Source: a virus | Strand: one strand, 5' to 3' | IMG/VR virus record: IMGVR_UViG_3300046369_000002 | Span: 1-31,626 of that record | DNA: 31,626 bases | Part shown: positions 1-31,626 of the stretch, one piece after another | Numbering within the stretch: the stretch's first letter is position 1 | How the letters are laid out: the number at the start of each line of letters is the position of its first letter | Program-made: the position numbers and the translations under genes | Notes under the pieces: model-generated | Told to the model about the DNA's origin: nothing | Seen by the model: the letters and a program-made list of their open reading frames with translations, nothing else | Database searches by the model: none

Positions 1-5
1 ATGAT

Positions 6-662
6 ATGAAAGTTCATGTTAGCAATAAGAAGGCTAACGCAAGTGGCTATATCTTTCGAGAAACCGACGATTGGTCGGGAGTTCCCGGCAACACTATTGT
101 CAAATCGTTTCCCCTCGCTAACATTCCAGCTACCCAATGGGGTGCAGGTTCGATTGATATCGAAGGCAAAGGCTCGGTCAAAAACGCTGTGGTTATATAT
201 AGCTATAGGCTCGACGAGTGCTTTGACCCGCAGTCCAACCCGAACTGTCCGGGGTATGTAAAGCCTATGCCTAAGATACCAGAGGTAAAAGTTTATGTAG
301 CATTAGAAGATGATGCTGTAACCAATACATTAGAAGCGGACGAGTTTCAGTACGATGACGATGGTAATCTAATTCTTAGTGAAGAAGAAGAGGAAGAAGA
401 AAGTAGAATTGAGATGGGTCTAACTGCATCTGCCAATGCGCTGACCCTATTTAAGACACAAGGACAAGATGATATTATCATGGCTATTAATCAACAGACT
501 AATTTAACCATGTACTACAATGCATCTATCAATGGTGGCGTGTATGCTGATGCCCCCGGTCTTGCGGATTCAGAAATACCTGACAACAAGAAAGCCTTGC
601 GTAATAACTTAGCACAACAGATACTGCACGATAAGATGGTCGATATGCAGTACAATAGATGA
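6..662 (+). CDS. Conserved phage protein of unknown function, probably 5'-partial
   Basis: From the first visible ATG the product is 218 residues, but the frame stays open to the window edge (positions 3-5 read GAT), so this may be the C-terminal part of a longer protein. The N-terminal half is beta-rich with a DDWSGVPGN motif. A low-complexity acidic stretch follows near residue 125 (seven consecutive Glu), and the C-terminal third is helical. There is no TM segment in the visible part. The stop overlaps the beginning of the next gene, and the next three genes all encode exported proteins, so this one probably belongs to the same unit. The family has the look of a marine-phage family of unknown role, from memory only. 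Function unknown. Confidence 0.7.
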   Translation: MKVHVSNKKANASGYIFRETDDWSGVPGNTIVKSFPLANIPATQWGAGSIDIEGKGSVKNAVVIYSYRLDECFDPQSNPNCPGYVKPMPKIPEVKVYVALEDDAVTNTLEADEFQYDDDGNLILSEEEEEEESRIEMGLTASANALTLFKTQGQDDIIMAINQQTNLTMYYNASINGGVYADAPGLADSEIPDNKKALRNNLAQQILHDKMVDMQYNR

Positions 663-670
663 GGTTTAAT

Positions 671-1162
671 ATGATGAGATATTCTGTAGCAATACTTTCG
701 TTAGTTGCATTTCCTGCAACAGCTAACGTTCAGATCACAGGTAGTGTAGAAGCTAAATGTGTTATTCAAACAACTAAAGCGGGTTCATATGGCAACCCGA
801 TTGCCAGTAAGTTGAGCACTACTCCTGCAGATGGAGGTGTACTGCCTATAATCCGGTATGACGTTTCAATCGCAGATTCTTACATAGCTAGTATAACACA
901 CCCGACAGCTTTTAGCTCGTCTCCTTCGCTTTCAGATACGATTGCATGGACGGGCAGTACAAGTGTTACACAGACATCTGCTTCTGGCATGTCAGCCTAC
1001 GAAGCAGCTAAGACAGTGGTGGGTAACACTACAAACTTTAACTTAACATTGGCAGGGTCAACATGGTTCTCTACTGCTTCTAGTGCAACTTATGGTTCAG
1101 CCAAACCGTTCCCAGGAGGAACATACACTGCTGTTGTGCAGGCAAGCTGCATTGCTAAGTAG
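671..1162 (+). CDS. Exported pilin-like / spore-coat-U-like (SCPU-like) protein
   Basis: The 163-residue product begins with a clear Sec signal peptide: MMR, a hydrophobic core YSVAILSLVAF, then an ATA cleavage site after residue 18. The mature chain is Ser/Thr-rich and beta-predicted, with an N-terminal VQITGSVEAKC and a C-terminal PGGTYTAVVQASC. A Cys in the first strand plus a GTYTA-type last strand recalls fimbrial subunits and SCPU-domain proteins. The start at 671 is preferred over the in-frame ATG at 659 because GAGGT (660-664) is a good ribosome binding site for it. Its 3' end overlaps the next gene by 11 bases. Pilin-like fold is an inference; export is well supported. A phage-encoded secreted protein of this kind is unusual. 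Confidence 0.75.
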   Translation: MMRYSVAILSLVAFPATANVQITGSVEAKCVIQTTKAGSYGNPIASKLSTTPADGGVLPIIRYDVSIADSYIASITHPTAFSSSPSLSDTIAWTGSTSVTQTSASGMSAYEAAKTVVGNTTNFNLTLAGSTWFSTASSATYGSAKPFPGGTYTAVVQASCIAK

Positions 1163-1538
1163 GTTAACCGCTGCTTTTTTGGTTTGGGGTTCTTTTGTAA
1201 CAGCGCATGAGATGATCCCCGCCTACCCAGAAGTAAAGCCAAGCCATGTTAAAAACGTGGTCAAGGTAGAGATGACTCTTTTTAACTCTAGAGAAGAGAT
1301 AAAATACTATCAGATTGATGTGTTTGATTTGAATTGGATGAACATACCTTTTTCTTCAACGTATAAAATTATAAAGGTCGACTACAAAGAACACAAAGAT
1401 TTTGATATATACCTCCGAAAGAAAGATACGCCCGAAGCGGTATATCTGTGTACTACGTCAAAAGTAAAAAGGACGGACACGTCCAGAACTGTAATAGCTT
1501 CTAGGATATGTTCCAGATTAGATGGACCTCCAGCATGA
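1152..1538 (+). CDS. Exported Ig-like protein, faintly fimbrial-chaperone-like
   Basis: A TTG start at 1152 gives 128 residues headed by a signal peptide (LSRLTAAFLVWGSFVTA, predicted cut before HE). The ATG at 1083 is in frame but would put about 23 residues before the signal peptide and overlap the upstream gene much more. The mature part (~110 residues) is a single beta-sandwich-like domain with the pattern FNSREEIKYYQIDVFD, then IPF, then a strand ending YLCTTSK and a final SRICSR. That order resembles the N-terminal Ig domain of PapD/FimC-type periplasmic chaperones, but the second domain is absent, so a chaperone role is speculative. Two Cys near the end may form a disulphide in the periplasm. 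Its stop overlaps the next start (ATGA), implying coupling. Confidence 0.65.
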   Translation: MLSRLTAAFLVWGSFVTAHEMIPAYPEVKPSHVKNVVKVEMTLFNSREEIKYYQIDVFDLNWMNIPFSSTYKIIKVDYKEHKDFDIYLRKKDTPEAVYLCTTSKVKRTDTSRTVIASRICSRLDGPPA

Positions 1539-1933
1539 GATTAACTTTACTTCTTTGTGTCATATCTAGTTCTGTCGTAGCCGACAGTAATTCTCTTTCC
1601 CTTGCGTTGCCGAGCCCTCCAATGAACTACCAATCGGATTCGTTTTCAACGGGCAGCACTCGATGCAGTAATGCTGTGGGTGGAGGTATAAACTTAGAGT
1701 ATGGTGTAACCGGAGTTCTTTCTGGCCTAGATACTGACAGCCGTGGCAGAAATATAGGTGTGTATGCGCGTGTCGTTATACCTTTAGATAAACCTAAATC
1801 TCGTATAAACTGTGATGATCTTTATCAAATCGAGTTGACGCAACGCAGGTTGGAGATACAAAAACTACGCAATGAAATAGAAGCACTAAAAAACTTACAA
1901 AACGCTGGTGGCGAAATGGAGTTTGAAAACTAA
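1535..1933 (+). CDS. Exported protein with C-terminal coiled coil, unknown function
   Basis: The start at 1535 (ATGA overlap with the upstream stop) gives 132 residues and puts a signal peptide exactly at the N terminus (MRLTLLLCVISSSVVA, cut before DSNS). A longer frame from 1508 would bury it. The mature protein has two halves: residues ~20-90 are beta-rich with SLALPSPPMNYQSD, a Cys (TRCSNAVGGG) and GVYARVVIPL; residues ~92-132 follow a second Cys (RINCDDLYQ) and form a heptad-like coiled coil (IELTQRRLEIQKLRNEIEALK). There is no lipobox, so it is not an obvious outer-membrane lipoprotein. It could be an envelope-anchored trimer or part of an exported assembly with its neighbours. Function unknown. 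Confidence 0.7.
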   Translation: MRLTLLLCVISSSVVADSNSLSLALPSPPMNYQSDSFSTGSTRCSNAVGGGINLEYGVTGVLSGLDTDSRGRNIGVYARVVIPLDKPKSRINCDDLYQIELTQRRLEIQKLRNEIEALKNLQNAGGEMEFEN

Positions 1934-2442
1934 TGGATACAACCAGGATAGCAGATAACATTGATGGGCTTGCAGATCGTGAGTTTAAAACTGGCGGCAT
2001 GAAGCTGTCGTTTGGTTCTATCGTGGCTATATTTGCATTTCTATCCACAGTTGTAGGCGGTCTATACGGTGGATTCGTAATGTATCAAAAGATCGAAGAA
2101 GTCGCAGGGTTAGATCTTGGAGAATATCAACAGGCAATGGACGTTATGGACGCCAAGGTAACTGGTATATCTGAAAAGGTTGAAGAATCCGTGGAATACA
2201 GCCGTGACATTAAAAACGGATTGAAAGATGACATCTTACGCATCGAGCAGCAGACAGATCGTATAGAGGATATGGTGCGTAAATCTGAGGACAAGGTTCG
2301 TACTATGATTGATAACGCAGAAGTTCGCTTCGAAAATCAACGAGAACGTGTTAGAGTGTCCCAGAGTGGCGATATGAAAGAGCTAGAGGATAAATTGATG
2401 GGTAAGTTACAACGGGCATTAGACAACCCGTTGGCAGATTAG
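1933..2442 (+). CDS. Single-TM protein with long coiled coil (spanin-like topology)
   Basis: The start overlaps the preceding stop (TAATG). The 169-residue product has a short polar N terminus, one TM segment at about residues 24-48 (LSFGSIVAIFAFLSTVVGGL), and a long charged helical tail (~75-160) with repeated VEESVEYS/IEQQTDRIEDMV-type heptads. An N-in/C-out anchor with a periplasmic coiled coil is the topology of inner-membrane spanins (Rz-like). The gene lies just upstream of the holin and endolysin, which fits. No matching o-spanin lipoprotein was found, so the spanin call is an inference. It could alternatively anchor the exported proteins encoded upstream. Confidence 0.7.
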   Translation: MDTTRIADNIDGLADREFKTGGMKLSFGSIVAIFAFLSTVVGGLYGGFVMYQKIEEVAGLDLGEYQQAMDVMDAKVTGISEKVEESVEYSRDIKNGLKDDILRIEQQTDRIEDMVRKSEDKVRTMIDNAEVRFENQRERVRVSQSGDMKELEDKLMGKLQRALDNPLAD

Positions 2443-2451
2443 GAGATTAAC

Positions 2452-2772
2452 ATGACAGAATTTGAAAAAGCCGATCTAGATGGTAGCGGCACAATAGACC
2501 AAACTGAGTGGGATAAGTTAGCATTAGAAGACAAACGTTTGAGAATGGCTGATGAAGACGCTCAACGAGACGCTCAACGGCAAATGGCGTGGTTTGCACT
2601 ATTCGGTATGTTGTTGTATCCTTTATCAATAATTATTTGTAACTTGGCTAATCTTGATGAGGCCATGAAATCACTAGCGTCCATAGCTGGTGTGTATTTT
2701 GTTTCTGTAGCAGCTATCGTTGCCGCGTTCTATGGCAAGGAGGCCTACACAAAAGGAAAGGCGAATAACTAA
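2452..2772 (+). CDS. EF-hand motif membrane protein, two TM segments
   Basis: The 106-residue protein starts with a textbook calcium-binding EF-hand loop at residues 8-19 (DLDGSGTIDQTE: acidic or Ser side chains at 1, 3 and 5, Gly at 6, Ile at 8, Glu at 12). A charged amphipathic helix follows (~20-43), then two hydrophobic segments (~44-66 and ~74-95) and a basic C-terminal tail. AGGAG-type ribosome binding bases (2441-2446) precede the ATG. Sitting between a spanin-like gene and the 3-TM holin, it may be a second holin or a holin regulator. Calcium sensing is inferred only from the single loop; EF-hands normally occur in pairs, so dimerisation would be expected. Confidence 0.75.
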   Translation: MTEFEKADLDGSGTIDQTEWDKLALEDKRLRMADEDAQRDAQRQMAWFALFGMLLYPLSIIICNLANLDEAMKSLASIAGVYFVSVAAIVAAFYGKEAYTKGKANN

Positions 2773-3176
2773 TGATGAGTTTAGTAAGTAATTTGGTGGG
2801 CCCTGTTACTGGGCTACTAGATAAAGTTATCGAGGATAAAGATCAAAAGGCCAAGCTGGCCCATGAGATCGCAACAATGTCCGACCAACATGCCCAGCAA
2901 GCGCTAATGGGTCAATTAGAGATAAACAAAGCTGAAGCTGCATCAGGCTCAGTTTTTAAAGGCGGATGGCGACCCTTCATAGGTTGGGTATGCGGCGTTG
3001 CTTTCGCTTATCATTTCGTACTGCAGCCATTAATTGTGTTCGGCGTAACCGCCGCTGGCGTTGACATTCCAGAGCTACCAGAATTTGATATGGGTAGTTT
3101 GATGACTGTTATGATGGGGATGCTCGGTTTGGGCGGACTTCGTAGCTATGAAAAGAAGCAGGGGTTGGCGAAGTAA
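2772..3176 (+). CDS. Holin, GTA_holin_3TM-like
   Basis: The 134-residue product matches the organisation of the 3-TM holins used by gene transfer agents and many alphaproteobacterial phages. It has an amphipathic N-terminal helix (~1-55, with DKDQKAKLAHEI), then WRPFIGW at 66-72 opening a long hydrophobic hairpin (~67-98), a short acidic Pro-rich loop (PELPEFD), and a last hydrophobic helix (~108-122) ending GLGGLRSYEKKQG. Holins form inner-membrane lesions that release the endolysin. The start overlaps the previous stop, with AAGGAAAGG upstream. The GH19 endolysin lies one gene downstream, completing a lysis module. Confidence 0.85.
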   Translation: MMSLVSNLVGPVTGLLDKVIEDKDQKAKLAHEIATMSDQHAQQALMGQLEINKAEAASGSVFKGGWRPFIGWVCGVAFAYHFVLQPLIVFGVTAAGVDIPELPEFDMGSLMTVMMGMLGLGGLRSYEKKQGLAK

Positions 3177-3180
3177 TATT

Positions 3181-3888
3181 GTGAAAATTCCTTTTTTAAC
3201 CTTACGCCGACACATAGAGCTAAACGTGTACACGTTTCACGCTGGTCTGGAATTTCGTTATTTAGACCGCTGTGAGCGAAGTCCATATATGCAAGCACCA
3301 CAGATCGCATCGAAAATGCGAAAAAGATTTGACCCTAAATCTATTACTTTTTCTAGCTGCTATGGTCTTTTGGAACTTCAGAAAAGAAGTCTTTCGTTAA
3401 AAGCGTGGCAGGATTTTGAGTTTACCATGGAAGACGGTAACATAGATTTGGAGTGCATGGACCCACAACTTATGAGATGGACAGGGGGGCATACTGATCA
3501 GACTAATGGGTTTGCAGAACGTCATGGTTTGGTGATAGCTAAAATAGATTCTCCCTATTTCATAGAGTGTGACGAAGACATTGATTTCATTATGTCGGCT
3601 AGTCCATTCGGGCATCAGTGTTTTTGTTATGTAGGGGGTGTGACAAATTACAAATATCAACACGCCACTAATATTTTTGCGTACTTTAAAAAATCTCAAA
3701 ACGGCAGGTGGCTGTTTAATGCGGGAGATGATATGGTTAATATTACGCCTATGAGTGACCGTCCTTTGAAGGTTAATCATCACTTGGATGTGGATTACCA
3801 TAAGTTCTTAGGGGAAAAGATGCGTCCTTTATCGGCAACGCATTCATTCTTGAAACGACGAAAAGCAGATCGGGAGAAAAATAAATGA
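3181..3888 (+). CDS. Beta-rich protein of unknown function
   Basis: A GTG start at 3181, just after the holin stop, gives 235 residues; an in-frame ATG at 3148 would overlap the holin gene and lacks a clear binding site. The sequence is beta-rich and cytoplasmic in character. It has a SSCYGLLELQKRSLSLKAWQ stretch near residue 65, acidic and aromatic runs in the middle, and a basic tail (SFLKRRKADREKNK). The order of elements (C-x-G-L/V, DF, then a TxSPYFIE strand and a PLK block) loosely parallels the 237-residue protein at 29176-29889, suggesting distant kinship, but this is by eye only. Function unknown. Its stop overlaps the endolysin start by four bases (ATGA). Confidence 0.65.
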   Translation: MKIPFLTLRRHIELNVYTFHAGLEFRYLDRCERSPYMQAPQIASKMRKRFDPKSITFSSCYGLLELQKRSLSLKAWQDFEFTMEDGNIDLECMDPQLMRWTGGHTDQTNGFAERHGLVIAKIDSPYFIECDEDIDFIMSASPFGHQCFCYVGGVTNYKYQHATNIFAYFKKSQNGRWLFNAGDDMVNITPMSDRPLKVNHHLDVDYHKFLGEKMRPLSATHSFLKRRKADREKNK

Positions 3889-4499
3889 GCAATGCACTAA
3901 AACTATTACAAGAAAAATGCGGATGTACTGCGGATGGCTCTTTCGGACCTAACACAGCTAGAGGCATTGTATCGCACTACGAACTGTCTCCAGAGCGTGG
4001 AGCACATCTCTTGGGTCAGGTTATACATGAAAGCGGCACATTTAGATATGTGCGAGAAAACCTTAATTACAGTGCGGAGGCCATGATGAAAGTTTGGCCT
4101 AGCCGTTTTCCAACAGAAGAAAGCGCAAAACCGTATGAGCGTAACCCAAAAGCTTTAGCAGAAAACGTATATTTTGGAAGAATGGGCAATGATTCTAAGG
4201 AAAAAGCCAGCTTATACATAGGCCGAGGATTTCTTCAATTAACCGGGTATGACAACGTCAAATCGTTTGCTTCGGACATGGGTAAGCCAGAAGTTCTTCA
4301 AGACCCCTCTCTTCTTGAGGAGGACTACGCTATGGATACCGCTATCTGGTTCTTTAAATCTAACAACCTATGGAAAATTTGTGACGAAGGTGTTAATGAT
4401 GATGCAATTAAACGCCTGACCCGCAGGATAAACGGCGGGTACACGGGGTTAGATCACAGGATTAAAGAAACAAATAAGGTCTATGATTGGTTGAAATAG
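3885..4499 (+). CDS. Endolysin, GH19 chitinase-like muramidase
   Basis: The 204-residue enzyme belongs to glycoside hydrolase family 19, which cleaves the glycan strands of peptidoglycan when found in phage endolysins. Seen directly: HESGTF with the presumed acid Glu49; ENLNYSAEAM with the second Glu58; YFGRMGN; and the family signature GRGFLQLTG at 113-121. A short segment at the N terminus (CGCTADGSFGPNTARGI) resembles a vestigial peptidoglycan-binding repeat. There is no signal peptide, so release depends on the holin encoded at 2772-3176. It overlaps the preceding gene by ATGA, placing it in the same transcript. Confidence 0.93.
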   Translation: MSNALKLLQEKCGCTADGSFGPNTARGIVSHYELSPERGAHLLGQVIHESGTFRYVRENLNYSAEAMMKVWPSRFPTEESAKPYERNPKALAENVYFGRMGNDSKEKASLYIGRGFLQLTGYDNVKSFASDMGKPEVLQDPSLLEEDYAMDTAIWFFKSNNLWKICDEGVNDDAIKRLTRRINGGYTGLDHRIKETNKVYDWLK

Positions 4500-4521
4500 A
4501 CTACTTGAGGAAGGACCTAAA

Positions 4522-4887
4522 ATGAGTAGCACTATTGTAATAAGCATAATGTCTGAGGGAATGCCCGTAGACAAAATGGAAGAAACTGAAGAGGGAATGG
4601 CTTGCCCATTGCCAACTCAAGATCCAGAAGCCAACATGGAAAATCTGGATATGGCAGAATATGAGAACAATTATACTGAAGCTCATTTAACTGATCAGTG
4701 TTGTGGAACGTGTTCTATGTACAATCAAACTGAAGAAATGTTGGGTTGTATCGGAGATGACACAGGAGAAGTTGGCTACTGCCAAAGTTTAAAGTTTATG
4801 TGTTCTAAAGAAAAAGTCTGTGACATATGGGCAGAAGGTGGCCCAATCACATCTGATTCACAAGAAGAATACAAGGACATCCTATAA
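4522..4887 (+). CDS. Cys-rich acidic small protein, possibly HiPIP-like
   Basis: The product is 121 residues, preceded by AGGAAGGA. The N-terminal half is acidic and low-complexity. The C-terminal half concentrates seven Cys (60, 61, 64, 76, 87, 94, 100) in the order CCGTC, GC, GYC, MC, VC. The CxxC-x11-C-x10-C spacing with an aromatic before the fourth Cys resembles high-potential iron-sulphur proteins and other small metal-binding phage proteins. No redox partner is visible. It lies between the endolysin and the head-assembly genes and could be a virion or assembly factor. Metal binding is an inference. Confidence 0.65.
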   Translation: MSSTIVISIMSEGMPVDKMEETEEGMACPLPTQDPEANMENLDMAEYENNYTEAHLTDQCCGTCSMYNQTEEMLGCIGDDTGEVGYCQSLKFMCSKEKVCDIWAEGGPITSDSQEEYKDIL

Positions 4888-5099
4888 TGGATGTTGTGGA
4901 CTTGGCGAAACATCTGTATAAGAAACTTGAAGAGCGCGAACAAGATATATCTCGGGCTCTTTCTCACGGTGCTGTAAAGGACTGGGAGCAGTATAAAATG
5001 TCTGTGGGAGAGATACGGGGACTCTCTCTTGCTAGAGAAGAAATCAAGACCCTGCTGGAAAGAAACGTAGACGATGTCGAAGACTTTATATCTTCCTGA
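4887..5099 (+). CDS. Small conserved helical protein upstream of co-chaperonin
   Basis: The 70-residue protein is almost entirely helical (DLAKHLYKKLEEREQDISRAL, then WEQYKMSVGEIRGLSLAREEIKTLLE) and acidic at the end. The WEQYKxxVGEIRGL block is typical of a small family found beside portal and scaffold genes of marine podoviruses and T4-like cyanophages. That recognition is from memory; no function is assigned. Start and previous stop overlap (TAATGG), and its 3' end overlaps the co-chaperonin gene by 26 bases, indicating tight translational coupling. Confidence 0.75.
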   Translation: MDVVDLAKHLYKKLEEREQDISRALSHGAVKDWEQYKMSVGEIRGLSLAREEIKTLLERNVDDVEDFISS

Positions 5100-5562
5100 T
5101 TCAGTCGCGCAGAAAATGAACAAAGACAAAAAGGCCAAACAGGCTGAGTCTTCTTCTTTGGACAGCGCGTATGTGGCCTCAGAAGAACGGGTGCTAGACC
5201 CAAACCTCTTAGAACAACCCCTGCTTGATCGACTTCCCCAACCCACAGGTTGGCGGGTTTTGGTTATGCCGTACCAAGGAAAAGCGAAAACTTCATCCGG
5301 TTTGTATATACCTGACGAAGTCCGAGAACGGGAGTCCGTTGCTACCGTAGTGGCTTATGTTATGAAGCTAGGTCCCCTAGCTTATAAGGATGCGGATAAG
5401 TTTGGCCCAGAGGCTGAACCATGGTGCAAAGAAGGCCAGTGGGTTTGTATAGGTCGGTATTCCGGCTCAAGATTTAAAATCGAAGGAGGGGAAGTTCGTA
5501 TTATCAACGATGACGAAGTTATCGCAACTATCCTCGAGCCTGACGATGTTAAACACATATAG
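5074..5562 (+). CDS. GroES-like co-chaperonin (Cpn10)
   Basis: The 162-residue product contains a Cpn10 fold from about residue 54 to the end. LPQPTGWRVLVMP gives the first strands, and a mobile-loop-like GKAKTSSGLYIPDEVRERES (69-88) carries the hydrophobic GLYI tripeptide region expected to touch GroEL. WCKEGQWVCIGRYSG and a final INDDEVIATI strand follow. A 50-residue polar N-terminal extension is extra compared with about 97 residues for bacterial GroES. Phage co-chaperonins such as T4 gp31 replace GroES to enlarge the folding cage for the capsid protein, and the position just before scaffold and coat genes fits that role. ATG 5074 is preferred; ATG 5116 is internal with no binding site. 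Confidence 0.88.
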   Translation: MSKTLYLPDSVAQKMNKDKKAKQAESSSLDSAYVASEERVLDPNLLEQPLLDRLPQPTGWRVLVMPYQGKAKTSSGLYIPDEVRERESVATVVAYVMKLGPLAYKDADKFGPEAEPWCKEGQWVCIGRYSGSRFKIEGGEVRIINDDEVIATILEPDDVKHI

Positions 5563-5573
5563 GAGAGGTACTC

Positions 5574-6479
5574 ATGTCAGAAGAAAAAATTGAAGTTGAA
5601 GAGCAAGAAACAGAGCAGGTTTATATAGAACCTGAGTCAGAAGCTCCGCCAGAGGAACCTGCCAAGGAAGCGTCCTCAGAAGAAACAAAAGTTGAAGCAT
5701 CTAACGGTGACGAGGAACTGGACAGCTATAGTAAAGGTGTTCAATCCCGTATTAAGAAGCTGACTGAAAAGTATCGTCAGGAAGAGAGGGACAAGGCAGA
5801 AGCTGTTCGGCTTTCCCAAGAACTGATTGACGAAAACAAAAAACTTAAAAGCCGTATGCAAGCTTTAGACTCAGGATACCTTTCTGAGTTTGGAAGCAGG
5901 CTGCAAGCGCAGACCGAAGAGATTAAGCGGATCTATAAAGAAGCTTATGAGACGGGCGACACTGACAAGATGGTAGAGGCGCAAACTGCTTTAGCGCAAG
6001 TTACCGCAGAACAGAATCGCTACAACACTGCGAAAGCTCGTCAAGAACAACAGGCTAAAACACAAGTTGAACAGGCTCAACAGCCTCAACCAGTTCAACA
6101 ACAGCCTGCTCCGCAGCGTCCTAAACCGGATCCAAGAGCGGAGAAATGGGCGCAAACTAACAAGTGGTTTGGTGAAGATACGGTGATGACTGCAGCGGCG
6201 TTTGCAATTCATTCACAACTTATCAATAACGAAGGGTTTGACTCTGACTCATCAGAGTACTATACTGAAGTTGATAAACGCATTAGGTCGGAATTTCCAC
6301 ACAAGTTCCAACCTGCGAAGAAATCGGGTGGAGGTAGTCAGGTCGCATCCGCTGGCAACTCCGCATCCCGCAGTACTAAACAGGGGCGCAGGTCGGTCAA
6401 GTTAACGCATTCACAAGTCGCGATTGCAAAAAAGCTAGGCGTACCTCTTGAAGAATACGCTAAATTTGTGAAGGAGTAA
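5574..6479 (+). CDS. Capsid scaffolding-like protein
   Basis: The product is 301 residues, very polar and largely helical. It has an acidic N terminus (~1-50, Glu/Pro-rich), a coiled coil (~55-160), a Gln/Pro-rich linker (~160-185) and a basic, Ser/Gly-rich C terminus ending in a small helix (SQVAIAKKLGVPLEEYAKFV). This acidic, coiled-coil, basic-tail layout is typical of phage internal scaffolds that bind coat protein through a C-terminal helix. The tail also recalls a small HTH-like motif found in marine-phage scaffolds. It is preceded by AGGAGAGG and lies between the co-chaperonin and coat genes, which fits the role. Confidence 0.82.
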   Translation: MSEEKIEVEEQETEQVYIEPESEAPPEEPAKEASSEETKVEASNGDEELDSYSKGVQSRIKKLTEKYRQEERDKAEAVRLSQELIDENKKLKSRMQALDSGYLSEFGSRLQAQTEEIKRIYKEAYETGDTDKMVEAQTALAQVTAEQNRYNTAKARQEQQAKTQVEQAQQPQPVQQQPAPQRPKPDPRAEKWAQTNKWFGEDTVMTAAAFAIHSQLINNEGFDSDSSEYYTEVDKRIRSEFPHKFQPAKKSGGGSQVASAGNSASRSTKQGRRSVKLTHSQVAIAKKLGVPLEEYAKFVKE

Positions 6480-6483
6480 TAGA

Positions 6484-6945
6484 ATGACTGACAACAGAAC
6501 ACCGCGAAAGAACGCAACTCGAGCCTCAGAAACTCGCAGAAAACCTTGGGCTCCGCCCAGCCGCCTCGCTGCACCAGACGCCCCAGATGGCTATGTGCAT
6601 CGTTGGATTCGAACCTCAATGCGAGGTGAAGACGATAAGATGAACGTCAACACCAAACTGCATGAAGGGTGGGAACCCGTCCGAAAGGACGAGTATCCAG
6701 ATTATGAAGCTCCTACTATCGACGAAGGTCGGTTTGAAGGTGTGATTGGTCAAGGTGGTTTAATGTTGTGTCGCATACCTGTCGAAACCGCCAATGAAAG
6801 ATCCGAGTATTACGGGAGCCGAACCCGCGAACAGATGGTTGCAGTCGATCAGGATTTAATGAAGGACCAACATCCTTCTATGCCGATATCTAATAGTCGG
6901 CAAAGTCGTGTATCCTTCGGAGGTTCAAGACGAGACTCCGAGTAA
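6484..6945 (+). CDS. Conserved capsid-region protein, unknown role
   Basis: The 153-residue protein is rich in Arg and Pro, with PWAPPSRLAAPDAPDGYVHR, WIRTSMRGEDDKMN, EGWEPVRKDEYPD and GVIGQGGLMLCRIP blocks. These are strongly reminiscent of a family encoded between scaffold and coat genes in many marine podoviruses; its role there is not known to me. The chain is basic at both ends, has no TM segment, and is mostly loop with short strands. A head-assembly or virion role is inferred from position. The start follows the scaffold stop by four bases. Confidence 0.75.
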   Translation: MTDNRTPRKNATRASETRRKPWAPPSRLAAPDAPDGYVHRWIRTSMRGEDDKMNVNTKLHEGWEPVRKDEYPDYEAPTIDEGRFEGVIGQGGLMLCRIPVETANERSEYYGSRTREQMVAVDQDLMKDQHPSMPISNSRQSRVSFGGSRRDSE

Positions 6946-6964
6946 CTTTTATTGAGGTGCTATT

Positions 6965-7615
6965 ATGGCAAATTCTAACGGATCCTTTGGGCTACGTCCC
7001 ATTGGTATTGTTGGACAAGGTGCGAATACTACGGGTGCTACCGAGTATCGTATTGCGTCAAACAACAATACAAAATTATATCAGGGCTCTCCTGTTATAC
7101 CAATCGCAGGCGGAACTATCTCAGAAGCGCAAGCTGCTGCAGGTGGTAACGTTGCATTCTTGGGTGTTTTCTGGGGGTGCGAATATGTTCGCGCATCAGA
7201 CGGCAAGACAATCTGGTCGGCTACTTGGCAGGGTACTGCTGCTGGCGCAGATACTAACTACCCAATTAAAGCTTTTGTTTACGACAATCCAATGCAGACG
7301 TACACAATCGCTACATCTAATGTAGTGAGCGCGGCGAACACTGAAGCGGAAGTTCGTGCAATGGTCTTTAAAAATATCGCATTGGCGACTGCAACTGCAG
7401 GTAGTGACGTAACAGGAATTTCTTCTGCGACTGCAGATTTGAATACTTCTGCTGCAACTGCTGCTCTTCAGCTTCGTGTTATTGGCGTCCAAGATGACCC
7501 TGATAACTCAGACTTCACAGTCGCTGGTATCCCACTAATCGTTCGTTTGAATACTTCGTTCAACTCTGCCAATGGCGGGATTGCAGCGGGTACTCCTTCG
7601 TCCACTGGCGTTTAA
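6965..7615 (+). CDS. Putative capsid decoration / structural protein
   Basis: The 216-residue product is rich in Ala, Thr, Ser, Gly and Asn and predicted all-beta. It opens ANSNGSFGLRPIG and carries EYRIASNNNTKLYQGSPV, a segment common in proteins encoded just upstream of podoviral coat genes. A later FLGVFWGCEYV and YDNPMQTYTI suggest a compact beta domain like decoration or head-fibre proteins. TGAGGTGC precedes the ATG. Encoded directly before the coat gene and likely expressed at similar level. Virion location is inferred. Confidence 0.78.
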   Translation: MANSNGSFGLRPIGIVGQGANTTGATEYRIASNNNTKLYQGSPVIPIAGGTISEAQAAAGGNVAFLGVFWGCEYVRASDGKTIWSATWQGTAAGADTNYPIKAFVYDNPMQTYTIATSNVVSAANTEAEVRAMVFKNIALATATAGSDVTGISSATADLNTSAATAALQLRVIGVQDDPDNSDFTVAGIPLIVRLNTSFNSANGGIAAGTPSSTGV

Positions 7616-7629
7616 AGGAGGTCTAACAC

Positions 7630-8541
7630 ATGGCTATATCACGCGCACAACTAGCGAAAGAGCTAGAACCAGGCCTTAACGCCTTATTTGGTATGGAGTA
7701 CAATCGGTACGAAAACCAGCACAGCGAAATCTTTACAACAGAATCTTCTGATCGTGCATTCGAAGAAGAAGTTATGTTGGCCGGGTTTGGCGCAGCACCT
7801 ACAAAGTCTGAAGGTTCTGCAATCAACTTCGATGATGCTAACGAAGCGTATACTGCTCGTTACAATCACGAAACCGTTGCACTTGCGTTCTCAATCACTG
7901 AGGAAGCAATCGAGGACAACCTGTATGACCGCCTCGGCAGTCGCTACACTAAGGCCCTCGCTCGTTCAATGGCGCACTCTAAGCAGGTTAAAGCTGCTGC
8001 TGTTCTTAACAACGCCTTTACAGGCGGTGCTAGTGCAGGCGGTGACGGCGTTGCTCTTTGTGCAACAAACCACCCGCTAACTAACGGCGGAACATTCTCT
8101 AATACTCCAGCAACTGCTGCTGATTTGAACGAAACTTCTTTGGAAGACGCTCTTATCAACATCGCTGGTTATGTTGACGAGCGTGGGTTGAAGGTCGCTC
8201 TTCGCGGCTTGAAGTTGATGATTCCACGTCAACTGCAATTCGTTGCAGAACGTTTGATGGTGTCTAACCTTCGTGTTGGCACTGCAGACAATGATACTAA
8301 CGCAATTCGCTCAATGGGTATGTTGCCTGACGGTTATGCCGTTAACGACTTCCTTACTGATCCAGATGCGTTCTTCATCAAAACAGACGCGCCTCGCGGC
8401 TTGATTCACTTTGAGCGGACTCCGCTTTCCACTAACATGGAAGCAGACTTCGACACAGGGAATATGCGCTTCAAGGCACGGGAACGTTACAGCTTCGGCT
8501 TCTCTGACCCACGTTGTGTATTTGGTTCACCTGGGGCATAA
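7630..8541 (+). CDS. Major capsid protein
   Basis: The 303-residue product has the hallmarks of the Mu-like/HK97-fold coat family seen in marine podoviruses: an N-terminal LAKELEPGLNALFGMEYNRY, an acidic FEEEVMLAGFGAAP, RYNHETVALAFSITEEAIEDN (E-loop region), long helices with ALARSMAHSKQVKAAAVLNN, a CATNHPL loop, and a C-terminal RYSFGFSDPRCVFGSPGA. AAAGGAGG lies eight bases before the ATG, the strongest ribosome binding site in the head module, consistent with high expression. A strong terminator follows immediately. The fold assignment is by family resemblance. Confidence 0.92.
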   Translation: MAISRAQLAKELEPGLNALFGMEYNRYENQHSEIFTTESSDRAFEEEVMLAGFGAAPTKSEGSAINFDDANEAYTARYNHETVALAFSITEEAIEDNLYDRLGSRYTKALARSMAHSKQVKAAAVLNNAFTGGASAGGDGVALCATNHPLTNGGTFSNTPATAADLNETSLEDALINIAGYVDERGLKVALRGLKLMIPRQLQFVAERLMVSNLRVGTADNDTNAIRSMGMLPDGYAVNDFLTDPDAFFIKTDAPRGLIHFERTPLSTNMEADFDTGNMRFKARERYSFGFSDPRCVFGSPGA

Positions 8542-8563
8542 GTTCCGGACTATTACTGCAGTT

Positions 8564-8596
8564 AGGGGCGATCTTCGGATCGCCTCTTTCTTTTTG
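8564..8596 (+). terminator. Strong intrinsic terminator after the coat gene
   Basis: A 10-bp stem (8564-8573 with 8578-8587, one G-T pair) is closed by a TTCG tetraloop and followed by CTTTCTTTTT. This is a near-ideal rho-independent terminator. It lies 22 bases past the coat stop and would limit transcription into the tail genes, raising coat expression relative to them. Confidence 0.9.
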
Positions 8597-8626
8597 GCTT
8601 GAAGTGTTGTATGAAGAGTTATTCCC

Positions 8627-8648
8627 TGACAGTCACATTTGACTGACA
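8627..8648. repeat. Short inverted repeat in leader of the next unit
   Basis: CAGTCA (8630-8635) and TGACTG (8640-8645) are perfect inverted arms separated by CATT; two more outer pairs follow a mismatch. It lies in the 129-base gap after the terminator and ends about 6 bases before the GGAG binding site region. It could be an operator, a small RNA hairpin, or chance. No convincing sigma-70 promoter was found in the gap. Confidence 0.35.
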
Positions 8649-8670
8649 TTCGCCAAGACAGGAGACTCAC

Positions 8671-9141
8671 ATGGCTAATACAACTTTTTCTGGTCCGATT
8701 CGGGCTGGCAACATTAAAAACACAACAGGAACTACTGTTGGTTCTGACATCGCAAACGTAGGTTACGTTGTAATGATGCAGACACACACTATGGATCTTT
8801 CCAACGGTGCTATTGCAGCGGGACCGACTAATATGGTTATCCCCGCAAACTCCAAGATTATTAATTGTATTGTTGATTTATCAACAGCGGCTAACGCTAC
8901 AACTAACCTTAGTGTTGGTGATACAGTTGGTGGAGCTACAACAATCCTAAATTCATTGGCTACTGGCACAACTGCTGGCCTCAAGACTGTAACTACACAA
9001 GGTGGTGGTACAGGTGAGTGGGCAGACACAGGATCTGCTGATCTAAAACTTACAGTGACAGGATCTGCTGCTACAACTGCTGGTGTTGCGGTGATCACAA
9101 TCATGTACGCGCAAGCCTACAACACTGTAATCCGTCCATAA
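8671..9141 (+). CDS. Small virion-type protein (beta-rich)
   Basis: The product is 156 residues, dominated by Thr, Ala, Gly and Val and predicted beta. It begins ANTTFSGPIRAGNIKNTTGT, a start resembling head-decoration or head-fibre proteins in marine phages, and has MVIPANSKIINCIVDL and GVAVITIMYAQAYN strands. GGAG lies 9 bases before the ATG. It is the first gene after the coat terminator and pairs with the next small gene. A structural role is inferred from composition and position. Confidence 0.72.
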   Translation: MANTTFSGPIRAGNIKNTTGTTVGSDIANVGYVVMMQTHTMDLSNGAIAAGPTNMVIPANSKIINCIVDLSTAANATTNLSVGDTVGGATTILNSLATGTTAGLKTVTTQGGGTGEWADTGSADLKLTVTGSAATTAGVAVITIMYAQAYNTVIRP

Positions 9142-9152
9142 GGAGAGCTTAG

Positions 9153-9434
9153 ATGGCAGGATCAGACATAAATGCGTACACTCATGCACAAGGTTCAGCG
9201 GCGGCTCTTATAGGGCCGTCCAGATCCAGACTTCAAGCCGTAAACATATACGCGACTGCGGCAGGCTCGTTCACTCTTACCAATGGTAACGGGGGAGCAA
9301 CAATGTTAACGCAGAAGTTTCCCATAGGTATGAACGAGATATACATTCCTGAGAATGGAATGTTGTTTACTTCTGGGGTTTACGTTTCTGCGCTGACAGG
9401 AGCGGGGACTGAGCTAACTATTCTTTTGTCATAG
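9153..9434 (+). CDS. Small beta-rich virion-type protein
   Basis: The 93-residue protein is Gly/Ala/Thr-rich with alternating hydrophobic residues: LQAVNIYATAAGSFTLTN, EIYIPENGMLFTSGVYV and ALTGAGTELTILL. It could be a single jelly-roll or Ig-like unit. AGGAGAGC precedes the ATG. A size and composition like this, next to the preceding structural gene, suggests a capsid accessory protein. Specific function unknown. Confidence 0.65.
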   Translation: MAGSDINAYTHAQGSAAALIGPSRSRLQAVNIYATAAGSFTLTNGNGGATMLTQKFPIGMNEIYIPENGMLFTSGVYVSALTGAGTELTILLS

Positions 9435-9443
9435 GAATAATTT

Positions 9444-9689
9444 ATGCCTAAAATCGATAAGGCTAAAATGAAATGCAACAAACCTAAACGTCAGATTTCT
9501 GGTGGGAAAAAGTCTGTTGTTAAAGCCTGTGACAAAGGTAAAGAAAAAATAGTTCGTTTCGGGGACGCCAATATGAAGATTAAAAAATCAGACCCTAAAC
9601 GGCGAAAGTCGTTTCGGGCTCGTCATGGGTGCGATAAAGGCACTATGGATAAATTAAAGGCCAAATATTGGTCTTGTAAGGCGTGGTAG
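9444..9689 (+). CDS. Small basic Cys/Lys-rich protein (DUF5872-like)
   Basis: The 81-residue protein is very basic. The C-terminal half reads KSDPKRRKSFRARHGCDKG and ends AKYWSCKAW, a pattern I associate with the DUF5872-type family seen in T4-like cyanophages and algal viruses. Four Cys (two in the N-terminal half, two in the conserved motif) could bind metal or DNA. Function in phages is unknown. It may be a packaged DNA-binding protein, judging from charge and its place among virion genes. Confidence 0.75.
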   Translation: MPKIDKAKMKCNKPKRQISGGKKSVVKACDKGKEKIVRFGDANMKIKKSDPKRRKSFRARHGCDKGTMDKLKAKYWSCKAW

Positions 9690-9691
9690 TT

Positions 9692-9925
9692 ATGAGATTA
9701 GAAGTTAGCCAACTGGTGTCGTTTGTTGCCTTGGGTCTTCTGGGTTGGGCCTCTATGCAGGTTTACCAGATGAATGCTCAGTTGATGGTCACGTCCTACA
9801 AAGTTGAAGAAAACTACAACATGATCAAGCCCATGTGGCAGGATTTTTTGGTAAGGAACGCACATCATGATCAGCCGCAGCCAAATGGCAAAGCAAATAT
9901 CCACGCCACCAACAGGGAGAGGTAA
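9692..9925 (+). CDS. Single-TM small protein, unknown function
   Basis: From ATG 9692 the product is 77 residues; an in-frame GTG at 9683 is possible but overlaps the previous stop. It has an N-terminal hydrophobic segment (LVSFVALGLLGWASMQVY, ~7-25) followed by a short helical region and a polar tail (ATNRER). Proteins of this shape occur among podoviral virion or membrane-penetration genes, but nothing specific is recognisable. It is followed by one base and then the next start, so the two are coupled. Confidence 0.6.
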   Translation: MRLEVSQLVSFVALGLLGWASMQVYQMNAQLMVTSYKVEENYNMIKPMWQDFLVRNAHHDQPQPNGKANIHATNRER

Positions 9926-9926
9926 T

Positions 9927-10133
9927 ATGAGTTTATACGAGAATATCCGAAAACGTCGAGCAAGCGGAAAGCCTATGCGTAACAAGGGCGACAAGGGTGC
10001 GCCTAGTAACCAAGACTTTGTTAATGCGGCTAAAACCGCGAAGAAGGCAAAGGGTGGTATGATAAATAAAGGCTACAAGAACGGTGGCTGTGTTATGGCT
10101 GGTCGCGGTGGGAAATATAAAGGCGGAATGTAA
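9927..10133 (+). CDS. Small basic Gly-rich conserved phage protein
   Basis: The ATG at 9927 is preceded by GGGAGAGG and starts one base after the previous stop, giving 68 residues. An upstream ATG at 9867 would lie inside the preceding gene. The pattern SLYENIRKRRASGKPMRNKGDKGAPS with TAKKA and a Gly/Lys tail ending GGM matches a small family I recall from many podoviruses (Y-x-N-I-x-x-R-x(n)-MR-x-G-x-KGAP). Function unknown; strongly basic, so DNA contact in the head is possible. Confidence 0.75.
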   Translation: MSLYENIRKRRASGKPMRNKGDKGAPSNQDFVNAAKTAKKAKGGMINKGYKNGGCVMAGRGGKYKGGM

Positions 10134-10798
10134 TGACAACTTCTGGATCAAGAGATTTCAATCTCGATGTAGGTGAGCTTATCGAGGAAGCATACGAGCG
10201 GTGCGGTATAGAAGTACGCACGGGCTACGATGCCAAAACTGCTCGTCGATCTTTGAATCTCATGTTTGCAGAATGGGCCAACAGAGGGTTGAACCTGTGG
10301 ACTGTTAAGTCTCATACGATTGATCTCACGCAGGGTCAGGCACAAGAAACTCTTTCTGACAATGTAGTTGATCTATTGGATGTTGTTCTTCGTAGAAACA
10401 ATACTGACTACGAAGTTCAAAGAATATCCAGGGGAGAGTACGCAACTCTGCCGAATAAAACAACGCAGGGAAGACCTAGCCAGTATTGGCTAAACCGTCA
10501 GATTAATCCAGTTCTGAATCTTTGGGCTGTACCTGAGAACTCTACAGATCAAATTATTTATTATTTTGTTCAGAGGATCGAAGATGCTGACACATTGGTT
10601 AATACAACAGATCTGCCCTTCCGGTTCTATCCTTGTATGGCTGCAGGACTATCCTACTACATTGCTATGAAACGAGCACCAGAACGTGTACAGTTGTTAA
10701 AGACTGTTTACGAAGAAGAGTTCCAACGAGCAGCGGATGAAGATCAGGGGAGAACTCCTTTGAAACTTCAACCTAGTCTCAGTTATTTGAGGGTCTAA
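10133..10798 (+). CDS. Head-tail adaptor, P22 gp4-like
   Basis: The 221-residue protein has a helical N terminus (LIEEAYERCGI) and the segment ARRSLNLMFAEWANRGLNLW, a signature of P22 gp4 (tail accessory factor) and related podoviral adaptors. Next come beta strands (DNVVDLLDVVLRRN, YWLNRQINPVLNLWAVP), the block YYFVQRIEDADTLVNTTDLP, and a helical C terminus with YPCMAAGLSYYIAMKRAPER. Such adaptors bind below the portal ring and prepare the site for the tail. ATG overlaps the preceding stop (TAATG). Confidence 0.82.
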   Translation: MTTSGSRDFNLDVGELIEEAYERCGIEVRTGYDAKTARRSLNLMFAEWANRGLNLWTVKSHTIDLTQGQAQETLSDNVVDLLDVVLRRNNTDYEVQRISRGEYATLPNKTTQGRPSQYWLNRQINPVLNLWAVPENSTDQIIYYFVQRIEDADTLVNTTDLPFRFYPCMAAGLSYYIAMKRAPERVQLLKTVYEEEFQRAADEDQGRTPLKLQPSLSYLRV

Positions 10799-11124
10799 TG
10801 GCATACGCGAGTGGCAGCAAAGCATGGGGTATATCGGATCGATCAGGCCGTCGATACCGTCTTCGTGACATGAAGGTGGAGTGGACGGGGGCCAAGGTTG
10901 GTCCTGATGAGTTTGATCCCAAGCAGCCTCAGTTGTTCCCACCAAAAGCGTATCCAGATCCTCAAGCATTGAGGAACCCGAGACCAGAAACAAATTTAGA
11001 GGAACAACGGGCGTTACAGTGGGGATGGAATCCAGTGGGATTTAATTACTTGCCGGGCCTTTCCCCAGATGACAATTTACAGGCCACAGGATCTGTCGGC
11101 ACAGCTACGGTGGTGATAACATGA
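10798..11124 (+). CDS. Conserved phage virion-associated small protein
   Basis: The 108-residue product contains GSKAWGISDRSGRRYRLRDM, EWTGAKVGPDEFDPKQPQL and DPQALRNPRPET. These are recognisable blocks of a family widespread in marine myo- and podoviruses (DRSGxRY...DM..EW.G..V..DEFE.K.PQL). The protein is basic and loop-rich with no TM segment. It is encoded between two adaptor-like genes, which suggests a neck or connector role, but this is not established. Confidence 0.78.
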   Translation: MAYASGSKAWGISDRSGRRYRLRDMKVEWTGAKVGPDEFDPKQPQLFPPKAYPDPQALRNPRPETNLEEQRALQWGWNPVGFNYLPGLSPDDNLQATGSVGTATVVIT

Positions 11125-11768
11125 GCTTTACATATGATGAACTAAAGACGGCGATACAGGACTACACTGACAACACTGAGACAAGTTTTATTAACAACCT
11201 GCCTTTGTTTATCCGAGTCGCAGAAGAACGCATTTTAAAAAATGTACAGCTTGATTTGTTCCGTAAAAATGCCAATGCGATCATGGTTAAAAGTTCTGAG
11301 TACTTAGGATCTCCTACAGATTTCTTGGCTCCGTTTTCATTAAGCTACACCGTTAATGGTGACAAAGTTTTTGTAGAGTTTAAGGACGTTTCCTTTTGTC
11401 AAACGTATACCCCAAACGCTACGACAGAAGGTCAGCCTAAATACTACGCCCAGTTTGACGTAAATAATTTTTTACTGTCACCTTCCCCAGACGCAAACTA
11501 TGACTGTGAAATGCATTACTTTTATAGGCCCCTTAGTTTAACTGCGGGTGCAGGCTCTGAAACAACTTGGCTAAGTACCAATGCTGAGATGTGTCTTTTG
11601 TACGGCTCGTTAGTAGAGGCGAACATTTACCTCAAAGGTGAGCAAGATGTTATGCAAATGTATAACAGCAGATTTACAGAGGCTATGACCGCCCTTAAAA
11701 TGTTGGGTGAAGCAAAAGAAACGACTCAAGAGTACCGAGTTGGACGAGTTATAAGGCAGAAACAATGA
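11121..11768 (+). CDS. Phage adaptor-like protein (SU10-type)
   Basis: The 215-residue product starts FTYDELKTAIQDYTDNTETSFINNLPLFIRVAEERI, a pattern recognisable from adaptor proteins of SU10-like and marine phages: an N-terminal helical bundle, a central beta sheet (DFLAPFSLSYTVNGD, FVEFKDVSF, YDCEMHYFYRPL) and C-terminal helices (MCLLYGSLVEANIYLKGEQD). It probably forms a ring under the portal or nearby. The presence of a second adaptor-type gene at 10133 suggests two stacked rings. Overlaps the upstream gene by four bases. Confidence 0.82.
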   Translation: MSFTYDELKTAIQDYTDNTETSFINNLPLFIRVAEERILKNVQLDLFRKNANAIMVKSSEYLGSPTDFLAPFSLSYTVNGDKVFVEFKDVSFCQTYTPNATTEGQPKYYAQFDVNNFLLSPSPDANYDCEMHYFYRPLSLTAGAGSETTWLSTNAEMCLLYGSLVEANIYLKGEQDVMQMYNSRFTEAMTALKMLGEAKETTQEYRVGRVIRQKQ

Positions 11769-12046
11769 TACAAATAGAAGCTTTTGAAAACTTTAAAGTG
11801 CGTACATCTAACGATGGAGGCCACAGTATAGATACGGTGGCAGAAATGTGCGCGGACAAACTTATGAGTGTTTCTGACACTGCTCCAGAAGAGATTAGGG
11901 TGCAGGCCGAAGCATTTAAAACACAAATGTTGAATGTTGTCTCTCATTACATTAAGATGGCAGTCAAGGAAGACCGCGCAACAATGTGCATTAAAATTCA
12001 GAAGGCTGGCTTTTCGGACCTAGCTGAACAACTAAGGAGAATCTGA
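11765..12046 (+). CDS. Small conserved helical phage protein
   Basis: The 93-residue product has a short beta-like N terminus (FENFKVRTSNDGGHS) and a helical body: VAEMCADKLMSVSDTAPEEI, FKTQMLNVVSHYIKMAVKED, CIKIQKAGFSDLAEQLRRI. The GGHS-x4-VAE-x3-DK-x2-SVS-x2-AP block matches a family I remember from T4-like and podoviral marine phages, of unknown function. It overlaps the adaptor gene by ATGA and the next gene by TGATGG, so it is in the virion operon. Confidence 0.75.
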   Translation: MIQIEAFENFKVRTSNDGGHSIDTVAEMCADKLMSVSDTAPEEIRVQAEAFKTQMLNVVSHYIKMAVKEDRATMCIKIQKAGFSDLAEQLRRI

Positions 12047-12483
12047 TGGCCTTTACTGGTAACTACATGTGTACATCGTTCAAAAAAGAACTGATGACTG
12101 CTACACACAATTTTAGTGCTTCCGGCGGAAACACTTTTAAACTCGCATTGTATACAAATAGTGCTACATTTACGGCAGCAACTACAGCGTATACTTCGTC
12201 TAATGAGGTGTCTAACTCAGGGAGCTACACTGCTGGAGGTGGTGCGTTAACCAACGTGACGCCGACAACTTCGGGCACAACAGCCTTGACAGACTTCGCT
12301 GATAAAGATTTTACGTCTGCTACAATTACAGCACGGGGCGCGTTAATTTATAACGACAGCGCTGCGGGAGACCCTACAGTCGCAGTTCTTGATTTTGGTT
12401 CCGATAAGACATCCACAACAGGGACTTTCACTATCCAGTTCCCAGTAGCGGACGCGGCTAACGCGATCATTCGGATCGCCTAA
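12046..12483 (+). CDS. Beta-rich virion protein, conserved in marine phages
   Basis: The product is 145 residues, rich in Thr, Ala and Ser. It starts AFTGNYMCTSFKKELMTATH and continues with TFKLALYTNSATF, GGALTNVTPT, and a C-terminal FTIQFPVADAANAIIRIA. This start and the LALYT-N-SATF-T block recur in structural proteins placed before tail-fibre genes in marine phages. A tail or fibre-base protein is the likeliest role. Inference from composition, position and recollection. Confidence 0.72.
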   Translation: MAFTGNYMCTSFKKELMTATHNFSASGGNTFKLALYTNSATFTAATTAYTSSNEVSNSGSYTAGGGALTNVTPTTSGTTALTDFADKDFTSATITARGALIYNDSAAGDPTVAVLDFGSDKTSTTGTFTIQFPVADAANAIIRIA

Positions 12484-12501
12484 TTTTAAGGAGATCTCGG
12501 T

Positions 12502-15156
12502 ATGGCGCTTATTGTTGCTGATAGAGTCAAGGAAACTACAAACACCACCGGAACAGGTGCGTACACTCTCGGTGGTGCAGTCGCGGGGTTTGATGCCTTT
12601 AGTTCTGTAATGAGTAACGCAGACACTGCGTACTATGCTATAACAGACGAGGTTAACTGGGAAGTCGGTCTAGGTACTTTTACCTCTTCCGGTGGAACAA
12701 TGGCCCGAACAACTGTTCTTGACTCATCAAACAGTGGCAGCGCAGTAAACTGGGGGGCAGGAACAAAGTCTATTTTCCTGACATTACCTGCGGTTAAAGT
12801 AATACAAGAGGATGCTGGCGATAACATTACTGTCGGCAACAACATCATTGTTGGAGGAACTGTTGACGGCGTAGACATTGCTACTCGAGATGCGGTTCTG
12901 ACCTCTACGACTACTACCGCAAACGCAGCTTTACCTAAAGCTGGCGGTACAATGACAGGTAATTTAATTCTTAATGCCGATCCGACTGCTACACTGCAAG
13001 CAGCCACCAAGCAGTATGTAGATACGATTGCGGCGGCGGGAATACATTATCACCAACCTTGTCGAGCACAGGCAACGGCAAATCTTAATGCTACATATAA
13101 CAACGGGTCTAGTGGTGTTGGAGCTACTTTGACTAACGCTGGAACACAGGCGGCATTGGTTATTGACGGGGTTTCTCTATCCTCATCGGATCGAGTTTTA
13201 ATCCAATTACAGACTAACCAAGCTCACAACGGTGTTTACACAGTTACTACAGTTGGTAGTGGTAGCACTAATTGGGTACTTACTCGAGCCACTGATGCTG
13301 ATTCATATGGGCCAAGTGACCCAGACGCATTAGGGGAAGGCGATGCTTTCTTTGTTACTGAAGGTACAGTTCACGGTGGTGAGCTAGATGTGATGACTAC
13401 GTCAGGTACTATTACTTTTGGTACAACTGCGATTGTCTTTGCGCTAGTTTCAGATGCTCCAATTTACACAGGTGGAACTGGGGTTTCTATTTCTGGAACT
13501 GTGGTATCTATAGGTCAGGCGGTTGCTACAAGCAGTAATGTGACGTTTAACCAAGTGACTGCTGCTCTGGTTGGTAATTCATCGACGGCTACCAAATGGG
13601 CTACGGGTAGAACTATTACTTTAACAGGTGACACTACAGGAGTATCCGGTACTTTTGATGGTTCTGGTAACGCATCTATCAGCACTACAATAGCAGACTT
13701 ACCTGGGAAACAGCCTTACTTAACTGTAGCAACTACCGTTTCTGGCGGTAAATTCTTGTTAGATGGCAGTTCTCAGCAAATCGCGCAACTACCTCGTTCT
13801 GTAACGATTCGGTTTGATCAGTCTGATAGCAGTAACACGACTCACCCGTTGCGTTTAAGTACTACGTCTGACGGTACTCATGGAGGGGGCTCTGCTTATA
13901 CCACTGGAGTTACGACTGTTGGAACACCGGGGTCGGCAGGCTCGTATACTCAGGTTACAATACAACAGTCCGCTCCGAATACATTGTATTATTATTGCGC
14001 TAACCACTCCGGTATGGGCAGTAAAATTTCAACGGGCATAGATTTAACTCCGTCTGCCTCTCCTACATTCTCGTCCGTTACTGCGGATTTAACGGGTGAT
14101 GTCACAGGGTCTGCAAACACGCTATCAACCGCTCGAACAATCGGGATGACAGGTGATGTTGTTTGGACTTCCGCTGCATTTGACGGAAGTGGGAATGTCA
14201 CTGGCACAGCAACGATACAAGCTAACTCTGTGGCTCTTGGAACAGACACAACTGGGAACTATGTTGCTGCAGGCGCTACCTCTGGTACGGGTATTTCGGG
14301 CTCTGTTTCCAGCGAAGGTGGGACTTTTACAGTCACTTCTAACGCAACTAGCGGGAACACTGGTGGAGCTATAGTTGCAAGGGATGGCTCTGGTAACTTT
14401 ACTGCGGGTACTATTACTGCCTCTTTAAGCGGGAATGCCTCTACTTCTTCTTCTACTTCGGGCAATGCAGCAACTGCTACGGCGTTGCAGACAGCAAGAA
14501 ATATTGGCGGTGTATCATTTAATGGTACAGCTAGTATTAACTTACCAGGGGTAAACACCGGAGGTAATCAAAGCACTTCTGGCAATGCAGCTAGTGCCAC
14601 GGTTTTACAGACAGCAAGGAACATCGGTGGTGTGTCCTTTAACGGTTCAGCTAATATTAACTTGCCCGGAGTAAACACTTCGGGGAACCAAAACACTTCT
14701 GGCAATGCAGCGACTGCAACCACCGCATCAACGGCTAACGCCTTAAATACTTCAAATGATTATCGTGTAGATTCTTTCGGGGTCGGCACAAACGCTTCGG
14801 GAACAACTGGAGAAATACGGGCTACAAACAACGTCACAGCGTATTACTCAGATGATAGACTGAAGACACGTTTTGGAAATATTGAAAACGCTCTTGAGAT
14901 GCTTTCGACTCTAAACGGTTTCTACTATGAAGCTAACGAGACTGCAGTTTCTTTGGGTTATGATGTCCACAAAGAGGTTGGGATTTCAGCCCAAGAAGTG
15001 CAAAAGATACTTCCTGAGATTGTAGCCCCTGCCCCTATTGATGATAAGTACCTGACTGTGCGATATGAACGGATGGTCCCTCTTTTAGTAGAGGCAATAA
15101 AAGAATTGTCGGATAAAGTAACAGACCTACAAGACCGTCTAGATGAAATAGAATAG
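12502..15156 (+). CDS. Long tail fibre with cupredoxin-like insert and S74 autocleavage chaperone
   Basis: The 884-residue product has an N-terminal attachment region (~1-100, VADRVKETTNTTGTGAYTLG) and a long Gly/Ser/Thr beta-rich shaft. At ~412-510 it has an unusual compact insert with His448 and Cys499-x2-His502-x2-Met505. Tandem 40-residue shaft repeats (NIGGVSFNG, INLPGVNT) follow, then a C-terminal Peptidase_S74 intramolecular chaperone. The S74 core is SDDRLK at 783-788; Ser783 and Lys788 match the Ser-Lys dyad of endosialidase-type domains, so cleavage just before Ser783 should release about 102 residues after trimerisation. The tail ends in a coiled coil (IKELSDKVTDLQDRLDEIE). AAGGAGAT precedes the ATG. 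Confidence 0.9.
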   Translation: MALIVADRVKETTNTTGTGAYTLGGAVAGFDAFSSVMSNADTAYYAITDEVNWEVGLGTFTSSGGTMARTTVLDSSNSGSAVNWGAGTKSIFLTLPAVKVIQEDAGDNITVGNNIIVGGTVDGVDIATRDAVLTSTTTTANAALPKAGGTMTGNLILNADPTATLQAATKQYVDTIAAAGIHYHQPCRAQATANLNATYNNGSSGVGATLTNAGTQAALVIDGVSLSSSDRVLIQLQTNQAHNGVYTVTTVGSGSTNWVLTRATDADSYGPSDPDALGEGDAFFVTEGTVHGGELDVMTTSGTITFGTTAIVFALVSDAPIYTGGTGVSISGTVVSIGQAVATSSNVTFNQVTAALVGNSSTATKWATGRTITLTGDTTGVSGTFDGSGNASISTTIADLPGKQPYLTVATTVSGGKFLLDGSSQQIAQLPRSVTIRFDQSDSSNTTHPLRLSTTSDGTHGGGSAYTTGVTTVGTPGSAGSYTQVTIQQSAPNTLYYYCANHSGMGSKISTGIDLTPSASPTFSSVTADLTGDVTGSANTLSTARTIGMTGDVVWTSAAFDGSGNVTGTATIQANSVALGTDTTGNYVAAGATSGTGISGSVSSEGGTFTVTSNATSGNTGGAIVARDGSGNFTAGTITASLSGNASTSSSTSGNAATATALQTARNIGGVSFNGTASINLPGVNTGGNQSTSGNAASATVLQTARNIGGVSFNGSANINLPGVNTSGNQNTSGNAATATTASTANALNTSNDYRVDSFGVGTNASGTTGEIRATNNVTAYYSDDRLKTRFGNIENALEMLSTLNGFYYEANETAVSLGYDVHKEVGISAQEVQKILPEIVAPAPIDDKYLTVRYERMVPLLVEAIKELSDKVTDLQDRLDEIE
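13735..14031 (+). other. Cupredoxin-like domain within the tail fibre
   Basis: This segment encodes fibre residues ~412-510. Within it, TTHPLRL (His448) is followed 51 residues later by LYYYCANHSGMGSK, giving Cys499, His502 and Met505 in a C-x2-H-x2-M loop. Type-1 copper proteins use one upstream His plus a C-terminal loop with Cys, His and Met; amicyanin has the same C-x2-H-x2-M spacing. The domain is beta-predicted, and the Tyr-rich strand before the Cys is also cupredoxin-like. Copper binding is an inference. The domain appears in the middle of the shaft, not at the tip. Confidence 0.6.
14461..14720 (+). repeat. 120-bp tandem repeats in the fibre gene
   Basis: GGCAATGCAG begins at 14461, 14581 and 14701, giving two full 120-base units and a partial third. 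Each encodes about 40 residues: SGNAA-TAT-LQTARNIGGVSFNG, INLPGVNT, GNQ. Codons differ at many third positions, so the repeats are old and held at protein level. Variable copy number could change fibre length. Confidence 0.85.
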
Positions 15157-15165
15157 GAGAATTAA

Positions 15166-15801
15166 ATGCTAGGCTTTTCGCCATTCTCCGCCGGACCATT
15201 CTCCGCTAGTGGTGAAGCTAGTGCTCTTAATATCTTAACAGGGCAAGAGGCTACAGCCTCAGTCGGTACAGTACAGGTATTTGGATACGCTCCTTTTTCA
15301 GTGACAAGTCCTACTCCTGCAGTTGGTTCTGTTGGGCAAGTAACGGTTGACGCGGGTTCCACGGCTACCTTCTCCATAGGGGGTGCAACAGGTTCTGTTG
15401 GGCAAGTACTGGTTGACGCGGGGGTAACCGCTACAGTTACAGGAGTTTCTGCAACAGGTTCTGTTAATCCAGTTACAGTGTTCAATCTTACTGTTGCCGC
15501 AGTCACTGGGCAGTCACTCACTGGTACTGTTGGGAGCATAGCATACGTTAAAGCAGACGCTGTAGTTTCACCGACAGGGGTCACTGCCACAGGCGCAGTT
15601 GGTAGTATAACTGCAGGGATCGTCACCGTTGCAGAAGCAACTGGAGTTTCTGGCTCTGGTAGTGTAGGATCAATCACAATGACAGGTGGCGCAACGATTG
15701 TCCCAGATGGTGTCGAAGGCACTGGAGTGATGGGACAGGCTAACGTCTGGGGTACAATTATTCCAAATACAGGCACTGTTTGGACAGAAATACAAGCGTA
15801 A
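15166..15801 (+). CDS. Repeat-rich fibre-type protein
   Basis: The 211-residue protein begins LGFSPFSAGPFSASGE and then consists of beta repeats of about 22 residues rich in Gly, Val, Thr and Ala (GSVGQVTVDAG, TGSVGQVLVDAG, GAVGSITAGIVTV, GSVGSITMTGG). It has no Cys, no TM segment and no enzyme motif. It ends in an aromatic NVWGTIIPNTGTVWTEIQA. A fibrous virion protein or short fibre shaft is likely. It is encoded between two fibre genes with AGGAGAAT upstream. Similar proteins occur in marine phages near fibres, from memory. Confidence 0.72.
   Translation: MLGFSPFSAGPFSASGEASALNILTGQEATASVGTVQVFGYAPFSVTSPTPAVGSVGQVTVDAGSTATFSIGGATGSVGQVLVDAGVTATVTGVSATGSVNPVTVFNLTVAAVTGQSLTGTVGSIAYVKADAVVSPTGVTATGAVGSITAGIVTVAEATGVSGSGSVGSITMTGGATIVPDGVEGTGVMGQANVWGTIIPNTGTVWTEIQA
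15325..15422 (+). repeat. 66-bp period repeat
   Basis: Nearly identical 32-base segments start at 15325 and 15391 (GGTTCTGTTGGGCAAGTA, then GGTTGACGCGG), 66 bases apart. They encode the same 22-residue beta unit. The high nucleotide identity, unlike the diverged repeats in the neighbouring gene, suggests a recent duplication. Confidence 0.75.
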
Positions 15802-15810
15802 GGAGTTTCA

Positions 15811-16677
15811 ATGCCTAGTACATATACTGATAATAGCGGGATTGAACTTCCAGCAAATGGGGAACAGTCCGGCACATGGGGTGAAACCGTAAACGATAAC
15901 ATGAATATCATTGACCGTTTGTCTAATGGTATCGGAACTATCTCATTAAGCGGAACGTCTCATTCTCTCATTACCTCAGATGGAGTTCTGTCTGATGGTC
16001 AATACAATACGTTGTTGTTGTCTGGGTCGCCTAGCGGCACAAATACAATTACAATTAGCCCCAACAGCAATCAACATATTTACACTGTTATTAACTCTAG
16101 CGGTCAAGACGCTGTCTTTACTCAAGGTTCTGGAGCCAACATAACGGTTAAGAATGGTTCCACTAAAATTATTTACGCAGATGGCGCAGGTTCTGGTGCA
16201 GCAGTTGTAGATATAACCAACACCTTAGATATTAACGCTCTACATCTGTCTGGTGTAGCGGTAACTTCTTCTGCTGCAGAGTTAAACATTTTAGATGGCG
16301 TTACCTCCACTACTGCAGAGTTGAACATCTTGGATGGCGCAACCCTTGATGTTAACGAGTTAAACATCCTAGACGGCGCAACAGTTACTACAGCCGAACT
16401 AAACGTTTTAGACGGTATTCCTGCTACTCTAACGGCTACTGAGTTAGGCTATGTAGACGGAGTAACCAGTTCTATACAGACTCAACTAAATAATTTGTTG
16501 ACAGGTCCTAGTATAACAAGTCCTGTGACAGTTACAGGAGGCACTGCAAGTTGGGTACTTACTGCTTCCGGAACTACACTAACCTTTTCTTACAACGGAG
16601 TTCCTAAGATACGATTTGATGGTTCTACTGGAGACATCACCGCAACTGGGAACATCACAGCCTACGGGAGTTTATAA
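15811..16677 (+). CDS. Tail fibre with AELNILDG repeats
   Basis: The 288-residue product has an N-terminal region (PSTYTDNSGIELPANGEQSG, TWGETVNDNMNIID) typical of marine phage tail fibres that attach to a baseplate or tail hub. A beta region follows (to ~145), then 13-residue repeats from ~151 to 219 (AELNILDG motif), and a C-terminal beta domain (PSITSPVTVTGG to ITAYGSL). The repeat is characteristic of cyanophage and pelagiphage fibres, from memory. It has no S74 domain and no chaperone of its own. Encoded between two other fibre genes. Confidence 0.85.
   Translation: MPSTYTDNSGIELPANGEQSGTWGETVNDNMNIIDRLSNGIGTISLSGTSHSLITSDGVLSDGQYNTLLLSGSPSGTNTITISPNSNQHIYTVINSSGQDAVFTQGSGANITVKNGSTKIIYADGAGSGAAVVDITNTLDINALHLSGVAVTSSAAELNILDGVTSTTAELNILDGATLDVNELNILDGATVTTAELNVLDGIPATLTATELGYVDGVTSSIQTQLNNLLTGPSITSPVTVTGGTASWVLTASGTTLTFSYNGVPKIRFDGSTGDITATGNITAYGSL
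16267..16470 (+). repeat. 39-bp fibre repeats (AELNILDG)
   Basis: Units of about 39 bases (13 residues) encode AELNILDG, AELNILDG, NELNILDG, AELNVLDG and a diverged TELGYVDG. Glu falls at residues 157, 170, 183, 196 and 211 of the fibre, so the last spacing is 15. Each unit would add one turn or layer to a trimeric shaft. Confidence 0.85.
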
Positions 16678-16680
16678 TCA

Positions 16681-17544
16681 ATGCCAGTTCCTACAGGTAC
16701 AGCCAGTTTACAGGACATTCAAAACGAGTTTGGCGGAAGCCATCCAATCGGGATTAGCGAATACTACGGTGCAGCGGCGGGAGTTCCTGCCAGCGGCACA
16801 ATTTCTATTAACGATTTCAGAGGCAAGTCCAATACATTTGCGTTTACCTTGACATCTAACCAACAAAACTACGATGTTCGAGCAGCGGCACTTAGCGCGG
16901 GATGGGACGGGTCATCCGAAGTTCAGCTTACAATTAACTCTGGAGTCACTGTTTACGCAAGCAGCACGTCGAACTATGCTTGCTCGTTTTCTGGGTCTTT
17001 CCCTTCTGGGGCTAAGTTAATTAATAACGGGATTATTGTTGGTCGCGGAGGAAATGGTGGCAACGGATACGCAGGCAACGGTGCATGTTACGGGTATGCT
17101 CCGTATGGTGGTGGATCTACAGGAGGCACAGGTGGCCCCGGTCTTTACACTTCGGTGGCGTTAAGTGTTACGAATAATAACCGTATTTCCGGTGGCGGCG
17201 GAGGTGGCGGTGGTGGCTACCCATCCAACTTTTCTTGGGGCGGATCTGGTGCTGGCGGAGGTCTTGGTATCTCTAGCGGAGGAAGCCCCGGAACTCACGG
17301 CTATGGATATGGCAATGGTGGGAATTTGACTGCCTTCGGCTACGGCGGAACCCCTAGATCTCAACCGGGCAGTGGCTGTCCTTGGGTTGAAGTGGGTGGT
17401 CGCGGAGGAAATGGTGGGACTTATGGCGCGGGTGGATCGGCTCCTGGTTCTTCTTCTGCACCAGGTGTCGGCGGCAACTACATAACTGGCAACAGTAACG
17501 TTACTTGGGTTGCAACTGGTACTCGGAACGGTGGAGTAGCCTAA
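16681..17544 (+). CDS. Glycine-rich putative receptor-binding protein
   Basis: The 287-residue product begins with a SLQDIQNEFGGSHPIGISEYYG segment and a SINDFRGKS segment that mark tail-tip proteins of many marine phages. A beta-domain follows (~50-118), then a long Gly-rich part from about residue 121 to the end with GRGGNGGNG, a run of nine Gly, and WGGSGAGGGLG. Repeated Gly-x-Gly and GGNGG motifs resemble the polyglycine-II sandwich of T4-like gp38 adhesins, whose loops contact the receptor. A role as host-recognition adhesin is inferred. Two Cys fall in Gly-rich loops (ACYGY, SGCPW). Confidence 0.78.
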   Translation: MPVPTGTASLQDIQNEFGGSHPIGISEYYGAAAGVPASGTISINDFRGKSNTFAFTLTSNQQNYDVRAAALSAGWDGSSEVQLTINSGVTVYASSTSNYACSFSGSFPSGAKLINNGIIVGRGGNGGNGYAGNGACYGYAPYGGGSTGGTGGPGLYTSVALSVTNNNRISGGGGGGGGGYPSNFSWGGSGAGGGLGISSGGSPGTHGYGYGNGGNLTAFGYGGTPRSQPGSGCPWVEVGGRGGNGGTYGAGGSAPGSSSAPGVGGNYITGNSNVTWVATGTRNGGVA

Positions 17545-17545
17545 G

Positions 17546-17923
17546 TTGCCTCAAGAGTTTCAAGTTGCTTTCTTTGACGAAGAAAGAGGAACCATAGGTA
17601 TTGTCTGGGACGGCATGGAGAATCCCATGGCTGTCGAGCTCCCCATAGATGGAGCGGGGTACTACCCTTCTAAACAAGACCTAATTCAGTATATAGCTGG
17701 GTTTGTCCCAAGAAATACAATTAACAGTCCTCGACAAAAAGCTTTAGAAAAAGGCATACCTAATGTTGATGTTGTTCGAGATCTCGTAGATCCCGACCTT
17801 ATGGTTATGGACTATGTAGCAACGCCTAAAGAACTAGAAGACATCATAGACGAGCAGCAGCGTGACGATTTCAGAAACGGTGTGCTAGAAGTTCTGGAAG
17901 AAATAGGTTTGTTTAAAAGATGA
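17546..17923 (+). CDS. Small acidic protein following the adhesin
   Basis: A TTG start one base after the adhesin stop gives 125 residues, with GGTGGAG (17529-17535) as a possible binding site. The product is acidic. It has beta strands at the start (FQVAFFDEERGTIGIVW), a YYPSKQDLIQYIAGFVPR block, and a helical, acidic C terminus (ATPKELEDIIDEQQ). Position right after the adhesin suggests a fibre-assembly or receptor-binding helper, as with T4-type genes 37/38, but no homology is recognised. Overlaps the next gene by ATGA. Confidence 0.65.
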   Translation: MPQEFQVAFFDEERGTIGIVWDGMENPMAVELPIDGAGYYPSKQDLIQYIAGFVPRNTINSPRQKALEKGIPNVDVVRDLVDPDLMVMDYVATPKELEDIIDEQQRDDFRNGVLEVLEEIGLFKR

Positions 17924-18120
17924 ACTTGTTGCAGGAAAAAATGTTTACGGACAAAGAGACTGTGGCAAAGAGACTTGCGGTGTGCGGCTCTTGTCCTAGA
18001 AAAAAACTATCTAGGATTGTAAAAGTCTGGTCATACTGTGCTGAATGCCACTGTCCTTTAAAAGCAAAGACAGTTTTAAAAAGAGAAAGCTGCCCATTAG
18101 GAAAATGGAACTTTGTCTAG
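17920..18120 (+). CDS. Small Cys-rich zinc-ribbon-like protein
   Basis: The 66-residue protein is basic and carries six Cys: CGSC (22, 25), CAECHC (40, 43, 45) and SCP (58). Two CxxC knuckles plus additional Cys suggest a zinc or iron-sulphur site. Small proteins with a CGxCGCPL-type core, a K(T/A) segment and a final CPxGKW recur in phages; this one ends SCPLGKWNF. It is encoded just before three oxygenase-like genes and its stop overlaps the next TTG start, so it is likely co-translated with them. Confidence 0.75.
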   Translation: MNLLQEKMFTDKETVAKRLAVCGSCPRKKLSRIVKVWSYCAECHCPLKAKTVLKRESCPLGKWNFV

Positions 18121-18685
18121 TAGTATTCTTGTTGGTTCTTTCGGCCTACCTGATTCCTTTATAGATTATATTAATGGTGCGGATTTTCCTTGGAACTACG
18201 TTCATAGATCTACATCAGACGGCCTTTCATTTATGGGCCATACGCTTGTTTGCCGTAAAGATGAAGATCGTTGGAAGCCTAACTCAGAACATTGGCCCAC
18301 GGTTTACAAAGCGTTTGCTGCATTCTGTGATCGAAACAACATTGAGTTTACTGAAATTCAACGTTGTGCAATTAACATGACTTTTTCTCGTCCTGACTAT
18401 CCTTGTAGTGATGCACATGTGGATAAAACAACAGATCACAAAGTTCTTTTAGTCTACTTGAACTCTGATTGCACAGGGGACACTATAATCTACAGTGATA
18501 CATACAAGCAGGGAACAACGGGGGTTGCATTTTTTGACACAAAAGAGTTTAATGAGCTCAAAGAAATTAAAAGAATAAGCCCAGAAAAAAACAAAGCTGT
18601 TGTTTTTGACGGGGCTCATTATCATGCAGCAGAGTTTCCTGTTGCGGGGCAAAGAAGGCTAGTTTTAGTAGCTAACTTTAGATAG
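18113..18685 (+). CDS. 2OG-Fe(II) oxygenase-like protein (first of three)
   Basis: The 190-residue product starts at TTG 18113, overlapping the previous stop; no better start is present. It has the double-stranded beta-helix order of 2-oxoglutarate/iron dioxygenases: INMTFSRPDYPCSDAHVDKT with H102-x-D104, central strands (KVLLVYLNSDCTGDTIIYSD), GVAFFDTKEF, and AVVFDGAHYHAAEFPVAGQRR with a distal His (169 or 171) and Arg182 for 2OG. Family members hydroxylate proteins, small molecules or nucleic-acid bases; the substrate here is unknown. It follows fibre genes, so tail-protein hydroxylation is one option. Confidence 0.82.
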   Translation: MSSSILVGSFGLPDSFIDYINGADFPWNYVHRSTSDGLSFMGHTLVCRKDEDRWKPNSEHWPTVYKAFAAFCDRNNIEFTEIQRCAINMTFSRPDYPCSDAHVDKTTDHKVLLVYLNSDCTGDTIIYSDTYKQGTTGVAFFDTKEFNELKEIKRISPEKNKAVVFDGAHYHAAEFPVAGQRRLVLVANFR

Positions 18686-18693
18686 GGGGGCAC

Positions 18694-19257
18694 ATGCCTA
18701 ACGAAATTATCTACTGGCAGTGGGAAAAAGAAATTTCTCCAGAAGTTTGCACTCGGTTAATTTCCGAGAACAGACGAAACCTACAAGCAGCCAGAACCGT
18801 AGGGCCCGGTGGTCAAGATATGGTGGTAGACAGGCGAAGGAGTAGAGTAAACTTTGACGTAACCACTGAGGTTGAGGAAATGTGTTTGCATTATTTGTGG
18901 CTTGCAAACAGAGATGCCTTTGGATTTGACCTGTGGCCTAACGAAAAAAATAGAAACTTTAAGGCTCAGTTTTTAGAGTATAACGCAGAAGAAAAGGGCC
19001 ATTTTGATTGGCATCAAGATAGTTACCACCACGGGACTGCACGTTCCAACCGGAAGCTAACTCTGATTTGCCAATTAACTGATCCTAGTGAATATAAGGG
19101 CGGAGAACTAGATATAGGTATGGGCGGTGTTCCGTTAAGACCGGGACAAGGGACCATTGTAGTGTTCCCAAGCTACATGATTCACAGGATTAGTCCTGTG
19201 ACCGAAGGCAGGCGCAACTCTTTTGTTGCTTGGGTAGAAGGACCGGAGTGGAAATAA
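18694..19257 (+). CDS. PKHD-type 2OG-Fe(II) hydroxylase (second of three)
   Basis: The 187-residue protein has the standard prolyl/lysyl-hydroxylase (PKHD) pattern: GHFDWHQDSYHHG with H107-x-D109, LTLICQLTDPSEYKGGELDI, then GTIVVFPSYMIHRISPVTEGRR with H164 and Arg174. All metal and 2OG ligands appear intact. PKHD-family enzymes are frequent in cyanophages and other marine phages, and Fe(II)- and 2OG-dependent. The start is preceded by GGGGGG. Possible substrates are fibre proteins or host proteins. Stop overlaps the next start (TAATG). Confidence 0.9.
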   Translation: MPNEIIYWQWEKEISPEVCTRLISENRRNLQAARTVGPGGQDMVVDRRRSRVNFDVTTEVEEMCLHYLWLANRDAFGFDLWPNEKNRNFKAQFLEYNAEEKGHFDWHQDSYHHGTARSNRKLTLICQLTDPSEYKGGELDIGMGGVPLRPGQGTIVVFPSYMIHRISPVTEGRRNSFVAWVEGPEWK

Positions 19258-19802
19258 TGAGCTTAGAACAAGAAGAATTTTTAAAAGAACACGGATACTT
19301 TGTTGTACATGATGTGATGCCAAAGGACGTGTGTGAGAATCTTGCAAAAGAATTTGCGCGTGATGCAGAGTATATTGGGGTTAAAGATGACCTATGTCCG
19401 TCTGTTAATGGTTTATATAACCACATGCCTTTTGTCAGAACTTTAGTTGGTTTAGTGCCGCACATAAGTCATTTAGTGGGTGAAGCTGTTTTGCCAACAT
19501 ATGCTTATGCCCGTCACTACAATCATCAGGGGGCTGATCTAAAAAGGCACAAAGACCGTCCAGCCTGCGAGTTAAGCATGACTCTTAACATACGAAAAAC
19601 GCACGATTGGCCTATTTGGTTAACGGATCGTAAGGGTAACGATGTGTCGATTGACTTGCCCGTAGGCTCTGGGTTATTATACCACGGAATAGAACTCGAA
19701 CATTGGCGTCACCCGTATACAGGATCAGATCATATTAATGTGTTTTTGCATTGGGTGAGGGCTTTTGGGGCGTACTCGAACTACGTTTTTGACAGGGGCT
19801 GA
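19257..19802 (+). CDS. 2OG-Fe(II) oxygenase-like protein (third of three)
   Basis: The ATG at 19257 overlaps the previous stop and has GGAG upstream, giving 181 residues; an upstream ATG at 19230 is rejected. Motifs: a helical N terminus (EEFLKEHGYFVVHDVMP), YARHYNHQGADLKRHKDRPA with H98-x-D100, SMTLNIRKTHDWPIWL, a DLPVGSGLLYHGIELEHWRH block with H149 as likely distal ligand, and a C-terminal VFLHWVRAFG. This matches cyanophage proteins annotated as 2OG oxygenases. It differs strongly in sequence from the two upstream oxygenases, so they are not recent duplicates. Confidence 0.8.
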   Translation: MSLEQEEFLKEHGYFVVHDVMPKDVCENLAKEFARDAEYIGVKDDLCPSVNGLYNHMPFVRTLVGLVPHISHLVGEAVLPTYAYARHYNHQGADLKRHKDRPACELSMTLNIRKTHDWPIWLTDRKGNDVSIDLPVGSGLLYHGIELEHWRHPYTGSDHINVFLHWVRAFGAYSNYVFDRG

Positions 19803-19859
19803 TAGACTCTAGCAAAAACCAAGACGTTAGTGTATGATCCCTATAACAGGGGATTGTAT
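19803..19859 (+). promoter_or_regulatory. Leader before the tail-nozzle gene; weak promoter and hairpin
   Basis: This 57-base gap is among the larger ones on the + strand. TATGAT at 19833-19838 could be a -10 box, with only a poor -35 (TAGCAA, 19810-19815). ATCCCT and AGGGGAT (19838-19853) form a small inverted repeat that overlaps the ribosome binding site (AGGGGAT) of the next gene. Both are weak signals. Confidence 0.25.
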
Positions 19860-21719
19860 ATGACTCTTCAAAAACTTCAATTTAAACCTGGGTTTATCCA
19901 AGATGTTACCGATTACACCAGTGAGGGTGGATGGCGAACAGGGGATAAAGTCCGGTTTACTCTGGGTTTTCCAGAAACAATCGGTGGATGGTCTCGGTTT
20001 ACAACAGGAACTATGCTCGGGACGTGCCGAAATCTGCATGTATTCAGCACTCTTACTGGTACAAACTATGTTGGTGCGGGTACAAACTTAAAGCTTTACA
20101 TCGTATCTGGTTCCGACCCAATAGATATTACGCCTATAAGACTTACTACTGCCGCAGGTGATGCAACGTTTGGTGCAACAAACGGGAGTGACGTAATAAC
20201 TGTTACAGACACCGCGCATGGTGCAATACTTAATGACTTTGTAACCTTTAGCGGAGCAGTATCTCTTGGTGGAACAATTACTGCTGCAGTATTAAACAAA
20301 GAATATCAAATTACGTCAGTTCCTGACGCTAATACATACACGATTACGGCTTCTGTTAATGCAAATGGAAGTGACACAGGCAATGGTGGTAGCAGCGTTG
20401 TTGCAACATACCAAATCAACACGGGTTTGAACACGGTGGTTTCCGGATCTGGTTGGGGCGCGGGTTATTGGGGCCGTAGCACTTGGAGTTCCGCAGCCGA
20501 TACTAGCGTTGCAGGCAGTCAGCTTCGGCTTTGGTCAATGGACAACTTTGGAGAAGATCTTCTTTCGAATGTCCGAGGCGGCGGCATCTATTACTGGGAT
20601 TCCTCTAATGGCACAGGCGCACGGGCCGTGGACATTACCACTATTAGTGGCGCAACAAGCCCACCTCAAGTTTCCAATATTGTTCTTGTGTCTGAAAGAG
20701 ATCGACATGCTTTGGCTTTCGGGTGTGATCCGCAGGCAGACGCAGGCAATCAAGACCCTTTGACTATCAGGTTCTCGAACCAAGGATCTGTATCAGATTG
20801 GGCGGCTACCGCAACAAACACTGCGGGAGAACTTAGAATAGGCACAGGAACTGAAATTGTTGCTGCAGTACAAACCAAACAGCAAATTATTGTGATCACA
20901 GATAGATCTGTATCTGCGATGCAGTTTATTGGAACTCCGTTTACTTTTGGTATTACGGAAGTTTCTACCAACACTTCTATCATTTCTCAGAACTCAGCTA
21001 TAGCATTTGGTGATTTTGTTTTCTGGATGGGCGACAGGGTGTTCTATCAATACGATGGTAACGTGAAAATTATCCCATGCCCGATTCAAGAATATATTTT
21101 TGACAATATAAACCTTGATCAACTGTCTAAAGTTGTAGCTGCCAACAACAGCAAGTTCAACGAGGTTTGGTGGTTTTATCCATCAAAAGGAAATCTCAAC
21201 AACGATAGCTATGTAGTGTATAACTACGCGGATCAGACTTGGTACTTCGGAACGTTAGATAGAACTGCTTGGACCGAGCACGGAGTTTCTGGATTTCCTT
21301 TAGCCGCGTCTCCGGATGGTTATATTTATTCTCATGAAATTGGAATGTCTGACGGTAGCACTAACCCTCCTAGCCCAATCAACGGATACATTGAATCTAG
21401 CAGCTTTGACATAGGTGAGGGCGACCAGTTTATGGCAATTCGTAGGATTATACCTGACGTTGGATTTAGGGCATCTACTGGAACTCCTACCGCAACGTTT
21501 ACATTAAACGCAAAAGATTATCCAGGGGGAGGAGTTGAGCAGACAGAAAGTGGATCAGCCACGCGCACTTCCTCAACACCTGTTGAGAAATTTACAAATC
21601 AAATCGACGTGCGTCTTCGTGGTAGGTCTGTGTCTTTGAAGGTCGAGTCAAACGAGGTTGGGACTCAGTGGAGATTAGGTTCACCACGGGTTGACATACG
21701 ACCAGATGGGAGACGATAA
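19860..21719 (+). CDS. Tail-nozzle / stabilisation-type structural protein
   Basis: The 619-residue protein starts at ATG 19860, with AGGGGAT upstream; a start at 19830 would lie before it. It opens TLQKLQFKPGFIQDVTDYTS and EGGWRTGDKVRF, typical of podoviral tail proteins called stabilisation or tail-nozzle proteins (P22 gp10 / T7 gp12 analogues). The rest is beta-propeller-like: RHALAFGCDPQ, IRFSNQGSVSDWAA, SAMQFIGTPFTFG, DFVFWMGDRVFYQYDG, YNYADQTWYFGTLDRTAW, and a final PRVDIRPDGRR. An extra beta insertion (~residues 95-180, TNGSDVITVTDTAHG) resembles an Ig or carbohydrate-binding module. It likely forms the distal tube under the adaptors. Confidence 0.85.
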   Translation: MTLQKLQFKPGFIQDVTDYTSEGGWRTGDKVRFTLGFPETIGGWSRFTTGTMLGTCRNLHVFSTLTGTNYVGAGTNLKLYIVSGSDPIDITPIRLTTAAGDATFGATNGSDVITVTDTAHGAILNDFVTFSGAVSLGGTITAAVLNKEYQITSVPDANTYTITASVNANGSDTGNGGSSVVATYQINTGLNTVVSGSGWGAGYWGRSTWSSAADTSVAGSQLRLWSMDNFGEDLLSNVRGGGIYYWDSSNGTGARAVDITTISGATSPPQVSNIVLVSERDRHALAFGCDPQADAGNQDPLTIRFSNQGSVSDWAATATNTAGELRIGTGTEIVAAVQTKQQIIVITDRSVSAMQFIGTPFTFGITEVSTNTSIISQNSAIAFGDFVFWMGDRVFYQYDGNVKIIPCPIQEYIFDNINLDQLSKVVAANNSKFNEVWWFYPSKGNLNNDSYVVYNYADQTWYFGTLDRTAWTEHGVSGFPLAASPDGYIYSHEIGMSDGSTNPPSPINGYIESSSFDIGEGDQFMAIRRIIPDVGFRASTGTPTATFTLNAKDYPGGGVEQTESGSATRTSSTPVEKFTNQIDVRLRGRSVSLKVESNEVGTQWRLGSPRVDIRPDGRR

Positions 21720-21973
21720 TGTCTACGACTAACATTACAATCCCGTATTTTGCAAAAGCTCCGGACTTATACAGCCCAGAGTACACTGCACAGGTAACGC
21801 GCCAGTTCTCTTTGTTGGCGCAACAGCTAGTAAACCCCGGTCCTATACGGGCTGAGACCCTTAATTTATCAGGTCTTGGGGTATACGCAAACAACACTGC
21901 AGCAAAAGCTGGCGGTTTGGTCGAAGATGATGTATATAAGACATCAACAGGTGAATTGAGGATAGTGGTATGA
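21719..21973 (+). CDS. Small conserved virion-type protein
   Basis: The 84-residue product begins STTNITIPYFAKAPDLYSPE and has a helical middle (AQVTRQFSLLAQQLVNPGPI) and a beta end (LNLSGLGVYANNTAAKAGGL, GELRIVV). The last part resembles a fibre-type beta unit (VYANNTAAKAGGLV...VY-T-GELR), seen at the ends of short fibre or tail-tip proteins in marine phages. Overlaps the previous stop (TAATG) and the next start (ATGA). Confidence 0.72.
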   Translation: MSTTNITIPYFAKAPDLYSPEYTAQVTRQFSLLAQQLVNPGPIRAETLNLSGLGVYANNTAAKAGGLVEDDVYKTSTGELRIVV

Positions 21974-22122
21974 GTGATTCAGAAAGAACTCCCGAAGAAA
22001 TTGAAGAGTTAAATAGACGTAGAGAAATGAGCGGGACTCCTGCAAAAGGCGATAAACCTGCGTCAAAAGACGTTACCGCCTCTGTTACGGGACCTGATCC
22101 AATGGGTGGGGGTGTCTGGTAA
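21970..22122 (+). CDS. 50-residue polar protein
   Basis: A short frame links the genes on each side: ATGA overlap with the previous stop and TAATG overlap with the next start. The product starts SDSERTPEEIEELNRRRE and ends GPDPMGGGVW. It is highly charged with an N-terminal helix and a flexible Gly/Pro tail. The precise coupling at both ends makes it a real gene. Function unknown; a small assembly or virion protein is possible. Confidence 0.75.
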   Translation: MSDSERTPEEIEELNRRREMSGTPAKGDKPASKDVTASVTGPDPMGGGVW

Positions 22123-22898
22123 TGGGTCTCTTATCTTCGTTAGGTAGTCTTGTAGGAATGGCAGTTGGTGGTCCTGTAGGGGCCGCAGTTGGTGGTGGGA
22201 TTGGAACCTTGGGAGAGGGCGGATCTTTATCAGATGCTCTTAGCTCTGGTATAGGTAACGCATTAACGGCAGGAACTTTAGGAAAAGCTGGATTAATTGG
22301 TAACGCTCTTGGCGGCGGTGCAAGCGCAGCGACTCGAGGCGCAGGCATAGCTTCTTTGTTTGGCGGTTCTATGGGCGGCATGATGGGCGGTGCTCAACCA
22401 ATGAGTGCAATAGCAAGTGGTGCTATGGGTAACGCAGGCGGATACGGTCCTATGCAAGGCGGCATAGCTCAAAACTTAATGCAGGGCATTGGAATAACAG
22501 ACGCTAACGGGCAGACTAATCCTCTTATGGGCGGTATTATGCGTGAGATGTTGTATCAACAACGCAGACCACGGTTCGAGAATCTGATGTCCGACACAGA
22601 AATGGCACAGTACAATACAGGGGAAAGACGCCCCGACTACAGAGGGACAGCGGTCCCAGGTACTCCTCGGGTTCAGACTCGAGCCATGGGTGGAATGATC
22701 GAGGGCCCCGGATCAGGGACCAGTGACTCTATTCCCGCAACTATTTATCAGAACGGTGGCCCTGTCCAAGAGGCTCGTCTATCTGATGGTGAGTTCGTAA
22801 TGACTGCAGATGCTGTTAAAGGCGCAGGCGGTGGAAATAGAGGCGCAGGCGCAGCTAAGATGTACGAACTTATGAACCAATTTGAACGGAGGGCTTAA
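22122..22898 (+). CDS. Internal virion / ejection-type protein with LSDGEFVM motif
   Basis: The product is 258 residues. The N-terminal ~120 are Gly/Ala/Met-rich with hydrophobic, glycine-zipper-like stretches (VGGPVGAAVGGGIG, MGGMMGGA) that could insert into membranes. The C-terminal part has a conserved module: GGMIEGPGSGTSDSIPATIY, then VQEARLSDGEFVMTADAVKG and AAKMYELMNQFERRA. The SDSIPA...LSDGEFVM block recurs in internal virion or tape-measure-like proteins of many phages. Its place before three more large virion genes supports a DNA-ejection role. Confidence 0.78.
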   Translation: MGLLSSLGSLVGMAVGGPVGAAVGGGIGTLGEGGSLSDALSSGIGNALTAGTLGKAGLIGNALGGGASAATRGAGIASLFGGSMGGMMGGAQPMSAIASGAMGNAGGYGPMQGGIAQNLMQGIGITDANGQTNPLMGGIMREMLYQQRRPRFENLMSDTEMAQYNTGERRPDYRGTAVPGTPRVQTRAMGGMIEGPGSGTSDSIPATIYQNGGPVQEARLSDGEFVMTADAVKGAGGGNRGAGAAKMYELMNQFERRA

Positions 22899-22901
22899 CT
22901 T

Positions 22902-24023
22902 ATGGCGACTGAAAACGAGTACATCACCAAGAGTATGAACCTCCTTCCTGAGTATCAGGAGATGTTTCTTAAAGATTTATTAGCAAACATTTACCAAACA
23001 GATGAAGACACAGGCGAGATATCTGGTATCGCGGCTGTAAGTCCATTGTATGGCGAAGCAGTTTTAGATGCAGAAGGCAATCCAATGTTCGAGGCTGCAG
23101 ACGGCAGCGGTTTTACTTCGGATCCTTCATTAGCAAAGACAGATCAGTACGGTACTCCTATCGAAGGAACTCAAGGTGGCGTTGCTGCCCCTGACGTAAT
23201 GCGTTTTACAGACGCACAGACGGATGCTATCCGTCGAATGACAGGTTACACTGACCCCGAAACAGGGGAAGTTGTTTATGAAAGCGGCCTTGGTGCATAC
23301 CAACCTTATTTAAACAAAGCAGAAGAAACCTACGACAAAGGTATAGCTTCTATTGCTGGTAGTACTGGTGCGTATGATCCTACTTCATATAAAGAATTTT
23401 ACGATCCATTCGTAGAAGACGTGATCGATGTAACTATGCAAGACATAGATCGAGCGGGTCAGATAGAAAACATGGATCAACGTGCTCAGTCTGTTGGTGC
23501 TGGAGCGTTTGGCGGGTCTCGTCAAGCCATCCAAGAATCCGAACTGCAGCGAAATATTATGGATCAGAAGGCGAGAACTGGTGCTCAACTTCGTTCTGCA
23601 GCATATACTGGTGCTCAGAACCAAGCTCAGTCTGCTTTCGAAAACCAAATGAAACGCGGTCAGAGTGCAGGTCAACTGTTCCAAGGTCTAGGAACTGGCA
23701 TCGGAGCACTCGGGGAAGCAGCCCAAGGTCTAGGCATGACAGACATAAACTCGTTGTTTAATGTCGGTCAGCTTGAGCAAAACCAACTTCAAAAAGAATA
23801 TGATGTACAACGTGCAGGTCAACTCGAGGAAGCATACGAGCCTTTCTCTAGGTTCTCCTACATGAGAGACATCCTGTCGGGTGTCCCATCAAGCGGCACT
23901 TCTTTGGCAGCGGCGGCTACACCACAAGCCAGCCCCATGAGCAACGTAATGGCAGGGGCAAACATATACGGTGGCGCACAAGGACAAGGAAACATTTTTG
24001 GCGGGTTAGGTAAACTCGTCTAA
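22902..24023 (+). CDS. Internal virion-type protein
   Basis: The 373-residue protein has an N-terminal helical part (NEYITKSMNLLPEYQEMFL), an acidic, low-complexity middle with short repeats of DxxTGE (DEDTGEI, DPETGEV), and a long helical C-terminal half rich in Ala and Gln (AQSVGAGAFGGSRQAIQESE, AQNQAQSAFENQMKRG, LGTGIGALGEAAQGLG). AFGGSRQA is a motif I recall from similar podoviral proteins. There is no TM segment or enzyme motif. It resembles T7 gp15-type ejection proteins in being helical and Gln/Ala-rich, without clear sequence identity. Confidence 0.72.
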   Translation: MATENEYITKSMNLLPEYQEMFLKDLLANIYQTDEDTGEISGIAAVSPLYGEAVLDAEGNPMFEAADGSGFTSDPSLAKTDQYGTPIEGTQGGVAAPDVMRFTDAQTDAIRRMTGYTDPETGEVVYESGLGAYQPYLNKAEETYDKGIASIAGSTGAYDPTSYKEFYDPFVEDVIDVTMQDIDRAGQIENMDQRAQSVGAGAFGGSRQAIQESELQRNIMDQKARTGAQLRSAAYTGAQNQAQSAFENQMKRGQSAGQLFQGLGTGIGALGEAAQGLGMTDINSLFNVGQLEQNQLQKEYDVQRAGQLEEAYEPFSRFSYMRDILSGVPSSGTSLAAAATPQASPMSNVMAGANIYGGAQGQGNIFGGLGKLV

Positions 24024-24037
24024 GGCAGGGCATAAGC

Positions 24038-25060
24038 ATGGATAACGTATACAACCGCAGTCTATTCTCTAAGAACAACAGGCCTGCTCGACAAAAGTTG
24101 CAGAAGATGGGCGGGATTATGGCCTCATCTCCCGAGCTTATGCAAGCGGCACAGAGAGTTGGTAGTACACCTGATCAGAATATGGGTGGAGCAGGGGCTA
24201 GTAAAATGGCGAATCTTGGACCTCCGCCTATGCCTATGGCTCCTCCCATGCCTATGCCTAGCTCAGTTCAAATGCCAACTCCTCCTATGAAACCTATGGC
24301 GTATGTCGAGGGCGGAGAAGTAGAGGCTGTAGACATTACAAAAACTCCGACAACATCTTTGAATAATCCAGGGTTTGCCACTGAGTTTGAGAAATACTTA
24401 GGTACGACTCCTATGTTGGCAAACAAATTAGACAAGGCTTTTGATTCTAGAGAAGAAGCGGCGGCGGAAGCGGCAAAAACTAAAGATGCTATTGACGCTG
24501 CAATCGCCACAGAAAATACAGAAAACATTGTTAACACGGTCTTAGATCAGGCAGGGATGCCTTTGAACGAGGACTCTAAGAAAGAGTTTGCTCGGTCCGT
24601 GTTCGGGATGGAAGATGTGAACGACATCGATGAGATAAATAAACGTATTGCAGACGTGGCTATCGGATCATCAATCGGCAAAGGCCCAGACGCTTTTGCA
24701 GAAGCAGTGATACTTGGTCTAGGTGAATACAAGAAAACTGCTACGGCCCGTGCCGCTGCTAAGTCAGGCGGAAAGTCAGGCATGTCACCTCTTGAGCCTT
24801 TCGCAGATGCGGTTCGTGATCTCGCAGGTAAACTTGTGGCTGCTCGAGGCGTTGATATTGATACTGCAATGCAGCAAGCCGCTGCAGCATTAGCTCCGTA
24901 CTACGGTGCTGGTGGCGGTGTTCCGGTTACATCCCCGTCAGGTCCTAGCTTAGACGAGCGAAGAACATTGGTTGAGCAAGCTTTAAAACAACAGCCTGAT
25001 AAACGAGAGTTGATTCTTAAACAAGCTGAACAAGATGGTGTTAACATCGAGGGGCTATAA
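24038..25060 (+). CDS. Internal virion-type protein, Pro/Met-rich
   Basis: The 340-residue protein begins DNVYNRSLFSKNNRPARQKL and has a striking Pro/Met-rich segment at ~60-90 (PPPMPMAPPMPMP). A Gly-rich AYVEGGEVEAVDITKTPT box follows that resembles the GGMIxGPG boxes of the protein at 22122-22898. A helical, Ala/Glu-rich C-terminal two thirds (AAAEAAKTKDAIDAAIAT) ends in KQAEQDGVNIEGL. No known enzyme motif. A role as minor virion or ejection protein is inferred from position and composition. Overlaps the next gene (TAATGG). Confidence 0.7.
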   Translation: MDNVYNRSLFSKNNRPARQKLQKMGGIMASSPELMQAAQRVGSTPDQNMGGAGASKMANLGPPPMPMAPPMPMPSSVQMPTPPMKPMAYVEGGEVEAVDITKTPTTSLNNPGFATEFEKYLGTTPMLANKLDKAFDSREEAAAEAAKTKDAIDAAIATENTENIVNTVLDQAGMPLNEDSKKEFARSVFGMEDVNDIDEINKRIADVAIGSSIGKGPDAFAEAVILGLGEYKKTATARAAAKSGGKSGMSPLEPFADAVRDLAGKLVAARGVDIDTAMQQAAAALAPYYGAGGGVPVTSPSGPSLDERRTLVEQALKQQPDKRELILKQAEQDGVNIEGL

Positions 25061-28000
25061 TGGCTGATAATCCGTACCTAGACTTGGACAAGCCTAAAGA
25101 GACTGTCGAAGACTCCAACCCATACCTGCAAGCAGAAGACACTGGGCGCAATCGAGAGCAGTTCGGAGAAGGAACTATTGCCCGTGAGTTTGTCGAGGGT
25201 GTTGGCTCTGGTTTGATCGGCATCGGAGAAGGTGTCGTGGGCCTTGGAGCATTAGGCGTGGACCTCGTTGCAGGCACAGATTATGCGGATAACGTCACAG
25301 AGACGGCTGAGTATCTTAGAGATGTAGCGGGTTTTGATCCCGAAGGCATCGTGGGTAAAGGCGCAGAAGTAATCACACAATTTGTCGTACCTGGGGTGGG
25401 TGTTGCTGGCAAAGTAGGCAAAGGGTTTATGAAAGCTAGACAACTTGCTGGTAAGACAGGAAAGCTTTCTAAGACTGAACGAACCAACCTAGCACTGAGA
25501 GAACTTGGTGCAGTTGCTGGGGTTGAGATGGCAGTGTCCGGAGACAACAGCACTACCATTGGGGATTGGGTCGAGATGGGTCCAACTCAAACTACAGACT
25601 TGATCGGGCTTGAGGGCACAGAAAAAAATCTGGCTCGAGTAGGTAACAGGCTTAAAGTTATGGCAGAAGCAGGGGTCATAGGCGGAACAATCCAAGCAGG
25701 CTTGTCCAAAGCGGGTAAGACTATTGGGGACGCGAAGGTTACAAAAGATGTAGCGGGTGCAACAAAACGTAAGATCGATGCTGCAGGCACTTATCTTGAC
25801 GAACTGGTGGACAAACGAACCTTGAACGCGCCGGGCGATGACCTGTCTGGTCTAGAGAAAGGTATAGCTGAAGCAGTTATCTTTACTCGATACCGTGGAG
25901 CAACTCCTGCACAGATCGCAGAGAAACGTCTGTTGTTAGATGGTCAGATTAAACCTGAGTTAGACAAAGCCGGACGTATCTTTAACAATATTGAAGCTGA
26001 CTTGGACAAAGTTATAAAGGCTATGCCGAGTGGTTCTACGTTGGATAAGACCGACACGCTAAACAAAGTCCTAGATTATATGCGGATCTCAGATCCTGCT
26101 GCAAAGAAAACTGCGTTTAACTCTTTGCCTAAAGAGATACGTCGAGACGCAGCTAAGATGCGTGATCATGTGGACACACTGAGCCAAGGCGTATTAGACA
26201 GTAAGTTTTTGAACGATAACAACTTCATGACTAAAGATGGTCGTATGATTAAAGACGTTATCCAAGATGGACTCGGCAGTTATGTTCGACGCAGATACAA
26301 AATATTTGAGGATGCGAACTACACTCCGGATGAAAAAACAATAAAGGTGGCTGACAATTACTTCCGTAAAAACAAGCGGTTAATTGGTAAAGAGCTAACT
26401 AGGTTGGCAAGAGCAGACGTTGACGATGTATTCAATGACCAGTTTTTAAGATCTAACGGCCTTGATCGTACAGGCACGGGGGATAAACAGATCATTACTG
26501 TTCTGGGTCAGCCTACCGACACAGTCGTAAAGAAAGCCCGTGAAGGATACTTGAACAGGTACTCGTTGAAGAAGAACGAGAAGTTGAAGGGCGGCTTTGT
26601 TGCAAAAGACCGTTTGGATACAGGGATGTTTATCTCCAGGGAAAAGATTGCTCCGGCTCTACGTTCTCTTTTAGGAGAGGTCGATGATCCTCGAGCCGCT
26701 GTCCTTGGTACTGTGGCAGACTTGGCTCAGTTCAATGCTATCGACGATTACTTTGGCACTATTGCTAAGATGGCAGAGACAAACACAGGCATAGGAAAGT
26801 TTTTTCGTAACGGGAAAGATTTAAGTGAGGCTCAAAAGAAAGAGTTAACCCGCCGTGGATATATCAAACTAGGTGGGGATGATGGCGCAGCAAGTGTCCT
26901 CGGATCTACAGGTAAGAACGCTGACGCAGAAAAACTAATTGGTCGAACAGGTTGGGGTAGCTTGGACGGACACTACGTCCCCAAGCAAATCTATAAAGAT
27001 CTTACTAATCAGGTGGCTGGCGAATCTAACTGGGGCGTGGAAATGCTGAAGGGTGGTTTAGGTGTTGCCCTTAAAGCCAAGGGTTTATCCCAGTATTCCA
27101 AAACAGTTCTGTCTCCAATCACTCAAATTCGAAACTTCACAACCGCTGTTATGTTTGCAACGGCAAACGGGAACATGCCTGTGCTTGGTCGAGGAAGTAA
27201 CTTCAAGGATTCTGCAACGGCAGTCTTCTCGGATATCTTTAACAAGGGCAGCGAGGCTGTGTTTGATGATCTAGCTGACGCTCAACGCAGAGGAATCTTA
27301 GGAACAAATGCAGAGTTAAGGGAGATTCAAGACCAGTTAAGTAAAGGTATTGGGTACTCAAACTCCGCAGAAGTTCGTCCTAGAAACTTTATCGAGGCTG
27401 TCAGAGGTAAGACAACTGACAACAAATACGCAAAAGGTGTGGGTAAAGTAGCTTCTGGTTTTGAGAAAGCATATCAGGGATCAGACGATCTTTGGAAATA
27501 CTTCTCGTACCATTCTGAGCAGGCTAAGATACGACACGCATTGGACGGAGTGTCCGAAGCAGACAAGATTAAGTATCTGACTAAGAACATGGATGATGTT
27601 ACTATCGAATCGCAACAAGCAATTCGAAATGGAACTGCTGATATTGATGAGTTGATCAAGACTCGCGCTGCACAGATCGTGCGAGACACTGTGCCAAACT
27701 ATAACAAAGGTGCATCTGAGTTTATCAAGCTTGGACGAAAGCTGCCGTTTGGAAACTTCATCACGTTCCCTGCTGAAATGTATCGTACAAGTTTTAATAT
27801 TGTTCGCCAAAGTTTGGACGATATGGCTTCGGACATCCCTGCTATACAGGCTAGAGGTCGGCAACGTATGATTGGGTTTGCAACTACTACTGCAGTTGTT
27901 CCTGCCGCTGCGCTAGAAATGGCATACGCTGTGACAGACGTGACTCGAGAAGAGATGGAAGCGTTCAAGAGATCCTTTGGTGCACCTTGGATGAAAGGCG

Positions 28001-29175
28001 CAACTCTGATTCCAACAGGTCGAACAGAAGACGGGAAGATCAAGTACATCAATTACAGTACCTCGAATCCGTATGACGTGCTGTCTAGGTTTGCCAACCG
28101 CGCTCTTACTGAAGCGGACGCTGCTATGGCAGAAGGAAAAGACCTTGATCAGTGGATCGTGGATGTAGGTATCGGAACGTTAGGCGAGGCGTTTGCTCCG
28201 TTCTTAGACGAAGCCATGCTAACAGACGCCCTTTTAGATATCTCTTACCGTGGTGGGCGCACATCTACAGGGGCTCAAGTATATAACCCCGAGGACAATG
28301 GAGCTACCAAACTATTCAAGATGTCAGGTCATGTGGCGAACACAATGATTCCAAACGTTCTGGCTGTCGCGGATATATCTGGTGGTAAAATTGAGGCCAG
28401 CCGCGCAGTTCGCGGTCTTGTCGGAGACGGACTTGGCATCGATGCCATATCTTCTCAAGACAAAATGGGGCGTCAAAGAACTTGGAAGCAGGAGCTTGCG
28501 AGGTTGTCTACTGGTGTGTCTGAGCAAGAGTTTGATCCAAAGCAAGGTCTTAGGTTTGCAGCCTACGGATTCCAACGGGGACAGACTGACGCGAAGCGGA
28601 TGTTCAACAGCCTCACAGATGATTTCGGAGTGACTCCGGCACAACTGTTGAAGGGTTATCAAGACGCTAACGAAGCGAAGTATCGCAATGACCGTGGCTA
28701 CTACCGTATGATTCAAGACCTTCGGACCATGGGCATCTCAGATTCTGAGATCCGTAGGACTCTTAAAGAGAACAACATCGGTGGTATTAAAGGTATTATG
28801 AGAGGTGAGTTTGAGCCATTTAAAATTACGCCTGACACATATAAGAAGCTTCTAAGAGTAGATGCCCTGGATAGTTTGCCTCGAGACGCAATCCAAAATG
28901 TGCAGGACAACATGAGAAATCTTCCGCTTGATCCACAAGTTAAAGACAGACGTGAGATAAAACCTGTCGAGATTGCTCCTTCGGCTCCACAATCAAACCC
29001 GTACTTGCAGGCTCCAAGCAACCCTGCTCCTGCAAATCCGTATTTAAATCTGGATCAGAGCAGTTTGCCACAAGCTCCAATACGGCAAGCCAGTAACAGA
29101 GGTCCCATAAGTCCTGAGTTGTTAGGCGGCAATGCACAGGAACGTGCGGCTAACGCTTTCTTACAAGACAGTTAA
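25060..29175 (+). CDS. Large internal virion (ejection-type) protein
   Basis: The 1371-residue product is the largest in the window and is encoded last in the late operon, as with T7 gp16. It is mostly helical with amphipathic, membrane-seeking stretches near the N terminus (GSGLIGIGEGVVGLGALGVD, ~46-68) and further amphipathic segments (GVALKAKGLSQYSKTVLSPI and FATTTAVVPAAALEMAYAV). No transglycosylase or peptidase motif was found. The ends carry mirrored motifs: NPYLDLD (4-10) and SNPYLQA (19-25), then SNPYLQA (1312-1318) and NPYLNLD (1326-1332). A role in forming the DNA channel across the envelope is inferred. Confidence 0.8.
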   Translation: MADNPYLDLDKPKETVEDSNPYLQAEDTGRNREQFGEGTIAREFVEGVGSGLIGIGEGVVGLGALGVDLVAGTDYADNVTETAEYLRDVAGFDPEGIVGKGAEVITQFVVPGVGVAGKVGKGFMKARQLAGKTGKLSKTERTNLALRELGAVAGVEMAVSGDNSTTIGDWVEMGPTQTTDLIGLEGTEKNLARVGNRLKVMAEAGVIGGTIQAGLSKAGKTIGDAKVTKDVAGATKRKIDAAGTYLDELVDKRTLNAPGDDLSGLEKGIAEAVIFTRYRGATPAQIAEKRLLLDGQIKPELDKAGRIFNNIEADLDKVIKAMPSGSTLDKTDTLNKVLDYMRISDPAAKKTAFNSLPKEIRRDAAKMRDHVDTLSQGVLDSKFLNDNNFMTKDGRMIKDVIQDGLGSYVRRRYKIFEDANYTPDEKTIKVADNYFRKNKRLIGKELTRLARADVDDVFNDQFLRSNGLDRTGTGDKQIITVLGQPTDTVVKKAREGYLNRYSLKKNEKLKGGFVAKDRLDTGMFISREKIAPALRSLLGEVDDPRAAVLGTVADLAQFNAIDDYFGTIAKMAETNTGIGKFFRNGKDLSEAQKKELTRRGYIKLGGDDGAASVLGSTGKNADAEKLIGRTGWGSLDGHYVPKQIYKDLTNQVAGESNWGVEMLKGGLGVALKAKGLSQYSKTVLSPITQIRNFTTAVMFATANGNMPVLGRGSNFKDSATAVFSDIFNKGSEAVFDDLADAQRRGILGTNAELREIQDQLSKGIGYSNSAEVRPRNFIEAVRGKTTDNKYAKGVGKVASGFEKAYQGSDDLWKYFSYHSEQAKIRHALDGVSEADKIKYLTKNMDDVTIESQQAIRNGTADIDELIKTRAAQIVRDTVPNYNKGASEFIKLGRKLPFGNFITFPAEMYRTSFNIVRQSLDDMASDIPAIQARGRQRMIGFATTTAVVPAAALEMAYAVTDVTREEMEAFKRSFGAPWMKGATLIPTGRTEDGKIKYINYSTSNPYDVLSRFANRALTEADAAMAEGKDLDQWIVDVGIGTLGEAFAPFLDEAMLTDALLDISYRGGRTSTGAQVYNPEDNGATKLFKMSGHVANTMIPNVLAVADISGGKIEASRAVRGLVGDGLGIDAISSQDKMGRQRTWKQELARLSTGVSEQEFDPKQGLRFAAYGFQRGQTDAKRMFNSLTDDFGVTPAQLLKGYQDANEAKYRNDRGYYRMIQDLRTMGISDSEIRRTLKENNIGGIKGIMRGEFEPFKITPDTYKKLLRVDALDSLPRDAIQNVQDNMRNLPLDPQVKDRREIKPVEIAPSAPQSNPYLQAPSNPAPANPYLNLDQSSLPQAPIRQASNRGPISPELLGGNAQERAANAFLQDS

Positions 29176-29201
29176 CTACAAGAACACTTTCTTCTTGTGG
29201 T
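29175..29201. terminator. Hairpin at the convergent junction, possible terminator
   Basis: A 10-base stem (29175-29184 with 29192-29201, one G-T pair) with a 7-base loop lies on the abutting stop codons of the two convergent genes. On the + strand it is followed by an AT-rich ATTTACTTTT. The stem is AT-rich and overlaps coding sequence of the - strand gene, so it is weaker than the one after the coat gene. Confidence 0.4.
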
Positions 29202-29889
29202 ATTTACTTTTGTATAGCTTGGTAAAGGACTGAAAGAACTTAGTCGTTACTTTCTTTCTCTGTAGATCACTGCCTTCCTCAACAGCATGAGTCCAATCCT
29301 CTCTTTTAAAAGGCATTACTTGTATCAATGGTGTCCCTGGTGAATACAATGTTTCTTCCGCAGGTCCCTTATAAATAAAAGGAAAGTTTACTTCGGTAAG
29401 ACCATCAGTATCTACAATGGCTGGTAGTATTTCGAAGTCTCCTCTGTGGTAAAACGGGGAGAAGAAAAGGCAAGAGTACCCCGGAGGAGTTTCAATTCTC
29501 CAAGGGCTTACGAACTTAAAGATAAGACCCCCGTCAGTTTCTTCCGCCAATGGCGATCCGTGGACCTGCTCTCTCCTATGATCTGTTATTACCTCAACGT
29601 TTGAATCAGGCCAGTGAAAACCTAACGTTCCGTTGCTTCCTTTTTTGACCAAGAGTTCCTGCCACAAAGGTATGATGTACCCAGAAGTTAAAAAATCTTG
29701 AACCGGAACACACGCTTTGAGGGTGAGATACTTATCTACAACCCCGTTTATAGCCGTCACGTCCAACTTTCTTTGTGGTCCTATATGACGAGTCATATCT
29801 TTGTACCAATTAGGTACATGCTTTTTTGCAGGAGTTGGATGCTCTAACTCTATGTACTCTGGTTTTTGGGACGTGAATGTTATCTTCAT
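29176..29889 (-). CDS. Beta-rich conserved phage protein of unknown function
   Basis: The 237-residue protein begins KITFTSQKPEYIELEHPTPA. It has VPVQDFLTSGYIIPLWQEL, SPWRIETPPGYSCLFFSPFY, EVNFPFIYKGPA and GTPLIQVMPFKREDW, and a Lys-rich C terminus (KYHKKKVFL). The PPGYSCLF...PF and GTPxxQVxPFKRE blocks belong to a family frequent in cyanophages and pelagic phages; its function is not known to me. It may be distantly related to the product at 3181-3888. Its start overlaps the stop of the upstream gene by ATGA. It is the last gene of the replication-strand operon. Confidence 0.75.
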   Translation of the reverse strand: MKITFTSQKPEYIELEHPTPAKKHVPNWYKDMTRHIGPQRKLDVTAINGVVDKYLTLKACVPVQDFLTSGYIIPLWQELLVKKGSNGTLGFHWPDSNVEVITDHRREQVHGSPLAEETDGGLIFKFVSPWRIETPPGYSCLFFSPFYHRGDFEILPAIVDTDGLTEVNFPFIYKGPAEETLYSPGTPLIQVMPFKREDWTHAVEEGSDLQRKKVTTKFFQSFTKLYKSKYHKKKVFL

Positions 29890-30122
29890 TCATCTATCTC
29901 TCGATAGGTAAATCCTTCTCCTGTAACTGCTACATGTAGTCCTTTACCACCAAAGAGTTTTATAAGCTCGTCGGATTCCGCTTCGACTTCTGCTAATACC
30001 TCTCGATCTTTAAGGGCCGCAGCACAGTTTATAGCGATTGCTATGTAGTCTATGATGGCATCGATTTGTAATTGATGCATCTGTTTGAATCCTACAGTTT
30101 TAATGTCCTCTAGTTCCATCAT
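29886..30122 (-). CDS. Small helical protein downstream of DNA polymerase
   Basis: The ATG at 30122 overlaps the polymerase stop (ATGA) and has GGGGAG upstream, giving 78 residues; a longer frame to 30137 lacks support. The product is mostly helical and acidic: DIKTVGFKQMHQLQIDAIID, YIAIAINCAAALKDREVLAE, SDELIKLFGG, then a short beta tail (GLHVAVTGEGFTYREIDE). The arrangement suggests translational coupling to the polymerase, so a replication accessory role is possible. I do not recognise the family. Confidence 0.7.
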   Translation of the reverse strand: MMELEDIKTVGFKQMHQLQIDAIIDYIAIAINCAAALKDREVLAEVEAESDELIKLFGGKGLHVAVTGEGFTYREIDE

Positions 30123-31626
30123 TCTATTTCTCCCCAATGGTCTTTGATATCAACGTCGATCTTGGATGGGATTGCTAAAGGCATTCCGGTCTCCATGATT
30201 TCTTTTATTTTAGATGCCTGTTCGTCACTCTCAATACTAAAACATAACTCGTCGTGCACAGTAAGCATCGGAGTAAGTCCTTCGTTGTAGCAATCAAGCA
30301 TCGCCTTCTTAGTCTGGTCGGCTGCTGATCCTTGGATCAACTTGTTTAGTGCCTTGTATGTGAACGCTCTTCGTATGCCCCTGCCCCCAGGACCCCCGTA
30401 CTCCTTCACAGCTTCGTCGTAAGGCAGCGGTTTGCCTATTCCGAATGTCACAGGCTCCCAAAGGTGGAAGCGGCATCTACGGCCCATTAGAGTGCGTATC
30501 TGACCGTTCTTATCCCCCTGCTTAGTGGCAAGGTCTGCCAAACCTTTTACGAAAGGAACCTTCGTGTGGTGTCGGCTGATCAAATCCTTGGCTGCTTCTT
30601 TAGAAATCCCAAGCTGATCAGCTAGTTTTGCCACGCCCATACCGTACATGATTCCAAGGTTCACAGTCTTTGCTTGCTTACGAGTGATGTTTGCAAGGTC
30701 CGCTACCATTTGATGCAGGTCAACATCCCCTGTGTTAAACTCTGAAACGATCTGATCAACGATAGGATTGCGAATCGTGGACGGAACTAACGAAGCAAAG
30801 TGAACCAGTAACCTCGGCTCTTGGCTTGAGTAGTCAAACGATCCCCACTTCTGCCCCTCTTCGGGTATGAATATCCCCCGTATATAACGTTTGATATCTG
30901 GGTCCCGAGCAGGAAGCTGCTGTAGGTTTGGGTTTGAGGAAGAAAATCTTCCGGTAACCGTTCCCCCAGAATCCCTGCGGGTAGAGTGTAGCTCCGTGTG
31001 GATTCTTCCGTTGTGCTCATGACGCAGGATACTATCAATGAAAGTACTGTCGGCTTTGTCAAACTCTCTTAGCTTAACTAAGATCTGTGCAACTCTCTCC
31101 GGATGCTCGTTAAGAAAACTTTTTGTAAACGATGGAGCCCCTTTCTCTGTGCGAGGATATTCCATCTTCAACTTATCAAACATCTTTTGAATAGACGCAG
31201 ATGCCCAGATGTCTACTTCCATCCCTGCTTCTTTCTCCAACATCCCCCTAAGAAGTTTGCTTTGCTTTTGCAGAGCCTTTTTGTTTTCATCGGCTCGATC
31301 AAGATCAACACGCACACCCTTGGTTCTCATGTCCAAGATACACCGGATCAATCCTGTCTCCATGTTCCAGACATCCCACAACTCTTCTTTGTCCAGATGA
31401 ACTTTTAACGCAGTCCATAGTTTAAGTGTGGCTACCGCATCTTGTTCCGCATAATCCCCCACAAATTTAGGAGGGAGCTTATACATTTCAGACTTAGGGT
31501 TGACTCCGAAATCTGCAGCCGCCGCCTTGAGTAGCTGTTCATTCTTTCGAACCCCTGCATAATCACGGGCCATAGCATCTAGGCCAAACGACCAACGGTT
31601 CTCATCAACCAAGGCTCCGGTCACCA
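30119..31626 (-). CDS. polA: DNA polymerase I family A, C-terminal 501 residues (5'-partial)
   Basis: The visible chain continues beyond the window end. The first ~75 residues are the end of the 3'-5' exonuclease domain (DYAEQDAVATLKLW contains the YAxxD Exo III motif). The polymerase domain has TGRFSSSNPNLQQLP, motif A (DYSSQEPR, Asp264), motif B (RKQAKTVNLGIMYG, Arg315 and Lys319, Tyr327) and motif C (HDE, 457-459). All catalytic residues are present. The position matching E. coli Phe762 is Leu323 (complement of 30656-30658). Numbering counts from the first full codon in view. It copies the phage genome; it is transcribed opposite to the late genes. Confidence 0.95.
   Translation of the reverse strand, partial: VTGALVDENRWSFGLDAMARDYAGVRKNEQLLKAAAADFGVNPKSEMYKLPPKFVGDYAEQDAVATLKLWTALKVHLDKEELWDVWNMETGLIRCILDMRTKGVRVDLDRADENKKALQKQSKLLRGMLEKEAGMEVDIWASASIQKMFDKLKMEYPRTEKGAPSFTKSFLNEHPERVAQILVKLREFDKADSTFIDSILRHEHNGRIHTELHSTRRDSGGTVTGRFSSSNPNLQQLPARDPDIKRYIRGIFIPEEGQKWGSFDYSSQEPRLLVHFASLVPSTIRNPIVDQIVSEFNTGDVDLHQMVADLANITRKQAKTVNLGIMYGMGVAKLADQLGISKEAAKDLISRHHTKVPFVKGLADLATKQGDKNGQIRTLMGRRCRFHLWEPVTFGIGKPLPYDEAVKEYGGPGGRGIRRAFTYKALNKLIQGSAADQTKKAMLDCYNEGLTPMLTVHDELCFSIESDEQASKIKEIMETGMPLAIPSKIDVDIKDHWGEIE

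Follow-up and report, generated by a model that had tools for sequence, protein, structure and literature searches.

A cupredoxin-like domain with a predicted type-1-like metal site in a viral tail fibre

Main finding

The window, the whole 31,626-nucleotide stretch of IMG/VR virus record IMGVR_UViG_3300046369_000002 that was analysed, encodes a marine phage tail fibre whose residues 409–511 very probably form a cupredoxin domain with an intact type-1-like site, predicted to bind metal. Taken as a whole, the reading we consider probable is that of an exchangeable cupredoxin module whose metal-stiffened loop would serve as an adhesion or recognition patch; within it we infer the bound metal, its identity as copper, and the role.

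The tail fibre and its domains

The features of the fibre are as follows (window coordinates).

12502..15156, + strand: tail fibre gene (protein P0001, 884 aa), from PHROG tail fibre matches (to E 1e-37) and translation
13528..13692, + strand: shaft repeat copy preceding the domain, residues ~343–397, from self-comparison with residues 518–572
13726..14034, + strand: cupredoxin-like domain, residues ~409–511, from a block conserved in relatives, an AlphaFold2 model (pLDDT 92), fold search and hhalign
13843..13845, + strand: His448, first putative metal ligand, start of beta-4; in 84/84 distinct ligand-blind relatives
13996..13998, + strand: Cys499, putative metal ligand, end of beta-7; in 84/84 distinct ligand-blind relatives
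14005..14007, + strand: His502, putative metal ligand, beta-7/beta-8 loop; in 84/84 distinct ligand-blind relatives
14014..14016, + strand: Met505, axial ligand position; in 84/84 ligand-blind relatives and retained in site-less families, so partly structural
14053..14217, + strand: shaft repeat copy following the domain, residues 518–572, from self-comparison with residues ~343–397
14848..15024, + strand: Peptidase_S74 fibre chaperone, residues 783–841, Pfam E 1.1e-9, above cut-off

The chaperone forms the C-terminal part of the fibre, which contains 2 Cys, 8 His and 9 Met in all. An initial annotation, made from the sequence alone, had placed a type-1-copper-like ligand set in this protein at 13735–14031. 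The location holds, with a slightly wider true extent (13726–14034), and the checked protein sequence has His448, Cys499, His502 and Met505 exactly where they were claimed, C-A-N-H-S-G-M reading as C-x2-H-x2-M. This is also the spacing of the amicyanin ligand loop. The Tyr-rich strand described ahead of the Cys is likewise present, corresponding to model strand 93–98 with its preceding residue (L-Y-Y-Y-C).

The same fibre carries an HxH motif (G-I-H-Y-H-Q-P-C; window 13045–13065, residues 182–188) that resembles motifs proposed for iron binding in tail fibres and is shared with the related fibres L320 and L354. Elsewhere in the window, 659–1162 encodes a protein that is predicted to be secreted, has a signal-like stretch at its N-terminus and matches nothing in Pfam; a phage-encoded GroES-like chaperonin lies at 5074–5562 (Cpn10, E 2.7e-10) and, downstream of the fibre at 16681–17544, a glycine-rich protein with a weak, below-cut-off resemblance to the tail-fibre adhesin gp38. 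Three adjacent genes occupy 18113–19802: a match to 2OG-Fe(II) oxygenase is clear for the second (E 2e-15) and weak, below cut-off, for the first, and the third is similar by eye, with no Pfam match.

Predicted fold

The AlphaFold2 model of the domain (pLDDT 92, pTM 0.84; 64 aligned sequences) is a discrete beta-sandwich of ~103 aa. Its strand order is that of the eight-strand Greek-key sandwich of cupredoxins, whose ligands are found where beta-4 begins and in the beta-7/beta-8 loop. In model numbering, strand 49–52 follows directly after His448, strand 93–98 ends with Cys499, and the loop ahead of strand 105–109 contains His502 and Met505. Structure prediction and comparison with cupredoxins, the check proposed in the initial annotation, thus gave a confident model with cupredoxin strand order.

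The best matches in a PDB fold search were almost all type-1 copper proteins, at TM-scores of only about 0.5, and included copper nitrite reductase, rusticyanin, pseudoazurin, amicyanin, plastocyanin, laccase and CuA domains. A pseudoazurin with an engineered amicyanin loop ranked sixth.

Sequence relationship to known cupredoxins

No curated Pfam or NCBIfam model covering the domain was found. The domain alone matched no cupredoxin family model in Pfam or NCBIfam and nothing at all in NCBIfam; PF00127 (Copper-bind, cut-off 21.2 bits) left it unmatched even at E 10. Copper-bind is nevertheless the Pfam family that matches most relatives, weakly, in 6 of 83 (best E 0.0012). A match to PF16656 (Pur_ac_phosph_N; 21.8 bits, E 0.0003) fell below the curated cut-off of 30 bits, and 4 of the 83 relatives matched this family. 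A single-sequence search of the PDB gave only weak matches, with antibodies at the top and pseudoazurin among the others.

Profile comparisons reached further. A profile of the 83 diverse relatives had plastocyanins among its best PDB matches, in register (E 0.026), and hhalign detected homology to known cupredoxins, aligning all four ligands at 95.6% probability (E 1.3e-8 for that single comparison) with a profile of 23 PF00127 Copper-bind proteins whose selection by a C/H/M motif filter introduces a slight bias. With the ligands masked, the register was kept (E 0.0047) and the probability dropped to 7.5%; against one amicyanin sequence, the loop alone aligned. Because the PF00127 cut-off was not reached, the domain is best placed, on sequence grounds, in a branch of the cupredoxin superfamily that is new and not yet catalogued, and outside PF00127.

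Conservation and concerted loss of the ligands

Scanning viral contigs with the domain yielded 305 relatives, of which 80 were kept. Only 10 columns of this first alignment were invariant, the four ligands among them. A second, ligand-blind scan used the patterns [DN]GTH[GDN][GS]G[ST][AEQ] and G[TVS][PA]G[SQN][AS]G[AS][YF][TV], which contain none of the four ligands, and recovered at least 595 relatives, again with 80 kept. Among the matches listed, His448, Cys499, His502 and Met505 were all present in 84/84 distinct domains of the ligand-blind set. The ligands are near-invariant in relatives down to about 40% identity. The domain therefore has the His, Cys, His and axial Met of a type-1 copper site, in fixed order and conserved.

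Across 282 distinct full domains, all four ligands (H-C-H-M) were kept in 263. Fourteen of the 19 exceptions lose His, Cys and His together, with (W/F/Y/K)-N-T-M or Y-S-Q-M at the site; four lose both His (F-C-Q-M) and one loses Cys, His and Met (H-S-G-Y). These 19 are related sequences and count as at least four families rather than as 19 independent events, and the largest site-less group was retrieved with one of its own members as query. Loss of a single ligand occurred in none of the 282 domains, even though 51 residues separate His448 from Cys499. In the site-less domains the position of the ligand His varies and the fold signature (FDQSHSSN...GTPG) is retained; most of them also keep Met505, whose conservation must then be partly structural.

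Joint loss is the pattern expected of residues that share a metal site and differs from that of folding residues. Homologues lacking these residues, which the initial annotation named as the finding that would count against it, are few, and in them the site is lost as a set. Together with the fold prediction, the blind fold search and the profile–profile comparison, near-invariance and concerted loss support the proposal that the fibre contains a cupredoxin fold whose type-1-copper ligand set is intact.

One group of site-less sequences (L359–L379) forms a stable marine viral subfamily in which the fold signature is kept and His, Cys and His are lost (W/F/Y/K-N-T-M).

An exchangeable module in the fibre shaft

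One shaft repeat occurs on both sides of the domain in the window fibre (residues ~343–397 and 518–572). Fibres of related phages, located through the gene just upstream, align over their full length (L320 at 51% and L315 at 55% identity) and lack the domain; in the L320 fibre, the shaft repeats continue uninterrupted where it is absent. Two copies of the domain occur in 13 of 353 matching open frames. The domain-free fibres of close relatives show that the domain is exchangeable, and because they have the same shaft, a metal site that stabilises the shaft appears less likely.

Distribution in phages and bacteria

The initial annotation pointed to YYYCxNHSGMG-like segments in the fibres of other marine phages; such stretches prove to be widespread, with at least 595 in IMG/VR and the domain in 34 to 50 of 50,697 annotated phage records. 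Cultured carriers infect Prochlorococcus, Synechococcus, Pelagibacter and Methylophilales, and named hosts are nearly all marine. The proteins that contain the domain bear the annotation tail fibre (Mosig, Baldr, Melnitz, P-SSM2 and Bellamy), virion structural protein (Syn1 and S-H9-1) or gp7 baseplate wedge (P-HM2 and S-CAM9), and the one in S-TIM5 is a structural protein encoded two genes downstream of the portal. A structure search found the fold to be common to many Prochlorococcus and Synechococcus phage proteins. No mass-spectrometry evidence placing a specific carrier protein in virions was found in one published study, so the presence of carriers in virions rests on annotation and gene position.

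The domain also occurs in cellular genomes. SAR86 chromosomes encode lipoproteins that combine it with a lipobox-like signal and have shared neighbours (L117, 4725–5273; L109, 4833–5333), and a further SAR86 lipoprotein (L148, 3627–5327) fuses it to an HExxH protein (HEYFH, a metalloprotease-like motif). The three cluster together in a domain tree built on few columns. The SAR86 lipoprotein model (pLDDT 84) gave mixed fold matches, both cupredoxin and Ig-fold, and does not strongly support the cupredoxin assignment. Three Bacteroidota open frames of >3400 aa (L085, L105 and L106) carry the domain as well. The SAR86 and Bacteroidota carriers look like surface proteins. No plasmid carrying the domain was found among those searched.

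Beyond these carriers, the giant virus Pithovirus LCPAC302 has a free-standing 124-aa beta-sandwich protein (BFVD A0A481Z6J5) that matches the domain model (E 6e-6).

Nature of the site and possible role

In the mechanism we propose, a self-contained, exchangeable module is inserted into the shaft of an S74-chaperone tail fibre. Its sandwich would grip a single metal ion, most probably copper, with the beginning of beta-4 on one side and the beta-7/beta-8 loop on the other; fixed by the ion, this loop would become rigid and expose a patch around His502 to the solvent. On the flank of the fibre that faces the host envelope, the patch may then provide stickiness or recognition, as the domain may also do in surface proteins of marine bacteria. 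The module is probably passed around among the surface proteins of virions. We propose adhesion or recognition tentatively, from the types of protein in which the domain is found, and favour it over electron transfer.

The most serious rival is that the site takes another metal, for example zinc from the host cytoplasm, which merely stabilises the domain. Zinc can occupy the type-1 sites in recombinant azurin, and virions are put together in the cytoplasm, a reducing and copper-poor setting in which copper loading is uncertain. Met505, conserved where the remaining ligands are gone, is no argument for copper either. The ligand set and its spacing are nonetheless those of type-1 copper proteins, the nearest folds are copper proteins, and the ligand-less families indicate that the domain can fold without a site, which leaves this alternative unlikely.

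A working type-1 copper site might instead sense redox state or copper, or pass electrons, and so trigger a change in the fibre at the host surface. The full four-ligand set is like that of electron-transfer cupredoxins, but no redox partner was seen, the domain lies mid-shaft, the same domain occurs in gp7 baseplate and portal-adjacent proteins, and relatives manage without it; we consider this improbable. Slightly harder still to sustain is an Ig-like domain or another beta-sandwich that binds no metal and keeps the four residues because its folding needs them. Ig-fold chains do appear among the sequence and fold search matches, as does the weak Pfam match to the purple acid phosphatase N-terminal domain. 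Against this, the ligands are lost in concert and never singly, site-less forms retain the rest of the signature, and the blind fold search with the model of this domain ranks copper proteins first. A chance arrangement of four residues, with no homology or function, has only the shortness of the motif in its favour and is ruled out by near-invariance down to about 40% identity and by an expected count of about 0.0002 for the C-x2-H-x2-M triplet given the composition.

Should the predicted metal binding of the cupredoxin module hold, a class of fibre and baseplate proteins that is very common in marine phages would consist of metalloproteins, and many ocean virus particles may be so in a way new to the literature searched. 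This would matter for the attachment of phages to the most abundant bacteria of the ocean and for the binding of trace copper in seawater. A more speculative extension, which we consider rather unlikely, is that abundant marine phages, among them those of SAR11, Prochlorococcus, Synechococcus and Methylophilales, use copper-loaded domains of their tail fibres and baseplates to dock on copper proteins or uptake receptors at the host surface, in a copper version of the iron Trojan horse, with virions acting as carriers of strongly bound copper at sea. Cultured carriers (P-SSM2, Mosig, Baldr, Melnitz and S-TIM5) make metal binding directly testable.

Comparison with known systems

The literature searched, with most subscription journals and bioRxiv preprints outside its scope, contained no report linking cupredoxins, plastocyanin-like or blue copper proteins to a phage virion, tail or baseplate. 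The nearest published idea is the iron HxH/Trojan-horse proposal (PMC11705849), which likewise places a metal site in a phage tail fibre. The T4 gp37-type sites it concerns are octahedral HxH iron sites on the trimer axis, with no cupredoxin fold, whereas the fibre described here has a single-chain His/Cys/His/Met site.

PHROG families 27200, 30742, 708, 693 and 677 (tail fibre, baseplate and unknown) contain the same domain (E 2e-9 to 1.5e-20), but they are grouped by whole protein, and the PHROG table gives neither a domain name nor a metal function.

Among cellular proteins, the closest likeness is to the plastocyanin/azurin family (PF00127), especially amicyanin and pseudoazurin, with which the domain shares the four ligands, their order and the strand order. 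It differs from members of that family in lying below detection by the Pfam model, in having its own signature (FDQSDSSNxxHPLRFSTTSDGTHGGG) and in being part of a fibre, whereas they are small soluble periplasmic electron carriers. Intermediate sequences are found in flavobacterial cupredoxin domains (L243, L244, L247 and L248; HPFYI...YYYQCSAHNGMYG), which pass the PF00127 cut-off and differ from the phage domain in belonging to large cellular proteins and in having a shorter beta-4 to beta-7 region.
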